From NCBI GenBank assembly GCA_026004675.1, contig BPJP01000014.1, forward strand, positions 1-64,000: a stretch of 64,000 nucleotides of DNA, given 5' to 3'. Shown here in pieces: positions 1-64,000 of this stretch. Below the pieces are notes generated by a model that was given only the letters and a program-made list of their open reading frames with translations, was not told where the DNA came from and made no database searches. The stretch comes from Gemmatales bacterium (GTDB lineage: Bacteria > Planctomycetota > Planctomycetia > Gemmatales > Gemmataceae). The position numbers and the translations under genes were made by a program. Every line of letters begins with the position of its first letter. The first letter of the stretch is position 1.

Positions 1-121
1 AGTGGCCAACTACCGTTTCGCCGCCATCAAAAAACTCAGCGAGCGCATCCGTGCCGCCGGCTTGAATCCCGATGTGTTCCCGGAACTCACTCCGCACCAG
101 GAGGACGAACCGGCCGGCTAA
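1..121 (+). CDS. C-terminal end of an ECF-type RNA polymerase sigma factor (partial)
   Basis: Only the last 39 residues are inside the window, read from base 2 and ending in TAA at 119-121. The tail VANYRFAAIKKLSERI looks like the end of the sigma region-4 helix of planctomycete ECF sigma factors, which would contact the -35 promoter element. A frameshifted regulator-like gene starts 18 bases later, as expected for a sigma/regulator pair. The identification rests on a short stretch plus context and is therefore moderate. The start lies outside the window. Confidence 0.5.
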   Translation, partial: VANYRFAAIKKLSERIRAAGLNPDVFPELTPHQEDEPAG

Positions 122-139
122 GCGAATCCTGGTCGTTAT

Positions 140-590
140 ATGGCAAAAATGGGTAAGAAAAAAATTGTTATGCACGAAGTTACTCGTGAGCAACTGAATT
201 GCTATCTGGATGACGCCCTGAGCGAAGAGGAGACGGCGCGTGTCGAACAGGGCGCTCCGCGCTTCGGAAGCCTTGCGCCGGCTGCTCGATGTCATCATCC
301 AGGAACGCGACCGGGGCGAACATTCGCTGGGAGCCATCTGGCGGCGTGAACGTTTGACTTGCCCGACGCGAGAGCAACTAGGGAGCTATCTGTTGCAAGC
401 CCTGGATGAAACGACCCAGGACTACATCGAATTCCATTTGACAGTCGTGTCCTGTCCCTATTGCCGGGCCAACCTGGAAGACCTGCAGAACCTGCGCAAG
501 GAACCGGCAGCCGAAATGCAAGCCCGACATCGTCGCTTTTTCCAATCCAGCGCCGGCTACCTGCACGCCAATCGCGGCACGAGGAAGTAA
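140..590 (+). CDS. Conserved planctomycete regulator next to the ECF sigma gene, split by a +1 frameshift
   Basis: Two frames join into one protein of about 149 residues. The first part (140 to about 250) begins MAKMGKKK and contains REQLNCYLDDALSEEETARV. The second part (about 250 to 590) contains LRRLLDVIIQERDRGEHSLG, then LTCPTREQLGSYLLQALD and ends with a CPYCRANL cysteine pair. The two halves connect if one G is removed from the GGG at about 250-252. ATG at 170 (MHEV) is an alternative start. Position directly after a sigma gene and the paired helical modules with a CxxC suggest an anti-sigma or zinc-finger-like regulator, but this function is inferred. I recognise the sequence type from Gemmata-like genomes but know no assigned function. 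Confidence 0.6.
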
Positions 591-656
591 GACAGTATTT
601 GTCGCTCGATCGCGGCAAATGATGGGCAGGTTCCTGACGATCCGGAACGAACCAAG

Positions 657-1032
657 ATGGCCAGGATACTAGTCGTTGAAGATAACGAGTTGAACCAGGA
701 CATGTTGTGTCGTCGGCTGCGCCGGCGAGGATTCGATGTCGAACGGGCAGCAGACGGGCAACAGGGCATTGTGCTGGCAAGAAGCTGGCGCCCCGACTTG
801 ATTCTGATGGACATGGGCTTGCCCGTCGTCGACGGCTGGGAAGCGACCAGACGCCTCAAGGATGACTCCCGGCAACCGCAGCTCGATCCCGGTTCTCGGC
901 CTGAGTGCCCATGCCATGGCAGGCGACAAGGAGAAAGCCTTGCAAGCAGGCTGCGCCGATTACGATACCAAGCCGATCGACTTTCAAAGGCTGCTTGAAA
1001 AAATCGACCGACTCCTTGGCGACAACACCTGA
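657..1032 (+). CDS. Single-domain response regulator (receiver domain), split by a +1 frameshift
   Basis: Stand-alone CheY-like receiver of about 124 residues. Visible are the acidic pair E8-D9, the phospho-acceptor D52 in LILMDMGLP, then after the shift the Ser in [15 protein letters not shown] and the conserved Lys in DTKPIDF. The N-terminal frame runs to about 869 and the remainder continues in the next frame from 871. Deleting one C from the CCC at 868-870 restores a continuous domain, which ends TGA 1030-1032. There is no output domain, so it would act through protein-protein contact, for example with a histidine kinase phosphorelay elsewhere. The receiver assignment is secure; the partner is unknown. 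Confidence 0.85.
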
Positions 1033-1093
1033 GGCATGCCGGTTGTTTTGACAGGGGATGATTCCACCAGCGTTTTACGATCGAACATCGCTT

Positions 1094-1453
1094 ATGCCGC
1101 GTTTTGCGATCCTCGAGCACGACCATCCGCATCGGCATTGGGATTTGATGCTTGAAGCGAAGGGCATGTTGCGGACGTGGCGGTTGGAGGCGCCGCCAGA
1201 AGAGCGACGACCTTTTGTCGCCGAGCCGATCGCCGACCATCGCCTGGTGTATCTCGAGTATGAGGGTCCCGTATCCGGCAATCGCGGCACGGTCTCTCGG
1301 TGGGATGGCGGCGCGATGGAGTGGCTGGTCGACGAACCAACCCGATTGGTCGTCCGCGTAAGCGGGGCGCGGATCGGCGGTATCGTCGAGCTGCAACGAC
1401 GCCCGGACGATCGCTGGGAGGGCGTGTGGCGACCTTCTGTTTGCGATGAATAG
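1094..1453 (+). CDS. Stand-alone LigD-type 3'-phosphoesterase domain protein
   Basis: Protein of 119 residues matching the N-terminal phosphoesterase domain of LigD (DNA polymerase ligase, PF13298). The motif EHDHPHRHWDLMLE gives the metal-binding His and Asp residues, ADHRLVYLEYEG the later conserved His, and GNRGTVSRWDGG the end-processing loop. In LigD this domain removes 3' phosphates or ribonucleotides at DNA ends during non-homologous end joining. Here neither ligase nor polymerase domain is attached. An upstream in-frame ATG at 1058 exists, but homology begins at MPRFAILEHD, so 1094 was chosen. It sits 30 bases before rlmI, possibly cotranscribed. No ku gene is visible in the window. 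Confidence 0.82.
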   Translation: MPRFAILEHDHPHRHWDLMLEAKGMLRTWRLEAPPEERRPFVAEPIADHRLVYLEYEGPVSGNRGTVSRWDGGAMEWLVDEPTRLVVRVSGARIGGIVELQRRPDDRWEGVWRPSVCDE

Positions 1454-1483
1454 TACACGCGCCATGGGGAGCGTCAGTCGTCG

Positions 1484-2644
1484 ATGAAGCTGCCTACGAT
1501 TCGCTTGAAGACGGTTCGGCGTACGTCGCATCCGTGGATTTTCCAAAAGATGGTGGAAAAGCCAGGGCGTCTTCCTCCTGGCAGCGTGGTCGATATTGTC
1601 GATCGGGAAGGGACGTGGGTAGGCCGTGGCTTTTACAACGGGCATTCGCGTATTGCCTTGCGCGTCCTGACCAGCGACGCGGCAGAAGACATCGACGCTC
1701 AGTTTTTCGCTCGGCGATTGCAACAAGCCGTGTCGCTGCGGCGCGACTGTTTGCAACTCGATTCGGTCAGCAACGCCTATCGGCTGGTCCATTCGGAAGG
1801 GGACGGCTTGAGCGGGCTGGTGGTGGACCGGTTCGGCTCGTTGCTGGTGCTGGAGTTTTTCTCGGCAGGGATGTATCGATTTCGCGAAGCCATCCAGGAG
1901 GCGTTATTGCATCATTATCCGGGCAGCCGATTCTACTGGTTTGCCGAAGAGCACGTGCAAAAGCAAGAATCCTTCGATTGTCGCGAGCCGGACTTGCCCC
2001 CGCCTGAGAACATAGTGGAGAACGGCGTTCGCTTCCGAGTGGCTGCCGGCGGCAAACACAAGACAGGTTTTTTTCTCGATCAACGCGACAACCGTCGGCG
2101 GCTGGCGGATTTCTGTTCTGGCCGGCGCGTACTGGATTTGTGCTGCAACAGCGGCGGCTTCGCTGTTTACGCAAAAACGCTAGGAAAAGCCGAGGAGGTG
2201 GTCGGCCTCGATGTCGACGAACAAGCCATCGACATGGCCAGGCAGAACGCCAACTTGAATCAGGTTCGTATTCGCTTCGTGCAAGCGGATTTGTTTTCGT
2301 GGTTGCGCTCGGCCATAGCCGGCGGCCAGCACTTCGATGTTGTCGTCCTCGATCCGTCTAAACAGACCCGCGACCGGGACGCCGTCAACTATGCCTTAAA
2401 ACGCTATCTCGACATGAATCGGTTGGCGATGCAGATAACCCGTCCTGGCGGCGTGCTGTTGAGCTGTTCCTGCACGGGGCTGGTCGGCGAGACGGATTTT
2501 TTGGAAATGCTGCGGCGGTCCGCCTGGCAGGTGGGAAGGACGTTGCAAGTGCTGCAAATCAGCGGCGCCGCTCCCGATCATCCTTTTATGATCCACGTTC
2601 CCGAAGGACGTTATCTGAAGGCGGTTTTTGCGCTCGTCTGGTAG
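1484..2644 (+). CDS. rlmI: Class I SAM-dependent rRNA large-subunit methyltransferase, RlmI family
   Basis: A 386-residue protein with an N-terminal PUA-like domain (about residues 1-80; HPWIFQKMVE then RLPPGSVVDIVD) and a C-terminal Rossmann methyltransferase. SAM-binding motif I is RVLDLCCNSGGFAVYA, the acidic post-I motif is VVGLDVDEQAID, motif IV is VVLDPSKQTR, and the catalytic cysteine region is LLSCSCTGL. The family methylates C5 of a cytosine in 23S rRNA (E. coli C1962). Length and domain order are typical. Which cytosine is modified here cannot be told from sequence alone. ATG 1484 begins the PUA domain directly. Confidence 0.9.
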   Translation: MKLPTIRLKTVRRTSHPWIFQKMVEKPGRLPPGSVVDIVDREGTWVGRGFYNGHSRIALRVLTSDAAEDIDAQFFARRLQQAVSLRRDCLQLDSVSNAYRLVHSEGDGLSGLVVDRFGSLLVLEFFSAGMYRFREAIQEALLHHYPGSRFYWFAEEHVQKQESFDCREPDLPPPENIVENGVRFRVAAGGKHKTGFFLDQRDNRRRLADFCSGRRVLDLCCNSGGFAVYAKTLGKAEEVVGLDVDEQAIDMARQNANLNQVRIRFVQADLFSWLRSAIAGGQHFDVVVLDPSKQTRDRDAVNYALKRYLDMNRLAMQITRPGGVLLSCSCTGLVGETDFLEMLRRSAWQVGRTLQVLQISGAAPDHPFMIHVPEGRYLKAVFALVW

Positions 2645-2681
2645 GGTGAAAAGGCGAGCGCAAGGGGGTTCGAGCGATTGT

Positions 2682-3470
2682 CTAGTCGAATTTCGGCAGC
2701 CGACCTGAATTGACTTCTTGTTCCCATTCTTCAAGCAAAGGCCAACTGACAGCGCACGTGCCGAAGTCGGCCATGTACTGATATTGTTCGAGGCGGTCGA
2801 TCGCTTTTTGGACGATGCGGTTGTCTCGGCGGAAGATCGGGCCGTGACTGGGGAGGAAGAATTCGGCATCGTCCTGGATCAAGCGTTTGAGGGATTTGAT
2901 GAAATCGGGGATGTTGGAGCCGTGGTGGGCGTCGATGACGCCGACGCAACTATCGCGGTAGATGTTATCGCCGCTGAAAAGCAGGTTGCCCATCTTGAAG
3001 CTCAAATGGCCCGGGGTGTGTCCCGGGGTATGCCACACTTCGAGTTTGTGTTTGCCGACCTCGATCGTGTCTCCTTCGTTGATGGTGATGTCGATTTTGC
3101 ACGGTGGCATAGGGATGACAATGCCCTGGGCTTCGATCGAGGCGTAGGTCTGGATTTCGTCGCCGCTTTCCAATGGTCGAACACTAAGGGGATGGGCTGC
3201 CACTTTGGTTTGCAGCAAGTCCTTGGCACGGGCGATTCCCTGGACATGATCGGCGTCGGCATGCGTGGCGATGATCATCTTGCACTTGGACAAATTGAAG
3301 TCCATTTGTCGGATCAATTCGATGATCTCGTCGACCGTGTCGAGAAAGCCGATATCGATGAGGAGAAATTCGCTGCCGCCGTCAATGAGATAGACGTTGA
3401 CTCCCAGACGGTGCCCCGCCTGGTAATTCATCTCGATGACATCGGGAAAGATGTATTTCCGTTGGAGCAT
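2682..3470 (-). CDS. MBL-fold metallo-hydrolase
   Basis: A 262-residue metallo-beta-lactamase-fold hydrolase. The metal motif is THADADHVQG (H70, D72, D74, H75 by my count, the second His of the classic HxHxDH replaced by Asp). It is followed by HTPGHTPGHLS, LFSGDNIYRD and FLPSHGPIF, which supply the remaining metal ligands. Family members hydrolyse thioesters, lactones, phosphoesters or persulfides, and the substrate here is unknown. Six residues upstream of MLQRKYIF are also open, but start 3470 begins the conserved core. The 5' side faces the 3.6-3.9 kb repeat cluster, so its promoter must lie in or near those repeats. Confidence 0.88.
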   Translation of the reverse strand: MLQRKYIFPDVIEMNYQAGHRLGVNVYLIDGGSEFLLIDIGFLDTVDEIIELIRQMDFNLSKCKMIIATHADADHVQGIARAKDLLQTKVAAHPLSVRPLESGDEIQTYASIEAQGIVIPMPPCKIDITINEGDTIEVGKHKLEVWHTPGHTPGHLSFKMGNLLFSGDNIYRDSCVGVIDAHHGSNIPDFIKSLKRLIQDDAEFFLPSHGPIFRRDNRIVQKAIDRLEQYQYMADFGTCAVSWPLLEEWEQEVNSGRLPKFD

Positions 3471-3962
3471 GCGCGCATCCCTCGCCATGAAAGCCCAAAC
3501 ACATGGTAGGCATCTGTGGGGTACTTTTCAACGGTCGCCGGTCAGAGCGACTGTCCCCGCGGGCAGTTGGGGTTTTCTGGTGCGCGCTGGTCCGCCGCTG
3601 GCATGCTTGCGGACAGGTTTGTCTATTCTTTTTGAATTGCCAACTCCGCCGACAACAAACGGTGTTTTCGGCACAGTTGCCGCAACCAAGCGAATGGGAG
3701 CACCGTCAACTGACGGTGGTTCGACGCGAAAACGGACCAGAAGGCTGGCTTTCAGGGGGAAGAGGGAGCTTATCACCGTCAACAAACGGTGATTTCGTAG
3801 CGCCCGAGTTGCATCGTTTTCGACTGAGACCGTCAACTAACGGTTGCGAGTTGCCCGAGCTGCCGACTGCCAACGATTGGTTGGTGACGCCGCCGTCAAC
3901 AAACGGTCGTTCCGATGGAGAGGACGGGACGAACCAGCTTGGCGAACGATGGGGTTGGCGGT
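3471..3962. other. Intergenic region holding the palindromic repeat cluster
   Basis: No convincing gene lies between the MBL hydrolase start and the end of the next minus-strand gene. Open frames here have no protein-like features and run through the repeats. Five copies of a short palindrome occupy 3649-3907. The promoter of the MBL gene should be here, but I see no clear -10/-35 pair. Confidence 0.6.
3649..3907. repeat. Cluster of five short palindromic repeats, core ACCGTCAACNAACGGT
   Basis: Copies are at about 3649-3662 (degenerate, CCGACAACAAACGG), 3701-3718 (CACCGTCAACTGACGGTG, a perfect palindrome with 8-bp arms), 3773-3792 (arms TCACCGT/ACGGTGA), 3829-3844 and 3893-3907. Spacing is 53-73 bases and the sequences between copies are not obviously related, so this is neither a CRISPR array nor a simple tandem repeat. 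All copies read CCGTCAAC on the plus strand. The same core recurs at 49.6-49.8 kb in a regular 54-bp array. Such hairpin-forming units could be REP/MITE-like elements, protein-binding sites or transcript-end structures. Confidence 0.85.
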
Positions 3963-4328
3963 CTAGGTCGATGGGGTTGGGCGACGCATTGCGTCAACGT
4001 TAGAGGGTCGTGGCAGGTCCATTTGCAGAACTGCCAGACCGAGGGCTTTGCCCTGCGAATCGATGTTCGGCGACAGACTAGCGCCGCCGTCGAGGAAGTC
4101 ATACAAGACGAAGTTCAAGGCCCTTACGTTGTCTGCGACATACCGTACAACGCGGCCAGGTAAGGCTTTGGGGCGAAGGAATTCGGCGATTCGCTCGGCG
4201 GTGAGATTATCCCGCAACCACGCGTAACCGGCATCCGTGTAAGCCAGGACGGCAATGTTTGCGTGGTTGCCTTTATCTCCGCTGCGGGCATGGGCAATGT
4301 CGGCCAGCTTGATCGTTGAATCGTTCAT
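3963..4328 (-). CDS. AtuA-related small protein (AtuA C-terminal/ferredoxin-fold-like domain)
   Basis: A 121-residue protein beginning IKLADIAHARSGDKGNHANI, a sequence typical of the small domain found at the C-terminus of, or as a separate gene beside, AtuA-type (DUF1446) proteins. It starts 29 bases after the large partner ends, with GAAGAAGAG as ribosome binding site, so the two are almost surely one transcript. In Pseudomonas, AtuA belongs to acyclic-terpene (citronellol/geraniol) catabolism; the biochemical role of the family is poorly defined. Its last about 20 residues (DLPRPSNVDAMRRPTPST) may be a poorly conserved tail. Confidence 0.8.
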   Translation of the reverse strand: MNDSTIKLADIAHARSGDKGNHANIAVLAYTDAGYAWLRDNLTAERIAEFLRPKALPGRVVRYVADNVRALNFVLYDFLDGGASLSPNIDSQGKALGLAVLQMDLPRPSNVDAMRRPTPST

Positions 4329-4357
4329 CTCTTCTTCGATTCGGATAGCTACTCTTG

Positions 4358-5731
4358 TCAGCTTTCGAGCAGTTGGACGATCGGCACCACTGCCGATTTG
4401 ACCACGGTGCTGGGCCAGTAGGCCAATACCTCGCGCACCGGAGCTCGTCCGCCGGTGTAACCGGTGACGCCGGGTGGACCGGATGTCACAAGGGGAGCGA
4501 CTTCCTTGGTAAAGCGTTCAACGGCATAACGATCGGTATCAAAAACAGTCATACGCAACACGACTTCCATTTGGCCTGTCGGCAAGGGAAATACCCCCGG
4601 CACGACGGCGTTGGCACCGAGCAGTTCGTGGTGAAAACGATTGAGCTGGACGCCGGCACGGCGAAGCCGATCGGCAATGATTCCGGCACAAGCCTCCGCC
4701 TTCAATGCCGCATCCTCGCCGAATATCGTCAGCATGGCGCTGGCAGAAAAGCCGGCACGATAAGCGGCCGAGACCTTGTAGCGCTCGGGCGGCGGCTTGC
4801 CTTGTCCGCCTCGTATCTCGACTACGTCTTTGGCTACCTCGGCGACTTGGAGAGTCGTGAAATCGGCTATCACATCCGGCGTGACATAGGCAGCGGGATC
4901 GCCGACTTCATACAAGAGTTGTTCGACAACCGTTTCGAAGTTGACAGCGCCGCCGCTTCCTTCGGGCTTGGTGATGCGGACGACGCCCGATTCTTCGATC
5001 TCTGCGATGGGATAGCCCACATTGGCCAAATCGGGAGCTTGGCGCCAGTTGCACCATAAACCACCTGTGACCTGGGCACCGCATTCAATGAGGTGGCCGG
5101 CGACAACTCCAGCATTGAGTCGCTGCCAGTCGTCCCATTGCCAGCCGAGTTCGAACACTGCCGGTGCCAGCGTCAAGGCGGCATCGACAACGCGACCGGT
5201 GACGACGAGGTCGGCACCCAGCCGTAATGCCTCGACGATGGGAGCAGCACCGAGGTAAGCGTTGGCGCTGACCAGTTCGCCGATGGTGCCCTCCTGGCGG
5301 GCCAAGTGCAGAGGTTGGCCCGTGTCGAAATGGGCGAGCGACTCGCCTGCCGCCAGCAATTCGTCCAGGCGAGGCATCAGATCGTCGCCGGCGACGATAG
5401 CAATTTTTCGGTCTGTCAGCCCGGCTGCGTCGAGTACGGCGCGTGCCTGTCGGGCACAGCTTAAGGGATTCATGCCGCCGGCATTGGTGATGATTCGCAA
5501 GCCGGGTTGTTGCCGCCAGAGAGGTGCCAGCCGGCCAAGGACGTCGATGAAATCCCGGGCGTAGCCTGCATCCTCATGCTTCTGCTTTTGCAGAGCCAGG
5601 ATGGACATCGTCAATTCGGCCAGGTACTCGAGGGTCAGATAATCGAGTTGACCGCGCTCCGCGAGAAGAACGGGAGCATCCAGGTTATCGCCCCAGAAAC
5701 CACAGCCGTTGCCGACCCGTATGCTTTTCAT
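4358..5731 (-). CDS. AtuA family protein (DUF1446, acyclic terpene utilisation-like)
   Basis: A 457-residue protein with the DUF1446 pattern: KSIRVGNGCGFWGDNLDAP at the N-terminus, DYLTLEYLAELTMSIL, then ITNAGGMNPLSC and LVVTGRVVDAALTLAP in the middle. The C-terminus ends in GGRAPVREVLAYWPSTVVK. The family occurs with acyl-CoA metabolism genes, and AtuA itself is needed for terpene catabolism, but the reaction is not established. The ATG at 5731 begins the conserved sequence; an in-frame start 8 codons upstream is possible. It pairs with the small protein at 3963-4328, an arrangement that is fused in some organisms. Confidence 0.85.
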   Translation of the reverse strand: MKSIRVGNGCGFWGDNLDAPVLLAERGQLDYLTLEYLAELTMSILALQKQKHEDAGYARDFIDVLGRLAPLWRQQPGLRIITNAGGMNPLSCARQARAVLDAAGLTDRKIAIVAGDDLMPRLDELLAAGESLAHFDTGQPLHLARQEGTIGELVSANAYLGAAPIVEALRLGADLVVTGRVVDAALTLAPAVFELGWQWDDWQRLNAGVVAGHLIECGAQVTGGLWCNWRQAPDLANVGYPIAEIEESGVVRITKPEGSGGAVNFETVVEQLLYEVGDPAAYVTPDVIADFTTLQVAEVAKDVVEIRGGQGKPPPERYKVSAAYRAGFSASAMLTIFGEDAALKAEACAGIIADRLRRAGVQLNRFHHELLGANAVVPGVFPLPTGQMEVVLRMTVFDTDRYAVERFTKEVAPLVTSGPPGVTGYTGGRAPVREVLAYWPSTVVKSAVVPIVQLLES

Positions 5732-5888
5732 GTTCGCAGCTCCATCGCGGTCCATGTTGTCTTTGAAAGGGCTGCGGCGTGCCGCTGCCCTGATCGAGCC
5801 AGAACATGGTAACGGACGAGGGGGAGCAGCGTCGTGTTTGGCTCTGGCCGGATTTTCCGAGCGGCCAGGAAGAAACGCTCCTATGAAT

Positions 5889-5917
5889 CCCTTCCCCCGC
5901 GGGAGAGGGGGGAAGGG
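5889..5917. repeat. GC-rich inverted repeat between the sod and atuA-like genes
   Basis: Arms CCCTTCCCCC (5889-5898) and GGGGGAAGGG (5908-5917) form a perfect 10-bp stem around a 9-base loop, 14 bases past the stop of sod on the minus strand. No U-tract follows, so it is not a textbook intrinsic terminator, though it may stabilise the sod mRNA 3' end. Similar CCCTTCCCCC-type palindromes are common intergenic elements in GC-rich bacteria. Confidence 0.55.
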
Positions 5918-5931
5918 TCGGCACCGGTCAT

Positions 5932-6543
5932 TTATTTCTTAGCGGCACTGTAGCGATTGGCGACTTCGCTCCAGTTGACGACGTTCCACCAGGCATCGAC
6001 ATAATCACCGCGTTTGTTCTGGTATTTGAGATAGTAGGCATGTTCCCAGACATCGATGCCAAGGATGGGGATTTGCCCGTCGGTGTAGGGGGAATCCTGG
6101 TTGGGGGTGCTGCAAATGGCGAGTTTGCCGTCGGCAACGACAAGCCAGGCCCAGCCGCTGCCAAAGCGCCCCATGGCCGCCTCTTTGAACTTTTGCCGAA
6201 ACGTAGCCACGTCCCCGAAAGTGGCTTTGATGTCATCGGCCAGAGGGCCAGACGGATCGCCCCCTGCTTTGGGAGCCATGATCTGCCAGAACATGCTGTG
6301 GTTGCAATGGCCGCCGCCGTTGTTGCGCACTGCGGTCCGAATGGCTTCCGGTACCTTGTTCAGTTCGCGCATCAGGTCTTCGATGGCTTTATTTTGCAGA
6401 TCAGCATGTCCTTCGATGGCTTTGTTCAGATTATCCACATAGGCCTTATGATGACGATCGTGATGAATCTCCATCGTCAAGGCGTCGATATGCGGCTCCA
6501 GCGCATCGTTGGGATAGGGAAGGGGCGGAAGAGTAAATGCCAT
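5932..6543 (-). CDS. sodA: Superoxide dismutase, Mn-type
   Basis: A 203-residue Fe/Mn superoxide dismutase converting superoxide to O2 and H2O2. Metal ligands are visible: His in [16 protein letters not shown], His in [11 protein letters not shown], Asp and His in [17 protein letters not shown]. Gly in GGGHCNH together with Gln in TPNQDSP favours manganese over iron, although cambialistic use is possible. The start at 6543 is fixed by GGAGGAAACGATG; longer in-frame extensions upstream have no homology. No signal peptide is seen, so cytoplasmic. It is divergent from the gene at 6737. A weak minus-strand -10 (TATACT, 6591-6596) is visible. Confidence 0.95.
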
Positions 6544-6670
6544 CGTTTCCTCCTTCAACAAAAGATGTCTCATCGAATGGGTTGGGTAGTAGTATATCCT
6601 CCCAGGGGACGAAGGGCGAGTGGCGAACCAACCTCGCACGCTGCCCGACGTACTTTCCATGTTAGTCCGA

Positions 6671-6699
6671 TTCGCGTAGCCCGTCTTCAATAGTATAAT
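6671..6699 (+). promoter_or_regulatory. Candidate sigma-70 promoter for the 6737 gene
   Basis: A perfect TATAAT (6694-6699) sits 38 bases before the ATG at 6737. A poor -35 (TTCGCG, 6671-6676) lies at 17-bp spacing. The -10 is convincing by sequence; the -35 is not. Confidence 0.4.
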
Positions 6700-6736
6700 G
6701 TGAAGAGGATCAAGGCAGAAAACTTGGAGTTGCGTC

Positions 6737-8044
6737 ATGTGTCGAATTGCCTCCGCCCTCATTCTTGTCGTCGCTTTGCCTCTTCCCGGCGTGTTCGGCC
6801 AGTCGACTGGCGAATCCGTCGATATCGACAAGTTGATCGAACAGCTCTCCGATCAAGATTTCCACAAGCGACAGGCGGCGGCCAAGGCGCTGCAAAACGC
6901 TGGCATCCGTGCCCTCGACAAGCTGAAAAAAGCCGAAAACCATCCGGATCCCGAAGTCCGGCGTTGGATTCGCCAGAACCTGCCCGAATTGGAAAAACGC
7001 GCCATTCTTCAGCCCACACGGGTAACGCTCCAATGCAAGAACAAGCCATTTGCAGAGGTCATCAAGAGCATCGAAAAGCAGACTGGGTTCTCCATTGGAG
7101 CTTATCCCGATGAAGAAGCTCGGCGACTCGTTTATGATTTCGACCTGAAGGATGTTCCTTTTTGGCAAGCAATCGATGCGGTCTGCTCCAAGACCGGGCT
7201 TATGCTGCAAAACGGTTATGGTTATGGCGATGGTCGCATCCGCTTATCGGCTCGAAGGGGGGTCGCACCCTTTGTTCACTATCACGGTCCGTTTCGCATA
7301 TCCGCCGAAACCTTCCGTTTGTCCAAGACATTGCGGCTGAACCTACTGCCGGTCGATCCCAAAGGGTTGCAATCCAACTTATCGCAACAACTCAGCTTGG
7401 ACATCATCGTCAGTTCGGAGCCGCGTTTGCCGCTGCTCGGAAGTTTTTCCGTCCGTCTGGAAAAAGCGGTGGACGAGCGGGACAATTCGCTTTTGCCTCC
7501 CCGTCAGCAGAGCACACCGCTCCACGACGAATTGATCGCCTATAACATGGGGGGCAGCGACAACTACTCGCTTCCTTGCAATGTCCAACTGGTACCCCCA
7601 CCGGACAATGCCACCAAACTCAAATACATCAAAGGGATCGTCCCGGTTACCCTCCTGACGAAAAACACCCCGATCGTGCTGGCCGAGCCACTTCCCAAAG
7701 CCGACGGGAAACGGGCCACGGTTGGGGACTTTTCCTTCGACATCAAGAACATTTCCAAAGGCGCAAACGGCCTGATTCAGGTCGACTTGGCCATTCAAAG
7801 AAACAGTAATTCGAACCGTGATTTGCTTTTCCATCTCTATCGGCGAATCGAGTTGCACGATAAAGACGGCAAGAAATACGGCATTCGCGGCAGTTCCATA
7901 ACCCATAATGGCAATCTTCTGCGCTGTCGACTCGACTTCGGCCCTCGAGGCAACGCGGGCAAACCTCGGCGACTGGTCTTCCAGGATTGGACGACCATGC
8001 CCTACGAGATTCCCTTCGTTTTTCGCGATTTGCCTTTGCCCTGA
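6737..8044 (+). CDS. Secreted protein with HEAT-like repeat and secretin/STN-like domain
   Basis: A 435-residue protein with a signal peptide (about residues 1-22, ending GVFGQ). A short helical HEAT-like stretch follows (about 28-85: [20 protein letters not shown], then [20 protein letters not shown]). Next, [20 protein letters not shown] and [20 protein letters not shown] match the pattern of STN/secretin N-terminal modules seen in many planctomycete secreted proteins. The remainder is beta-rich and unassigned. No catalytic motif is seen. It is probably a periplasmic or surface protein of unknown role, transcribed alone from a TATAAT promoter. Confidence 0.7.
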
Positions 8045-8131
8045 TTCCTGCCCAAACCTATCGGCCTTCAGTCGATCGAACACACCCTCGCACAGGGTGG
8101 GCTCGCATCGGAGATCAGGTGCGGCCTTCAA

Positions 8132-10627
8132 GTGTGCTTGATCGAATCGGCCCGCAATGGCATGCTATCGGTCGGCAGGTCCGCGGCAAAAAAGCGAGAA
8201 CGGTTGATGGCTGGAATATTCAATGACCGCCAGCGTTGCGTTGGCGAACGAGGGCAAGCGCCATGGTCTGGCCGTTTCGTCCGTCTCGTTGACACGCTTC
8301 GCAAATGGTGGCACGGCATCCCGTTTCCAACTGAACCGCGCTATGCCCAATGGGTCGAAGAAAACGAGCCGGATTTCGCTGATTGGCACCGACAACGCCG
8401 CCAAAATGCCACATCGGCCATTCGGTTTGCCCTGTTTCTCTTTCCCAGGCAATCGGACAGCAAGCGCCTCAGACTGACAATACGAAGCATTCTCCGGCAG
8501 ACGTTCCCTTATTGGACATTGTTCATCGTTGGTTCCCCTGCGCGCCGTTTGAAATGGAAGGACAAAGAACGCCGAGTCGCGTATATCGCGTCCGACCGTC
8601 TCAACGAATGTCTCGGAAGCTGCCAGGCGGATTTCGTGGCCCTCATCGACGGAGGCGACATACTGGCCCCGTCAGCACTCCATGAAGTCGCGAGTTTTCT
8701 GTCACAGAGACCGGCGGATCTGGTCTATACCGATGAGGATCGGCTTTCGTTCGACGGTCGGCATCGCCAATACCCTGTCTTCAAGCCCGGTTGGTCACCC
8801 GAGATGCTACTTGGCCAGAACTACGTCGGCCGGCTGGCAGCCGTGCGAACTTCCCTGCTTCGATCGCTCGGCGGCTTCCGGGTCGACTACGGTTCAGAAC
8901 TCGATTGGGATCTGTATCTTCGCTGTTACGAAGCCAAGTGCCGAATAACCCATCTGCCCCGGTGTTTGTACCATCGGTCGTCCGCGAATGCGCCAATCGA
9001 TGCCGCCAGCGGGCGGGCGGTCTGCGCTTATCTGCGCCGGCGGGGCATCGAAGCAACCGCCTCGGTTCAGGACAACGGCATGCTCCGGCTTCATTGGCCA
9101 TTGAGATCCATGCCGCTCGTTTCCATCATCATTCCCACCAAGGACAAGCCGAAACTGATCAAACGCTGTCTTGAAGGCATTCGCCGGCGAACGTCTTACC
9201 AGAATCTGGAAATCATCCTTGTCGATAACGCCAGCAGCGATCCAGAAGTCTTGCGTTATTATGAGCAGTTGAAGCTCGAAGGGGCGGCCAAAATCGTACT
9301 GTCGGGCGATCCGTTCAATTACTCGGCAGCATGCAATGCCGGCGCTCGCGCTGCCCAGGGTGAAATGCTTTTGTTCTTGAATAACGACACCGATGTCCTG
9401 GTCCCCGATTGGATCGAGGAACTGGTCCGCTGGGCGCAACTTCCGGATGTCGGCGTCGTGGGAACCAAACTGCTTTACCCGAATGGCCGAATCCAAAGTG
9501 CTGGCATGCTCATCGGTTTAACCGCCACGATGGGATCGGCGTATGCCGGTTTGCCCGATGGCTATAGCGATTGTTTCGGCGGCGCGGACAGCTATCGCAA
9601 TTACCCGGCTGTCACCGGTGCCTGTCAGATGATTCCGCGACAGGTGTTCGACACTTTAGGAGGTTATGACGAAAGTTACGGCCTGACACATAGCGACGTC
9701 GAATTTTGCTTCAAAGCCTGGGAAAAAGGCTATCGCGTCGTCTACACTCCTTATGCACGTTTGGTTCACGACGAGTCGGCGACGCGCGGCCCAGCTGACG
9801 CCATCGACGATGGCAGGATGTTCTTGCGCCGCGCCTTGAAGCGAAATCTTACGGACATCTTTTTCCATCACTCTGCTTGGAACGCTCATTCCGTTGTGTA
9901 CGAACCGCGGATCGGCGGGGAACTATCCGTGCAGCAATTTTTTGTTTCCGAAGCCCGGCGTCACGTCCGAGCCGACGGCATCGACGAGCCGTTGGATTTC
10001 AGCGATGCGGCAACTCGGACACGACTTAAAACGGAATTTCATTTGTTTGTTAATGCCAATGCGACTGCGGCAGAACGAGACGTTGACGGTGCTGCCGAGT
10101 TCATTTTGGCGGTCCTCGTTTATCAAGCAGAACGTTTTCATCGCCCGCTGACCGAGGGACTCGAAGGGGAATTCTGCCAATGGTTGGTTTCCCAGAGAGA
10201 ACGATTCGGTTTCAGCAACCAGGCGATCCAGCACATTCGAAAGGCATTCGCGGAACAACCTGGCGACCGCATCCGCCGAATCTATGCAAGTGAAATGGCT
10301 GTCCGCGATGCCTTTCCGATGGCGTTGACTCCGTGTGGACACCGTGCGTTTCTTGCCTGGCTTGCCGGTCCCGGACGAGAGCGATACCGATTGACCAATG
10401 CGGAGATTCTGTGGTTTTTCCAGTCGGCGGCGGAAGTTGCCGAGTCGGAGATGCTGCGTACCTATCTGCTGCAGCCGCGCTGGCGAAACCGATTTCCCCA
10501 GGCGCTGACGCCTGCAGGCTGGCGAGAATTTCTCGACTGGGTGCGCATGCGGTTCGACATCGACTATCCGTGGTTGTACTCGGCGTTGCCAGCGCTGGAG
10601 GAGCAAAGCGGCGGACGTGCTGCCTGA
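8132..10627 (+). CDS. Glycosyltransferase with two family-2 (GT-A) domains
   Basis: About 830 residues. The first GT2-like domain (about residues 95-290) has the pattern LTIRSILRQTFPYWTLFIVG and YTDEDRLSFDGRHRQYPVFK. The second (about 330-590) has PLVSIIIPTKDKPKLIKRCL, ILVDNASSDPEV, LFLNNDTDVL and a D/E-x-D-like metal region. The C-terminal 200 residues are helical and unassigned. Such double GT2 proteins extend polysaccharides such as O-antigen or exopolysaccharide chains. The start is uncertain: GTG/ATG options at 8132-8210 precede the homologous part, with ATG 8207 (MAGIFN) reasonable. The gene ends 6 bases before the oppositely oriented tRNA-Leu. Confidence 0.85.
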   Translation: MCLIESARNGMLSVGRSAAKKRERLMAGIFNDRQRCVGERGQAPWSGRFVRLVDTLRKWWHGIPFPTEPRYAQWVEENEPDFADWHRQRRQNATSAIRFALFLFPRQSDSKRLRLTIRSILRQTFPYWTLFIVGSPARRLKWKDKERRVAYIASDRLNECLGSCQADFVALIDGGDILAPSALHEVASFLSQRPADLVYTDEDRLSFDGRHRQYPVFKPGWSPEMLLGQNYVGRLAAVRTSLLRSLGGFRVDYGSELDWDLYLRCYEAKCRITHLPRCLYHRSSANAPIDAASGRAVCAYLRRRGIEATASVQDNGMLRLHWPLRSMPLVSIIIPTKDKPKLIKRCLEGIRRRTSYQNLEIILVDNASSDPEVLRYYEQLKLEGAAKIVLSGDPFNYSAACNAGARAAQGEMLLFLNNDTDVLVPDWIEELVRWAQLPDVGVVGTKLLYPNGRIQSAGMLIGLTATMGSAYAGLPDGYSDCFGGADSYRNYPAVTGACQMIPRQVFDTLGGYDESYGLTHSDVEFCFKAWEKGYRVVYTPYARLVHDESATRGPADAIDDGRMFLRRALKRNLTDIFFHHSAWNAHSVVYEPRIGGELSVQQFFVSEARRHVRADGIDEPLDFSDAATRTRLKTEFHLFVNANATAAERDVDGAAEFILAVLVYQAERFHRPLTEGLEGEFCQWLVSQRERFGFSNQAIQHIRKAFAEQPGDRIRRIYASEMAVRDAFPMALTPCGHRAFLAWLAGPGRERYRLTNAEILWFFQSAAEVAESEMLRTYLLQPRWRNRFPQALTPAGWREFLDWVRMRFDIDYPWLYSALPALEEQSGGRAA

Positions 10628-10633
10628 AAGGAT

Positions 10634-10716
10634 TGCCGAAGGTGGGACTTGAACCCACACCCCCCGAAGGGGACCGGATTTTGAATCCGGCGCGTCTGCC
10701 ATTCCGCCACTTCGGC
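10634..10716 (-). tRNA. tRNA-Leu (CAA anticodon)
   Basis: On the minus strand the gene begins GCCGAAGTGGCGGAATGG and closes CTTCGGC plus discriminator A, giving a perfect 7-bp acceptor stem. The anticodon stem GCCGGATTCAAAATCCGG shows CAA, the T arm contains GGTTCAAGTCC, and the long variable arm (CCCCTTCGGGGG) is typical of a class II tRNA. CCA is not encoded. Length is 83 nt. Confidence 0.96.
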
Positions 10717-11004
10717 TTGGGCGTCACAGTCATCAAGATAGCCGACACTTCTGCGGGGGGCAAGACTTATCGAAGAACTACCCCGGATTCAGTGCTACTG
10801 GGATATAGGATCGTGAACGAGGACTTGTGGCTCGGTGGAGTGCCTGGCAGGTTGCTGTTCCCTCCAAGCCCGCCAGGCACTCATGATTTCATGAATGCGA
10901 TGCGCTTGCTCGGCATTTCAAATATAACTCACGTCTGATGCGATGGCAAAAATCTTCAGCATATTTTTCTGTTTTCCTGCAGCGGCTGTTCGCCGGAAAC
11001 CAGC

Positions 11005-11607
11005 TTAAAACTCGATACCCGGTTGGGGTTTGATGCCCTCACGATAGGGGTGCTTGACGAGCTTCATTTCCGTGACCAGGTCGGCAGCCGCCACCAACTC
11101 TTTCTTGGCATTTCGGCCGGTGACGACGACATGAAGATCGGCGCGCCGCGATTGCAGTTCATGCAGCACTTCCTGGATGGGCAGGTAATCGTAGTGGAGG
11201 ACGACATTCAGTTCGTCGAGGATGACGAGGTGAACGGTGGGGTCGTGCAACAAGGCGACAGCTTGTTCCCAAGCACGGCGAGCGCTGGCGATGTCTTTGT
11301 CGCGGTTTTGCGTATTCCAGGTGAAACCATCGCCCATGGTGAAGAATGCCAGCCGTTCGGGGAACTCTTTGGCCAGCAGCGCCTCGCCCGTGACGATGGC
11401 CCCCTTGATGAACTGGACGATGCCGACTTTCATGCCCTGGCCCAAAGCCCGAAAAGCCATGCCGAGTGCGGCCGTGGTTTTGCCTTTGCCAGCACCCGTA
11501 TGGACGATGAGCAATCCTTTCTCGCGCGTGGCTCGCGCTCGTCGCGCCTCGAATGCCTCCTTGCGACGTTGCATGCGTTGTCGATGAGAATCGTTGTCGG
11601 TATCCAT
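11005..11607 (-). CDS. cobO: Cob(I)alamin adenosyltransferase, CobO/BtuR type
   Basis: A 200-residue ATP:corrinoid adenosyltransferase that makes the 5'-deoxyadenosyl form of B12. The P-loop HTGAGKGKTTAALGMAFRAL (about residues 36-55) is clear, followed by VGIVQFIKG, LVILDELN (about 128-135) and HVVVTGRNA. Length and motifs match CobA/CobO rather than PduO. The product would supply AdoCbl to the methylmalonyl-CoA mutase system suggested by MeaB and the B12-binding subunit at 28.7-30.0 kb. The start ATG 11607 has AAGG upstream. Confidence 0.93.
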   Translation of the reverse strand: MDTDNDSHRQRMQRRKEAFEARRARATREKGLLIVHTGAGKGKTTAALGMAFRALGQGMKVGIVQFIKGAIVTGEALLAKEFPERLAFFTMGDGFTWNTQNRDKDIASARRAWEQAVALLHDPTVHLVILDELNVVLHYDYLPIQEVLHELQSRRADLHVVVTGRNAKKELVAAADLVTEMKLVKHPYREGIKPQPGIEF

Positions 11608-11741
11608 GGCTGGACCTTGGCATCCAGAATCGGTTATTCGAAGTATGGATTTGCCGTGCTTGATTTTGAAAAACGCGTTCTCAAATCAGGGCTCAGACGC
11701 TTTTTCGGAAGTCGGCCGCCGACTAACTCTTGTGTATTATT

Positions 11742-12476
11742 TTATTCACCATCGAGGATGCTTTTTTTTCGCGCATCGGGGAAAACTGCATCTTCTGACC
11801 ACATCACTGGCGCCGAGCCGAATAAAAGCCAGATGACCACAAACGCGTAAATGCCGCATGCCAGCAAAAAGGGTAATAACAGTTCTGGCATTGCCGACAG
11901 CAATTCATGAGCAAGATAGGCTTGAACCCAGCACAAGGGGGCCATTCCCAGCATCGTGCCCATCATGACCTGCCATACAGGCATCCTCGTGAATCCCGCC
12001 GCGAACGAAACCAGGTCGCTCGAAGTCAGGGGATTAAGCCGCAACAAAAAGATGCACCAAACCCCTCGGTCGTGAAGCATCTGTTCCATTTGCGGATGGC
12101 GTGTTTGGAAAAAGCGGTTGAGTTTGTCAGCGCCGAAAAGACGTACAAAGGAGCAAGCCAGACCGGCGCCGAGGGTATTGCCGATCAAAGAAAGCAGGCC
12201 ACCCCAAAAGCCGCCGAATAGAAACCCGCCGGGAGCATACAGGAGAGCACCGGGAATTGGCGCGAAAAAGACTTCGAAAGTGACGAGGGCTATGTAAACT
12301 ACTGGCGCCCAATAGCCGAACCCGTGAAAATATTCGCGGAGACTTTCGACTTTTGTTTCCGCATCGACGGTGCCATCGAAGGCAACGGCCAGAATGCCGT
12401 CGCCCAAGTACGACGACATCCCCCATCCTATCGCAAGGAGCAGGAGCAACAGAGCAATAAGACGATGTCTATTCAT
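11742..12476 (-). CDS. TVP38/TMEM64 family membrane protein (VTT domain)
   Basis: A 244-residue integral membrane protein with about five or six hydrophobic segments. The VTT signature is visible in APIPGALLYAPGGFLFGGFW (about residues 75-95), GNTLGAGLACSFVRLFG, and FLLRLNPLTSSDLVSFAAGF. Eukaryotic VTT relatives are lipid scramblases; the bacterial function is uncertain. ATG 12476 (MNRHRLIALL) starts directly before the first TM segment. An in-frame start 17 codons upstream is less likely. It reads away from the PPC gene region. Confidence 0.85.
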   Translation of the reverse strand: MNRHRLIALLLLLLAIGWGMSSYLGDGILAVAFDGTVDAETKVESLREYFHGFGYWAPVVYIALVTFEVFFAPIPGALLYAPGGFLFGGFWGGLLSLIGNTLGAGLACSFVRLFGADKLNRFFQTRHPQMEQMLHDRGVWCIFLLRLNPLTSSDLVSFAAGFTRMPVWQVMMGTMLGMAPLCWVQAYLAHELLSAMPELLLPFLLACGIYAFVVIWLLFGSAPVMWSEDAVFPDARKKSILDGE

Positions 12477-12858
12477 GCCGTGATTCGACTGCGCACTTGC
12501 AGGCAAACGCGCCGAGACAAAGGTCATTGGATTTTATAGAAACGAGCGGGCCATGTGCTCGCCGAGGTCGTTGTTCGTGCTGGCTTCGCTGGCGGTCGCT
12601 CGAGCAATGGAGCTGGCTGGCATGAACAAAGCCGTGCCAAGCCTTCGGATTACCAGCCGCAAGTTGCCGAGGCGGTCCCAGGAAAATGGCAAAGGAGAAA
12701 TAAAGTCTTGCAACCGAACAGCGGAGCGGTTAGGTTGAGAGTGAACCTACCGTTTGGCTGAGGGTGGGGGGACTCTCAGCTGTCAGAGTGAAAGGGCGAG
12801 CGTGCCCTGCCCTACCGCTTGGCCCGTTGGGCCTCAAATCGAAATACAGGAGCTGAAC
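12477..12858. other. 382-base intergenic region, divergent promoters
   Basis: Open frames here have no recognisable protein features. Small inverted repeats are present, for example TAGGTT-GAGAGTG-AACCTA (12731-12749) and GGCCC-GTT-GGGCC just before the PPC gene. The promoters for the two divergent genes must be here but are not evident. Confidence 0.5.
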
Positions 12859-15429
12859 ATGGAAAAAGCACGCATCCTCATCTGGAGCCGGTGGTTGCTG
12901 GCATTGGCGGTAACGTTCGTTTTCTTGATGCCGGCACGATCCCAATACCCGAGTACCAGATTATACACGCTGACACCCAATGGAGGGAAAGCCGGTGCCA
13001 CCGTCGAAGTCATTATCGGTGGTGAAGATTTGGAAGAGGCCAAGAATCTGCAGTTCTCGCATCCAGGCATTCGAGCGGAGCGCATCCCTGATCCGCCGCC
13101 TCCCAAACCGGATCCGAAGAAAAAGAACCAAAAAGCGCCTCCTCCACCGCCTCTCAAATTCAAGGTGACGATCGCTGCCAATGTGCCGCCCGGAATCTAT
13201 GACGCACGGATCACAAGCAAATACGGCATCAGCAATCCACGCGCCTTTGTCGTAGGCCAGCTCAATGAAATCCTGGAAAAAGAAAGTAACGACGACGTGC
13301 CCCAAGCGCAGAAAGTCGAGCTGAACACGACCATCAACGGTGTGATTAATCGGAATGTGGATGTCGATTATTACACGTTCACCGGAAAAAAAGGCCAACG
13401 AATCCTGGTCCATTGTGCGGCGACATCGATCGACAGTCGACTGAATCCGCAGATTCAGATGTTCAATACCAGAGACCGTCGCTTGGGAGGCAGTTGGCGT
13501 TATTCGGATGGCGACGCGGTTTTTGATGTCGTTCTGCCAGCGGACGGCGACTATTTCGTGCGTGTCAATGAGCATGCATATTTGGGTGGTGGTGCGGAAT
13601 ACTTCTATCGGCTGACGATTTCCCAGCTGCCCTGGATCGATGCCGTGTTTCCGGCGGTTATCGAGGCTGGGAAATCGGCCCAGGTGACGCTTTATGGCCG
13701 GAACTTGCCGAACGGAAAACCCGATCCCTCAAGTTATGTCGATGGCCGACCACTCGAAACAGCGACCGTGCAAATCACCGCACCACCTAATCCCGGTGCC
13801 GGTGCTTTGGTGTTGACCGGCACCTACCCGCCCAGCGTCGCCAGTACAGAAGTTTTCGAATACCGCGTTCAAAACAGCGTGGGGCTATCCAACCCCGTGC
13901 TACTTGGATTCGCGACCAAGCCAGTCGTTCTTGAAAGCGCGGACAACAATTCGCTGGAGAAAGCACAGGCAGTCCAATTGCCATGCGAGTTCTGCGGCCG
14001 CATCGAAACCATTCGCGACTCGGATTGGATCAAGTTCCAGGCCAAGGCCAACGAAGTCTATAGCATCGAAGGATATGCTGATCGACTCGGTTCGCCGATG
14101 GACATGTATTTCGAGATCTGGCAATTAGGCGAAAAACCTCGTCGGCTCGGCGAATATGACGACCATCCGGGAATCCCGGCTCAGGCAAATCGCGTCTTCA
14201 CCCGCTCGGACGATCCGTATTACCAATGGCGGGTGCCGGCGGATGGAGAATATGCCATCAAGATCAGTAGCCGCGTCGCTGGCAACCTGGCCGGTCCACG
14301 TCATGTTTATCGCCTGCGAATCAGCAAAGATGAACCCGACTTCCGTCTTCTCGCCGTGGGTAACAATCGTTTCAGTGCCGCGGGTTGCCTCGTTTTTCGG
14401 GGTGGAGCAAAGGATTTCGAAGTCGTTTGCTATCGCCAGGACGGTTTTGACGGTGAAGTTGTTCTGACGATGGAAGGTTTGCCGAACGGCGTAACGTGTC
14501 GCCCTCAGGTGCTGGCGAGCGGGCAAAGCTTCACTCGTCTCGTCGTCGAAGCCGCCAACAACGCTCCCAATTGGGAAGGTACCGTCAAAATCAAAGGCAC
14601 GGCTACGATCAATGGTAAACAAGTCGTACGGGAAGCCCGCGCCGGCTGCCTGGTCTGGTCCGTGCCCTCGCAGCAGACGAACATCCCGGCAATGACCAGG
14701 CTGGCCAACTCGCTGGCGCTCGCAGTGCGAGACAAAGGGGCTTTCGTCGTCGGCACCACAACCAAGGACATCCTTGTGCCAGTTGGTGGCAATGTCGCGT
14801 TCAAGCTGACGATCGACCGCCGTGAGCCGGCAGTGTCGAAGGCCCAGATTCAAATTCGGCCGGCGATCGGCATCCAAAATCTGCAGCTTCCCAATAACAT
14901 CAACGTCCCCAATAACCGAAATGACGTGGAAATCAAATTCCAGGTACGCAATAACGTTCGCCCGGGTACCTACAACCTGGTTTTCCGGGCTTTTTCCCAG
15001 TTCCAGTTCAACAAAGACCCCAAATCGAAACAAAAAAAGAACATTCAGGAAGTGCAAGTGTCGCCACCCATTCAGCTGACCATTTATGACAAAGTAGCCG
15101 ATGCCACGATCTCTCCAGAAAAAGTCACCCTGAAACCCGGCATGGCGACCCCGATCGTCGTTCGCGTCAAACGGCTTTACGATTACAAAGGGCCGCTTGA
15201 ATTACAACTCGTTTTGCCACGAGGTTACAACGGCGTGACGGCTGGCAAAGTGACGATTCCGCCCAATGCCAACGAAGGCAAGATCATGCTGACCGCTCAA
15301 CAGAACGCCAAAGCCGGCAGTCGCAACGACTTCGTCGTGCGCGTTTCGGGCAAGGTCGGCAACTTGACCCTCAACACCGATGCGACTTTTGGCGTGACCG
15401 TCGAGCCGCCACCCAAGCCCAAAAAGTAA
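12859..15429 (+). CDS. Secreted PPC-domain protein
   Basis: An 856-residue exported protein. Signal peptide about residues 1-30 (WLLALAVTFVFLMPARSQ). An IPT-like segment follows (LYTLTPNGGKAGATVEVIIG), interrupted by a Pro/Lys-rich insert (PPPPKPDPKKKNQ). A PPC (bacterial pre-peptidase C-terminal) domain at about 135-250 begins ESNDDVPQAQKVELN and contains DVDYYTFTGKKGQRI. A second divergent PPC at about 365-500 contains DNNSLEKAQAVQLP and DSDWIKFQAKANE. Beta-sandwich repeats fill the C-terminus. No protease domain is attached. CAGGAGCTGAACATG fixes the start at 12859; the frame is open further upstream without homology. A strong terminator follows. Confidence 0.85.
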   Translation: MEKARILIWSRWLLALAVTFVFLMPARSQYPSTRLYTLTPNGGKAGATVEVIIGGEDLEEAKNLQFSHPGIRAERIPDPPPPKPDPKKKNQKAPPPPPLKFKVTIAANVPPGIYDARITSKYGISNPRAFVVGQLNEILEKESNDDVPQAQKVELNTTINGVINRNVDVDYYTFTGKKGQRILVHCAATSIDSRLNPQIQMFNTRDRRLGGSWRYSDGDAVFDVVLPADGDYFVRVNEHAYLGGGAEYFYRLTISQLPWIDAVFPAVIEAGKSAQVTLYGRNLPNGKPDPSSYVDGRPLETATVQITAPPNPGAGALVLTGTYPPSVASTEVFEYRVQNSVGLSNPVLLGFATKPVVLESADNNSLEKAQAVQLPCEFCGRIETIRDSDWIKFQAKANEVYSIEGYADRLGSPMDMYFEIWQLGEKPRRLGEYDDHPGIPAQANRVFTRSDDPYYQWRVPADGEYAIKISSRVAGNLAGPRHVYRLRISKDEPDFRLLAVGNNRFSAAGCLVFRGGAKDFEVVCYRQDGFDGEVVLTMEGLPNGVTCRPQVLASGQSFTRLVVEAANNAPNWEGTVKIKGTATINGKQVVREARAGCLVWSVPSQQTNIPAMTRLANSLALAVRDKGAFVVGTTTKDILVPVGGNVAFKLTIDRREPAVSKAQIQIRPAIGIQNLQLPNNINVPNNRNDVEIKFQVRNNVRPGTYNLVFRAFSQFQFNKDPKSKQKKNIQEVQVSPPIQLTIYDKVADATISPEKVTLKPGMATPIVVRVKRLYDYKGPLELQLVLPRGYNGVTAGKVTIPPNANEGKIMLTAQQNAKAGSRNDFVVRVSGKVGNLTLNTDATFGVTVEPPPKPKK

Positions 15430-15451
15430 GCCAGACGGATCATTCACCTCG

Positions 15452-15489
15452 GACAGCCTGGTAGCTTTGACGCCAGGCTGTCTTTTTTT
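15452..15489 (+). terminator. Rho-independent terminator after the PPC gene
   Basis: GACAGCCTGG (15452-15461) pairs with CCAGGCTGTC (15473-15482), a perfect 10-bp stem with an 11-base loop, followed by seven T residues (15483-15489). It lies 22 bases past the PPC stop codon. Confidence 0.93.
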
Positions 15490-15549
15490 GTCTCCGGCGG
15501 TATTGTGAAACATTATGCCAACTGATTCGAGGCACCGGAGATTCATCGA

Positions 15550-15990
15550 ATGCAAATCGACGTGTACGGGCTGGGATTTCTTACCAGCCGGGTGACTTTC
15601 TACCTTTGGTCGCCGTGGCGTGCCTCTGCCCTGGAGCATCGTTTGTTCGAGGCAGTCGGCAAATTGCCTAAGACCAAACAAGAGAAGAACCCCGACGAGT
15701 GCCGCTTGCATATCGAAGATGCAGAGACGTTCCGATCGGCACTGTTGGCTACTTCTCGCGTTTTGATGGGTTGGCAGGAAGAAGCCGATCATACGGAACG
15801 GCGAACGTGGTGTTGGCTGATTGAAGGCGATGTCGATCACAATGGCTACGAGCATACAGGCGATCCTGCCAGTCTGTGGGCGATAGTACGCGTCAGTATC
15901 GAACGTGGCGGGCCAGGCGAAACCGATAAAGGAGAAGACGTTGATCTCGAAGGATTCGGCTTTCGCATCTGGCCAATCAGCCGACCATAG
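15550..15990 (+). CDS. Hypothetical protein, 146 residues
   Basis: Not recognised. The protein begins MQIDVYGLGFLTSRVTFYLW, is acidic, and contains RTWCWLIEGDVDHNGYEHTG. No signal peptide or TM segment is evident. It has a plausible ribosome site (GGAG about 9 bases before ATG 15550) and lies between a terminator and the convergent glycerol kinase gene, so it forms its own transcription unit. Coding is supported by codon regularity and a ribosome site only; no domain is assigned. Confidence 0.6.
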   Translation: MQIDVYGLGFLTSRVTFYLWSPWRASALEHRLFEAVGKLPKTKQEKNPDECRLHIEDAETFRSALLATSRVLMGWQEEADHTERRTWCWLIEGDVDHNGYEHTGDPASLWAIVRVSIERGGPGETDKGEDVDLEGFGFRIWPISRP

Positions 15991-16006
15991 AGGCGACTCG
16001 ATTGGA

Positions 16007-17497
16007 TCATGAGCCGAGCGAAATGACGGCTTGAACAAGTTGGCGCCAGCGTTGCCGTTTTCGGCTTCTCCGGTCCTCCGGCCAGTGGGGTTCGAACCGT
16101 CGGCCTGGTCGTTCCAGCCGCTCGATCTGCTCCAGATCGGACCAGACGCCTGCCTGCCAGCCGGCAAGAATCGCAGCGCCGAACGCTGTCGCTTCGTTTT
16201 GTGAAGCCTGCAAAACGGGAATGCCAAGGATGTCGGCTTGTCGTTGCAAGAACCAGGCGTTGGCTGCCATGCCCCCGTCGGCGCGCAGGTTTTCCAGAGA
16301 ACACCCCATATCCTGGGCGGCGGCTTCAACCAGGTCGGCGACCTGAAACGCCACCCCTTCCAAGGCAGCTCGAGCCAACTCGGCCGACGTGGCAGCACGG
16401 GTCAGGCCGAAGACCGCACCGCGTGCGTCGGGTGACCAATAGGGGGCACCCAAACCGACGAAAGCAGGAACCAAGTAGACTTCTTGCTCCGAATCCCCAC
16501 TGGCCGCCAGCCGTTCGATGTCAGCCGATTTGTCGATGAGGTGCAATCCGTCGCGGAGCCATTGCACGGCGGCTCCCGCCACGAAAATGCTCCCTTCGAG
16601 GACATATTGTTTCGCTCCCGCCTTGCTGGCTGCCAAACTACTGACGAGGCGGTGTTGCGACAGGATGGGACGCTCTCCGGTGTGAACAAGAAAAAACGCC
16701 CCCGTTCCATAGGTACACTTCGCGGAGCCTTCCGTGAACCCGAATTGGCCAACCAGCGCTGCCTGTTGATCTCCGGCCACACCACAAATCGGCACCCCAT
16801 CGGGCAGAAAATCAAGCCCCGCTGTCGTCCCGAAATCGGCAGCACTGAAACGCACTTCAGGCAAGAGTCGTTCGGGGACGCCAAAGTAGCGGCACAATTC
16901 GGCATCCCATTCTCCCGTCTTGAGGTTCAACAGCAACGTACGCGACGCGTTGGTCAGGTCAGTGGCATGGACTTTTCCACCTGTCAGCCGCCAGATCAGA
17001 AACGAATCAACGGTACCAAATGCCAGATCGCCGTTAACGGCTTTTCCCTTGAGTTCGGCATCATTCTCCAGCAGCCAGGAGAGTTTCGTCGCGGAAAAAT
17101 AGGGATCGAGAACCAAACCGGAACGCTCTTGCAACCACGCTTCTTCGTGCCGATGTCGTTTGCAGAACTCGGCCGTGCGCCGGTCCTGCCAGACGATCGC
17201 TCGCGCTGCCGGCGCCCCGGTCTTTCGATCCCAGAGAAGCGTCGTTTCGCGCTGGTTGGTTACGCCGATCGCACGGATTTCTTCGGCAGCAATGGCGGAA
17301 TTAGCAAGGGCCTCTTTGACGACGGAAACGACACTTTGCCAGATTTCATCGGCATCGTGCTCGACCCAACCCGGCTTCGGGTAATATTGTTTGATTTCCA
17401 CAGCGGCATTCGACCGCACTTGACCAGTCGGATCGAAAACGAAAGCGCGCGTGCTTGTCGTGCCCTGGTCAATGGCAAGCACATAATCGTTGGTCAT
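16007..17497 (-). CDS. glpK: Glycerol kinase
   Basis: A 496-residue FGGY-family kinase phosphorylating glycerol to sn-glycerol 3-phosphate with ATP. The N-terminal phosphate-1 motif is YVLAIDQGTTSTRAFVFD, the substrate loop NQRETTLLWDRKTG and IVWQDRRT, and FGTVDSFLIWRLTGG is typical of GlpK rather than xylulokinase. CGVAGDQQAALVGQ and FGAAILAGWQAGVW are also present. Start at 17497 (MTNDYVLAID) is preferred over an in-frame upstream codon. It begins 33 bases after the cyclase gene ends on the same strand, so they may share a transcript. No glpF or glpD is in the window. Confidence 0.94.
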   Translation of the reverse strand: MTNDYVLAIDQGTTSTRAFVFDPTGQVRSNAAVEIKQYYPKPGWVEHDADEIWQSVVSVVKEALANSAIAAEEIRAIGVTNQRETTLLWDRKTGAPAARAIVWQDRRTAEFCKRHRHEEAWLQERSGLVLDPYFSATKLSWLLENDAELKGKAVNGDLAFGTVDSFLIWRLTGGKVHATDLTNASRTLLLNLKTGEWDAELCRYFGVPERLLPEVRFSAADFGTTAGLDFLPDGVPICGVAGDQQAALVGQFGFTEGSAKCTYGTGAFFLVHTGERPILSQHRLVSSLAASKAGAKQYVLEGSIFVAGAAVQWLRDGLHLIDKSADIERLAASGDSEQEVYLVPAFVGLGAPYWSPDARGAVFGLTRAATSAELARAALEGVAFQVADLVEAAAQDMGCSLENLRADGGMAANAWFLQRQADILGIPVLQASQNEATAFGAAILAGWQAGVWSDLEQIERLERPGRRFEPHWPEDRRSRKRQRWRQLVQAVISLGS

Positions 17498-17530
17498 GTC
17501 GCACCTGCTCGAACGCAAAGACGTACTAGT

Positions 17531-19380
17531 CTATTTGCCGGGTAATTGCCAAACCGGATCGAACGGTTCCGGAGGTTCGATGAGAGCATTGACGACGCGA
17601 GAAAGCAGCACAAGTGCGGGTCCGTCTTCACGATAGTCTGTCACCAGGCCGCCCAGAATTCGCGCGGCCGCCCGAAACTCCTGTCCCTCGAAAAAAGCCA
17701 AGGCTTCCTCATAATCCGTTTTGCGTTGTTTCCAGCCTTCTTCTCCTTGAGGAACCACTTCGAATAGTTCGACCGGCTCGACGATGTTGACCACACGCAC
17801 GGTTGTGAGTCGGCGCGTCGCGAACTCAGGACCAAGAAGTTTCTGCGTGGCGCCGGAAACAAGCAGTCTGGTTTTGAGGTACTTGGTGGCACCCTGCAAG
17901 CGGCTGGCGAGATTGACATTGTTGCCGAGCGGACCGTACTTGAACTTCCGCTGGGTGCCCGTGTTTCCGACGCGTGCCATTCCTGAATTGATGCCGATGC
18001 CGATTTCCATCGGTTCCCCGATTCGTTTTTGCCAGCGTTCGCGCAGGGCGGGTAATTGATCAATCATCGACAGGGCGGCCAAAGTCGCACGTCGGGCGTG
18101 GTCCTCGACAGCAATGGGCGCTCCCCACATGGCCATCAATTCATCGCCAATATAGTCGACCAGGACGCCCGAATGTTTCAGAACGCATTCCGAGAAAACA
18201 GTCATCACGTCGTTGAGCCAATCCACCGTACCCGCTGGACCGAGGATTTCACTGATGCGGCTAAAGCCGCGAATGTCGCAGAACAAGACCGAGATGGTGG
18301 CGTCTCGCCCCTTGAGCAGGTCAGGATTGGCGGTCAACTCGTGCGACAATTCGGGAGTAAAAAACTGTTCGAATTGGACACGGGCACGCATGGCCGCTTC
18401 TTCCTGCTGCATCCGCGCCAAACCAACCGCGACGCCGCGAGCCAGAACTTCGACCAGCATCGCCTCGAGTTTCGTAATCGGCCCCTTGGTGCTCAGGCGA
18501 CTTCCGCCAGGCGATGTCCATACAGGACGCCGATGACGTCGCCAGTGGAGTTGAGGATTGGTGCCGCAACGACAGCGGTGATGTCGGCGAGGCTGCCACT
18601 TGCTGATAACGGCGGCACTTGCCAAAGTGGCCGTTTTTCGCTTCGGATGCGACTGAGAATGTGACGGCTGGGGATGGGATCACCGTGATCTTTGATATCC
18701 GGTGCTTTCTCGACCGCCTTGGTCACCCAGTCATCGTCTTCGAAAAGAAGCACCTCTCCGCAATCCAGGCCAACCAGTTCGACCGCGGCTCGGGCGGCAC
18801 AGCTGAAAAACTCGTGCGACGTGGCGGCACTCTGCAAAACATCGGTCGTCGCCTGAAACCAACGCACCAGTTCTTCGGCACTAAGTTCGTCGTGCCTTTT
18901 GTCGGGCAACGCCAGGGAAGCCAAACGCGTATGAAGCGCGGCCCGACCGGAACTGGGCGGTGGCAGCGAAACGTCAAGACTATGGACACTGCCGCTTCCT
19001 GGTTCTTCAACTTCCTCGCGCCCGCGGCCTAGAAGCCGAATCGTCTTTTTGCCCACGATCATTTCGACCGGCAACTTCAGTTGCACCGACGTTTGCGCCG
19101 CCAGCGGTCCTTGTGGCAACGTGACTGGCTGCATCGTGCTTTTGTTTTCGATCTGAATAGCCCCGTCTTCGGTCTCGGTGATGTGAACGTGAGCACGCGA
19201 CACGTTGACTTCATCGAGTTTGGCAATGACCAGGCGATTCCAGCCGTCCGAAGTGGGCTTGACCACGAAAAGCTCTTCATCGACGCTGCGTTGGCGGCCA
19301 ATTTCCAACGGAAACGCAACCTCTCCGGCGAAAATCAGCCGGTGTGCTTCGTAAACGCGAATCTGCCAATTCGCTTTCAT
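17531..19380 (-). CDS. FHA-GAF-adenylate/guanylate cyclase, split by a frameshift
   Basis: A single polypeptide of about 616 residues is interrupted near 18505. N-terminal FHA domain (about residues 20-100): FPLEIGRQRSVDEEL, VSRAHVHI, IENKST. A GAF-like domain spans about 180-290, ending DVIGVLYGHRLAEVA just before a TGA. The other frame continues LSTKGPITKLEAMLVEV, followed by a class III cyclase domain: ISVLFCDIRGFSRISEI, DELMAMWGAP, GIGINSGMARVGNTG and KYGPLGNNVNLASRLQ. Adding one base near GTCGCCTGAGC joins both halves. The product would make cAMP or cGMP; the FHA suggests control by protein phosphorylation. Start 19380 (MKANWQIRVY). Confidence 0.85.
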
Positions 19381-19462
19381 CAACGGGAACCCTTTTGGAA
19401 GTCGGCGCCTGCCGTCGCTATCTGCCGCCCGTTTGGGAAAGAGTACCTCTTGGGTCTCGTTT

Positions 19463-20381
19463 TCACCGGGCACGCCGCGACAACCGCCTTGACAAGTAAC
19501 TCGACAGCACGATGCCAAGATTCTTATCCGTGCTTAGCTGCACATAGTCGATATTGTGCTGCAAACAGCCACGCTTCACCTGGCGAATAAAAGACTGAAT
19601 CTCATCGAGATAGCTCTGTCGCAGCGAGCGGGGGTCCGTCAACAAGTCCGGATGATGCTCCATGCCTTTGAACAAGGTTGCCTCTTGAAACGGGAACTCG
19701 AGTTCCGCACGGTCCGAGAACGTGGAATACGACGACATCATGGCGGCGGTGGCGAAGATGCTTCAAAGCAGCCACGAAATCGCCTGGTGCGTTTTCCGAG
19801 TCGTCAAACAAATCGCTGAAGACCATTACCAGTCCGCGGCGGTTGAAACGCTCGGCAAGCTCGTGAAGGATTCCCGCCAGTTTCGTCTTCTGCCTCTCGG
19901 CACCCTGGTTCATCACCTGGACGATCTCTTTCAAATGCGAAGGCTGACTTGACGGTTTGATCAGCCGGCGTACTTGATCGTCAAAGGTGACCAGCCCGAC
20001 GCTGTCTTGTTGTTGCAGAACCAGATGCGCCAACGCCGCCGATGCCATGCACGCGTAGTCGTATTTGCTTACTTCCGTCGATCCGTAACGCATCGATTCG
20101 CTGATGTCCAGAAGCAACCAGCAAATCAGGTTGGTTTCTTCCTCATACTGTTTCAAAAAATAGCGTTCGGTGCGACCGTACACTTTCCAGTCGACATGAC
20201 GGATATCGTCGCCGGGAACGTATTCGCGATGCTGCGCGAATTCGACGGAAAACCCATGGTAGGGGCTTTTGTGCATCCCCGATAAATAGCCTTCGACGAT
20301 CATGCGAGCCTGCAATTCCAGGCTCCGCACTTTCGCCAAAACCAACGGATCGAGGTAACGTTGCGGATCATTCGGGTTCAT
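19463..20381 (-). CDS. DUF58 domain protein, split by a +1 frameshift
   Basis: About 305 residues once joined. The DUF58 signature HREYVPGDDIRHVDWKVYGR is at about residues 51-70, followed by a von Willebrand A-like core (LLLDISESMRYGS, VMVFSDLFDD). The first frame reads ...HDVVVFHVL then diverges; the second resumes DRAELEFPFQEATLFKGMEH to the end at 19463. Removing one G from the GG at about 19711-19712 restores VLDRAELEFPF. DUF58 proteins usually pair with a MoxR AAA ATPase; none is in this window. ATG 20381 (MNPNDPQRYLDP) is a good start. Confidence 0.85.
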
Positions 20382-20730
20382 GACTGCATTGTAGTAAATG
20401 GCTGTTGGTAATTGTTAGCAGGAAACAACGCCAGCAAAAACTTTCCGCTGTTCGCATGCCTTCAATTGCTGCCGCGTTGCCCGCAACCTGGGCAATCACA
20501 ACACATCGAGGAAAGGAAGCCATGTACACGTTTCGTCGTAACATCCGTTGCGATAGCTAGTTCGGTTTTCTGGATATTATCGTGATGCCTCGGCACGTAC
20601 TTTGCGAACTCCCAACCAACTTGCCTTCGGAACACTTTCCAGGGAACGCGAGAGCAGAAAGAAACGATGGATGCGCGGCCGGAAACGGCATGCGCCGTGG
20701 CAGCTTTGTTGTTCGAGGGGAACGCTGGCG
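20382..20730. other. Intergenic leader region between DUF58 and nitrate transporter genes
   Basis: This 349-base stretch contains a 6-bp hairpin, TTGCCC-GCAACCT-GGGCAA (20477-20495), just upstream of a short ribosome-site-led ORF at 20522. It must also contain divergent promoters. No longer gene is credible. Confidence 0.45.
20522..20560 (+). CDS. Possible 12-residue leader peptide upstream of the nitrate transporter
   Basis: ATG at 20522 opens a 12-codon frame (MYTFRRNIRCDS, then TAG) preceded by GAGGAAAGGAAGCC, one of the better ribosome sites in the region. It lies 170 bases before the transporter start. It may be a leader peptide or simply chance; size precludes homology support. Confidence 0.25.
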   Translation: MYTFRRNIRCDS

Positions 20731-22074
20731 ATGTCGATGGAGAATCGTGCGGTTCGGATCAGGTTGTTTGACTTTTCGTCGGTGCCCATGCGCGCCTTTC
20801 ACATGTCGTGGTTTGCCTTCTTCCTGTGCTTCTTTGCCTGGTTTGGCATCGCGCCCTTGATGAAGGTCGTTCGCGAAGAAATGCAATTGTCCCGGGAGCA
20901 AATTGGCTGGTGCATCATTGGGTCCGTCTCGATGACCATCTTTGCCCGTCTGGCCATCGGTTGGCTTTGCGACCGAATCGGTCCCAGATTGGCCTATACC
21001 TGGCTGCTTGCTATCGGATCGATTCCCGTGATGATGATCGGCCTCGCTCGATCATTCGAGACGTTCCTGATTTGCCGGTTGCTCATCGGTGTGATCGGGG
21101 CCTCTTTCGTGATTACCCAGTACCATACGTCGGTAATGTTTGCGCCGAATTGCGTCGGAACAGCGAACGCAACGACAGCCGGCTGGGGCAATCTCGGCGG
21201 AGGCGTCACTCAGTTAGTCATGCCGCTTGTGTTCGCCTTTTTCGTCAGCGTTTTAGGTCTGAGCGACTATTGGAGCTGGCGTGCCGCCATGGTCGTGGCA
21301 GGGTTGCTATGTCTCGGTACGGGAATCGCTTATTATTTTTTGACTCAGGACTGTCCTGAAGGCAATTACTGCGATCTTCGCAGAGGACGACGTCGCCGCC
21401 GTGCCAAATCCGATGGAACCTTCTGGGACGCTTGCCGCGACATCCGGGTCTGGGCGCTGTTTGTCCTCTATGGTGCTTGTTTCGGGATCGAGTTGACCAT
21501 CAACAACATAGCCGCCCTGTACTTCAGCGATTACTTCGGCCTGGGACTGCAGACCGCGGGCGTCGCCGCTGCCCTTTTTGGCCTGATGAATCTTTTCACC
21601 CGAACCTTGGGAGGCATGATCGGCGACCGTTTCGGTGGACGCTGGGGACTGCGCGGTCGAGCCTGGTGGCTTTTTATGGCATTGTTCTGCGAAGGTCTGT
21701 GTTTGATCCTCTTTTCGCAAATGACCGTGCTGATGTTTGCTCTGCCGGCCCTAGTGCTGTTCAGTCTGTTCGTGCAGATGTCCTCGGGGGCAACGTTTTC
21801 GGTGGTTCCCTTCATCAATCGCAAAGCACTCGGCTCGGTAGCAGGGATCGTCGGTGCGGGCGGCAATGCCGGGGCCGTAGCGGCGGGTTTCTTGTTCAAA
21901 AGCTCTTTGCCCTGGCCCACGGCGTTGCTCGTCTTGGGGGTTCTCGTGACGATTTGTTCGTCGCTCGCCTTGACCGTCCGATTCTCTAATGAAGCGGAAG
22001 GCGAAGCTCGTACCGCTTTCGCAGCAGCTGAGGCATCCCGAGCTCAGCCAGCTTTCGCGACCTTTCAGACTTAA
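20731..22074 (+). CDS. NNP-family nitrate/nitrite MFS transporter
   Basis: A 447-residue, 12-TM major facilitator of the nitrate/nitrite porter (NarK/NrtP) family. Both nitrate signatures are visible: GWGNLGGGVTQLVMP (NS1, TM5) and GIVGAGGNAGAVAAGFLF (NS2, TM11). The family motif GWLCDRIGPRLAYTW follows TM2. A charged loop (CDLRRGRRRRRAKSDG) separates the two six-TM halves. It probably imports nitrate or exchanges nitrate and nitrite. ATG 20731 has GAGGGG 10 bases upstream; the frame is open earlier but that part lacks TM character. No nitrate reductase gene is nearby. It converges on the DUF1080 gene with a 2-base gap. Confidence 0.9.
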   Translation: MSMENRAVRIRLFDFSSVPMRAFHMSWFAFFLCFFAWFGIAPLMKVVREEMQLSREQIGWCIIGSVSMTIFARLAIGWLCDRIGPRLAYTWLLAIGSIPVMMIGLARSFETFLICRLLIGVIGASFVITQYHTSVMFAPNCVGTANATTAGWGNLGGGVTQLVMPLVFAFFVSVLGLSDYWSWRAAMVVAGLLCLGTGIAYYFLTQDCPEGNYCDLRRGRRRRRAKSDGTFWDACRDIRVWALFVLYGACFGIELTINNIAALYFSDYFGLGLQTAGVAAALFGLMNLFTRTLGGMIGDRFGGRWGLRGRAWWLFMALFCEGLCLILFSQMTVLMFALPALVLFSLFVQMSSGATFSVVPFINRKALGSVAGIVGAGGNAGAVAAGFLFKSSLPWPTALLVLGVLVTICSSLALTVRFSNEAEGEARTAFAAAEASRAQPAFATFQT

Positions 22075-22076
22075 AA

Positions 22077-22736
22077 CTATTTGGCCGGCCGAAACTTCAG
22101 GTTGCGAAACTCGATGACGAAATACTCGGCCTGAACGCCAACGAGGCCACTGGCGATTTGGCATTGCCTCCAGTCAGTGGCCTTTTTGCCATTGACCCAG
22201 ACGGTGATGTTTTTGCCCTGACAGACGATCTCATACGTGTTCCACTCTCCCGGAGGGCGGACGAATTTGGCGCCGTCGCCGGTTTTCAGGAATTTTTCCA
22301 GCTTGTCGCCGACTTTCGTGACGCCAAACAAGTCGGCGTAGTGCGGTGGTTTCTGCGTTTGAGCCACCTGTGCCTGGTGCCAGATTGTCCCATCGGCGGC
22401 ACAACGTACATAAATGCCACTATTGTAATCGTTCTTGCCTTCGACCTTGTGAAACCGCCACTCGACATGGTAGATACCGTCGCCGAATTCCTTCTTGTGC
22501 AGAAGCATTTCGAAAAAGCCTGGTTTGCTGCAAGTCAGGGTTTTCTTGGCTGCGTCATATTTCCACGGATTTTCCGCATTCAGCTTCGTTCCCAAGGGAA
22601 GCGCGATCCGTTTCCAGTCATCAAGGCCGTTCTTTAACAAGTCGATCCAGCCATCCTTTGGTTCGGTCGCTGGGGGCTCTGGATGTGAACTGGCCACGAA
22701 AAGGAGAGCGGCGAACAAGGCCATCGAATTTCGCAT
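22077..22736 (-). CDS. Secreted DUF1080 (3-keto-disaccharide hydrolase family) protein
   Basis: A 219-residue protein with a signal peptide (MRNSMALFAALLFVASS) and a single DUF1080 concanavalin-like domain: WIDLLKNGLDDWKRI, YHVEWRFHKVEGKNDYNSGI, GEWNTYEIVCQGKNITVWVN and IEFRNLKFRP. DUF1080 proteins are strongly expanded in Planctomycetes and are annotated as 3-keto-glycoside hydrolases. The Asn-Ser-Gly (NSGIYVR) sugar-site motif is present. GGGAGA upstream supports start 22736. No oxidoreductase partner is adjacent, so the substrate is unknown. Confidence 0.88.
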   Translation of the reverse strand: MRNSMALFAALLFVASSHPEPPATEPKDGWIDLLKNGLDDWKRIALPLGTKLNAENPWKYDAAKKTLTCSKPGFFEMLLHKKEFGDGIYHVEWRFHKVEGKNDYNSGIYVRCAADGTIWHQAQVAQTQKPPHYADLFGVTKVGDKLEKFLKTGDGAKFVRPPGEWNTYEIVCQGKNITVWVNGKKATDWRQCQIASGLVGVQAEYFVIEFRNLKFRPAK

Positions 22737-22911
22737 TGGTTTCTCCCGGTTAGTGCAAGCTCCGGACAGACAAGGACTTTGCCGGCTGGTCCGAGGCATC
22801 ACCAGCCGAGCAGAGTTGTTATACCGCCCTGCACATAACCTGTTCAGTCCAGCTGTGCCCTGTCATCGCGGACTCAGGCTGACATTGCTTGTGCGTGTTT
22901 TGCCGATGTCG

Positions 22912-23781
22912 CTATTTTTTCATGGCTTTTTGCACGGACACGCCAAGCTCGGCAGGAGTGTCCGCGACAACGATACCGGCAGCGCGGAGGGCGGCGATTT
23001 TTTCTTTGGCCGTTCCACTACCGCCCGAAATGATCGCGCCGGCGTGTCCCATGCGTTTGCCCGGAGGTGCGGTCTGACCGGCAATGAACGCCGCTACGGG
23101 TTTGGAAACGTGTTGTTTGATGTATTCGGCCGCCTGCTCCTCGGCATTGCCGCCGATTTCACCCATGAGCAAGATGGCTTCCGTTTGGGAATCCTGCTCG
23201 AACATCCTCAAAAGATCGATGAACGAGGTACCAACAATCGGGTCGCCTCCCAGGCCGACACAAGTGGATTGGCCCAGTCCCAGGTTAGTGAGCTGCCAGA
23301 CGGCTTCGTAAGTAAGCGTGCCGCTTCGGCTCATAACGCCGACAGGTCCCGGTTTGTGGATGTAGCCCGGCATGATGCCGATCTTGCACTGCCCTGGCGT
23401 AATGACGCCGGGGCAGTTTGGCCCCACCAGTCGGCAGGACTTGCCAGCAAGGAATCTCATGGCCCGCGCCATGTCCAGAACAGGAATGCCTTCGGTTATG
23501 GCGACGATGAGTTGAACCCCGGCGTCAGCTGCCTCCATGATGGCATCAGCAGCGGCGGGGGGAGGCACGAAAACCATCGTCGCATTCGCTCCCGTTTTTT
23601 TCACCGCCTCGGCAACCGTGTTGAAGAGGGGGATGCCCTCTTTGTTCGTCCCGCCTTTTCCCGGCACAACCCCTCCGACTACCTGTGTGCCATACTCACG
23701 GCATTGCACAGCGTGAAAGGTACCGGCTTTCCCCATTCCCTGACATAGAACACGAGTGTTTTTGTCAACCAGGATACTCAT
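22912..23781 (-). CDS. sucD: Succinyl-CoA synthetase, alpha subunit
   Basis: A 289-residue ligase subunit of the TCA cycle that interconverts succinyl-CoA and succinate with nucleotide phosphorylation. The CoA-binding Rossmann part begins [20 protein letters not shown], the [21 protein letters not shown] segment follows, and the phosphorylated His lies in [19 protein letters not shown]. Full length. The beta subunit gene (sucC) is usually adjacent upstream, but the gene upstream here is msrB, so sucC is elsewhere. ATG 23781 starts the family sequence. Confidence 0.95.
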
Positions 23782-23899
23782 GATGTTTCCGCCAAAACGT
23801 CAGGTTCAACACGCACCAGCCGCGGCTGGCATGCAACCTATTCCCTCCTCCGCCTCAAATCTAAGAGGCGGTACCACGAAGGCGAAAGGCTGCGATCCG

Positions 23900-24412
23900 T
23901 TACTTCTTTTCTCTTGGCTCGAATTTCAATGCAGCCGAATTGATGCAATAGCGTAGTCCCGTCTTGTCGCGAGGACCATCATCGAAAACATGGCCGAGAT
24001 GCGCGTCACAGCGGATGCAGTGCACTTCCGTGCGAATCATCCCGAAGCTGCGGTCCGTCGTCGTGCCGATGTGGGCCTGATCAAAAGGCTCCCAGAAACT
24101 CGGCCAACCCGTACCGGAATCATATTTCGCGCGAGAATCGAACAACTCCAGGCCGCAGCAGACGCATCGATAGATGCCGTCCTTCTTGTTGTTCCAATAC
24201 TCATTGCGGAAGGCAGGTTCCGTCCCGTGCTGTCGCGTGACGCGGTATTGCTCTTCGGTCAGGATTTTTCGCCATTCTTCGTCCGTCTTCTTGATTTTCT
24301 CAATCACTTTCGCTCCCTTCTTCTTGGGAACCGAAACGCGCTGATCGACTCCGTAGGCGGCAAGAGCAGCCAGGCCAAGGCCGATGCCCAAAAAAATGAC
24401 ATACTTGCTCAT
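23900..24412 (-). CDS. msrB: Peptide-methionine (R)-S-oxide reductase MsrB, membrane-anchored or exported
   Basis: A 170-residue repair enzyme that reduces methionine-R-sulfoxide in proteins. An N-terminal hydrophobic segment ([18 protein letters not shown]) suggests a signal anchor or signal peptide, followed by the MsrB domain from about residue 45. Zinc cysteines are in [11 protein letters not shown] and [13 protein letters not shown]; the catalytic cysteine is in [12 protein letters not shown]. The substrate pocket TGWPSFWEP is intact. It would act in the periplasm against oxidised envelope proteins. Confidence 0.94.
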
Positions 24413-24559
24413 CTTTCAAGCCTCATCTTTTGACAAGGGGAGGATGGTGAAGTCATTTTAAGAGGCGGCGACGACAAGGGAAAGCCGCTTGCAGGAATCA
24501 GGGGTGCGGCCAGTGGAGGGACACGCTCCATCACGTCCGCACGCTGGCTGCACTCGGAG

Positions 24560-25006
24560 TCAGGCTGCCGAATGCATCGCCGACCTGGCCGACGAAACCC
24601 TGGCAACCGACTGCAACAGCCGATTCATCTGTTCGTTGTGCGCGTAAATCTCCTCAAATAGATTGAACGGCGTGTGATCAATAAGTTGCTTCATGGCGAA
24701 CTGGATATCGGCCGCATCAAGTGGCGCATCCGACGGCAGAGGCTGGCACAGGCTAACCTCGGTCGCGCTCGTGGGAGAAGTTCCCGCCAAAACCAGGAGC
24801 GAACCACTGGCGATCTGAAAGCGAACCGCTCCGCGCTGAAACCGTTTCCACAGGTCCCAGCCGATTTGAAAAACACGCGTCGAGATCAACAACCGCTCGG
24901 TCCAAGAATAGCCCAACAGCCCAGCCAACTGGCGCGATCGTTGCCGGGCTCGAACGATATCACGCTTGCAATTCAATTCGATGCCGAGAAGTAGTCTGTC
25001 GTCCAT
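24560..25006 (-). CDS. RsbT-like GHKL ATPase-related protein lacking the N-box
   Basis: A 148-residue protein. Residues about 10-50 (DIVRARQRSRQLAGLLGYSW then TERLLISTRVFQIGWDL) resemble the start of RsbT/anti-sigma kinases, where the family reads IVxARQxxRxLAxxLGFS and then TAxSELARN. Here the SELARN ATP/Mg-binding N-box is replaced by VFQIGWDL, so a catalytic kinase is unlikely. The C-terminus ends with a helical tail. It may be a partner-switching protein without kinase activity. AAGGAAAAGG precedes ATG 25006. The similarity is judged by eye, without structural comparison. Confidence 0.5.
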   Translation of the reverse strand: MDDRLLLGIELNCKRDIVRARQRSRQLAGLLGYSWTERLLISTRVFQIGWDLWKRFQRGAVRFQIASGSLLVLAGTSPTSATEVSLCQPLPSDAPLDAADIQFAMKQLIDHTPFNLFEEIYAHNEQMNRLLQSVARVSSARSAMHSAA

Positions 25007-25094
25007 GACAAAACCTTTTCCTTGAAAGTGGTGAGAGGTAACTCGATAACGTCGATTATTCTACCATGTTCGCGGAACTTTGGCCCACCCTTTT

Positions 25095-26108
25095 TCATGC
25101 CCCCCGGCGTTCCATCTCCTCCACGATGCCGCCTTCGGCAGCCAAAACGGCCAGACTATATGCACATGCCGACCGACTGATGGCCTCTCCCAGTTCCTTG
25201 CTGAGGTAGATGAACCGATTCAGGCCGACGGCTTTGCAGGCGCGGCGTGCGAGAAATTCGCCCGAGCCCGACAAGATAGCGAGAGGCGGCTCGTTCAGGT
25301 CTCTCGACAGGTTCCGTATGGCGTCCGCGATTCGAGCGAGTTGCCTTTGGATGATTTGCTTCGCCAGCCGCTGGGCATCAGCCAGCGAAAGCGTTTCGGC
25401 ATCGGCTCCGACCATGCGTGCCAGGCGGGCATGAGCAAACCCCTTTGTCGCCGGCCGTCCGTCGGGCGTGTCCGTATCCGATTCGTCCTCCTCGATCCAT
25501 CCGAGAAGAAGAAACGCATCGTGAGTCGTGGCGAACCATTCCGCGGCGACCCGGTCGAGCAGCGCGCAAACGGGAGTTCGGCGAATACCGGTGTAGACCA
25601 GTTCGCGCGTTCGTAAACGTTCGAAATCGGTCCGGCCGATCGGCACGGGCTTGCCTCGGCGCAGACGAACGATATCCGTGGTGGTGGAACCGACGTCGAC
25701 AACGAAAGCGTGCGAACTGTCGGCCGCGAACCGGCCGGCAAACGTCGCCAAGGCGTGCCAGTTAGCGGCAGCTGTGGTCATTGGATTGAGCCGGGCTTCT
25801 TCGACGCTCAGCCAGTGACCGGTCGTTTGCCACACCACGACTGGACGCCCCTGGACCGCCTGCTCCAGGGCGTCGAGAATCGCGTTGACACCGGCTCGTT
25901 TGCTGGCAAAACAATCGCAAATCTCCCCTGTCATCGAGACGGCGACGAGATCGAACGGCGGCATTTCAGCGAGAACGTCGCGCAATACAGCCGACAAGGC
26001 TTCGGGTTGTTTCCACAGGGCGAACTTCCGGCACAAAGCCGTTTGGTCGCTATGAGCCGCCTTGATATGTGCACCACCGATATCGAGACCGACAATGCCA
26101 CCGCGCAT
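25095..26108 (-). CDS. MfnF-like protein of the H4MPT-linked C1 pathway (hydantoinase/oxoprolinase family)
   Basis: A 337-residue ASKHA-fold protein: GIVGLDIGGAHIKAAHSD at the N-terminus, VSMTGEICDCF near residue 58, HAFVVDVGSTTTDIVRLRRG in the middle, ILSGSGEFLARRA near 285. The pattern matches proteins annotated as H4MPT-linked C1-transfer pathway protein, related to methanogen MfnF, which condenses methanofuran intermediates. Planctomycetes are known to carry tetrahydromethanopterin-linked formaldehyde oxidation genes. Distinction from other hydantoinase relatives is by TGEICDCF and size. GGGGAGAAG supports ATG 26108. No mch, fae or ftr gene is adjacent. Confidence 0.75.
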   Translation of the reverse strand: MRGGIVGLDIGGAHIKAAHSDQTALCRKFALWKQPEALSAVLRDVLAEMPPFDLVAVSMTGEICDCFASKRAGVNAILDALEQAVQGRPVVVWQTTGHWLSVEEARLNPMTTAAANWHALATFAGRFAADSSHAFVVDVGSTTTDIVRLRRGKPVPIGRTDFERLRTRELVYTGIRRTPVCALLDRVAAEWFATTHDAFLLLGWIEEDESDTDTPDGRPATKGFAHARLARMVGADAETLSLADAQRLAKQIIQRQLARIADAIRNLSRDLNEPPLAILSGSGEFLARRACKAVGLNRFIYLSKELGEAISRSACAYSLAVLAAEGGIVEEMERRGA

Positions 26109-26126
26109 GACAAGTCTTCTCCCCGA

Positions 26127-26810
26127 TCATCCCACATCTGCTGGCGAGTGCCTCGCCTGCCTGCCATGCAATCGTTCCAGTTGAATTTCCAGGACCCAAT
26201 ACAAGGTTATCATCAACGGCACCACGAGTTGCCGTAACCAAAACCATTTCCCCTCGCCAACTTCGATCAAATAGTCATACAGACCGTGCACGAATGCCGA
26301 TACGATCAGCCCGGTGGCCACAAGAGGAATGCCTTTTTTCCACGAGAGGAATTTGGCCTCTCCCAAAGCGCCGGCCCAGAAGCACGAAAACCAGGGATGA
26401 GCCACTACGCTAACGACTCGCGGCCAGGGGGATTGATCAGGACGAGACAGATAAGACAAGAAGTCTTCGGCAAAGGTGAAACCCAAGGCGGCCGCTGTGC
26501 CATAGATCAATCCGTCTACTGGTTCGTCGAAATCGCTCCGCCAAAAAACCAACACGACCACGACGAGCATCTTCACTGTTTCTTCGGGGATGCCGACTTG
26601 CAAAAAGAAGAACAGGAACGGATCCTGCTGGCATGAAAACCCGTTGAAGCCTTCGAGCCAGCGTTCGACAACAAGCGCCAAAAAGGCAGACAAGGCGCCG
26701 GCGATAAAGACGATAGCCACCCACCCCCACGGTTCGGGATGGCGGTCCCGCTCGTAGTAGTAATAGAGGACGGCCAACGCTGGTACGAGAGCCAGCAGCA
26801 AAATCGACAT
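26127..26810 (-). CDS. PrsW-type intramembrane metalloprotease family protein
   Basis: A 227-residue protein with about seven TM segments. Diagnostic motifs are YYYYERDRHPEPW after TM1, GIPEETVKMLVV (the EExxK-type Glu pair), FTFAEDFLSYL and SAFVHGLYDYLI with the metal-binding His. PrsW in Bacillus cleaves the anti-sigma factor RsiW, although many family members have other targets. Start 26810 (MSILLLALVP) begins at TM1; the frame extends 12 codons upstream without hydrophobic character. It lies between MfnF-like and double-GNAT genes on the same strand. Confidence 0.87.
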   Translation of the reverse strand: MSILLLALVPALAVLYYYYERDRHPEPWGWVAIVFIAGALSAFLALVVERWLEGFNGFSCQQDPFLFFFLQVGIPEETVKMLVVVVLVFWRSDFDEPVDGLIYGTAAALGFTFAEDFLSYLSRPDQSPWPRVVSVVAHPWFSCFWAGALGEAKFLSWKKGIPLVATGLIVSAFVHGLYDYLIEVGEGKWFWLRQLVVPLMITLYWVLEIQLERLHGRQARHSPADVG

Positions 26811-26902
26811 CGGTGTTTTCCTGGAGGGATCGCAGCACGGTCCCAAAAACCGGTTCTACATTTCGCAAAGTTATTCGGCGGCAGGAACGTGTGTTCGGCG
26901 CA

Positions 26903-27895
26903 TCAATGCAGCTGCTTATAGGTGCGGCCAAAATCCACCTTTTGAAATCCGACTTTCTTCAACAGTTCGACTGCTCCCTGGTTGCGTTCCATCGTTTGCA
27001 CTTCCACCAACCCGAAATACTGCTCCTGAAGATGCTTGAGGATCTGAACGAGCAGGAACTTGCCAATGCCTTTGCGACGCAGGTCTTCGCGTACAAGGAA
27101 ATTGATGATGCCAGCGACGGGTATTCCCCATCGCCAACTGAATCCTTCCATTTCCCAAACTTGGGCACGAGCCACCACTCGTCCGCCGATGATCTCTTCG
27201 AGTCGAAATTCATGAGGTTCGATCGGTCCCCAAACACACTCGTGCCACCACGTGCCGACCGACGGCGGCGGCATGACGCGCACGTGGTAGCGTTGGCGCA
27301 GCTTGGAAAAGCGGGCGTCGGCAATGTTGATGGGCTGGTCCAAGTATCTTTGAAAAACCAGACAGGTGCTCGATGGGCTGTAGCCATGATATTCGAGAAA
27401 TGGGGCGGCTGCCTCGTCGGTGGCCAGGAACCCCGGCAGGTCGCTGCCGCCGTATAGTCCAAAATAAAAAGGAGCGAGCGGCCGCACCGGCCCGGCATAG
27501 ATGGTTTTCGCGCCCTTTTGCATCAAGTATTCTTCGCAACGGCCCAAAAGTTCCGAACCAATGCCGCGGCGCTGGCACTCAGGCCGTACAGCGATCATAC
27601 ACGTAATTCCGGTCGAATAAGAGATGCCGTTCTCCTTGCGGTTGGGGCCGAAGCCAGCATGGGCGAACCCAACCGGCGTGCCGCTATTGTCCACAGCGAC
27701 AATCAACCCGGCAGGATCGAAATAGGGTTTCGACAAGGCATGCCATTCCAGCGGTGTCGGACTTCGCAACGGAGCGGCGCTGCGGCCGGTCAAAGCCGAA
27801 TTCCAAATCTCAACCAAAGCAGGCGGATCATCGTTTCGAAACGTACGGTAGTGCACAGTCACAGCGTCCGATGTCTTGAATACCCTTTGGTGCAT
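26903..27895 (-). CDS. Protein with two tandem GNAT N-acetyltransferase domains
   Basis: A 330-residue protein. Domain 1 (about residues 15-165) has the acetyl-CoA site pattern ITCMIAVRPECQRRGIGSEL (R/QxxGxG). Domain 2 (about 200-325) has INFLVREDLRRKGIGKFLLV and EVQTMERNQGAVELLKKVGF. Tandem GNAT proteins include mycothiol synthase MshD, but mycothiol is actinobacterial and nothing else suggests it here. The acceptor is unknown. The C-terminal motif FGLVEVQT is consistent with an intact second active site. Confidence 0.82.
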   Translation of the reverse strand: MHQRVFKTSDAVTVHYRTFRNDDPPALVEIWNSALTGRSAAPLRSPTPLEWHALSKPYFDPAGLIVAVDNSGTPVGFAHAGFGPNRKENGISYSTGITCMIAVRPECQRRGIGSELLGRCEEYLMQKGAKTIYAGPVRPLAPFYFGLYGGSDLPGFLATDEAAAPFLEYHGYSPSSTCLVFQRYLDQPINIADARFSKLRQRYHVRVMPPPSVGTWWHECVWGPIEPHEFRLEEIIGGRVVARAQVWEMEGFSWRWGIPVAGIINFLVREDLRRKGIGKFLLVQILKHLQEQYFGLVEVQTMERNQGAVELLKKVGFQKVDFGRTYKQLH

Positions 27896-27980
27896 TATAG
27901 TTTGCCCCTTGGGCTTCGCAAGTCACCGAAGCTGGTTGGCCGATCGCCGGTTTTCCGCATCTCGCTGGCGGCCCGACCGG

Positions 27981-28029
27981 AAAAAAGGAACGGATGAACG
28001 ACCGCCCAGCAGACGCGGCGTTCATCCGT
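27981..28029 (-). terminator. Rho-independent terminator for the 28063-28392 gene
   Basis: On the minus strand ACGGATGAACG (28029-28019) pairs with CGTTCATCCGT (28000-27990), 11 bp, around an 18-base loop, then TCC and six Ts (27986-27981). It begins 34 bases past the stop. Confidence 0.9.
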
Positions 28030-28062
28030 CATGCGTATTCTTTCGACAATCAACGGTTGCAC

Positions 28063-28392
28063 CTAGTAGCCGTATGAATAGTTTCCCTGGTAGCCATTGA
28101 ACGGATGATAAACGGTCGGCTGAACCGGTGGCGGAACGTAGTGAGTATGTTCCGCGGGAGGCGTCAGCGGAACGCGGTACTGATTGACGGCTGACAAGGG
28201 AACGTGGTGAGCCGGCGGATAGCCAAACCATAGCGGATTCACAGGAGGAGGGAAACACGGACAACAGGGACAATAGATCGGGTCATCGCAGCTCAAATAA
28301 AACCCGATCCGAAAGCCGCTTGCCTCGGCGTGGTCGGCACCGCATGTGACCAATGCAAACGCAAACAGACCTGCAATCGCTAGCTTTTTCAT
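28063..28392 (-). CDS. Small secreted Cys/Pro/Tyr-rich protein
   Basis: A 109-residue protein with a signal peptide (MKKLAIAGLFAFALVTCGAD). The mature part has a cysteine cluster (CDDPIYCPCCPCFPPP, six Cys within 16 residues if the flanking residue is counted) and a Pro/His/Tyr-rich tail (HYVPPPVQPTVYHP, YQGNYSYGY). It resembles other short secreted planctomycete proteins of unknown role, possibly cell-wall structural or metal-binding. A terminator directly downstream shows that it is a monocistronic gene. Confidence 0.65.
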   Translation of the reverse strand: MKKLAIAGLFAFALVTCGADHAEASGFRIGFYLSCDDPIYCPCCPCFPPPVNPLWFGYPPAHHVPLSAVNQYRVPLTPPAEHTHYVPPPVQPTVYHPFNGYQGNYSYGY

Positions 28393-28668
28393 GATGGGAG
28401 TTCTTTTCGAGCAAGACAGGAAAAGCCGGCGTCTCACATTGAGAACGCGAACTCGGGCTTCAATATCATTGCCCCTTTCCGGGGGATTGGCGAGCGAAAG
28501 CGGTGAAGTTCGGCCTTTTGGCAGGCATGCAAGAGCGGACAACTCCGACTTTTCCGTAAACTCGATACGCTTGCGCCTTTGTCCTGCGCCGCGTCGGAAT
28601 CCGAAAATCCTTCCGCGTCCATGTCCTGCCGTCTTTTGTCGACCCAGGAAAGAGCGAACGATGGTCGG

Positions 28669-29610
28669 CTAGGGGGAAGACCGGGGATTCGCGCCAGCCG
28701 TCAAGAGCAAATCGACAAGGCGCCGGGCTGCGTCGTTCAAATCGACCTCGCCTGCTTTCCAGTCGGCCACCAGTTGTTGCAAGGCGGCATCCTCCTCCAA
28801 CTGGACGAATCGTGCTGACAGAAACTCCTGCACCTGGCGAAGCAATTCGCGGCCCGCATCCCGGCGAACGTGCTCCGAATCCGCAGCACGTTCGATAGCT
28901 TGCCACAATTCTTCCATGCCGCTGCCGGTTTTTGAACTGACCCGCAAGATCACCGGTATCGGCCCGCTTGACAGTTCCAACATCGACCGCAGCTGGGCTT
29001 CGGCATGCTCAGCTCCGGGCAAATCCGATTTGTGAATGACAACGATATCGCACACTTCCAACAAGCCGGCCTTTTCCCACTGCAGATCGTCGCCCGTCTC
29101 AGGCTGCACCAAAAAGACGACGACATCAGCGATATCACGAACAACCGTATCCCCCTGGCCGGCCCCGACCGTTTCCAAAAGAATGACGTCGAAGCCGAAG
29201 CCTGCCAACAATTTCAACAGGACGGGCAAATGCTCGGCAATGGCCCCTCGCCCCCCTGCGCTTGACAGACTGCGAATGAAAACCCCTTCATCAGGCGTGG
29301 TCGGCATACGAAAACGATCGCCTAACAACGCACCACCCGAAAGCGGGCTTTGCGGATCGCAAGCCAGCACAGCCACTCGTTTGTCTTTCCGCCGCAATAA
29401 CTCGATGAGTTTTCCGGTCAACGTGCTCTTTCCGACACCCGCACTGCCGGTCAGCGTCACCACGGGGATCCTCTTCGACTGGGGCACCGACGCCGCAGCA
29501 AGGATCTCTGAAAGGTGCTCGCCCCGCGCTGCCAGCGTCAAAAGACGGGACAACGCACGACGATCTTTGTTGCGATAACGGTCTATTAGCTGCAAAAGTG
29601 AGTCGCTCAC
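28669..29610 (-). CDS. meaB: Methylmalonyl-CoA mutase-associated GTPase MeaB
   Basis: A 313-residue G3E-family P-loop GTPase that guards assembly and repair of B12-dependent acyl-CoA mutases. The P-loop is TLTGSAGVGKSTLTGKLIEL (about residue 50-70), followed by VLACDPQSPLSGGALLGDR, FDVILLETVGAGQGDTVVRD, and VIHKSDLPGAE (NKxD-like). Start: GTG 29610 with GAGGAG 8 bases upstream, 10 bases after the preceding gene; the frame is open upstream but would overlap that gene. It is cotranscribed with the B12-binding subunit just upstream, which fixes the physiological context. Confidence 0.93.
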   Translation of the reverse strand: MSDSLLQLIDRYRNKDRRALSRLLTLAARGEHLSEILAAASVPQSKRIPVVTLTGSAGVGKSTLTGKLIELLRRKDKRVAVLACDPQSPLSGGALLGDRFRMPTTPDEGVFIRSLSSAGGRGAIAEHLPVLLKLLAGFGFDVILLETVGAGQGDTVVRDIADVVVFLVQPETGDDLQWEKAGLLEVCDIVVIHKSDLPGAEHAEAQLRSMLELSSGPIPVILRVSSKTGSGMEELWQAIERAADSEHVRRDAGRELLRQVQEFLSARFVQLEEDAALQQLVADWKAGEVDLNDAARRLVDLLLTAGANPRSSP

Positions 29611-29620
29611 CACAAACTCC

Positions 29621-30046
29621 TCATTCCTTGCCCGCACCCTCGGCAGAGGAATGGGAACGCGGATGCTGACGCAAAAACCTGACAATCTCGTCCATTGGCG
29701 TTCCCGGACCGAATACCCGTGCCACTCCCAGCTCCTTCAATTTCGGGTAATCCGACTCCGGTATGATCCCCCCAACGATGACGCCGACATCTTCAAGCCC
29801 CGCTTCACGTAACAATGTCATTATTCTCGGCACCAGCGTCATGTGGGCGCCGCTCAAAATGCTCAAACCAAGCCAGTCCGCGTCTTCGTCCGCCACCGTT
29901 CGAACGACCGACTCCGGCGTCTGCCATAATCCAGCATAGATCACTTCCATGCCAGCATCGCGCAGAGCGCGGGCGACGACCTTGATGCCCCGATCATGGC
30001 CATCAAGCCCGACTTTCGCCAAGACGATTCGCAGACGCTTCGACAT
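29621..30046 (-). CDS. Methylmalonyl-CoA mutase C-terminal (B12-binding) subunit
   Basis: A 141-residue stand-alone cobalamin-binding domain. The base-off motif is VLAKVGLDGHDRGIKVVARA (D-x-H-x-x-G, His being the lower cobalt ligand), followed by LWQTPESVV, LSILSGAHMTL and IVGGIIPESDYPKL. It would pair with a separate large substrate-binding subunit, not in the window, as in split mutases. It is 10 bases upstream of meaB, whose GTP-dependent chaperone acts on this enzyme. ATG 30046 begins at the conserved sequence; in-frame alternatives exist 6 and 21 codons upstream. Confidence 0.92.
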   Translation of the reverse strand: MSKRLRIVLAKVGLDGHDRGIKVVARALRDAGMEVIYAGLWQTPESVVRTVADEDADWLGLSILSGAHMTLVPRIMTLLREAGLEDVGVIVGGIIPESDYPKLKELGVARVFGPGTPMDEIVRFLRQHPRSHSSAEGAGKE

Positions 30047-30287
30047 GTTTGTGCTTCTCATTTTCACCGCCAGCCGGTCGTTATTTTGGCAATTGTGCTG
30101 TTTCATCACAACCGCATTTCCCGCTTCCCATCTCTTTTACAACAGGACAAAGCCAGGGCGACGAAAATAACCCCTGCTCTGCCTGGAAACGCCAGTCGAG
30201 ATCCGCGGCCATGGCATTTCGATTGCGAAACGTCGGGCGTGTTCCTAAAGTGAACAGCGGGCATTGTTTTCGGCGCGCGAGGCAGCC

Positions 30288-32405
30288 ATGAAGTTCCCTT
30301 TTCGGACTGCTTTAGTAACCATTTTAGTGGTTCTTGTCACCTCAACTGCGCTGATCATCGGCATATCTTCGTATGAAAACGGCCAAGCCATCGTGGCCAA
30401 CTTGTTGGATCAAGTCATCGAGCAAACGAACTCCCGGATCGACCAGCAGATATCCGGCTTGTTCCAAGACGCAGCCGAGCACACCAATCTGATCGCCCAA
30501 CTCATCAAGTCCGGAGAGATCGATCGTCAGAGCGACGAACAACTCGTGCGGTTCTTCTTGCCTGCCATGGCTGCACATCGCTCGCTGATGTCGTGTTTTG
30601 CTGTCAGGGAAGCGGACGGCACTGGCATCGGCATATGGCGAGACGGTCAAACGTTTCATATCTGGCAAGTGGTTCGCGATCCGGAAACGAAGCAATTCCA
30701 CATGCGGGATTATTTGGCCCAAGATTTTCCCAAGAAGCCGACGGCGATCGAGCGCGACATTCCCGATCCTCGGACCCGACCCTGGTATCGAGCAGCACGC
30801 CAAAGCAAACAAGCGGTCTGGACCGAAACGTACCATTTCCTGCCCGCCTTTGTCGAGCAGGCGACACTCGGCCTGACATTCGCCATGCCATTGTTCAACA
30901 GCGAGGGAAAGTTATTAGCCGTTGTCGAGTCGGATTTGGATGTCGGGCAAGTCAGCGACTTTTTGAAGCATCTGAAAATTGGGCAAAACGGCATTGCCTT
31001 TATTGTCGAATTCCGGCGCGACGGGAAACGCCGGGTCATTGCCGTTCCCGACCGCCGAAAAGTCCAGGACATGTTCGATTCTCTTCGTGGTGATGCCGGT
31101 AATCCGCATGCGAGTTTGCAAAACCTCGGCGATTCGCGCATCGACGGCTTCATGAATCAGCTCCCTGGCGAACTCGTCAACGAGAAAGGACAATTCCTGT
31201 TCGTCGTTGACGGGGTTCGTTACGTGGGGAGTTACGATCGTTTGGATGATCCGGCGGCACCAGAGTGGCTTATCGGCGTGGTCATCCCTGAAGAAGACAT
31301 CATGGGACAGGTTGATGCGGGAATCCGGCGGCATGTGTTGTTCGCGTGGGTGATTCTACTCATTGCCATCGGCATCAGCTTGTATGTGTCGGCACAAGTG
31401 GCCCGGCCGCTGGAATATTTGTCGCGGGAGACCGAAGCCATTGCCCAACTGCAAATCGAGCCTCGCCCCGTGATGCACTCTGTCATTCGCGAGGTCGACC
31501 AGCTGTCGCTGGCTATCGAAGAAATGAAAACAGGGTTGCGTTCGTTTCAGAAATATGTCCCGGCCGAACTTGTGCGATCGATCGTCCGTTCGGGGCAAGA
31601 AGCCAACCTTGGAGGCGAAGCGCGCGAGGTAACGATTTTTTTCGCCGACATTCAGGGCTTCACGACCATTGCCGAGACCATGTCGCCCGAAGAACTCGTG
31701 AGCCAGCTGCGTGAATATCTGACAGCTTTGAGCGGCATCATCGCGGCCACGCAAGGCACGGTGGACAAGTACATCGGCGATGCCATCATGGCTTTCTGGG
31801 GAGCGCCTTCGCTCGATGCTCAACACGCCCTGCATGCCTGCGTGGCGGCATGGCGCGGCCAGCAGAAACTGGCGGAATTACGATCGGCGTGGGAGTCATC
31901 CGGCAAACCCCCTTTCCACACCCGCATGGGCTTGAATACCGGCAACGTTGTCGTTGGCAACATCGGCAGCGAGTCTCGCCTCAATTACACTGTCATGGGC
32001 GATGCCGTCAATCTGGCCAACCGAATCGAGGGGTTGAATAAATTCTATGGAACCAAGATCTTGATCACCGAAACGACTTTTGCTGCCGCCGGCGAAACGA
32101 TCGTTGCCAGACCTCTTGATCGTGTTTCGGTGAAAGGAAAAACCCAGGGGGTTTTCGTTTATGAATTGCTCGGACTGCGCTCGGAAGTCAGTCGAGACGT
32201 GATCGATCTGGCCGAACGTTTTGCGACGGGTGTGCAGCATTACCAGAATCGTGCATGGGATGATGCTTTGACCGTTTTCCACGCCGTGTTACGGGAACGT
32301 CCTGATGATGTTCCCTCCAAGTTGATGGTTGAACGATGTCAGTCGTACAAAGAGTCCCCCCCTGGTCCGGACTGGACCGGCATTTATCACATGGAGACCA
32401 AATAA
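30288..32405 (+). CDS. Membrane-bound sensor class III adenylyl cyclase (Cache-HAMP-cyclase)
   Basis: A 705-residue protein. TM1 at about residues 8-28 (ALVTILVVLVTSTALIIGI). The large extracellular portion (about 30-350) has a Cache/PAS-like core (DIPDPRTRPWYRAARQSKQA, LTFAMPLFNSEGKLLAVVES). TM2 is at about 350-375 with a HAMP helix after it. The cyclase domain (about 445-620) shows VTIFFADIQGFTTIAETM, YIGDAIMAFWGAP, GLNTGNVVVGNIGSESRLNY and MGDAVNLANRIEG. Metal-binding Asp residues are present. cAMP is inferred from the usual class III pattern. ATG 30288 after GAGGC. Confidence 0.9.
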   Translation: MKFPFRTALVTILVVLVTSTALIIGISSYENGQAIVANLLDQVIEQTNSRIDQQISGLFQDAAEHTNLIAQLIKSGEIDRQSDEQLVRFFLPAMAAHRSLMSCFAVREADGTGIGIWRDGQTFHIWQVVRDPETKQFHMRDYLAQDFPKKPTAIERDIPDPRTRPWYRAARQSKQAVWTETYHFLPAFVEQATLGLTFAMPLFNSEGKLLAVVESDLDVGQVSDFLKHLKIGQNGIAFIVEFRRDGKRRVIAVPDRRKVQDMFDSLRGDAGNPHASLQNLGDSRIDGFMNQLPGELVNEKGQFLFVVDGVRYVGSYDRLDDPAAPEWLIGVVIPEEDIMGQVDAGIRRHVLFAWVILLIAIGISLYVSAQVARPLEYLSRETEAIAQLQIEPRPVMHSVIREVDQLSLAIEEMKTGLRSFQKYVPAELVRSIVRSGQEANLGGEAREVTIFFADIQGFTTIAETMSPEELVSQLREYLTALSGIIAATQGTVDKYIGDAIMAFWGAPSLDAQHALHACVAAWRGQQKLAELRSAWESSGKPPFHTRMGLNTGNVVVGNIGSESRLNYTVMGDAVNLANRIEGLNKFYGTKILITETTFAAAGETIVARPLDRVSVKGKTQGVFVYELLGLRSEVSRDVIDLAERFATGVQHYQNRAWDDALTVFHAVLRERPDDVPSKLMVERCQSYKESPPGPDWTGIYHMETK

Positions 32406-32447
32406 GTCCATGACGTATGGGCTGGTAGTCATTTGGAGGAATGGATC

Positions 32448-33350
32448 ATGCGAATCTGGCTGTCGTTAGCGTTGGCAGCGGTCGTTGTCGTGCCGGCATG
32501 GGGACAGAATCTGACCGCGGAGCCGCAAGTCGAAGCCTACAAGAAGATCGGCGATGTCGAATTGAAAATGTACCTTTTCAAGCCCGCAGGACACCAGGCG
32601 AGCGACAAGCGTGCAGCGGTGGTGTTCTTCTTCGGCGGCGGCTGGCGTGGCGGCACGCCCAAACAGTTTTTCAACCAGTGCCGTTACCTGGCGTCGCGCG
32701 GCATGGTGGCCATGTCAGCGGAATATCGAGTACACAGTCGGCATCAAGCGACTGTCGCCCAATGCGTTGCCGACGCCAAATCGGCGATTCGTTGGGTCCG
32801 CGCCAACGCCGACAAGCTCGGCATCGATCCGAATCGCATTGCTTCCGGTGGCGGCTCGGCGGGAGGTCATCTCGCTGCTGCCGTCGCTTTGTTGCCTGGG
32901 TTTGATGAAAAAGGGGAAGACCAGTCGATCAGTTCCCGGCCAAACGCCATGATTCTCTTCAACCCGGCCATTGATTTGCGCAAGGAGGCTTTCCGGGAGG
33001 ACTTCCGCGCCCAACGTTATGCCGAACTCGCCAGGCGATTTGGCGCGGATGCCAAGGCTTTATCGCCGGCCGCACACATCAGACCGAAGCTGCCGCCAGC
33101 AATCGTGTTTCATGGCACCGCCGACGCCACCATCCCGTTCGCCCAGGTTGAAGCGTTTGCCAACGCGATGAAAAAAGCAGGCAACCGTTGTGAACTGAAA
33201 GGCTACGACGGCATGGGGCACGGCTTCTTCAACTACCGCGCCAACGACACAAGCAACTTTGTGAAGACGATGCGGCAGGCTGACGAGTTCTTGGTGTCGC
33301 TCGGCTACCTGAAAGGAAAACCGACGATCGAGGAGTTTGTCGGCAAATAG
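32448..33350 (+). CDS. Secreted alpha/beta hydrolase (esterase/lipase-like)
   Basis: A 300-residue protein with a signal peptide (MRIWLSLALAAVVVVPAWGQ). Features: oxyanion-like FFFGGGWRGGTPKQF, nucleophile in IASGGGSAGGHLAAAVAL (G-x-S-x-G: GGSAG), acid in VFHGTADATIPF and catalytic His in YDGMGHGFFNY. The pattern matches the BD-FAE/esterase family common in planctomycetes. GGAGGA at 32435-32440 followed by two ATGs: the one 8 bases away (32448) begins the signal peptide. It begins 42 bases after the cyclase gene, so cotranscription is possible. Confidence 0.88.
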   Translation: MRIWLSLALAAVVVVPAWGQNLTAEPQVEAYKKIGDVELKMYLFKPAGHQASDKRAAVVFFFGGGWRGGTPKQFFNQCRYLASRGMVAMSAEYRVHSRHQATVAQCVADAKSAIRWVRANADKLGIDPNRIASGGGSAGGHLAAAVALLPGFDEKGEDQSISSRPNAMILFNPAIDLRKEAFREDFRAQRYAELARRFGADAKALSPAAHIRPKLPPAIVFHGTADATIPFAQVEAFANAMKKAGNRCELKGYDGMGHGFFNYRANDTSNFVKTMRQADEFLVSLGYLKGKPTIEEFVGK

Positions 33351-33362
33351 GCAGCGGACCTG

Positions 33363-33408
33363 TGGGTTGGCCGGCAAGGCGCACCCGAACCTGCCGGCAA
33401 CCAACCAA
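33363..33408. terminator. Possible hairpin between convergent genes
   Basis: GGTTGGCCGGCA and TGCCGGCAACCAACC form an imperfect stem in the 70-base gap between the hydrolase end and the small minus-strand gene end. No T-run follows on either side, so it is a weak candidate for a bidirectional terminator. Confidence 0.35.
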
Positions 33409-33420
33409 AGACGCTAGCGG

Positions 33421-33573
33421 TTATTCGATCTCGTTGGCGGCCACCCACAACATATAAGCAACCCGTTCGCGCAAAATGCGCCTGCGGTGAGCCAAATAAT
33501 TCTGGTAGTAGCCGTAGATCAGATAGATGGTGGCGATGGCGGTGGCAGAAATCGTGTTTGCCAGGATTTCCAT
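33421..33573 (-). CDS. Small membrane protein, 50 residues
   Basis: The frame MEILANTISATAIATIYLIY continues as one TM helix followed by a basic turn (YLAHRRRILRERV) and ends VAANEIE. It is preceded by GGAGGAGGTT directly before the ATG (33573), a strong ribosome site that decides this start over a longer in-frame extension upstream. A single-span Arg-rich protein of this kind could be a membrane regulator, but no family is known to me. Confidence 0.6.
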   Translation of the reverse strand: MEILANTISATAIATIYLIYGYYQNYLAHRRRILRERVAYMLWVAANEIE

Positions 33574-33834
33574 AACCTCCTCCTTCGAACCGTTGCCTTT
33601 CGTGTTGTTAAAAGATAGTTCACGCCACAACCCAGGTCAACTGCCGGAGAGAAAAAACTTTGATATTGCAACTTCCCATAGCCAATCATGTTGTGGAGCG
33701 CATTCTCAGCAGGTTTACCCATTTTCCGTTCTCTGGCAGCCTGAAAGGTTCCCGTTGTAACGGCGGACGAAAACGTTATCCTATGGGCCGCACCTGGGAC
33801 GTTCGACTTCGACGACAGAGATGAGGCGAAGCCG

Positions 33835-34494
33835 ATGGGTTACCTCCGGGAATGTTGGGACTTTTTTCGGGAGTTTCGCCGGGAGTATCGCAACACCGGT
33901 TCGTTGTTACCCAGCAGTCGGTTTCTGGGGCGCGAGATGGCGTCGCGTTTGGCGCAACCGGGCGATGGCCGACGGATTCTCGAAGCCGGTCCCGGAACAG
34001 GAGCTGTCACCCGTTGGTTATTATCCAATCTGCGGCCCCATGATCACGTCGATATCGTCGAGATCAACGATCGCTTCATTTCTGTTTTGGAAAACCGTTT
34101 CACGGCAGAACCGGCGTTTCGTCGCTATCGTTCCCAAGTGGAATTGAAGCACGCCGCCGTGCAGGAGTTGCCTGGCGACAATGTGTACGATTTCATCATT
34201 TCGTCGCTGCCTTTGAACAACTTTCCCGTGGATTTGGTGAAGACGATCTTTCGCGCTTTCGAGCGCCTGTTGAAACCGGAAGGAACGTTAAGCTATTTCG
34301 AATACGCTTACATTCGACAGATGAAGATGCCTTTCGTATCGAGGGAGGAGCGGCGGCGACTGGCAACGATCGGCCTGTTGGCCAAACGGTATTTTCGCCG
34401 CGGTTTGCTGGGCCGGCGGCTGGTGTTATGCAACTTTCCGCCGGCTTTTGTGCAGCATTTGCATCTGAAGAAACCAATCTCTCCGGTTCGTTGA
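33835..34494 (+). CDS. SAM-dependent methyltransferase (phospholipid N-methyltransferase/KsgA-like)
   Basis: A 219-residue class I methyltransferase. It starts FFREFRREYRNTGSLLPSSR, typical of PmtA-like phospholipid N-methyltransferases. SAM motif I is ILEAGPGTGAVTRWLL, post-I VDIVEINDRF, and motif IV region DFIISSLPLNNFPVDLV. Related proteins methylate phosphatidylethanolamine, and more distant ones dimethylate rRNA adenines. The C-terminus is Arg/Phe-rich. GAGG 13 bases upstream supports ATG 33835. Lipid methylation is favoured but not proven. Confidence 0.83.
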   Translation: MGYLRECWDFFREFRREYRNTGSLLPSSRFLGREMASRLAQPGDGRRILEAGPGTGAVTRWLLSNLRPHDHVDIVEINDRFISVLENRFTAEPAFRRYRSQVELKHAAVQELPGDNVYDFIISSLPLNNFPVDLVKTIFRAFERLLKPEGTLSYFEYAYIRQMKMPFVSREERRRLATIGLLAKRYFRRGLLGRRLVLCNFPPAFVQHLHLKKPISPVR

Positions 34495-34636
34495 TGGCCG
34501 GAAAGATAACAAAGTCGGATCTCGAAGCCCCGAATCGCTGGTCTGAGCAGGGCTTCGCCATTTACTGAAAACGGATGGCAAACGTTGGACCCGTCTTGGA
34601 TGCCATTCGTACCTTACGGAACGGAGGGAGTCGTTC

Positions 34637-36823
34637 ATGTCGCATCGTTTTCTGACCCTGTTGTTTGCGGCGCTGGTGGTCTCGGCCGGGACAACCCTGG
34701 CCAAACCGCCGGATTTGCCCACCAATGAACAAGTCGACTGTCAAATCGTCGTGCCGCCTTTCAACGGCGGTTACATCCCTGGTGGCTGCATTCAGCTCGA
34801 GAATGAAGCCATCCTCGAAGCGGAGCAGCCGGTGGAACCATGCGAACCGTCGGCTGAGAGTCCGGCGCCATGCGTGAGCGAAGCGCTATGTTCGTGGCTG
34901 AGTGCAGTGCAATTCTGGTTTGCCGCCGAGCCGATTATTGGTTGTGGCTGCCCCTGCTGTGCGATCAGCGAAGACTGTTATGGACAACAAACCGCGGAAG
35001 CCTGCCAATGCTATCCCGATGGCTGCCGCCCCTGCTCTTGCGAACCGTGCGAATGCCATAAGAAAAAAAACGGCGGCAAAAAAACGACATGCTGTGGTCG
35101 CTGTGATTGTCAGCCTTGCTCGTGCAAGCCGTGCGGCTGTTGTGCGTGCAAGACAAAACCCGGCAAGAACTGCAGCTGCAACCCTTGCCAATGTTGCGAA
35201 AAACCAGCTCCTGTTCAGGACATCGACTTGCCCGCTATCGACGTGTCTGGCTGCCAGATCAAAATCCATGTCACCATCAGCGTCGATCCCAAGGCGGAAG
35301 GAGTCGCGGCCACTTCGAAGCGTCGCCCCGTGACGAAGTCATGCCCGGTCACCGACCAGCAGGCATTTCTTGAAGCCTGGAAGGCGTTCCTTCGCCAACT
35401 CCATGCGGAGACGGCGAAAACCTGGCAAGAATTGCAAAAAACCAATGATTCTCTCCAGGACAGCGAGCCGGCGGAACCCTGCGACCCGCGCGAAGCTGGC
35501 AGTTACGATTCGTGCGAGGATCACCCTCAGTCCGACGCCGCCACGACGCAGGAAGAGAAATGCGAGCCATCCTGCACGTGTCCCTACCTGAAGGAGAAGC
35601 AGAGCCGGCAGACTAAAGAACGTGCTGTGGAAGCGGATAGCACGGCGGTCTTTGGCGGCGTGATCGAAAACCTCAAAAAACTGGAACATGCCCGCAAGCT
35701 GTTCCGCGTTGCCGAGTTCTATTGGCTGACCGGCATGGTCGAGCAAGCGGAACACTGCTACCGGGAAATCCAAAAGATCGTTCCTGGCAGCCATATCGCC
35801 GGTCAAGCCGGAGAACGCCTGCAGCAAATGAAAGTCGACATCCAGGAAAACAGCGGCGATGAAGCGGATTCATCGTATGAAGAACAAGATGCGCCGCAGT
35901 CGCGCTGGAACAAGAAGGAAGCCGACAGGCAGCAGGTCGCTCGGCTGATCGAGAAATGCCTCGAAGCGGTCGCGGCCGATCGGCTCCGCGCTGCCGAAGC
36001 GATCGCTCATCACTTGACGCGAACACTGAGCCAGATGAATCAGCCGAAGCCGGTCGCGCCATACTGGTGGAGACAATTCGTGCGTCACAAGCTGCAACAG
36101 CAAAAAGAGGCTCGCATTCACCAATTGCTCGAAGCCTGCCACCAGGCTCTCAAAGAGGGACGCTATGACGACGCCGAACGACTGGCGGATAAGGCCAAGG
36201 CGATCGATCCGGAATGCGTGGCGGCCCATGCTTTGGTGTACAAAACGCACTTGCTCGCCCAAATCGAGGCGAAGCAAAGGCAACGACGCCTGCGCCGAGC
36301 CGAAGCGGTAAACCGACGTTTGCACTTGCCCCCTCTCGATCCGGTCACGGTCGACGCCCTCAACAAGATGCTGGATCAATTGAAAGAAGCCGTTTTTCCT
36401 GTCGAGGAGGCCGAGCAAACCGAAGATCCCTGCGAACAATCCTTGCGTCAGGACCTCGAACAAGCCGACGCGATCGAAGAGGAAACAGACGAATGTGAAG
36501 ACGAAGACGTCTTTCCTCCCGACGACATCGATTGTCCGGATGAAGTCGAGGATGAAGATGACCCCTGCGAGATGTATCTCAACCAAGACATCACAGGCTT
36601 CATTCATCACATTGACGGCCCGGCCGGGAGCGATGAAGAATGCGAATCGGAATGGACCGATCTCATCGACGAAAACGCCTGCATCGAAATCGACGGTTCC
36701 AATCCTCAGGGAATCCGATTCCGCTGCCAGATTCACGTCGGCGGCAACACGTTCCGCATCGTCATCGATGAAAAGGGGCAGGTCGAATGGCACATGACGG
36801 CTGATGACGAGGAGGAGCGCTAG
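34637..36823 (+). CDS. Large secreted cysteine-rich protein with metallothionein-like cluster
   Basis: A 728-residue protein with a signal peptide (LTLLFAALVVSAGTTLAKPP). Residues about 100-195 hold a dense cysteine region with repeated C-x-P-C-x-C units (CRPCSCEPCEC, CDCQPCSCKPCGCC, CSCNPCQCC), metallothionein-like in spacing. About 230-560 is helical and TPR-like with several Cys pairs, then an acidic, Cys-containing tail (EDEDVFPPDDIDCPDEV, DEDDPCEMYLNQD). No named domain is recognised. It may bind metals or be covalently cross-linked in the proteinaceous planctomycete cell envelope. GGAGGGAG precedes ATG 34637; a terminator follows. Confidence 0.75.
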   Translation: MSHRFLTLLFAALVVSAGTTLAKPPDLPTNEQVDCQIVVPPFNGGYIPGGCIQLENEAILEAEQPVEPCEPSAESPAPCVSEALCSWLSAVQFWFAAEPIIGCGCPCCAISEDCYGQQTAEACQCYPDGCRPCSCEPCECHKKKNGGKKTTCCGRCDCQPCSCKPCGCCACKTKPGKNCSCNPCQCCEKPAPVQDIDLPAIDVSGCQIKIHVTISVDPKAEGVAATSKRRPVTKSCPVTDQQAFLEAWKAFLRQLHAETAKTWQELQKTNDSLQDSEPAEPCDPREAGSYDSCEDHPQSDAATTQEEKCEPSCTCPYLKEKQSRQTKERAVEADSTAVFGGVIENLKKLEHARKLFRVAEFYWLTGMVEQAEHCYREIQKIVPGSHIAGQAGERLQQMKVDIQENSGDEADSSYEEQDAPQSRWNKKEADRQQVARLIEKCLEAVAADRLRAAEAIAHHLTRTLSQMNQPKPVAPYWWRQFVRHKLQQQKEARIHQLLEACHQALKEGRYDDAERLADKAKAIDPECVAAHALVYKTHLLAQIEAKQRQRRLRRAEAVNRRLHLPPLDPVTVDALNKMLDQLKEAVFPVEEAEQTEDPCEQSLRQDLEQADAIEEETDECEDEDVFPPDDIDCPDEVEDEDDPCEMYLNQDITGFIHHIDGPAGSDEECESEWTDLIDENACIEIDGSNPQGIRFRCQIHVGGNTFRIVIDEKGQVEWHMTADDEEER

Positions 36824-36853
36824 TCCAACTGCGGTCTTGAAGCAGGACAAACG

Positions 36854-36896
36854 AAGCCCGAACACTGGAAACGCTCCGGTGTTCGGGCTTTTCCTT
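36854..36896 (+). terminator. Rho-independent terminator after the Cys-rich gene
   Basis: AAGCCCGAACAC (36854-36865) pairs with GTGTTCGGGCTT (36879-36890), a 12-bp stem with a 13-base loop, followed by a T-rich tail (TTCCTTTC). Its A-rich left edge is weak, so it mainly serves the plus-strand gene. Confidence 0.85.
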
Positions 36897-36933
36897 TCAG
36901 GAACAGGCGACGTTTTTGCTTTTGAGTGGCAGC

Positions 36934-37092
36934 TCAACCAGCGGTTCGGCTGGCCGTATCGTCCTCGTTGTCATCGTCGTCGAGCTGCCGTTCCGATGTC
37001 AGGAGTTTGTAGAAGCAATAAGCTGCGCAGCCGATGACGATAGCCCAGACGGTCAGCATGAAAACCCACGCTGAGAGGGTCATGTGGTTCAT
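36934..37092 (-). CDS. Small membrane subunit of the SNF transporter (MetS-like), 52 residues
   Basis: A gene shorter than usual ORF limits. ATG 37092 overlaps the stop of the SNF transporter as ATGA, the hallmark of translational coupling. The product starts MNHMTLSAWVFMLTVWAIVI, continues to a single TM helix, then an acidic tail (LDDDDNEDD) and TGA 36934-36936. In Corynebacterium, MetS is a small membrane subunit needed by the NSS transporter MetP; small partner genes are common after bacterial SNF transporters. The assignment is by position and topology, not sequence identity. Confidence 0.75.
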   Translation of the reverse strand: MNHMTLSAWVFMLTVWAIVIGCAAYCFYKLLTSERQLDDDDNEDDTASRTAG

Positions 37093-38741
37093 GTTGCCAG
37101 CCTCCCCTCGGCTGCACGGCGCTTCCAGGCGAAGTACACGAGAACCGAAAAGAACAAAAACACGCCGACCAGGACGAGACGGTCGATGGTGCGGACCAGT
37201 TTCAAGTCTTCGTTAAAGGCTTGCTTTTGCGGATCGCTGCTGTCTTCGATGTCTTTGTGAAGGATCTTGCCGATGACGCCGCTGCCAGACCATTCCCACG
37301 CCGGCATTTCTTCGCCTTTGAACAGGGCATTGCTATAGGCGTCCCAGCCCGCCTTGGGTTGGAAGATCGAACCGGCGAGAATGAAGAACAGGAAAACGGG
37401 TGTAAGGTACTTGATGAAGTAATAAAAGATTGAAGGAATCTTCAATTCTGCTCCGCGGTTCATTTCGGCCCATGCCTTGTCCATGCCGAACACCCACCCG
37501 AACAGGATGCTTTCGCCGAAGGCGAAGACGACCAGGGCGAAAGTACCGCCCCAGAAATCGAATTCATCGAAGAAGCTTTTTTGCTCGAAGATGGCGACGG
37601 GAACGGCCAGCAGCAAGAGCATGCCGCCAAACGCCAGGGCACTGCGTTTCCGATCGAAGCCGTATTCGTCCTGCAGAAAGGCCATGATCGGCTGGCCCAT
37701 GGCGAGCGAGCTGGTGATGGCGGCGACGAAGAGGAGGCCGAACCACAAGAAGCCAGCCGGCGCAGCCAGCCAGCCCCACTTCTGAAACAAAGTCGGAAAC
37801 GATAGAAAACCAAGTGCAAAACCGGAAGTCTCTGGATCGGCGACGTGGCTCAAGCCGAGATAAGCGACCGCAATGGGAATCAGAACGGTGCCCCCGAGTA
37901 CGACTTCGCAGAACTCGTTTGTCCAGGCAGTGGTCGCACCGGTCAAAGCGATATCATCCTTGGCCCGCAGGTAGGACGAATAGCAATGAATGGACCCGAT
38001 GCCGATGGAGAGGGTGAAGAAGATTTGGCCGGCAGCCGCCAGCCACACAGCAGGGTTGGCCAGCGAATCGAGTTTCGGTTCCCAGACGAAGTTCAGCCCG
38101 ACGAAGGGGCTTTCGACAACTCCTTCATCGCCGACCTGGGACATCAAGCCGCGGACGGCCAGGATGGCGGCAAAGAGAATCAGGATCGGCATGCCGATCT
38201 TGGCGACCGTTTCGATGCCGCGGGCCAGACCGCGCGACAAAATGAAGACATTCAGGACGATGCAAACAGCGAAAACACCCATCCCCCATATGCTGATCGA
38301 GAAAATGTTGTTTTCGCTGGCACCGATGAGGTTGTTGTAGAACTCTTTGGCCGGAGTATCACGGAACCCGCCGATGGCGGAGAAACCCGCATAGGCGAGA
38401 CACCACGATTCGATGTAGACGTAGAACGCAGCGATGATGAGGTTGGCCCAGATGCCGAAGACGCCGAAGTATTTCCATCCCCGTCCGCGGGCAGTCGATT
38501 GCAGAATGCCCGGTGCGGAATGGTGTCCGAATTGGCCTCCGTATCGTCCGAGCGTCCATTCCACCCACATCAGCGGCAAGCCCATGACGATCAATGCCAC
38601 GATGTAAGGAATCATGAACGCGCCGCCGCCGTTTTTGGCTGCTTGCGCGGGAAAACGGAGAAAGTTTCCCAAACCGACCGCATTGCCCGCCATTGCCAGA
38701 ACCAGGCCAAGGCGGGTGCCCCAACGCTCTTTGGTCGCCAT
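37089..38741 (-). CDS. Sodium-dependent neurotransmitter:sodium symporter family (SNF/NSS) transporter
   Basis: A 550-residue, 11-12 TM LeuT-fold transporter. TM1 contains the unwound Na+/substrate site GLVLAMAGNAVGLGNFLRFP; GGAFMIPYIVALIVMGLPLM and WVEWTLGRYGG follow, and TM6 contains FFTLSIGIGSIHCYSSYL. The LeuT-type G-N-x-x-R pattern is intact. It imports amino acids or related solutes with Na+; substrate unknown. ATG 38741 is preceded by AGGAGGACC. The stop overlaps the 52-residue gene (ATGA), so the two are translated together. Confidence 0.93.
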   Translation of the reverse strand: MATKERWGTRLGLVLAMAGNAVGLGNFLRFPAQAAKNGGGAFMIPYIVALIVMGLPLMWVEWTLGRYGGQFGHHSAPGILQSTARGRGWKYFGVFGIWANLIIAAFYVYIESWCLAYAGFSAIGGFRDTPAKEFYNNLIGASENNIFSISIWGMGVFAVCIVLNVFILSRGLARGIETVAKIGMPILILFAAILAVRGLMSQVGDEGVVESPFVGLNFVWEPKLDSLANPAVWLAAAGQIFFTLSIGIGSIHCYSSYLRAKDDIALTGATTAWTNEFCEVVLGGTVLIPIAVAYLGLSHVADPETSGFALGFLSFPTLFQKWGWLAAPAGFLWFGLLFVAAITSSLAMGQPIMAFLQDEYGFDRKRSALAFGGMLLLLAVPVAIFEQKSFFDEFDFWGGTFALVVFAFGESILFGWVFGMDKAWAEMNRGAELKIPSIFYYFIKYLTPVFLFFILAGSIFQPKAGWDAYSNALFKGEEMPAWEWSGSGVIGKILHKDIEDSSDPQKQAFNEDLKLVRTIDRLVLVGVFLFFSVLVYFAWKRRAAEGRLAT

Positions 38742-38835
38742 GGTCCTCCTCGTTGCTCGCCTCAAAAACGCCAAATCCTACCAAAAGGCCAGTGCCTTGA
38801 CAACACGACGGGCAAGAAGGAAAGACGAGCGGGCG

Positions 38836-40068
38836 CTATCGACCTTCAAAAGCGGAGACGACCGGCGCTTGCGATGGAAGGGAATCCAGTTCGTTCAGAG
38901 CGGCGAGGAGTCGTTCGCGGACTTGCTGGTAATCATAGCGCTGGCAGACGTAGTCGCGGCCAAGCACTCCCCGTCTGCGCCATTCTTCGGGCTGATCCAG
39001 AAGGTCGCTCACTGCCGAGGCGAAAGAAGCATAATCGTCGTAGGCCTGTCCCGCCTGGCTCAAGGCCACATGCTCGGCCAGAACTTCGCATGCGCCATTC
39101 ACGATGACCGGCGTTCCCTGGGCCATGGCTTCGAGCGTGGCGATGCTGAAACTTTCCCACGGCGACGGCATGACAAACGCCGAGGCACCCGCCATCAACG
39201 CATACTTTTCCTCATCGGGTACCAGACCGCGGTATTCGATTTCCTTACTCTGCGGAATCTCGATTTTGCTCGGGCCGGTGAGCACCAAACGAAGCGCCGA
39301 GGGACGCTCGCGTTTGAACCGGCAAAAGTCTTCGATCAAGCGAACGCAGCCCTTGGGCTGATCGATGCGGCCGCAATAGAGCAAATACGGTGTACTCAGA
39401 TTGGCGGGTTCGACTGGCTCAGAGGCAACTGCCATGCCCACGCTGGTACCGGGAACCTCTCCCCAGATTCGCCTCCCAAGACGTTTCTCTGCCTCGGTCA
39501 GCCAGATGATGCCACGCATCGACCGCGCCATGCGCCGCACACAATCGAGACCGGCGATCGGCTCGTCATGCAACGTCGGCACCAGAAAACGGCGGTCGGG
39601 CGGCGCTTGCTCGGCGGCAAAATAAGTCGTCGGATACTGATAGGTGACGAAAATCCAGGCTGCGTAGGCACTGCCATGAGCCGCGACGAACTCGTTCAAC
39701 TCCATGCAATAAGGCCCCTGATGCCTCAATAGTTCCTCTTGCATGGCGATGGTCCATCGACCTCGGCAAACAGCGTCGGCCTTCGAATTCGCGCCGGCAG
39801 GGCTTTGGCTGAGCAAGCGCGCGTGCAGTTCATGCCAGTATCGGCTGCGCGTTACCGTGATCGGAAAACGCCGGACCAAAATGCCATCTCGTCTTTCGCA
39901 TCCGGCAGGCAGCACCTCGCGCCAATCCACATAGTCCACCGCCGTCGTCGTCAAAATCTCGACATCGAACCGCTCACGGAGCATGCCGGCGTACTGCCAT
40001 GCCAACGCTTCCGAGCCGCCCACAATGCTCGGATGGCAGCGCTGTACGACGATGGCAATCTTGCTCAT
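38836..40068 (-). CDS. Family 4-type glycosyltransferase (GT-B)
   Basis: A 410-residue GT-B glycosyltransferase. The N-terminal half begins IAIVVQRCHPSIVGGSEALA (acceptor side). The C-terminal half has YLLYCGRIDQPKGCVRLIED, IEYRGLVPDEEKYALMAGA and the family-4 ExxxxxxxE region SPWESFSIATLEAMAQGTPV. It probably adds a sugar to an envelope polysaccharide. ATG 40068 overlaps the preceding stop (TGA 40067-40065) by the ATGA arrangement. It is the third gene of a coupled cassette running 41842 to 38836. Confidence 0.9.
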   Translation of the reverse strand: MSKIAIVVQRCHPSIVGGSEALAWQYAGMLRERFDVEILTTTAVDYVDWREVLPAGCERRDGILVRRFPITVTRSRYWHELHARLLSQSPAGANSKADAVCRGRWTIAMQEELLRHQGPYCMELNEFVAAHGSAYAAWIFVTYQYPTTYFAAEQAPPDRRFLVPTLHDEPIAGLDCVRRMARSMRGIIWLTEAEKRLGRRIWGEVPGTSVGMAVASEPVEPANLSTPYLLYCGRIDQPKGCVRLIEDFCRFKRERPSALRLVLTGPSKIEIPQSKEIEYRGLVPDEEKYALMAGASAFVMPSPWESFSIATLEAMAQGTPVIVNGACEVLAEHVALSQAGQAYDDYASFASAVSDLLDQPEEWRRRGVLGRDYVCQRYDYQQVRERLLAALNELDSLPSQAPVVSAFEGR

Positions 40069-40688
40069 TGGGCTACCTCCACAGAATGCAGCAAGCGGCC
40101 ATGGGTTTTCCGGCGGCGGAAAAAGCCCTGCGCCCGCTGCCAGCCCATTTGCCCCAGCTGGCATCGAAGTTCTTCGTCGCAGGCGAGGCGGTGCAGGCAG
40201 GCAGCCAACGACTCCGGGTCGCTGTCCTCCCAGACCAGGCCGCTAGCGCCTACCGTCGCACGAACGCCTGGGCTGTCCACCGCAAGGACGGGAATCTTCC
40301 AAGACATCGCTTCCAACAGCGGCAGAGAGATGCCCGCCGGACGAGACGTGTCGAAAAAAAGGTCCGCGCAGAGATAGTACGATTTCCAGACTTCATCCGA
40401 CACGTTACTGGCAAGGGACACCGCCTCCGCAAGCCCCCATCGGCGAATCCGGTGCCGAACGGCGCGCAAGTACATGATGCAGTCGCGGCGATGCCTACCG
40501 ACGATGAGCAGTCGGCTGTGACGGTTATAGGTGCAATGGTAGATCGCGAAAGCGTCGAGCAATCGCTCATGATTCTTATGGGGAGCTATCTCGCCGGCTG
40601 CCAGCACATTGAGGCTGCCGTCAAGAAAGCGATCCAGGCAGCTCAGATTTGCAGGCCGCGTTTGCATTTCCCTGATACGAGGAGTCAT
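40065..40688 (-). CDS. Glycosyltransferase C-terminal (nucleotide-sugar-binding) half only
   Basis: A 207-residue protein consisting only of the second Rossmann half of a GT-B enzyme: SLNVLAAGEIAPHKNHERLL, SRLLIVGRH, LASNVSDEVWKSYYLCADLF, then DTSRPAGISLPLLEAMSWKI with the family-4 Glu region. The usual acceptor half (about 180 residues) is missing, although the start is firmly set: ATG 40688 overlaps the stop of the upstream methyltransferase as ATGA. So it is either a real half-enzyme that pairs with a neighbour or a fission product. Residues around the sugar-nucleotide site look intact. Confidence 0.85.
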   Translation of the reverse strand: MTPRIREMQTRPANLSCLDRFLDGSLNVLAAGEIAPHKNHERLLDAFAIYHCTYNRHSRLLIVGRHRRDCIMYLRAVRHRIRRWGLAEAVSLASNVSDEVWKSYYLCADLFFDTSRPAGISLPLLEAMSWKIPVLAVDSPGVRATVGASGLVWEDSDPESLAACLHRLACDEELRCQLGQMGWQRAQGFFRRRKTHGRLLHSVEVAQ

Positions 40689-41842
40689 GGCTTGCAACCA
40701 ACGACGGCGACATCCGTTTTTTCAGGCAAGCCGCATGCCTGACGCCAATCATTGTCGGCCGAATGAAGACGATGTTTTTGGACCCTGCGAAAGCCTCGGC
40801 TTTCCAAAAGAAAGGCCACGAAATCGCCGGTCAATGACAGCGGCTCATCCGGATGGCGGATGACGCTCGGAACAGGCACGTGCGTTTCCCCATCATCCTC
40901 CAGATGAATGAGCACGACGCCTTTCGGTCTGAGGACACGCAGAACGGCGTCGAGAAGCGTGACGAATTCGCCGAGCGTGAATTGCCGACGGCAGTCGAAA
41001 CACGTGGCCGCGCCCAGCGAGTCGGGGGGCAACGACGCCAAATAGTCGAGCGGCTCTGCTTCCGCGATCTGCAAGCCGCGTCGCCGGGCACAGGATGCCA
41101 GAATGCCATTGCTTTCGATGCCGTAAGCATTCAATCCTTCCGTTGCCAGCGCCAGCAGACCACCTGCCGTCGCCGAGTAGATATCCGCGACGGCAGCTTC
41201 GTCAGCGGGCAACGCGTTCTTCAACAGCCGAGCACAAAGGGTGTAGCTCGATTCATCCGCACGCACGGAAGACTTTTGCGCCAGAACGGCAACGACACCC
41301 TCCAGATGGCGGCGATGATCCGCCCGCAACGGAGTCGGTACATCGCCTTCTGCCACTCCTGCCAGACGCTTGCGGACCTCGTCAGCCAGATCGGCCACTC
41401 TGCGTTCGAGGAAGACGACCTGTTCTCGAAGCAGAAAGATTTGTTCTTCGCTTTGGCGCAATTTGTCTCGCAGTATTTGGATAGTCGTCTCCGCCTCTCC
41501 TAGACGCTGACCTTGATTGTGGGAAAGCTGCGTGAGAGTTTCCAGAACCGAAAACGCCGTGCGATTGAAATCTCGCTGTTGGTCGGTGAGGAAGCGGGAA
41601 ACGAAAGACACGAGACGCGTTACCCACCGCGCGAGAAGGCGAAACGGTCCGCGGAAGCTCCGGCAAGGCGGCGGTTTCGTGCCGATGTCTGCGTGCAGGA
41701 CAAGACGACGCAGCGTTCGAGAAAGCAAGTCGTACGCAAACGGCTGGCCGAGCGGCGAACGAGAACGATCAGCCGAAAGCTGCGTGCCCGGATGTTCCGC
41801 GACAATCTGCTGGATTTGTTTCTGTAGCGTCGTTGCGACCAT
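40685..41842 (-). CDS. SAM-dependent methyltransferase with coiled coil (glycan-modifying cassette)
   Basis: A 385-residue protein. Residues about 90-170 form a coiled coil (LRDKLRQSEEQIFLLREQVV, LERRVADLADEVRKRL), a stalk often found in capsule and O-antigen methyltransferases. The C-terminal about 200 residues have a degenerate class I fold: ADIYSATAGGLLALATEGLN where motif I would be, YGIESNGILAS as the acidic beta2 end, and VLRPKGVVLIHLEDDGE. The motif I glycines (ATAGG) are atypical. It might cap a growing chain, as WbdD-like proteins do. The stop overlaps the next gene by ATGA. Confidence 0.7.
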   Translation of the reverse strand: MVATTLQKQIQQIVAEHPGTQLSADRSRSPLGQPFAYDLLSRTLRRLVLHADIGTKPPPCRSFRGPFRLLARWVTRLVSFVSRFLTDQQRDFNRTAFSVLETLTQLSHNQGQRLGEAETTIQILRDKLRQSEEQIFLLREQVVFLERRVADLADEVRKRLAGVAEGDVPTPLRADHRRHLEGVVAVLAQKSSVRADESSYTLCARLLKNALPADEAAVADIYSATAGGLLALATEGLNAYGIESNGILASCARRRGLQIAEAEPLDYLASLPPDSLGAATCFDCRRQFTLGEFVTLLDAVLRVLRPKGVVLIHLEDDGETHVPVPSVIRHPDEPLSLTGDFVAFLLESRGFRRVQKHRLHSADNDWRQACGLPEKTDVAVVGCKP

Positions 41843-41955
41843 GCGTTGGTTGCCGAATCGGCTTGAAAAAGAATGCCTCTTTTCTGGCAGATCGGCATGG
41901 AAAGTCGGTGATCTTGAGGAAAAGTCCGAATGTGCCGGTCAAATAAGACAGGCAA

Positions 41956-43131
41956 TCAGCGATAGGCCTGGTACTCCTTTCCCAGAAGGGCGGCAGCGAT
42001 CTTCAATTTGAGAATTTCGTCGGTGCCTTCATAGATTCGGCAAACGCGGACATCTTGCAAATGCCGTCCCGGCCGATACAAGGTCGACCAGCCCCGGCCG
42101 CCAAATGCTTGGACGGCACGATCAGCAGCCTCCCAGGCGGCGTTGGCGGCAAAAAGTTTCGCTTGGGCCGCGAGCAGTTCGGCTTCCGCCTTCAATTGCG
42201 AATCGGCAGGATGGGCACTGCTGCGGTTCTTCGCCTCTGCTGCTCGCAGCACCAGGGCCTCCGTCGCCAGACGCGCCATTTCGATGGCCGCTATGTGCTC
42301 CTGAATCAACTGGTGTTTGGCGATCGGCTTGCCGTGCTGGATACGCTCTTTGGTGTAGTGGATCACTTCCGCCAGGCAGTCTTCGATGACTCCCAAACAA
42401 CCGGCGGCGACACTGAGTCGGCCGCTCACGAGCGTCCCCATCGCGATGCGAAATCCTTCGCCCTCGGCACCGAGCATGTTTTCCGCTGGCACCGGGCAAT
42501 CAGTCATTTCGAACATGGCGGTATTGGCCGTCGGCATCCCCATTTTTGCCGTCAAGTCTTCACTGGCAAATCCCGGAGCGCCGGTGTCGATAATGAAGGC
42601 ACTGATACGTTTGGCTGCCCCGTCCTTGGGATAGGCGAAGCCGACGATGGCGTGGGCGATGCCGCCGTTGGAAATCAAATACTTGACGCCGTTCAATATG
42701 TATCGATCGCCTCGTTTTTCATACGTCGAGGTCATCTCGAGCGGGTTGCTTCCTGCGTCTGGTTCGGTCAGACCGAAAGCCAGAATCTTTTCCCCCCGGC
42801 AGGACGCAGGCAAGTAGCGATTCTTCTGCTCTTCCGTACCCCACGTAAAAATGGGATACTGCCCGATCGATGAATGGCCAGAAAAAAAAGTGCGCACGCC
42901 CGTTCCTTCGCGACCGATCCGTGCCAACGCACGGGCATAGGTGACGGCATCGGCACCCCGACCGCCGTACTCAACCGGCACCGGCATTCCCAGCAGATCG
43001 TATTTCCGCGCCTGCTCGATCAGCTGGTCGTTGTAGCGGTGTTCGAGGTAACAAAGTTCCTCGTAGGGGCGAAGCTCTTCGCAGAAGGCATCGACGTCAG
43101 CGAGCAACTTTTCCCGATCGGCAGCATTCAT
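41956..43131 (-). CDS. Acyl-CoA dehydrogenase
   Basis: A 391-residue FAD flavoenzyme for alpha-beta oxidation of acyl-CoA thioesters. FAD and substrate motifs visible: AFGLTEPDAGSNPLEMTSTY, YLISNGGIAHAIVGFA, FAMGTL-like RIAMGTLVSGRLSVAAG, and the C-terminal signature QAFGGRGWSTLYRPGRHLQDVR; the Glu in RIYEGTDEILKLKI corresponds to the usual catalytic base region. Length is standard. ATG 43131 (MNAADREKL) is preferred over a far-upstream in-frame ATG. No electron-transfer flavoprotein gene is adjacent. Divergent from the putative selenoprotein gene. Confidence 0.93.
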   Translation of the reverse strand: MNAADREKLLADVDAFCEELRPYEELCYLEHRYNDQLIEQARKYDLLGMPVPVEYGGRGADAVTYARALARIGREGTGVRTFFSGHSSIGQYPIFTWGTEEQKNRYLPASCRGEKILAFGLTEPDAGSNPLEMTSTYEKRGDRYILNGVKYLISNGGIAHAIVGFAYPKDGAAKRISAFIIDTGAPGFASEDLTAKMGMPTANTAMFEMTDCPVPAENMLGAEGEGFRIAMGTLVSGRLSVAAGCLGVIEDCLAEVIHYTKERIQHGKPIAKHQLIQEHIAAIEMARLATEALVLRAAEAKNRSSAHPADSQLKAEAELLAAQAKLFAANAAWEAADRAVQAFGGRGWSTLYRPGRHLQDVRVCRIYEGTDEILKLKIAAALLGKEYQAYR

Positions 43132-43522
43132 ATCGGCTCTCCGCAAAAGACATGTCGCAAGGGGATCGACCGCGGCACTACAGATCGCGCCAGCTTGGGT
43201 CATTCTATCGAACGCCAGACCGTCCCAACAATTTATTCGCCGACAGGGCAACACCAGAACACGATTACTGCTTACAATCGGCAGCGCGTGGAGATGACGC
43301 ATCCTGATCGAAATTGCGATTGGATAAAACTGTCAGAACATGACATGCGTCAACTGTTCGAAGCAATGTCCGATGCTGGTAACGTGCGGATGGAAGTTCG
43401 CGCAGCGTACTACGGCTGATTTGCCCTTTTTCGAGGATGTTAGGCCCGTTTCTTTTATTCGTCTTAACAGTGATCCAATTCGTAGACATGCGCCCCATAG
43501 TCACAGCGCGGAGACAGTCGAT
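43132..43522. other. Divergent intergenic region before the selenoprotein candidate
   Basis: A 391-base gap. Open frames across it have no recognisable protein content. It should hold promoters for the acyl-CoA dehydrogenase (leftward) and the thioredoxin-TPR/sigma operon (rightward); I see no clear -10/-35 pair. The GGAG at 43510-43513 is the ribosome site of the rightward gene. Confidence 0.5.
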
Positions 43523-44566
43523 ATGGTTCAAGCAATCGTACTCTTTGGCATGGTGATGGTACCTGGAGCTGAAGCCCCACCCAGAGATCAGACGGGAGTC
43601 CATTGGGTGCTGCCGTTTACCAAAGCTCATAAAAAGGCCAAAGAAGAGAAGCGCTTGCTGGCGATCAAGCCGATTGCCTTCGGCACGTCGGCTGATGGTG
43701 GCTGGTGACCGGCGGCGGAAATCTTCAGAGCGGGTCCGCTCTGCGACGAACGCATCATTCGACTGCTGAACCGCCGATTTGTGCCGCTTTACTTCGATCT
43801 GTCCGACCGAGGTGCCGCTGCCGATCCCGAAGCCCGCAAATTCGTCGTCGCTCAACGAAAAGAACTGGCCGGGGGCGCCGTCCCCACACCGCCCTTTCTG
43901 CTCATGAATGCCGACGGAAAAGTGCTGGCTGCTGTCAATGCGTATGCCTCGCCCGACCAGATTTACGAGGCCATGCGCAAGGTATTGCGAAACCATCCTG
44001 AGTATGACCAACCCAGCGAAGAGGAAAAGAAGCTGCGATCCCCGATCGAGCGGGCACAAGTTCAGATCGACTTGGGAAATTATGACGAAGCCCGCAAAAT
44101 TCTTAAATCCGTCGACACAGATGAGGCGCATTACCTGCTCGGTCGTTTAGCTCGTTTCGGACGCAATTGGCAGGAAATGGAAAAGCAGTTCGCTTGTGTC
44201 AAGAATGACGCTTTTTCCAATGACATATTGATGGAACGGGCCTACCCGTTGTGGTTCGGCAAAAAGTTCGCCGAACTTCGCGATCACCTGAAAGGGTTTC
44301 CAAAGTCGAGCCGCCGCTATACGGAGGCGCGCTACTACGAAGGTTTGGCCTGGTACCACCTGGGCAAAAAAGACAAAGCATTAGAAATCTGGAAAAGCAC
44401 CATAACCGGTTGCACGCAGGATCCGTGGATCTATCGAGCGGACTGGGCCTACACGACGACAAAGGACAGTGCGCGAGGAATCTTCACCACCGCTGGCAAA
44501 AGAACATCCCTCTTGAACCGCATCGGCTACATGGGGCGGCGCAATCCCGACCTGCAAGGACCATGA
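43523..44566 (+). CDS. Probable selenocysteine-containing thioredoxin-fold TPR protein (in-frame TGA at residue 62)
   Basis: One frame of 348 codons is interrupted only by TGA at 43706-43708. Before it: a weak signal-like start (MVQAIVLFGMVMVPGAEA) and LLAIKPIAFGTSADGGW. After it: PAAEIFRAGPLCDERIIRLL, NRRFVPLYFD, then VPTPPFLLMNADGKVLAAV, the cis-Pro part of a thioredoxin fold. The TGA falls where thioredoxins have the first Cys of WCxxC, so reading it as selenocysteine (U62) gives GGWUPAAE. TPR-like helices follow (about 170-330, ERAQVQIDLGNYDEARKIL). Resolving Cys is absent. The downstream GTG at 43781 lies inside the fold and is no start. The stop overlaps the ECF sigma gene (ATGA). Alternatives: Cys codon mutated or misread to TGA. 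Confidence 0.75.
43706..43743 (+). promoter_or_regulatory. Candidate bacterial SECIS element directly after the in-frame TGA
   Basis: After TGA (43706-43708) and 17 bases, CAGAGCG (43726-43732) pairs perfectly with CGCTCTG (43737-43743) around the loop GGTC (43733-43736). Bacterial SECIS hairpins lie within the coding sequence just 3' of UGA and carry guanines at the start of a small apical loop; E. coli fdhF has GGUCU. The UGA-to-loop distance (24 bases) lies within the range reported for bacterial SECIS models. Structure is by eye; no folding energy computed. Confidence 0.65.
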
Positions 44567-45690
44567 ACCGTGAGCGCTTGGGAGCAGCAGAAATGACGAC
44601 GGCAACTCTTTCGCAGCGGTTTCACGATTGGTTGGCCCGATTTCAGTCGCACGGGTCGGACGCCGAGCTTGTCGAGCGATTTGTTCGCGATCGAGACGAA
44701 AATGCGTTTGCCACCTTGATGGCTCGCCATGGTGCCATGGTGCGAGGTGTGTGCCAGCGTTTGCTGCACCAGGCACAGGATGTGGAAGACGTGTATCAAG
44801 CGACGTTTTTAGTGTTCCTTCAACGTGCGAACCGCATCCGTCGACCGGAAGCGGTCGCGTCGTGGCTGCATGGTGTAGCCCGGCGTTTGGCCTGGAAAAA
44901 GCGCCGCCGGCAGCAGACCGCTGCTGGCGAACCTTTGCCCGAGTCCGCCAGGCAAACGACCGATGAGCTTTCAGTGCGGGAATTCAAAGAAACCATCGAT
45001 GCCGAGATTAGCCGGTTGCCGGAACGCTACCGCAATGTGCTGATTCTCTGCTGCATGGAGGGAAAAACTCGTGATGAAGCGGCCCATCTTTTGGGATGGT
45101 CGGTCCAGTCGGTAAAAGGTCGGTTGGAACGTGCTCGACAAATGCTGCGCTGTCGACTGGAACGCAAAGGAATAGCCTTGGCGATCGCCATGTTCTTGCT
45201 GAAGGAAAGCACGGTTGTCGCCGCTTCGCAAAAGACGCAACATGCCCTCCGTCAAGCGGCGCATGCGTGGCGGAACGGTCAGAATCTGCCTGCCTCGCTT
45301 TCGCCACAAGTTATCGAACTGGCGCATTCCCTTTCTGCTCGTTCTCTTTCGTCTGTTTTGACACGTCTCATGGCGTTGGCAATGGTTTCCGCCACGCTCG
45401 GACTCGGTGCGGCAAACGGGATAGCCGATTTAACCAGAGAAGACAAGGACGACAAGCCGACTGTATTGGCGGTTCGAAGTGACAGGCCAGTTCCTCAAGA
45501 AAGCGCGGCAGCGGCGGTCCCTCAGTCCGCTGCCGAGAAACCAGCGCCTGTGGTTCGAGTGAAGATGGCGATGAGGCAACCGCTTAAACGGCTCCACGTT
45601 GCCGCCACGATACATCGGACGAAAGGGCAGGACCAACGCTTGCCGATCCATGTCCAGTCTGTGCGGGCGCACGTGGTGGGACCGGAATAG
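44563..45690 (+). CDS. ECF-type RNA polymerase sigma factor with C-terminal extension
   Basis: A 375-residue sigma factor. Region 2 (about residues 30-105): LVERFVRDRDENAFATLMAR, DVEDVYQATFLVFLQRA, VASWLHGVARRLAWKKRRR. Region 4 (about 145-205): LPERYRNVLILCCMEGKTRD and GWSVQSVKGRLERARQML. A further 170 residues follow, with a hydrophobic segment (about 270-295, LMALAMVSATLGLGAANGIA) that could be a TM helix with a Pro/Ala/Lys-rich tail, as in planctomycete ECF factors with fused signalling domains. ATG 44563 overlaps the upstream stop (ATGA); 44593 is an alternative start. It abuts the convergent sigma gene by 1 base. Confidence 0.92.
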   Translation: MNRERLGAAEMTTATLSQRFHDWLARFQSHGSDAELVERFVRDRDENAFATLMARHGAMVRGVCQRLLHQAQDVEDVYQATFLVFLQRANRIRRPEAVASWLHGVARRLAWKKRRRQQTAAGEPLPESARQTTDELSVREFKETIDAEISRLPERYRNVLILCCMEGKTRDEAAHLLGWSVQSVKGRLERARQMLRCRLERKGIALAIAMFLLKESTVVAASQKTQHALRQAAHAWRNGQNLPASLSPQVIELAHSLSARSLSSVLTRLMALAMVSATLGLGAANGIADLTREDKDDKPTVLAVRSDRPVPQESAAAAVPQSAAEKPAPVVRVKMAMRQPLKRLHVAATIHRTKGQDQRLPIHVQSVRAHVVGPE

Positions 45691-45691
45691 G

Positions 45692-47248
45692 TTAGTCGTC
45701 CTTGCAAGCGTCTTCGGTGAAACCTTCTAGTCGTCGGCTTCGCAAAGGCTGGCGCAGCTTGAACAGCCCGCGAGCCTCGATCTGCCGAATCCTTTCCCGC
45801 GTGATGCCGTAAACCTTGGCAACTTCGTCGAGCGTACGCGGATTCCCGTCGTTCAGACCGAAGCGAAGCTCGATCACTTCCCGTTCGCGTGGCGCCAGCG
45901 AGCGCAGCACTTCGTTAATGCGTTCACGCAAGAGATTCTGATCGACCATTTGCCCGGGGTTGCTGGCTGAGCTATCCCGCAAGAACTCCTCGAGAACTCG
46001 CTCGCCTTCGGTCCCGAGAGGTTCGTTCAAGCTGATAGGGTGTCGACCGACGGCCCGCAGAGAACGCATCTCTTCGACGGATATGTTCATCAGCTTGGCG
46101 ATCTCTTCATTGGTTGGTTCACGGCCGGTTTTGCCGAAAAACTCCGCTCGTATCCGCTCGATATTCGCCAACGCTGCCACCTGATGGCAAGGAACCCGAA
46201 CGGTACGGGCATGATCCGCCAGTGCACGGGTAATCCCCTGGCGAATCCACCAGGTTGCATACGTGCCGAACTTGAAGCCAAGGCGGTGTTCGAACTTGTC
46301 GACAGCCCGCATCAAACCGCGATTGCCTTCCTGGATCAGGTCGGCAAAAGCCAATCCGCGATTGCGATAGCGTTTGGCAATGGAAACAACCAGCCGGAGA
46401 TTCGCCTCGGCCAACTCGCTGCGAATTTGCTGGTATTCGGCCTGTCGCCGCTTGATCACAGCCGCCAAGGCCTGCAACTCATCCGGAAACGCTCGCAATT
46501 CGGCAAGATTATCGCGCAGTTCCTTGACGGCGCGAGCCCTCTGTTCGCGATCGGCACGCGACAAAGCGCGTTGTTCCGCTCGTTCGTTCAGTTGCCCGAC
46601 GGATTGGACACGTTTGACGAATGCTTCTGCCCAGCGTTCCAGCAGGTCGGTGCGCGGCGACAGCTCATCCGCCAGCCTGGCGGCCTTGCGCAGTTGTCGC
46701 CACAGAACCCGGCTCCAGCGGGCCTTGGCCGCCGCCTTCGTAGTCCGCATCCGCGACCGAAAACCGCTTCGCGATTGCTCCAGGATGCGACGCAAGGTAC
46801 GCAGGTTATGAGGCAACCGCGCCTGAATCTGATCCCGGCTACGGTTCATGCTGGTGACGATGTCCACCATCGGATCCAAGGCGAGCTCCCCTGCCTGGAT
46901 CTGGGTGAAAACCTCCACCACTTTTTCAAGCACAGCCCAGCTGCAAAGAGCGGCATGGCGAAATCGGTTCCGTGCTCGTTCCAAGCGATAGGCAAGGTCC
47001 AGTTCTTGCGGACGCGTCAAGAGAGGAATCGACCCCATTTGCCGCAAGTACAATCCCAGTGCATCGTCAAGGGACCGGCTTGTGCTCTCCTCTGTCGCTG
47101 GAGCCGCTGCCTCGTCCCAATCGGTTTCGTATGCACCGTCCATGCCCTTTTTCATCTTCGCTTCCTTACGATCAGGGGTAGAGGTCGTCTCATGCGATGA
47201 AGTAGACTTTCGTGTGCTCTCCGTTTTATCTATGCGCGATTTCATCAT
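45692..47248 (-). CDS. Sigma-70 family RNA polymerase sigma factor (SigA/RpoD-like)
   Basis: A 518-residue group 1/2 sigma factor. Region 1.2: [21 protein letters not shown] non-conserved helical insert (about residues 90-230, rich in Arg/Ala) precedes region 2 ([60 protein letters not shown]). Region 3 is [20 protein letters not shown] and region 4 [38 protein letters not shown]. It lacks the acidic 1.1 domain of a standard primary RpoD, so an alternative group-2 factor is possible. TTG at 47281 and ATG at 47155 are other start options. Confidence 0.93.
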
Positions 47249-47632
47249 TCGCCCAGTCTGTTCCGATACTTCTGCCAACAAGGCTACCTAAAGGACGACG
47301 CCCATCGCGCGGAGTGTATTCAATGCACGGCGCATGGGACAGTCTTTCTACGCACGCCTGGTCCAAATCGTTCATTGGTGCCGGCGCTGCTTCGATCGCT
47401 GCGGAGACGAACGATAACCAATCGAAAGTATCGCTCCTACTTAATCTTACGTAATTGTTTGCCCATTTTCCAGCGCTTGCGAGAAATTCAGCGAGATTTC
47501 TTGCGGAAACGATAGAAATGTTTCATGAACTGAAGACCAGGGCTTGTCGTGGTCATTCGGCGCGCGAAATGTCCCCGCCATCGTTTTTTGTCAGCAGGAC
47601 GGTAAGGCGGGCAGGTCGAATGAGAAGGCTTG
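47249..47632. other. Intergenic region without a recognised gene
   Basis: Between the sigma-factor start and the end of the aminotransferase gene. Open frames in it lack homology or ribosome sites. It contains the sigma-factor promoter and presumably the transcript end of the aminotransferase. An AT-rich patch (TACTTAATCTTACGTAATTG, about 47437-47456) is the only notable feature. Confidence 0.4.
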
Positions 47633-48946
47633 TCAGCATCGAGCCGTGCTTTGGCTTGTCGCCTTGGCAATTCTGCCTGTACAAGCTTCGACTGCTTTGG
47701 CCAGTCGCCGGACAGCCTCGCCGATTTGTTCCAAGGGCACGACGCCGAAGCTCAGACGTGCTTCATTCGTCCGCACGCCATTCTCATCATCGACATAGCA
47801 GAACTGGCCAGGCACATACAGCACACCTTCTTCAAGTGCTGCCTTCATCAACGGGCTGTCAGGGCCTGTTTCCAGTCCAGGCGGGAATGTGACCCACACA
47901 TAGAGCCCGCCATCGGGATGCGTCCACTGGATGTCGCTGCCGCCGAATTCGTTTTCCAAAGCCTCCAGCAAAGCGTCGAGCTTCTTGCGATAGACTTTAC
48001 GCAGTTGTTCGACATGGCTATCGTAGGCGCCGGTTTCCAGAAGGTGGTCGAGCAAATGCTGCGTAAGGTTGTTGGAGCCGAAGTCGTGGTTGCCTTTGAG
48101 TCGAAGCAGCGGGCCGACCAATTCGTGGGGCAGAAAGCCGTAGCCCGTCTTTAATCCCGGTGCGCACGGCTTGGAAAAAGTCATAGCCAGGATGACGAAT
48201 TCATTGGTCTTATCCAGACTTTTGATGCTGGGAATGTCCTCGCCAGCGTAACGCAATTCCCGGTATGCCGAGTCCTCGAGAATCAAGATGCGATGGTCTC
48301 GGCTATAGCGTTTCACCAGTTCGAGCAGATGCTGCCGTCGTTCCAGCGACAGGTTCAGCCCTGTCGGATTCTGGAAATAATCGCACACATAGATCAACCG
48401 CAGTTTGCCGATTTCCCCCGTATGCTCCAGCCGATCGAGCAATTCCTCGAGCAGATCGGTCTGCATGCCGTTTTCATCCATGGGGACGCTCAATGTCCGC
48501 GCTCCCATGCTGTCGAGCGTGCCCTGATAGACGAAATAAGCCGGAGCTTCGGTAATCACCAGATCGCCGGGATCGAGAAGCAGCTCGCTGACAAGATAAA
48601 GAAGCTGCTGCGAACCGGTTGTCACCACCACGTCGAGAGGGGTCAGCGAAATGTCAGCCGGGTCCGCTATGCCGTCCAGCTTGCAGAGTCGATCCAGCAG
48701 TTTTTGCCGCAGCGGCGCATACCCTTTGGTTGTTCCGTATTGCAAAGCGGCATAGGCCCGTTCCGGTTCCGAGAGAATCTGGGCGAAGGCACCCCGGACT
48801 TCTTCCGCGGGGAGCGACCAGGGATCGACGAGGCCGGCAGCCAGACTGATCAAATCCGGATTCTCGATCGCTTGCTGCATGAAATAGGTAATCGGCTGAT
48901 CGTGCGTTCGCAACGCTTTTTCGGAATAATGCACCGGCACAGGCAT
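47633..48946 (-). CDS. PLP-dependent aminotransferase (class I/II, 2-aminoadipate/aspartate type)
   Basis: A 437-residue fold-type I aminotransferase. The N-terminus ISLAAGLVDPWSLPAEEV matches the aminoadipate/aromatic-type branch (no MocR HTH domain). YGTTKGYAPLRQKLLDRL, VVTTGSQQLLYLVSELLLDP, the Schiff-base Lys in LAMTFSKPCAPGLKTGYGFL, and EARLSFGVVP near the C-terminus are all visible. The amino donor/acceptor pair cannot be predicted. ATG 48946 (MPVPVHYSEKAL) has GGGAGCG 8 bases upstream; the longer frame upstream is not homologous. Confidence 0.92.
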   Translation of the reverse strand: MPVPVHYSEKALRTHDQPITYFMQQAIENPDLISLAAGLVDPWSLPAEEVRGAFAQILSEPERAYAALQYGTTKGYAPLRQKLLDRLCKLDGIADPADISLTPLDVVVTTGSQQLLYLVSELLLDPGDLVITEAPAYFVYQGTLDSMGARTLSVPMDENGMQTDLLEELLDRLEHTGEIGKLRLIYVCDYFQNPTGLNLSLERRQHLLELVKRYSRDHRILILEDSAYRELRYAGEDIPSIKSLDKTNEFVILAMTFSKPCAPGLKTGYGFLPHELVGPLLRLKGNHDFGSNNLTQHLLDHLLETGAYDSHVEQLRKVYRKKLDALLEALENEFGGSDIQWTHPDGGLYVWVTFPPGLETGPDSPLMKAALEEGVLYVPGQFCYVDDENGVRTNEARLSFGVVPLEQIGEAVRRLAKAVEACTGRIAKATSQSTARC

Positions 48947-49308
48947 CGTGTTCGCTCCCAGATCAAGAATTTCATCGAATTTTACTTTAGCTGCCGCAGG
49001 CCGTTGGGGAAAGGGCGTACCCTCTCCCTCGTTGCGATTTGCTCCTCTTCCAGCCGTCGTAACCGCTAAGATTCGCCTCGAACAGGCTGACAGAAAATGC
49101 TTTACCTCTTCGGCGAAACAAACTCGAAGAATCCGTCTCCCGCCGCTTGTCAAATTTGCTTTTTTCGACAAAACTGACAGAGATGGCACGAACAGTTGTT
49201 CGGGTCCTCACCCAGTAATGGCCTCGGCAATTAGGAGGACAAGCCTGGCACGCTGTCGGCTTCATGCGCCAGAAGTCGCGCGGCCGACACGTTTGAAGTG
49301 GGAAATGT
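48947..49308. other. Intergenic region before tRNA-Arg
   Basis: No gene recognised. It must contain the aminotransferase promoter (leftward) and the tRNA promoter (rightward). Short open frames here run into the tRNA and are not credible genes. Confidence 0.4.
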
Positions 49309-49382
<74 letters not shown>

Positions 49383-49848
49383 CTTTAGGATCCGCTATGT
49401 TGTTTGTTTTCGCAAGCCGCAACTGGCAACGAGAAACGTCGCCGCCCCGTGTCCGTTCCCGACCCAAAGCGAATGTGAACTCGCCACATCATGCAACCAA
49501 GGACTACCAGTATTACGCGGCCGAAATCGGGGCATTAAAGCCTTGGATAAACAAAATCAGGTCCTTACCGCTTGCGCGGGTGCGCGCTGGAACTTGGAAC
49601 GGACTAGTGTGCAAAAACCTCACTATTCTGCGCAGAACACCAAGTCGACCGTCAACTAACGGTGTTTTTAGCGAGCGTCGCGGTGTCAGCGCGACAAGTC
49701 GACCGTCAACTAACGGTGTTTTTAGCGAGCGTCGCGGTGTCAGCGCGACGAGTCGACCGTCAACTAACGGTGATCTCGGCGAGCGTCGCGGTGTCAGCGC
49801 GACAAGTCGACCGTCAACAAACGGAGCTGTCGGCTGATGGCAATCGTG
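49383..49848. other. Intergenic region with 54-bp tandem palindromic repeat
   Basis: The left half (49383-49640) holds nothing I recognise. The right half is the tandem array. An open reading frame through the whole region (49397-49837) translates the repeat as PSTNGVFSERRGVSATSR units, but this follows from the repeat being 54 bp, a multiple of 3, and is not evidence of coding. Confidence 0.5.
49648..49824. repeat. 54-bp tandem array of the CCGTCAAC palindrome (four cores)
   Basis: Four palindrome cores, ACCGTCAACTAACGGT at 49648-49663, 49702-49717 and 49756-49771, and ACCGTCAACAAACGG at 49810-49824, are spaced exactly 54 bases apart. Each is followed by nearly identical spacer (GTTTTTAGCGAGCGTCGCGG, then TGTCAGCGCGACAAGTCG), with the third spacer slightly diverged (GATCTCGGCG). 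Flank TGTCAGCGCGACA itself is an inverted repeat. The core matches the five-copy cluster at 3649-3907, where spacing is irregular. The array sits 25 bases beyond the end of the 49849-51021 gene. Confidence 0.92.
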
Positions 49849-51021
49849 TCAGCGTCGGCGGTTGTAGTTGACGGGCCGGGTGGGGTTGCCCCGGATCTGG
49901 TCGAGACGTATCTGGGCGGCGTCTGCCTGTCGCGTTCCGGGAAACGTGACGATGACTTTTTCGAGACAAAGCATAGCCTCGTGGGGTTGCCCTTTGGCAA
50001 GCCAGGTTTCCGCCAGGGAAAGATACAGCCCGCCGAGCCGATTGCTCAGCGTGTCGCACGCCTGACGAAGCCATTCGGGATTGGCTTTGATTTCGTTGGC
50101 CAAACGGATGGCTTCCATCCCCTCGGACAGATCGGTGTAATTTTGGGCAAGTTGCTCGCAGTGCTCGAGGCAGATGAGGAACTGTTTGTTGTCGTAGGCT
50201 TCGCGTGCTTGGGCGAGCAATTCGCGAGCGCGCTGGCTTCGTTGATCGACTTTCGGTGGGGCAGCTGCCTGAATGGCCCAGGCTTTGACGAGTGGTCCTG
50301 CTTCGACGGCGGCTTGGGTGCCGGCAAACGATTTGAGAACGTCGGTGGCCAATTCGATAGCCTGTTTGGTTTGGCCAGTGGAATGCAACAGTTTGGCCTG
50401 GTCGAGTTTTTGAGTTCCCTTGCTTTCGAGTTGGGCAAGCAGTTCTTTCGCTTTGATCTGGACAGGACGTTGTTTGCCGTCCTCCACCAGTCCGCGAAGC
50501 AGAGCGATGGCGCGAGCGAAATCCGATTCACTGATGGCTTTTTTGGCTTCGGCAAAATCTCGGGTCATCCATTCGGGATTGCTGAGGCTGGCGAGCGCTC
50601 TGTTGAGGTGCCCCTGAAAACGGGTGGCATCCATATAGCCTTCGAGCGTGGCGAGGATTTTGCCATCGGGAGCGGCCAGGACGACGGTAGGATAGGCCTG
50701 TATTTGCAGAGCATCGACCAGACTAGGATTACTCGGTGCATGGATTTTAAGAGGGATGAACTCTTTATTGACGATTTCGACGATGGTGGGGTGGCGCATG
50801 GTGGTTTTGTCCAGACGGACGCAGTAGTAGCAGTTGTTGGTGCCGATATCCAGGAGGAGAGGGAGGTTTTTCTTCTGGGCCAGACTGCGTGCGAGGTTGT
50901 AGTCGTAGTACCAATGGATTTCCTCGGCGCGAAGTGGTGCGGCTTGCACGAGCAGGACAGCGGCAAGCCAAAGCCATTGCATGTGGCGAAAAGGGCTCCT
51001 GCCCCTCATTGACGACTTCAT
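49849..51021 (-). CDS. Secreted thioredoxin-fold protein with TPR-like helices
   Basis: A 390-residue protein. Signal peptide about residues 14-32 (MQWLWLAAVLLVQAAPLRAE). Thioredoxin-like domain about 33-140: LARSLAQKKNLPLLLDIGTN, then the CxxC site NCYYCVRLDKTTM, HPTIVEIVNKEFIPLKI, and the cis-Pro segment IQAYPTVVLAAPDGKIL. The remainder (about 150-380) is TPR-like helical repeats (DFARAIALLRGLVEDGKQ, TKQAIELATDVLKS, AMLCLEKVIVTFPG). It shares this Trx-plus-TPR architecture with the candidate selenoprotein at 43523. AAAGGAG upstream supports ATG 51021. Confidence 0.85.
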   Translation of the reverse strand: MKSSMRGRSPFRHMQWLWLAAVLLVQAAPLRAEEIHWYYDYNLARSLAQKKNLPLLLDIGTNNCYYCVRLDKTTMRHPTIVEIVNKEFIPLKIHAPSNPSLVDALQIQAYPTVVLAAPDGKILATLEGYMDATRFQGHLNRALASLSNPEWMTRDFAEAKKAISESDFARAIALLRGLVEDGKQRPVQIKAKELLAQLESKGTQKLDQAKLLHSTGQTKQAIELATDVLKSFAGTQAAVEAGPLVKAWAIQAAAPPKVDQRSQRARELLAQAREAYDNKQFLICLEHCEQLAQNYTDLSEGMEAIRLANEIKANPEWLRQACDTLSNRLGGLYLSLAETWLAKGQPHEAMLCLEKVIVTFPGTRQADAAQIRLDQIRGNPTRPVNYNRRR

Positions 51022-51096
51022 GATAAACTCCTTTGTTTTCCCTTTTCACCAGGGTGGAGAACCAAGCACGCCGGCATGAACCGCCTTGTCCCGTGT

Positions 51097-51996
51097 TTAC
51101 TGGGCACGGGGATGAGCTTTGTGATAGCTGTCGCGTAGCCGATGCGTGGTCACATGCGTGTAAATCTGCGTCGTGCCGAGACTTCGATGGCCGAGCAGTT
51201 CCTGAACGCTGCGGATGTCGGCGCCACGGTCCAGCAAATGCGTGGCGAAACTGTGTCGCAACGAATGGGGACTGCTGCGAGGATCAAGTCCGGCCACGGC
51301 CAGGTGCTTGGCCAACAATCGGCCAACGCTTCTTGGCGTTAGCCGGGTCCCGTTCTTGTTCAAAAACAACGCGCCTTGCTGTTTTCCCAATCGTTCGAGG
51401 AGCAGCGAACGCTGCTCGAGCCAGAGTTTGAGCGCTTTTAGTGCGGGCGGTCCGAAAAGTGCCAGTCGTTCTCGTTTGCCCTTGCCGCGAACCGTAGCGA
51501 TGCCGCTGTCTAGGTCGACGTCAGCGACATTCAGGCCCGTCAACTCGCTGACGCGCAAGCCCGCGGAGTAAAGGGTTTCAAGGATCGCCCGATCCCGGAT
51601 GCCCAAGGGAGTAGCATCGTCGGGAGTCGACAGCAGTCGGCGCAAATCCTCTTCTCCCAGGAAATGGGGGAGTTGGCGACCATGCCTGGGACCACGAATT
51701 CCCTCGGCCGGGTTCGCATCCAACTGGCCACGCCGACACAAAAACCGAAACCAGGAACGCACCGCTGCTAACCGCCGGGCCACCGTGCTCTTGGCGTATC
51801 CTTGTTCGTTCAACCAGGCGACATAAGCTCGAACTAGCCGCGTCGTCAGCCGACTTATATTGATTTCTCCGCCTGCTCGCTCGCGGAAAAACTGAACCGC
51901 CTGGGTCAAGTCCTCGCGATACGATTTCACCGTGTGCTCGGAGGCGTTTTTCTCCAAAGCCAGAAACTGCAAAAACTCTGTGAGTGCTTCATCCAT
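51097..51996 (-). CDS. xerC: Tyrosine recombinase XerC
   Basis: A 299-residue site-specific recombinase of the XerC/XerD family, resolving chromosome dimers at dif. N-terminal SAM-like core-binding domain (HTVKSYREDLTQAVQFF, about residues 20-36; RRLAAVRSWFRFLCRRG). Catalytic residues are visible: Arg in YSAGLRVSELTGLNV, Lys in VRGKGKRERLALFG, His-x-x-Arg in HSLRHSFATHLLDRGADIRS, His in ELLGHRSLGTTQIYTHV with the Tyr nucleophile in the last. Length is typical of a host XerC rather than a phage integrase, and no att-like repeats flank it. Confidence 0.92.
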   Translation of the reverse strand: MDEALTEFLQFLALEKNASEHTVKSYREDLTQAVQFFRERAGGEINISRLTTRLVRAYVAWLNEQGYAKSTVARRLAAVRSWFRFLCRRGQLDANPAEGIRGPRHGRQLPHFLGEEDLRRLLSTPDDATPLGIRDRAILETLYSAGLRVSELTGLNVADVDLDSGIATVRGKGKRERLALFGPPALKALKLWLEQRSLLLERLGKQQGALFLNKNGTRLTPRSVGRLLAKHLAVAGLDPRSSPHSLRHSFATHLLDRGADIRSVQELLGHRSLGTTQIYTHVTTHRLRDSYHKAHPRAQ

Positions 51997-52072
51997 TGCA
52001 TTATTGCACGCGATACCGTTTGCCCCTTTGGTCTTTTCGTGGCACCGAGTTATCTAGCTCGATGCCGTTGCC

Positions 52073-52306
52073 CTATAAGCGCGGTTGCGACATCTGGTCG
52101 GTCCGCACAACTGCTTGTTCACGCGTTTTCTCCGTCAAGACGGCGGCATCGAACCAGCTGAAACTGAGGTCAGGGTTGGCCGCATGGTCGCGAAAAACGT
52201 CGATCAATTGTTGCCGGCTGGAGTCGTTGAAAACGTACACGAAACGCTCGTTTCCTTTGACCAAAGCCAGGATGTTAAACTCCTTGCGCACCAGTAGGAC
52301 CCTCAT
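52073..52306 (-). CDS. Conserved hypothetical protein, 77 residues
   Basis: The conserved-looking core MRVLLVRKEFNILALVKGNE is followed by RFVYVFNDSSRQQLIDVFRD, HAANPDLSFSWFDAAVLTEK and an Arg/Gln-rich end. I associate this sequence type with small planctomycete proteins of unknown function. ATG 52306 is the first codon of this core; a longer frame to 52549 has low-complexity, non-homologous sequence. There is no clear Shine-Dalgarno site. No TM segment or signal peptide. Confidence 0.55.
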   Translation of the reverse strand: MRVLLVRKEFNILALVKGNERFVYVFNDSSRQQLIDVFRDHAANPDLSFSWFDAAVLTEKTREQAVVRTDQMSQPRL

Positions 52307-52550
52307 GGAGAAATCGGTTTCGTGTATTTGCCGCCGGAAATTGGTATCGTCTGAAAAAGGAAAAGGGCTTTGGTTGCAGTTGGGAGTCGGTGTTGCCGAG
52401 GCTTCCTGGGCTTCAGCATAATCGCTACATTCGCTTGCTTCCGGCGAGAGCAAGCCTGAAGATAGACTGGGCAGAAAGTGCGAACTGTTGCGGAAGTGCG
52501 GGTGGTGACGAAAGAAGTGGGCTTCTGACATCCTCTCGAAAGAGGGCATC

Positions 52551-52682
52551 TTGATTCATTTGTTTCTTGCGTATGATGGACTGAAAGAGGAGCAGGCGAA
52601 ACCTCGTGCCAATCGCCCCATTCTCGAAACCGTCGAAGCAATCGAGCAGCGGCTGAAAGGCTTGCCCGCCCGGCAACCATAA
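52551..52682 (+). CDS. Possible small protein, 43 residues, TTG start
   Basis: A frame ending TAA at 52680-52682, 15 bases before the thioesterase ATG, reads IHLFLAYDGLKEEQAKPRAN then RPILETVEAIEQRLKGLP. It looks coding (helical, charged) and TTG 52551 has GAGGG 5 bases upstream. No ATG is available. It could instead be the upstream end of a longer gene broken by a shift, since the frame is open back to 52509. The short conserved-looking block KEEQAKPRANRP is the main reason to list it. Confidence 0.4.
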   Translation: MIHLFLAYDGLKEEQAKPRANRPILETVEAIEQRLKGLPARQP

Positions 52683-52697
52683 TGGGAGTTGTCTTTG

Positions 52698-53133
52698 ATG
52701 CCCGGACCCTACCGCGCCACGCGACGCATCGAATTCGTCGATACGGACACGGCCAACATCGTCCACTTTTCTAATTATTTTCGCTTCATGGAGTCAGCCG
52801 AGCAGGAAATGCTGCGCTCCATCGGACTCAGTGTTTCAATGACCTGGCAGGGAGAAAAGATCGGTTTCCCCCCGCGTGTCGGCAGCCTGCGACTATTTCA
52901 AACCCGTTCGTTTCGACGAGGTTATTCACATCGATGTGTTGATCGAAGAGATTGGCCGCAAGTCGGTCAACCTCTCCTATCATTTCTACAAGGACGAGGA
53001 ACTTATCGCTCGCGGTCGTATCAGCACAGTCTGCTGCCGGGTGCTCGATGAAAACCGCCTGGAATCGATTCCTATTCCGGAGGAAATCCGGCAGCGCCTG
53101 CAACAATTTACCCGAGTGGAGCCGACAAGTTGA
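52698..53133 (+). CDS. Acyl-CoA thioesterase, YbgC/4-hydroxybenzoyl-CoA type, split by a +1 frameshift
   Basis: A hot-dog-fold thioesterase of about 144 residues. Part 1: YRATRRIEFVDTDTANIVHF with the catalytic Asp and SNYFRFMESAEQEML. The run CCCCCC (52868-52873) shifts the frame; with five Cs it reads GFPRVSAACDYFKPVRFDEV, then IHIDVLIEEIGRKSVNLSYH to TGA 53131-53133. ATG 52698 is preceded by GGGAG. The TGA overlaps the TTG start of the next gene, indicating coupling. Substrate unknown; short aromatic or aliphatic acyl-CoA is typical of the family. Confidence 0.87.
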
Positions 53134-53942
53134 ACCCCGATTGGCGAAACCGATACGAAGAGGCTGTCCGAGCGGCGCGCGACGCCGGCATGATCGGCAT
53201 GAAATACTTCCCTGATGCCCACAGCGCTGATTTCGCCAGCCAGGTCGAACAGAAATCGGACAGCAGCCCGGTAACGCGGGCGGACCGCGAGGCAGAAGCA
53301 CTGTTACGCGAACGATTGCTCGGTACCTTCCCCGACGACGGCTTTTTGGGAGAGGAATTTGGCGCTTCACCTGGTTCGTCGGGATTCCGTTGGATCATCG
53401 ATCCGATCGACGGGACGCGCAATTTTGTTCGCGGCATCCCTATTTGGGGTACTCTAGTCGGTCTGGAATACCGAGGCGAAGCCATCGCCGGTGCTATCTT
53501 CATCCCTCCCCTCGGACAACTTTTCCACGCCCTTCGAGGCAATGGTGCATTCCGGGACGAACAACGCATTCGCGTTTCGACGATCGACCAACTCCACAAG
53601 GCCCAGGTTTTCTATTCGAGCATCCAATGGTTTCAGAAAGCGGGTTGCCAAGACGTTTTTCTCGAGTTGGCGAATTACGTTGAGCGAATGCGAGGCTTCG
53701 GCGACGTGTATGGCCATGTCCTCGTCGCCCAAGGTTCGGGCGAGCTGATGGTCGAACACGGCGTACATATTTGGGATGTGGCGGCGGTCAAGCCGATCAT
53801 CGAAGAGGCCGGCGGCCGATATAGTACCTGGGACGGCTCCCCAGCGATCGACCGCCCTAATGTCCTCGTCAGCAATGGATTGTTGCACGAAGCGGCCCTG
53901 CGCATCCTGCGACAAGCAGGCAGCTCAGAAAAACCGGCGTGA
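53130..53942 (+). CDS. Inositol monophosphatase family phosphatase (histidinol-phosphatase/IMPase)
   Basis: A 270-residue Mg2+-dependent phosphatase. The metal sites are complete: FLGEEFG (Glu), WIIDPIDGTRNFVRG (Asp-Pro-Ile-Asp-Gly-Thr) and HIWDVAAVKPIIEEAGG. The family includes inositol-1-phosphatase, HisN-type histidinol-phosphatase and NADP phosphatase; the NFVRGIPIWGTLVGL stretch resembles the HisN/IMPase group, but specificity is not decidable. It begins with TTG 53130 overlapping the thioesterase stop as TTGA; a later ATG would remove conserved helix 1. Confidence 0.88.
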   Translation: MNPDWRNRYEEAVRAARDAGMIGMKYFPDAHSADFASQVEQKSDSSPVTRADREAEALLRERLLGTFPDDGFLGEEFGASPGSSGFRWIIDPIDGTRNFVRGIPIWGTLVGLEYRGEAIAGAIFIPPLGQLFHALRGNGAFRDEQRIRVSTIDQLHKAQVFYSSIQWFQKAGCQDVFLELANYVERMRGFGDVYGHVLVAQGSGELMVEHGVHIWDVAAVKPIIEEAGGRYSTWDGSPAIDRPNVLVSNGLLHEAALRILRQAGSSEKPA

Positions 53943-54003
53943 ACTGGTTTCTCGCAGCGGCAAGATCGTCCTTTTTCCCCATCGTCTCGCCAGCGAGAAA
54001 CCA

Positions 54004-54420
54004 TTATTTGACCAATAAAACAGGACAGGGCGCCAAAATACTCAGCTTATAGCTCAGGCTCCCCCAGCCATCCGACGAATTAAGGTCGATCTTGGGGGCG
54101 GTCAGGATGATCACATCGAATTTTTCCTCATCGGCATGTTGCACGATCGTCGCGCAACGATGGCCGATCCGGATTTCGCGTCGGTAGCGAACTTCCGCCT
54201 GCTTCAGTTTTTCCGCAAGCTTGTTCATATGCTTTTCAGCTTTGACCTTCAGTTTGTCGTAAAAGTCGCGTTCTTCTTCGATGGGAACGTCGGAAATTTT
54301 CTCGATTACGTGAAACAATTCGACTTCCCCGCCGCTTTGCCTGGCATGCTCGATGGCGATACGCAAAGCGGCATCGTGACGATTCGACAGATCAACGGGC
54401 AAAAGGATTTTCTTGAACAC
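54004..54420 (-). CDS. Universal stress protein (UspA family), ATP-site degenerate
   Basis: A 138-residue single-domain Usp. FKKILLPVDLSNRHDAALRI at the start and VELFHVIEKI in strand 2 fit the family. The C-terminal ATP-binding glycine motif (G-2x-G-9x-G-S/T) is replaced by LTAPKIDLNSSDGWGSLS, so ATP binding is doubtful, a UspA- rather than UspFG-like feature. The start is GTG 54420 after GAAAGGAGCGGAAT. It is 31 bases downstream of the second usp gene on the same strand, so they form a pair. Confidence 0.87.
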   Translation of the reverse strand: MFKKILLPVDLSNRHDAALRIAIEHARQSGGEVELFHVIEKISDVPIEEERDFYDKLKVKAEKHMNKLAEKLKQAEVRYRREIRIGHRCATIVQHADEEKFDVIILTAPKIDLNSSDGWGSLSYKLSILAPCPVLLVK

Positions 54421-54451
54421 ATTCCGCTCCTTTCTCGATTCCGTTGATGTC

Positions 54452-54886
54452 TTAACGTTTGTCGGGAATCTTGACGGTCAACACAGGACATTTCGCTTTG
54501 CGGACAATGGCCTCGGCAATACTGCCCATCAACAAACGTGCCAATCCCGTCCGCCCATGGGTTCCCAGCACAATCAAGTCGCAATGAATGCGATCGGCCA
54601 GGCTTAATACAGCCGGAGCGGCTTCCCCGTCTTCGACATGGATGGTAACGGATAAAGGCGCCGCTTCGGCTTTCAAGCTTTCCAGCATCTGCTCAACTTC
54701 ACGCCGGCGCACATCCGGGTCGGGTGGAACCACGCCATGACCATAGCCGACCACGATTGGCGGAATGACGTGGGCTAAATGCAATTCCGCTTTGTTATCA
54801 CGCGCCAACGAACAGGCTACCTCGAACGCGGGACGCGAATACTCCGAAAAATCAGTCGGGTGAAGAATGGATTTGCACTTCAGCAT
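54452..54886 (-). CDS. Universal stress protein (UspA family), ATP-binding type
   Basis: A 144-residue Usp with CKSILHPTDFSEYSRPAFEV at the N-terminus and an intact ATP loop, VLGTHGRTGLARLLMGSIAE (G-2x-G-9x-G-S), followed by KCPVLTVKIP. ATG 54886 with AAAGGAG 9 bases upstream. It is the first gene of a two-usp operon with 54004-54420, pairing an ATP-binding and an apparently non-binding Usp, which suggests a heterodimer. That is an inference. Confidence 0.9.
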   Translation of the reverse strand: MLKCKSILHPTDFSEYSRPAFEVACSLARDNKAELHLAHVIPPIVVGYGHGVVPPDPDVRRREVEQMLESLKAEAAPLSVTIHVEDGEAAPAVLSLADRIHCDLIVLGTHGRTGLARLLMGSIAEAIVRKAKCPVLTVKIPDKR

Positions 54887-55028
54887 AGGACGTTCTCCTT
54901 TCCAAGTTCGCCAGCAAGCCAAGGCTGAGGGATGCAATCCGCGTGCCAGAACCAATCAAGGAGAACCCGTCGTTCAATCGTCATACCAAACCTTTTCAGC
55001 CGCACATTTGTCTGTGCGAAATCGCCCC

Positions 55029-56271
55029 CTATTCGCCCCCGACCGAGATCAGGTGCCCAAAAGTGCGGAGATACATGCGACCACCTGCGATCGCCGGTGT
55101 TGCATGGCTTCCTTCAGGAAGTCGGTTTTTCGCCAGTAACGAAAACTTCTTGCTTGCCGACAGAACCACCACCATTCCATCTCGCGAAACGCAGTAGAGT
55201 CGTCCATCGACCCAAACGGGAGAACCGTAGTACGAGCCGCCTACGCGCTCGCGCCAGTGGATTTTGCCGGTCTGAACGTCGGCACAGCTGACGATTCCTG
55301 TATCTGTCCAAATGAACAAGAGGTCGTCTTTGGCTAGAGGCGTCAAGACGAGAGGAGCGGAGCGGTTAATGGTATAAACTTTCTGGCCCGGCTTCGATCG
55401 GCTCGTCGGGACAGCACGGACAGCGATAATCTCGTAATTGACCGACAACCAGCCGGCACTGCCGAGAACGAGGTCGCCGGCGACAATGGGCGAACCGATC
55501 GAGGTTTCCGTGTGTTTCTTGTAAAACACGTCGCTTTCCCAGAAAACCTTGCCTGTTTTCGGGTCGAGACTGGTGATTCCGGGAATCCAGTTCGTGAGGA
55601 TCAATTGGTCTGGTCCGTTTGCCCCCTGGAAAACACATGGTGTGGCGAAGCTGGTCTTGCCTTTGCGTGGCACCTGCCAGCGGATTTTGCCGGTCATTTT
55701 GTCCAAAGCCACGATGGAACTGTCGCCGTCCTGGTCGTTGGGCACAATGAGAAGATCACGGTAGATGATCGGGGGAAACACCGAAGCCATGGCCTGACTG
55801 GTAAGGGCCTAAGTCTCGGCGCCAGACTTCCTTACCCTCATGCGTATAGGCCATGACAAGATAGTCGGTTGGTCCTCCCCAAGTGACGTAAACGTGGTAT
55901 TGGTCAGCGGTCGGCGTGGCCGACGCGAAGCTGTTGTCTCGGTGTTTGCGGTGCTGTTTTCCCTCGTGAACTTTCCGCCAGAGAATCTTTCCGGAATGGG
56001 CGTCGATGCAAAACAGCAGGCGCTGTCCCGTTTGTTCGTCTCCTGAGGTGGTAAAAATCTTCGCTCCCCACAGAATCGGGGACGAGTGGCCGATGCCAGG
56101 AAGCTTGATCTTCCAGTTATAATCCGCTTCGCTAAACCGGATAGGAATGGCGGAGCCTTTACCGATGCCCGAACCGTTCGGACCGCGAAAACGCGTCCAC
56201 TCCTGAGCGGCCAGTGGAGACAGCGCGCTCGTTTCGACAAACAGTACGACAGCAAAAAGAATGTTTCTCAT
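55029..56271 (-). CDS. Secreted PQQ-repeat beta-propeller protein, split by a +1 frameshift
   Basis: About 413 residues: signal peptide (MRNILFAVVLFVETSALSPL), then EWTRFRGPNGSGIGKG and repeated PQQ-like blades (CIDAHSGKILWRKV, ALDKMTGKIRWQVPRKG, SLDPKTGKVFWESD, CADVQTGKIHWRER). The frames meet at about 55771-55775: five Gs where four give GHGFGVSPIIYRDLLIVPND continuously. The repeats occur without a dehydrogenase domain, so it is probably a structural or assembly propeller of the kind common in planctomycetes. Seven or eight blades would be expected. Confidence 0.88.
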
Positions 56272-56320
56272 GGTCTTCTTCTTCGGTCTCAGGGAATGCC
56301 GGTGAGCGAACTGGTTGGTT

Positions 56321-58435
56321 TCAGGGAGATCGTTTTTTCAACTCATCGAGCAAGTCGTCGATCCGTTTCTGCTCCACTGCTGGTGCCAGTTTTTTTGCCC
56401 GTTCGAGGGCATTGATAGCTGCGCTTCGGTCCTTTTGAACGTCTTTCTTACCAATCATGCGCAGGCGAAGTTGCTGCGCCAATTCGTAATTCCAAAGCCA
56501 GCGATCGGGCGCTCCGGATGTCATTGCCGTGGCCAGCGACAGGAAGCTGATCGCTTTATCACGGTAACGGTTGACGGTTTCTGGGTCGAGCTGATCCCGC
56601 AATTTTTCAAGTGCAAAGCAATAGGCAAGGCCAGCGACGGCATGGGCCTCGGGTGCAAATGCCTGCGGCACCTCGCCCCGTTGCACCATGGCGACGGCAT
56701 GTTCCGCACTTTTCAGCACGGCTTTTTCAATGATCGACGCTTCATGCATTCCCAGGGTATGGCGATATTCATCCCACGCCGGTTTCGGGTCGATATGCCA
56801 ACGTATTTTAGCCAGCAACAGGGCCATCTGATCGGGACGAGCTTTGCTCCCCTCGGGCAAACCGGCAAAGTAGTTTGCGAAGGCCGTTTGCGCGTCTCCT
56901 TTCATTTCATGGATTCGACCAGCGATTAGAAAAGCATCAGGCGCTTCGTGGGAACCGTACAAATCCTTGATTTCTTCTGCAGCCTTCAATGCTTTGTCGT
57001 ACTCGCGTTTCCGGAATTTTTGCCAGGCCATTTTCAGCAATCGCGCTTTCACTCGTTGATAAAGCGACAGGATTTTCTGCTCCGTTCCCAAACGGCTCAG
57101 AGCCTCTTTCGACGACTCGACGACCGCGCGGTGGTCTCCTTGTCGTTCGAGCGACTCCAAATGTTGAATCCAACTGTCTACCAGATGGTTTACTAATGCC
57201 GTATGAAATGTTGCATCGCCTTCCGCTTTGATCGCTTTGAGCAGGTCGGCGGCTTCGGCGAAGTTTCGATCCTGAGTCAATTTGTCAAATTGTGTTGCCA
57301 TTTGCGCTTGGCGGCGCAGTTTAACTGCTTCGGCGTTGTTTGGAAACCGTGCGAGGATTTCATCCGCATCTTTTTCCGCTGCCGCAAACTGGCGTCGCGA
57401 TAACAAGTTCGCCCTGGCACGGGTCAGCCAAGCGTCCAGAAGCCGACGACGCAATTTGTCACGCGTTGCCTGATCGACTTTTGCTTGCTGAATGAGCGTG
57501 TCGGTTTCAGCTGGATCGCCGGTCGTCCCCAGCATCAAGTTGGCAGCGGCAACGAAAGCATTCGCTGCAATGTCGTCGGGAAATGCCGACAACAACTTTC
57601 GGGCCTGCCGACGCGCTTGCTCGTAGTTACCGATTTCGAAGTCTTTCTCGATTTGACGTTGCCATGCCTGGACGATTCGCTCGCGCCATTGCGTCTTTTT
57701 CTCATCCTCGAGATTCGCATCCGAAACTTTGGCCAACGCCTCGGAAAAACGACCATCCCTGACAAATGCTTCGATTTTATCCAGTTCGACAATTCGCTCC
57801 TTCGTGAACCAGTGATAGACGGCGCGATCCCAACGGTAGCGGATGGCTGTCGCGGCAACAGTGCCACAAAGAAACACCATCGCCGCTGCAAAATAAACAA
57901 GCCACGATCGTTGCTCATTCTTCTTGGGCTGATATTTCTCGATCCATGTCTTCACTGGTTCCCTTTGTCGGGTTGCCCTTGATCGGCGAATGCTACCCGC
58001 CGCCGAACGAAACGCTTCCTCCTCGCGATCGATTTCATCCGGTTCTTTCTCGTTAATTTGATTGGGCATTTCTTCCGGCAAGGAAAGCGACCGGGCGGCG
58101 GAAAACTCAACCGCCTCGTTTCCTATCGAGGACGAAGGCGAAGTCTGTTTTGCTGTGATCGGTGTTACCACCGTTTTCAGAGTGGAATCCGATGCGTCTT
58201 GCGGCAAAAACGTCGCGGTCGGAAGACCCTTCAAGTTGGTTACGTGGGACGTCGGCAGCTTGCTGCCCGATGACGCTTTCTCGGGCTCTCCTTCCGCCTG
58301 CGCCGCTGACGGCATTTTCATATCGGAGACGGTTGCTGTTTCGGATTCGATGGGATTTGGCTGCGCCACGACTTCCGAGATCACCGATGGTTTTCCCGTA
58401 GTCGGTTCATCGGGCGCGGTTTTGGGGTGTCGCAT
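56321..58435 (-). CDS. Single-span membrane protein with TPR-like repeats, possibly fused to the upstream kinase
   Basis: A 704-residue frame. Residues 1-170 are low-complexity (Ser/Thr/Pro/Glu-rich), a TM helix follows at about 178-198 (WLVYFAAAMVFLCGTVAATA), then about 500 residues of TPR-like helices (FSEALAKVSDANLEDEKKTQ, NYEQARRQARKLLSAFPDDI, YDKALKAAEEIKDLYGSHEA). Its apparent ATG (58435) overlaps the kinase frame by 29 bases. Removing one C from CCCC (plus strand GGGG at 58425-58428) would join kinase and this protein into one Ser/Thr kinase with a TM anchor and extracytoplasmic TPR. I therefore treat the ATG as possibly artificial. Confidence 0.75.
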   Translation of the reverse strand: MRHPKTAPDEPTTGKPSVISEVVAQPNPIESETATVSDMKMPSAAQAEGEPEKASSGSKLPTSHVTNLKGLPTATFLPQDASDSTLKTVVTPITAKQTSPSSSIGNEAVEFSAARSLSLPEEMPNQINEKEPDEIDREEEAFRSAAGSIRRSRATRQREPVKTWIEKYQPKKNEQRSWLVYFAAAMVFLCGTVAATAIRYRWDRAVYHWFTKERIVELDKIEAFVRDGRFSEALAKVSDANLEDEKKTQWRERIVQAWQRQIEKDFEIGNYEQARRQARKLLSAFPDDIAANAFVAAANLMLGTTGDPAETDTLIQQAKVDQATRDKLRRRLLDAWLTRARANLLSRRQFAAAEKDADEILARFPNNAEAVKLRRQAQMATQFDKLTQDRNFAEAADLLKAIKAEGDATFHTALVNHLVDSWIQHLESLERQGDHRAVVESSKEALSRLGTEQKILSLYQRVKARLLKMAWQKFRKREYDKALKAAEEIKDLYGSHEAPDAFLIAGRIHEMKGDAQTAFANYFAGLPEGSKARPDQMALLLAKIRWHIDPKPAWDEYRHTLGMHEASIIEKAVLKSAEHAVAMVQRGEVPQAFAPEAHAVAGLAYCFALEKLRDQLDPETVNRYRDKAISFLSLATAMTSGAPDRWLWNYELAQQLRLRMIGKKDVQKDRSAAINALERAKKLAPAVEQKRIDDLLDELKKRSP

Positions 58436-60341
58436 CGGAGGAACCGGATGGGGTTTGTTTCTCTGAAGACGTTTGGCCCAATCGAGTCAACGGTGAAAAT
58501 TCAACACTCGAATCTTCCTGTTGAAGTGCCTTATACAGCTCGGCGACCATCATCAGGCAACTCGGAAAACGCTCTTCCGGATTCCATGCCGTGGCGCGAG
58601 CGATCACTCGCCTTTCCGACTCGGGCAACCGCCCCAATTCCAAAGTGCCTTGCATATGACAGCGAATGATATCGTTGGGTCTGGCTCCTGGTGGAAAAGG
58701 CCACTCGCCGGTTCGCAGCTTGTAATAGGTCAGTGCCAGGGAGTATTGATCGGACGTGTGTGTGACGCGATTGGTGAACAATTCCGGAGCGGCGTAGCTA
58801 AGTGTGAGTCCGGCACTGTCGCCGTGGATCACTGCGGAGGATCCCTCGAGGACTTTCGCCAAGCCGAAGTCGCCAACTTTGACGACGCCGGCAGCGAGAA
58901 GGATATTTTCCGGCTTGATGTCCCGGTGCTGGATCGCGACTTCCCGATTTCCCCAGCGATGTCGGGGAGAATTGAGATAATCGACCGCCTCGGCGGCTTG
59001 TTTCATGTAGCGGATCAATTCGCGAGGCGGAATACCGGCCAGACCATCTTTCTGGCATTCCGCCAGCCTCTGCAACAAATTCTTGCTTGCCAGCCGACTG
59101 GCGATAACGAGGGTGCTCGGCTGAGGTGCATCGGGTTCATGACGAATATCGTCGGAAATAATGTTGCCTTCGGCGTCGATCAGCCAATAGGCATAGAGTT
59201 CGATCAGATGGTTGTGTTCAACGCTCTTGATCAGTTCCAGGGCTTTGAATTCCTGCCGTCCATGTGAGCCTTCCAGATTGCGAATGATTTTCAAAGCGGT
59301 GCGCATGCCGCCCGGCGCCATGGCTTCCCATACCTGTCCATAGCCGCCTTGTCCGAGCAAGCGGAGCAGGCGATAGCCGGGAACGATCTCCATTCCTTCC
59401 TTGACGACCTCATTGGCTTTCAGGGCGCGAAACGTCTGGCTCGGTTCGTGCACCCCCTCGATGGCTTGCCGAAGAGCCCGCGCCATCTCTAAAGCGGAGG
59501 AAAAGCGCTGGTGAGGATCGATGGCGGTAGCCTTTCTGATGACCTCTCGTTCGGCAGGTGGTAAATGCTCGAGTTTCAACTTGCCTTCGATGTGGGACCA
59601 GATGGCGGCGGCCGGTGACGACAAATCGACTGGTACCTTCCCTGTCCGCAGTTCGACATAGGTGATGGCGAGCGAGTACTGATCGGTCGCGTGGCTCGGT
59701 TTGTTCTGGGACAGCAATTCGGGTGCGATATAGGCAGCGCTCCCCTTTGCCGACGTGACGCGAGAGTCCCCCAGCACTCGGGCCAGGCCAAAATCACAGA
59801 CCTGAACGGCACCGCCGACGATCAGAATGTTTTGCGGCTTGATATCACAGTGCTGGATAGCGCGGCCGCCGTCGCCTAAATCGTGGACCGGCTGGTTGAG
59901 GTAATCGATCGCCCGTGCTGCATCTTCGATATAGTTAATCAGCTCTTCAGCAGGGATGCCCGATCGTCCCGCCGCACGACATTCGTTCAGCCGATCGAGA
60001 AGATTCTTGTCCCCCAGCCCCATCGCGATCACCAGATCGAGTTCCTGGCCGCGACACATTATCTGAGAGTCGCCGACTTCATCGAGAACTTCGCCGTCTT
60101 CCGTAACAAGCCAGTAGGCAACAATAGGGACGAGATGAGGATGACGGATCTGCTTGACGATGCGAATGGCCTGGAGTTCTTTGTGACCGAGTTGCTGGCC
60201 GAGATTAATCAGTTTGATGGCGGCTTCCGTCCCCCCTGGAGCAGTGGCTCGCCAAACTTCTCCGAATCCTCCACGCCCCAGCAACTTTACCAGCCGAAAG
60301 CCGGGTACAATTTCAGTTCCCTCTGTCAACAGGCGAGCCAT
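58407..60341 (-). CDS. Ser/Thr protein kinase with two tandem Pkn2-type kinase domains
   Basis: A 644-residue protein with two bacterial (PknB-like) kinase domains. Domain 1 (about residues 15-295): G-loop GRGGFGEVW, Lys43, catalytic HCDIKPQN (H164-C165-D166) and DFG 183-185. Domain 2 (about 320-610): GQGGYGQVW, Lys351, HRDIKPEN (472-474) and DFG 491-493. Domain 1 thus has Cys in place of the Arg of HRD (non-RD), domain 2 is canonical. The linker MEIVPGYRL repeats the start of domain 1 (TEIVPGFRL), indicating duplication. The reading frame overlaps the TM-TPR frame, see that entry. Confidence 0.9.
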   Translation of the reverse strand: MARLLTEGTEIVPGFRLVKLLGRGGFGEVWRATAPGGTEAAIKLINLGQQLGHKELQAIRIVKQIRHPHLVPIVAYWLVTEDGEVLDEVGDSQIMCRGQELDLVIAMGLGDKNLLDRLNECRAAGRSGIPAEELINYIEDAARAIDYLNQPVHDLGDGGRAIQHCDIKPQNILIVGGAVQVCDFGLARVLGDSRVTSAKGSAAYIAPELLSQNKPSHATDQYSLAITYVELRTGKVPVDLSSPAAAIWSHIEGKLKLEHLPPAEREVIRKATAIDPHQRFSSALEMARALRQAIEGVHEPSQTFRALKANEVVKEGMEIVPGYRLLRLLGQGGYGQVWEAMAPGGMRTALKIIRNLEGSHGRQEFKALELIKSVEHNHLIELYAYWLIDAEGNIISDDIRHEPDAPQPSTLVIASRLASKNLLQRLAECQKDGLAGIPPRELIRYMKQAAEAVDYLNSPRHRWGNREVAIQHRDIKPENILLAAGVVKVGDFGLAKVLEGSSAVIHGDSAGLTLSYAAPELFTNRVTHTSDQYSLALTYYKLRTGEWPFPPGARPNDIIRCHMQGTLELGRLPESERRVIARATAWNPEERFPSCLMMVAELYKALQQEDSSVEFSPLTRLGQTSSEKQTPSGSSDATPQNRAR

Positions 60342-60656
60342 AAAAATCTCGCAGTGTGAGGTCGACCGGCTCCACTAGCCATCGTGGAGACACAACATTA
60401 AAGTATTCTACCTAATGTCTGGTATTAATTCCATGAGCAGAAACGCTTCTTTTACCCGTTGACGCGTTGAGCGGTCCTTCATTCAACAAGCCCAATGTGC
60501 CAGCCATTGAAACTTTCATCTGCCGATGGCTGCCCGATTGCCCGCCGCCGCGTTGATCAGAGGGACAAGCCGATTGGCGGCAGTAAAATACGCCTGCACA
60601 GAAGCGCTTTTCGCCGGCGTGCGAACGTATCATCTATCGACAAAAAGGTTGTGGCG
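60342..60656. other. Divergent intergenic region, kinase/thioredoxin
   Basis: A 315-base region between the divergent kinase and thioredoxin genes. The open frame extending upstream of the thioredoxin ATG to 60495 lacks homology. The 60390-60425 stretch is AT-rich (TTAAAGTATTCTACCTAATG) and may hold promoters for both genes. Confidence 0.45.
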
Positions 60657-61217
60657 ATGAATCTCTTTGCCGAATATCAAAAGGGACTGGTTTACGCCGA
60701 TTTTTTGGCCCGCTATGCCAACGACAACCAGAAAAGAAGGTGGCAGGAGGTATTCGAACAAGTCACCTTGACAGAAGCCCAGACGGCGCTGTTGAGTTCG
60801 TTCACCCGTGAAATGCCGGTCTTGTGTCTGGCGGGTGCCTGGTGCGGCGATTGTATTAACCAATGTCCCATCTTCGAACGCTTCGCCGAAAAAACGCCAT
60901 GTCTGAAAGTGCGTTACCTCGATCGCGACGACCATCCACAGGTGCAACGCGAATTGCAGATAAATGGAGGCAACCGCGTCCCTGTCGTTGTCTTCTTCAG
61001 CGAAGATGGTTTCGAAACCGCCCGTTACGGTGAACGCACCCTAAGCCAATACCGGAAAATGGTTCGTGATCAAGTCGGCGCCATGTGCCCGACGGGTATC
61101 AATAACCCTGCCGATCCGCTCATCGCACAGGTCACCCAAGACTGGCTGAACGAATTTGAACGGGTACAGTGGCTCTTACGTTTATCCCCGAGACTCAGGC
61201 AGAAGCACGGCGACTAA
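60657..61217 (+). CDS. Thioredoxin family protein (CGDC active site)
   Basis: A 186-residue cytosolic-type thioredoxin-fold protein. The active site is AGAWCGDCINQCPIF, with a third Cys 4 residues after the pair. FAEKTPCLKVRYLDRDDHP and the cis-Pro region GNRVPVVVFFSEDGFE follow. A helical N-terminal extension (about 1-50) precedes the fold; the C-terminal 50 residues are also extra. It could be a disulfide reductase or a thioredoxin-like bacilliredoxin type. ATG 60657 after AAGG; earlier in-frame codons have no homology. Confidence 0.85.
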   Translation: MNLFAEYQKGLVYADFLARYANDNQKRRWQEVFEQVTLTEAQTALLSSFTREMPVLCLAGAWCGDCINQCPIFERFAEKTPCLKVRYLDRDDHPQVQRELQINGGNRVPVVVFFSEDGFETARYGERTLSQYRKMVRDQVGAMCPTGINNPADPLIAQVTQDWLNEFERVQWLLRLSPRLRQKHGD

Positions 61218-61367
61218 GTTTCAAATGCGAAACAGTTCACCGAATGCGAACGCCGCTTCTCGTCGAGGCAAAAATCGTTGAAGGAAATCAGCCCGTCAAT
61301 CGTCGTTATTCTGAAGCCCAGGTCCATGCCTGGCCGATGCTTTCTTTGACGAATGGGTCTATTGGCG

Positions 61368-62183
61368 ATGGAGTCACAAGATGCCTCGAGGCCTTTGCGC
61401 TTCCTATCGTTTTTGGCACCGAAAATGTTCCCGGTGTATCACAGCATCGTCGAGTGCCTTGGTCGACGACTGGGTTGTACCGTGCAGCTTGAAAATGGGG
61501 CGAGAGTTACGATCGGCTTGACGATGCGGATGTGGCATTCATCTGCGGACTGGCATATGGTCGAATTATCTCAACGAAGCGATTGTCTAGAACCTATCGC
61601 GGCACCAGTCCTCAAAGGTGGACCGCTATCAAGGCAAGCCGATCTACTTTTCGGATGTCATTGTTCGCCGCGGACAGCTCGTTTCAATGTTTCGATGATC
61701 TGGCAGGTTGCACGTGGTCGTACAACGAACCTCTCTCGCAATCGGGTTACGGGATCACACGATATCATCTTGTTTGCCGCCGGCAAACCGATGGGGTTCT
61801 TCCGCCAGGTCGTCGAAGCTGGATGGCACGAACGCTCGATCGAACTCGTCCGGAGCGGAGCGGTCGACGCGTCTGCTATCGGATTCCCACGTACTTGAGC
61901 TCCACCTCCGCGACGACCCCTCTTTGGGCAGCGAAATTCGCATTATTGGGCAGCTGGGACCGTCCACCATTCAGCCGGTGGTTGTCAAGCGCCATCTTCC
62001 CGAGTCGGCTGAAGGGAAGCGTTGCAGCATTGGCTGATCGGACTGGCGGAGCAGCCGGGAATGGGAATGGTTCTGGACCAGGGGCTGATGGACGGCTATG
62101 TCGCCATCGGTGACCGGGATTACGACAACCTGCGCCGGATGAGCCGAATTTGTCATCGAGCGGGTTTTCCGACGCTGCGTTAG
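61368..62183 (+). pseudogene. PhnD-type phosphate/phosphonate ABC transporter substrate-binding protein, multiply frameshifted
   Basis: Fragments in different frames assemble into a PhnD-like protein: LRFLSFLAPKMFPVYHSIVE, ADVAFICGLAYGR, DRYQGKPIYFSDVIVRRGQL, DDLAGCTWSYNEPLSQSGYG, FRQVVEAGWHERSIELVRSG, SHVLELHLRDDPSLG, LIGLAEQPGMGMVLDQGLMD and DRDYDNLRRMSRICHRAGFP before TAG 62181-62183. At least five frame changes occur within about 800 bases, far above the one-per-gene rate elsewhere. Order and spacing match a single family protein with FxxxDxxVRRG and WSYNxxxSxSG motifs. It is broken either by poor sequence quality or by real decay. No signal peptide is evident; no permease gene is nearby. 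Confidence 0.7.
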
Positions 62184-62201
62184 GTCGACGACAGACCCGA
62201 A

Positions 62202-64000
62202 TTACTCCTCCTTTTTCCACGTGATCCACATGGGCGATGCCCAGGCCAGGCTGCCGTCGTCCTGTTCAACACGAACGTAGTAATAACTGGTCGTGCCGGG
62301 TTGAGCGTCCATGTCGGCATAGCGGATGGTCCATTCGCTTTTCTTCGGCTCAGCCGAGTAAACGTATTTGTTGTTGCGAATGATGTGGAGTTTGGCAATC
62401 GGCCTTGGTGCACGAACAGCGATTTCAAATGCAGGCCGCTTCGTGGTTGAAAAGGACATCGCCCATCAGCTGGTCTTTGTGTCGGGACGATGAGAATGAT
62501 GTTGTCGTTAGCGCCGTAGCAATGCCGAGAGCGAAAAGCGTCGATAATGTTTTGTCTGGAATTTTCCGGAGCCAAGACGGGGCGTGGCGTAACTGATGTG
62601 CGTGCTGAAATGATCGCTCGAAGCCTGAAAACCGAGTCGGTAGCCTTTAGCCAAGGCGTTCCAGACGTAACCGGCGTCGTACTTCGTTTCTGCCGGGTTG
62701 GCTCTGGGAGCGCCGCGGTGCTCATAGCTTTGCTAACGCTGCCGACAGCCTTGAAAGATCTCGACAACGGGTTCGACGGCAGGATCGTTGTCGCGCCAAT
62801 CGGTTCCCATGCCAGTGGCGCTGGTGTGCGACGCACAAATGCCACCGAAGTGTTTCAAGCATTGGTAGAGCAGTTTGGTATCGGGAGTGCCGGTCTTGGG
62901 CGATCCTTCAAGGCTGCCTCGCGGCAAAGGCCGAATACCTCGCTTCGGCATGATGACGTTTCTGTGCCCGTTCGGATAGACGTTGCTGCGCTCGTAGCAA
63001 TGAACAGCGACAAAATGTGGCGGATTATGGAAAAGGGTCAGTGGATTTTTGGATCAGCCACCAGATGTATTCATAGTGATAGCCGCTGTCGTGATCGCCG
63101 TTGCCCATCCAATCGAGGGCAGCGGCGTCGAGTGCATAGCGCCAGCTGTCTTCGAGTGTGCCGTCGCCGTCGCGGTGGGCACTGATTTCCGTATGACGAT
63201 GAAAATCACCGCGGAGAATGCGTAGTCGCTTGCCGCCGACTTCCACGCGCTTGCCGCGAATGGCCGCCAGGTCTTGCCTTTCATTGGGGTGCACCGGTGC
63301 CCGTTTCGGGTTTTCCTGCCGGTTTGTCGGCGACCAACTTCGGGCCGGCATTGTTAGCATCCGGTTTCAAGACAAAGGTAAAAAGATCGCTTTGCTGCCG
63401 GCTGCGGGCATTCTTTCGGCGGTCGGTACTTGTAGACCGCCAAAAGGTTGGTCCTGCCAGGCAACCAGTGCCGGGCGATTGTCGAGCAAATTGGTGGAAG
63501 AAGGCAGAAGAACCGGTTTGGACCAGGAATCGTCCTGGATAGCGCAAGGCATAACTGACCCAGGCCTCTCCCTGGCCGTTGACCCGAGCGTGATGCCGGA
63601 ACGACAACCAAATTCCCCCTTGGTTGTCGATTGCCAATCGCGGAAGACTTTTATTCCGGTCAATGATTCCCCGACAGTGCAGCATCCGGCTGTTGGGCAG
63701 GCTGCTTCAGCGTGCTTCCCTCCAGGCATTTGACGCGAACTGTGCGGCGATAATACAGCCCGAACCCTCGATAGCCGAGCGGCTTCAGTTTGTAAATATT
63801 GAGCCAGTCGGGCGGAAACGAGGAGTCTTTTGCCCCATTGCTCGTCCCCTTCTTCGTAAGCAATCCAAACGCGATTCTTGTCGTCACAGACGATACTCGG
63901 CCGGGCTTCGAATTTTGCCGACTCGGCAATGGCAATCGGCTCCGCTTTTTCGGTGAGTGCACGCAAACGAACATCGTAGTTGCCCTGGTCGTAGGTATCC
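62202..64000 (-). pseudogene. PHP-domain/DUF3604-like protein with beta-sandwich end, multiply frameshifted and partial
   Basis: The start lies beyond the window. Blocks in several frames, in order: FEARPSIVCDDKNRVWIAYE, NKSLPRLAIDNQGGIWLSFR, then RLRILRGDFHRHTEISAHRD (HxH of a PHP-type metal site), AALDWMGNGDHDSGYHYEYI, FGGICASHTSATGMGTDWRD, and the C-terminal PIAKLHIIRNNKYVYSAEPK with SYYYVRVEQDDGSLAWASPM, ending WKKEE. This matches planctomycete DUF3604-type proteins with an N-terminal beta-propeller-like region. Six or so frame changes are needed. Either decayed or low-quality sequence near a contig end. Confidence 0.65.

Follow-up and report, generated by a model that had tools for sequence, protein, structure and literature searches.

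A thioredoxin-TPR gene with an in-frame TGA in a Gemmatales bacterium: computational evidence for selenocysteine decoding and for a selenoprotein family in Planctomycetota

Selenocysteine (Sec) decoding at UGA codon 62 of a thioredoxin-TPR gene from a Gemmatales bacterium is strongly supported by several independent computational lines. The gene is located on the plus strand at 43523..44566 of the window, i.e. the whole stretch of 64,000 nucleotides that we analyzed (C14:1-64000, part of a draft host genome of 6.03 Mb in 37 contigs, 91% complete), and comprises 347 codons followed by the terminator TGA at 44564-44566. From the sequence comparisons described below we regard it as almost certain that codon 62 (TGA, 43706..43708, plus strand, motif GGW-U-PAAE) encodes Sec. 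We also consider it very likely that the gene product as a whole is an exported, Sec-decoded thioredoxin-TPR protein acting along the lines proposed below. It is a member of a large selenoprotein family that is absent from Pfam, NCBIfam and a 2026 inventory of prokaryotic selenoproteins (PMC13188914).

Reading frame and conservation of the TGA codon

The first-pass annotation had described a frame of 348 codons with a single TGA at 43706-43708, encoding a TPR-containing protein that is continuous and thioredoxin-like on both sides of this codon, with the TGA at the N-terminal active-site position. Translation agreed with this description: the only internal stop is the TGA at codon 62, and the remaining 347-codon frame is open up to the terminator. 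GC content at the three codon positions is 0.62/0.44/0.57 before the internal TGA and 0.59/0.44/0.63 after it, resembling the adjacent genes. On either side of the TGA 22 TPR orthologs could be aligned to the window protein with 24–60% identity. An AF2 model built with these 22 orthologs (pLDDT 89.6, pTM 0.87) bears out the domain order: a thioredoxin-fold domain (residues 28-157, 43604..43993, plus strand) is followed by a TPR-like helical domain (residues 166-315, 44018..44467, plus strand). Sec62 directly precedes helix 63-70, at its N terminus, and is separated from a conserved LLN by 21 residues, a spacing shared by the leading Cys of the CxxC motif in those Cys-type relatives that were inspected. 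The MAFFT/HMM alignment of the CxxC outgroup carries a three-residue ambiguity in some rows, and the equivalence of Sec with the first Cys therefore rests on this spacing and on the AF2 helix.

When the read-through protein was used as query against 59 relatives, matches were obtained in 18, many of them with one TGA, and in the translations this TGA falls at an identical position (NWUPGAE, RCUGGA, LGCVUNNGV and others). The TPR form is present in four genomes of the order, with TGA in all four. We searched 392 Planctomycetota genomes with a profile of the thioredoxin domain, and 152 matched at E<=1e-6; among the matches listed (to E 3e-11) all but five contain exactly one TGA, and two of these five begin past the Sec column. 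At the codon-62 column the 123 distinct matches in the fetched loci carry TGA in 108 cases, Cys in 11 and Pro, Asp, Asp or Asn in the remaining four; neither TAA nor TAG occurs among them. Relatives with Cys or TGA at this codon were what the first-pass annotation had named as support for its selenoprotein proposal. Nine of the 11 Cys matches are classical CxxC thioredoxins and two lie within the family. Since the same TGA is kept in more than 100 diverged sequences, a chance occurrence is excluded. The relatives keeping it span many Planctomycetota families. In the tree a seven-member CxxC outgroup is separated with 100/100 support from 112 family members, 106 of which carry Sec, and four non-Sec members group in one small clade. 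The first-pass suggestion that the protein may represent a new, TPR-fused branch holds for the TPR clade and is an understatement for the whole, as this clade is one of several in a phylum-wide family.

A contig scan yielded only three named loci; the closest named relatives come from a MAG of the Planctomycetota (WSZJ01000106.1, 52%) and from one that carries the label Rubritalea (CAKZNV010000149.1, 44%), and the TGA as well as selA are found in both. The presence of the latter TGA-bearing ortholog in a MAG assigned to the Verrucomicrobiota may reflect either horizontal transfer or mis-binning.

Apart from the window gene the host genome contains five more family members with an in-frame TGA, belonging to several clades (C3:290182, C6:46455, C7:34505, C4:286549 and C2:838042). 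In the profile search of Planctomycetota genomes two genomes reached ten family matches (G227, G389) and one reached nine (G157), which suggests large unannotated selenoproteomes in some Planctomycetota.

Downstream hairpin, Sec machinery and alternative explanations

Downstream of the TGA we found a candidate bacterial SECIS hairpin, CAGAGCG-GGUC-CGCUCUG (43726..43743, plus strand), which spans 17–35 nt after the UGA; 17 nt separate the UGA from the stem and 24 nt separate it from the GGUC loop. Stability was assessed in 89 nonredundant members with synonymous-codon permutations, a test that presupposes no structure. Windows of 33 nt starting at +6 and +12 from the T of TGA were more stable than the permuted sequences by 1.75 and 2.28 kcal/mol (t = -7.3 and -8.4, respectively). 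From -90 to +240 no comparable stabilization was detected elsewhere in these 89 members, and windows right after the hairpin were less stable than permuted ones. Covariation was likewise strong. In 49 members of the xUNN/GNG clade, a set picked by protein motif, pairing in the 5-bp stem reaches 92.7% of cells as compared to 26–42% in slid registers, and 44 double-sided stem changes were counted against 12.5 in shuffles. Among 17 members with the hairpin register of the window the stem is paired to 99%, a figure that is somewhat circular as this set was partly picked for the common register; three of the pairs are changed on both sides. When considering the best hairpins of 106 members, the loop mostly starts 18–24 nt after the UGA, and in 105 a G is located within the first three loop nucleotides. 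Judged by these sequence patterns, the conserved, covarying hairpin downstream of the UGA is a bacterial SECIS element.

The complete set of Sec genes that the first-pass annotation had pointed to was found in the host genome: selA (E 2e-148), selB (384 bits, cut-off 242), selD (370 bits, above cut-off) and a tRNA-Sec (72.6 bits), called tRNA-SeC with anticodon tca (UCA) by ARAGORN. The host SelD itself contains an in-frame TGA, read as SCAGUAGKL, at the known Sec position of SelD. Across the sample, strong SelA matches occur in 75 of the 78 genomes with a TGA member (among the matches listed) compared to 239 of all 392 (odds ratio 23, p = 3e-15). Several of the sampled genomes are incomplete MAGs; the three exceptions are either incomplete MAGs or genomes with merely a weak partial SelA match. 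Sec genes have been reported for several planctomycetes (PMC4807772).

We weighed these data against other readings of the internal TGA. A single substitution in a draft assembly of 37 contigs is enough to turn TGC or TGG into TGA, be it by sequencing or assembly error or by a recent nonsense mutation leaving a pseudogene. Such an origin is refuted at the family level, where the same TGA, never TAA or TAG, is fixed in more than 100 distinct sequences of low identity; at the window gene itself it is a negligible prospect, given a hairpin under selection just downstream and codon-position GC that stays intact 3' of the TGA. That many genes of these genomes read through UGA would also be expected if the codon were reassigned genome-wide to an ordinary amino acid, as in Trp or Gly codes. 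UGA is, however, an ordinary terminator here as well, ending the window gene itself and 49 of the 108 family members, while the internal UGA is confined to one redox position and a dedicated tRNA-Sec is present together with SelA, SelB and SelD, so that we give reassignment virtually no credence.

An ORF with a GTG start at 43781, 3' of the internal TGA, would allow for two genes or for regulated termination, with the N-terminal piece of 61 amino acids as main product and a restart at this GTG. Because bacterial Sec decoding is seldom complete, some truncated product is probably made alongside the full-length protein. As an account of the locus this arrangement is nevertheless very unlikely: alignment and thioredoxin fold continue over the TGA without interruption, the fold needs both parts, the SECIS is conserved and SelA co-occurs.

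Active site, genomic context and possible function

AF2 and Foldseek agree on a thioredoxin fold for the window protein. Its active site reads W-U-P-A-A-E (UxxA) and lacks a C/U-x-x-C redox motif. The first-pass annotation had stated that there is no resolving Cys, which is true for position Sec+3 of the window protein. Recurrent Cys residues were found at -1 in the CU clade (19/19), at -2 in xUNN (46/51) and at +26 in LUSAG (10/12), whereas only 8 of 26 members of the WUP clade have Cys at -2; a recurrent Cys at Sec+3 was found in no clade of the family. As a possible counterpart of the cis-Pro loop that thioredoxins have opposite the active site, the branch of the window protein shows the segment V-P-T-P-P-F (residues 120-125) ahead of a strand; in the alignment this segment is absent from the branch formed by L011 and L012. 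The N terminus resembles a signal peptide (MVQAIVLFGMVMVPGAEA, 43523..43576, plus strand) and was modeled by AF2 with low confidence, in keeping with a leader. A crude hydrophobicity test scored a hydrophobic N-terminal stretch in 99 of 108 relatives, which makes export of the family proteins likely. Since the signal peptide was judged from its hydrophobicity, the window protein may alternatively be cytoplasmic.

Immediately downstream follows an ECF-type sigma factor gene on the same strand (44563..45690), whose ATG overlaps the stop codon of the selenoprotein gene (ATGA); a translationally coupled operon is therefore likely. An ECF neighbor is present in three of the four members of the order: relatives of the sigma factor adjoin the TPR ortholog on the same strand in G026 and lie one gene off in G039, while none was found in G085 or beside most TPR orthologs outside the order. 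Furthermore, no more than nine strong relatives of this ECF factor are encoded in the host genome (6 Mb). The ECF gene is followed on the opposite strand by a primary-type sigma-70 gene (45692-47281, minus strand).

Four loci (L013, L057, L077 and L130) encode an ECF sigma factor fused to a thioredoxin-like domain of the family, where Pro, Asp or Cys takes the place of Sec. Such fusions were found in G018, G081 (twice) and G310, the last one immediately upstream of a Sec paralog. It is possible that the fused domain represents a sensor that has lost selenium.

The overlapping start codon, the same-strand neighbors in G026 and G039, the fusions and the small number of ECF relatives of this type would all suit a protein in which Sec is real and which acts chiefly as redox sensor for the neighboring sigma factor instead of as a repair or chaperedoxin enzyme. 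We regard this role as unlikely, since G085 and most TPR orthologs outside the order lack an ECF neighbor and the fused versions are devoid of Sec. A functional link between ECF factor and selenoprotein that is restricted to part of the family is plausible. A broader joint reading, in which Sec is ancestral and near-obligatory in the family, Cys forms are rare and derived, the resolving Cys has been relocated by clade and the protein of the host order is a redox sensor acting on a membrane-anchored ECF sigma factor, seems doubtful to us in its entirety.

Neighborhood clustering revealed no partner gene common to all clades. In the GGLUSAGH clade (L138, L140, L145, L147, L152 and relatives) the same upstream gene recurs in five loci at a mean distance of -7.6 nt, and the example begins FHA-like. 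The window contains in addition a Cys-type thioredoxin gene (49849-51021, minus strand; NNCYYCVRLD) with a repeat-like C-terminal half, adjoining a tyrosine recombinase (XerC-like). Its product represents a CxxC version of the architecture seen in the selenoprotein.

We propose that SelB, carrying Sec-tRNA(UCA) and directed by the downstream SECIS hairpin, would insert Sec at UGA-62 during translation. The residue would occupy the nucleophile position of the thioredoxin fold, with no Cys at +3 and with the TPR repeats following. The chemistry is probably monothiol (1-Sec): the selenolate would attack a disulfide, a sulfenic acid or a peroxide on a substrate bound to the TPR domain; an external thiol or a partner reductase could then resolve the selenenylsulfide so formed. 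In sister clades the Cys at -1, -2 or +26 may serve as resolving residue. Via the overlapping ECF gene, expression or signaling might be linked to redox stress in the envelope. The function we tentatively put first, drawing only on the fold and the active-site position, is that of an exported chaperedoxin-like reductase based on selenium.

Relation to known selenoproteins and thioredoxin-fold families

Pfam and NCBIfam hold no model that claims the window protein. Sec usually replaces Cys in families in which Cys is the norm, and selenoprotein discovery pipelines depend on Cys homologs. By its own statement, deep-Sep may filter out selenoproteins without Cys homologs (PMC12013277). Among the 119 families and subfamilies of prokaryotic selenoproteins in the 2026 inventory, no thioredoxin-like one has UxxA (PMC13188914). 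The family described here is almost entirely Sec-containing and has no Pfam or NCBIfam model, and its genes are probably annotated as truncated. Single genomes hold up to ten profile matches, and the family may account for much of the selenoproteome of planctomycetes. It opens to experiment why an entire phylum retains Sec in redox proteins that are exported, and how the thioredoxin fold can function when Sec is present and the customary second Cys is missing. If the sensor-coupled reading of the family were true, it would imply selenium-based transcriptional control in the order of the window.

Sec-containing thioredoxin (UxxC; PF00085) and other thioredoxin-fold selenoproteins of the inventory (PMC13188914) share with the window protein the fold, the N-terminal active-site Sec and a SECIS after the UGA. 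In contrast to UxxC thioredoxin, the window protein has UxxA without Cys at +3 and an additional C-terminal TPR domain, and its family contains almost no Cys homologs. On the window protein all Pfam thioredoxin models stay below their cut-offs, and it could not be filed under thioredoxin proper (PF00085), as the fold agrees but UPAA stands in place of C/U-x-x-C. The nearest catalogued group are the VPGUxxT proteins (NCBIfam NF041382/NF041383; OS_HP5), likewise thioredoxin-like (seleno)proteins. They differ in motif and C-terminal domains, and membership was rejected: the window protein gave no match, and relatives, from some sister clades, scored at most 18.5 bits against cut-offs of 350 and 275.

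The isolated thioredoxin domain found its best structure matches among DsbH, cDsbD, AGR2 and related extracytoplasmic folds (3f9u, 2ju5, 7tkv, 1vrs). DUF255/Thioredoxin_7 (Pfam) shows weak profile similarity, and assignment to DUF255/Thioredox_DsbH (PF03190) fails with 12.8 bits against a gathering cut-off of 27. In the known members of the DsbH/DUF255/cDsbD/AGR2-like group the active site is built on Cys (CxxC or CxxS), whereas the window protein uses Sec without a second Cys.

For the whole chain the best Foldseek match is E. coli YbbN/CnoX (PDB 3qou), with a low TM-score of 0.21. CnoX is cytoplasmic, and its reactive Cys is located elsewhere than Sec62. Like the window protein, this chaperedoxin consists of a thioredoxin domain followed by a TPR domain; its motif is SxxC or CxxC without Sec (PMC8129009). 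Membership in the CnoX sequence family was rejected, as no CnoX-family model was among the Pfam/NCBIfam matches and the motif is UxxA, not S/CxxC. The chaperedoxins of the CnoX/YbbN type would be the nearest functional analogue, here in an extracytoplasmic and selenium-based form.
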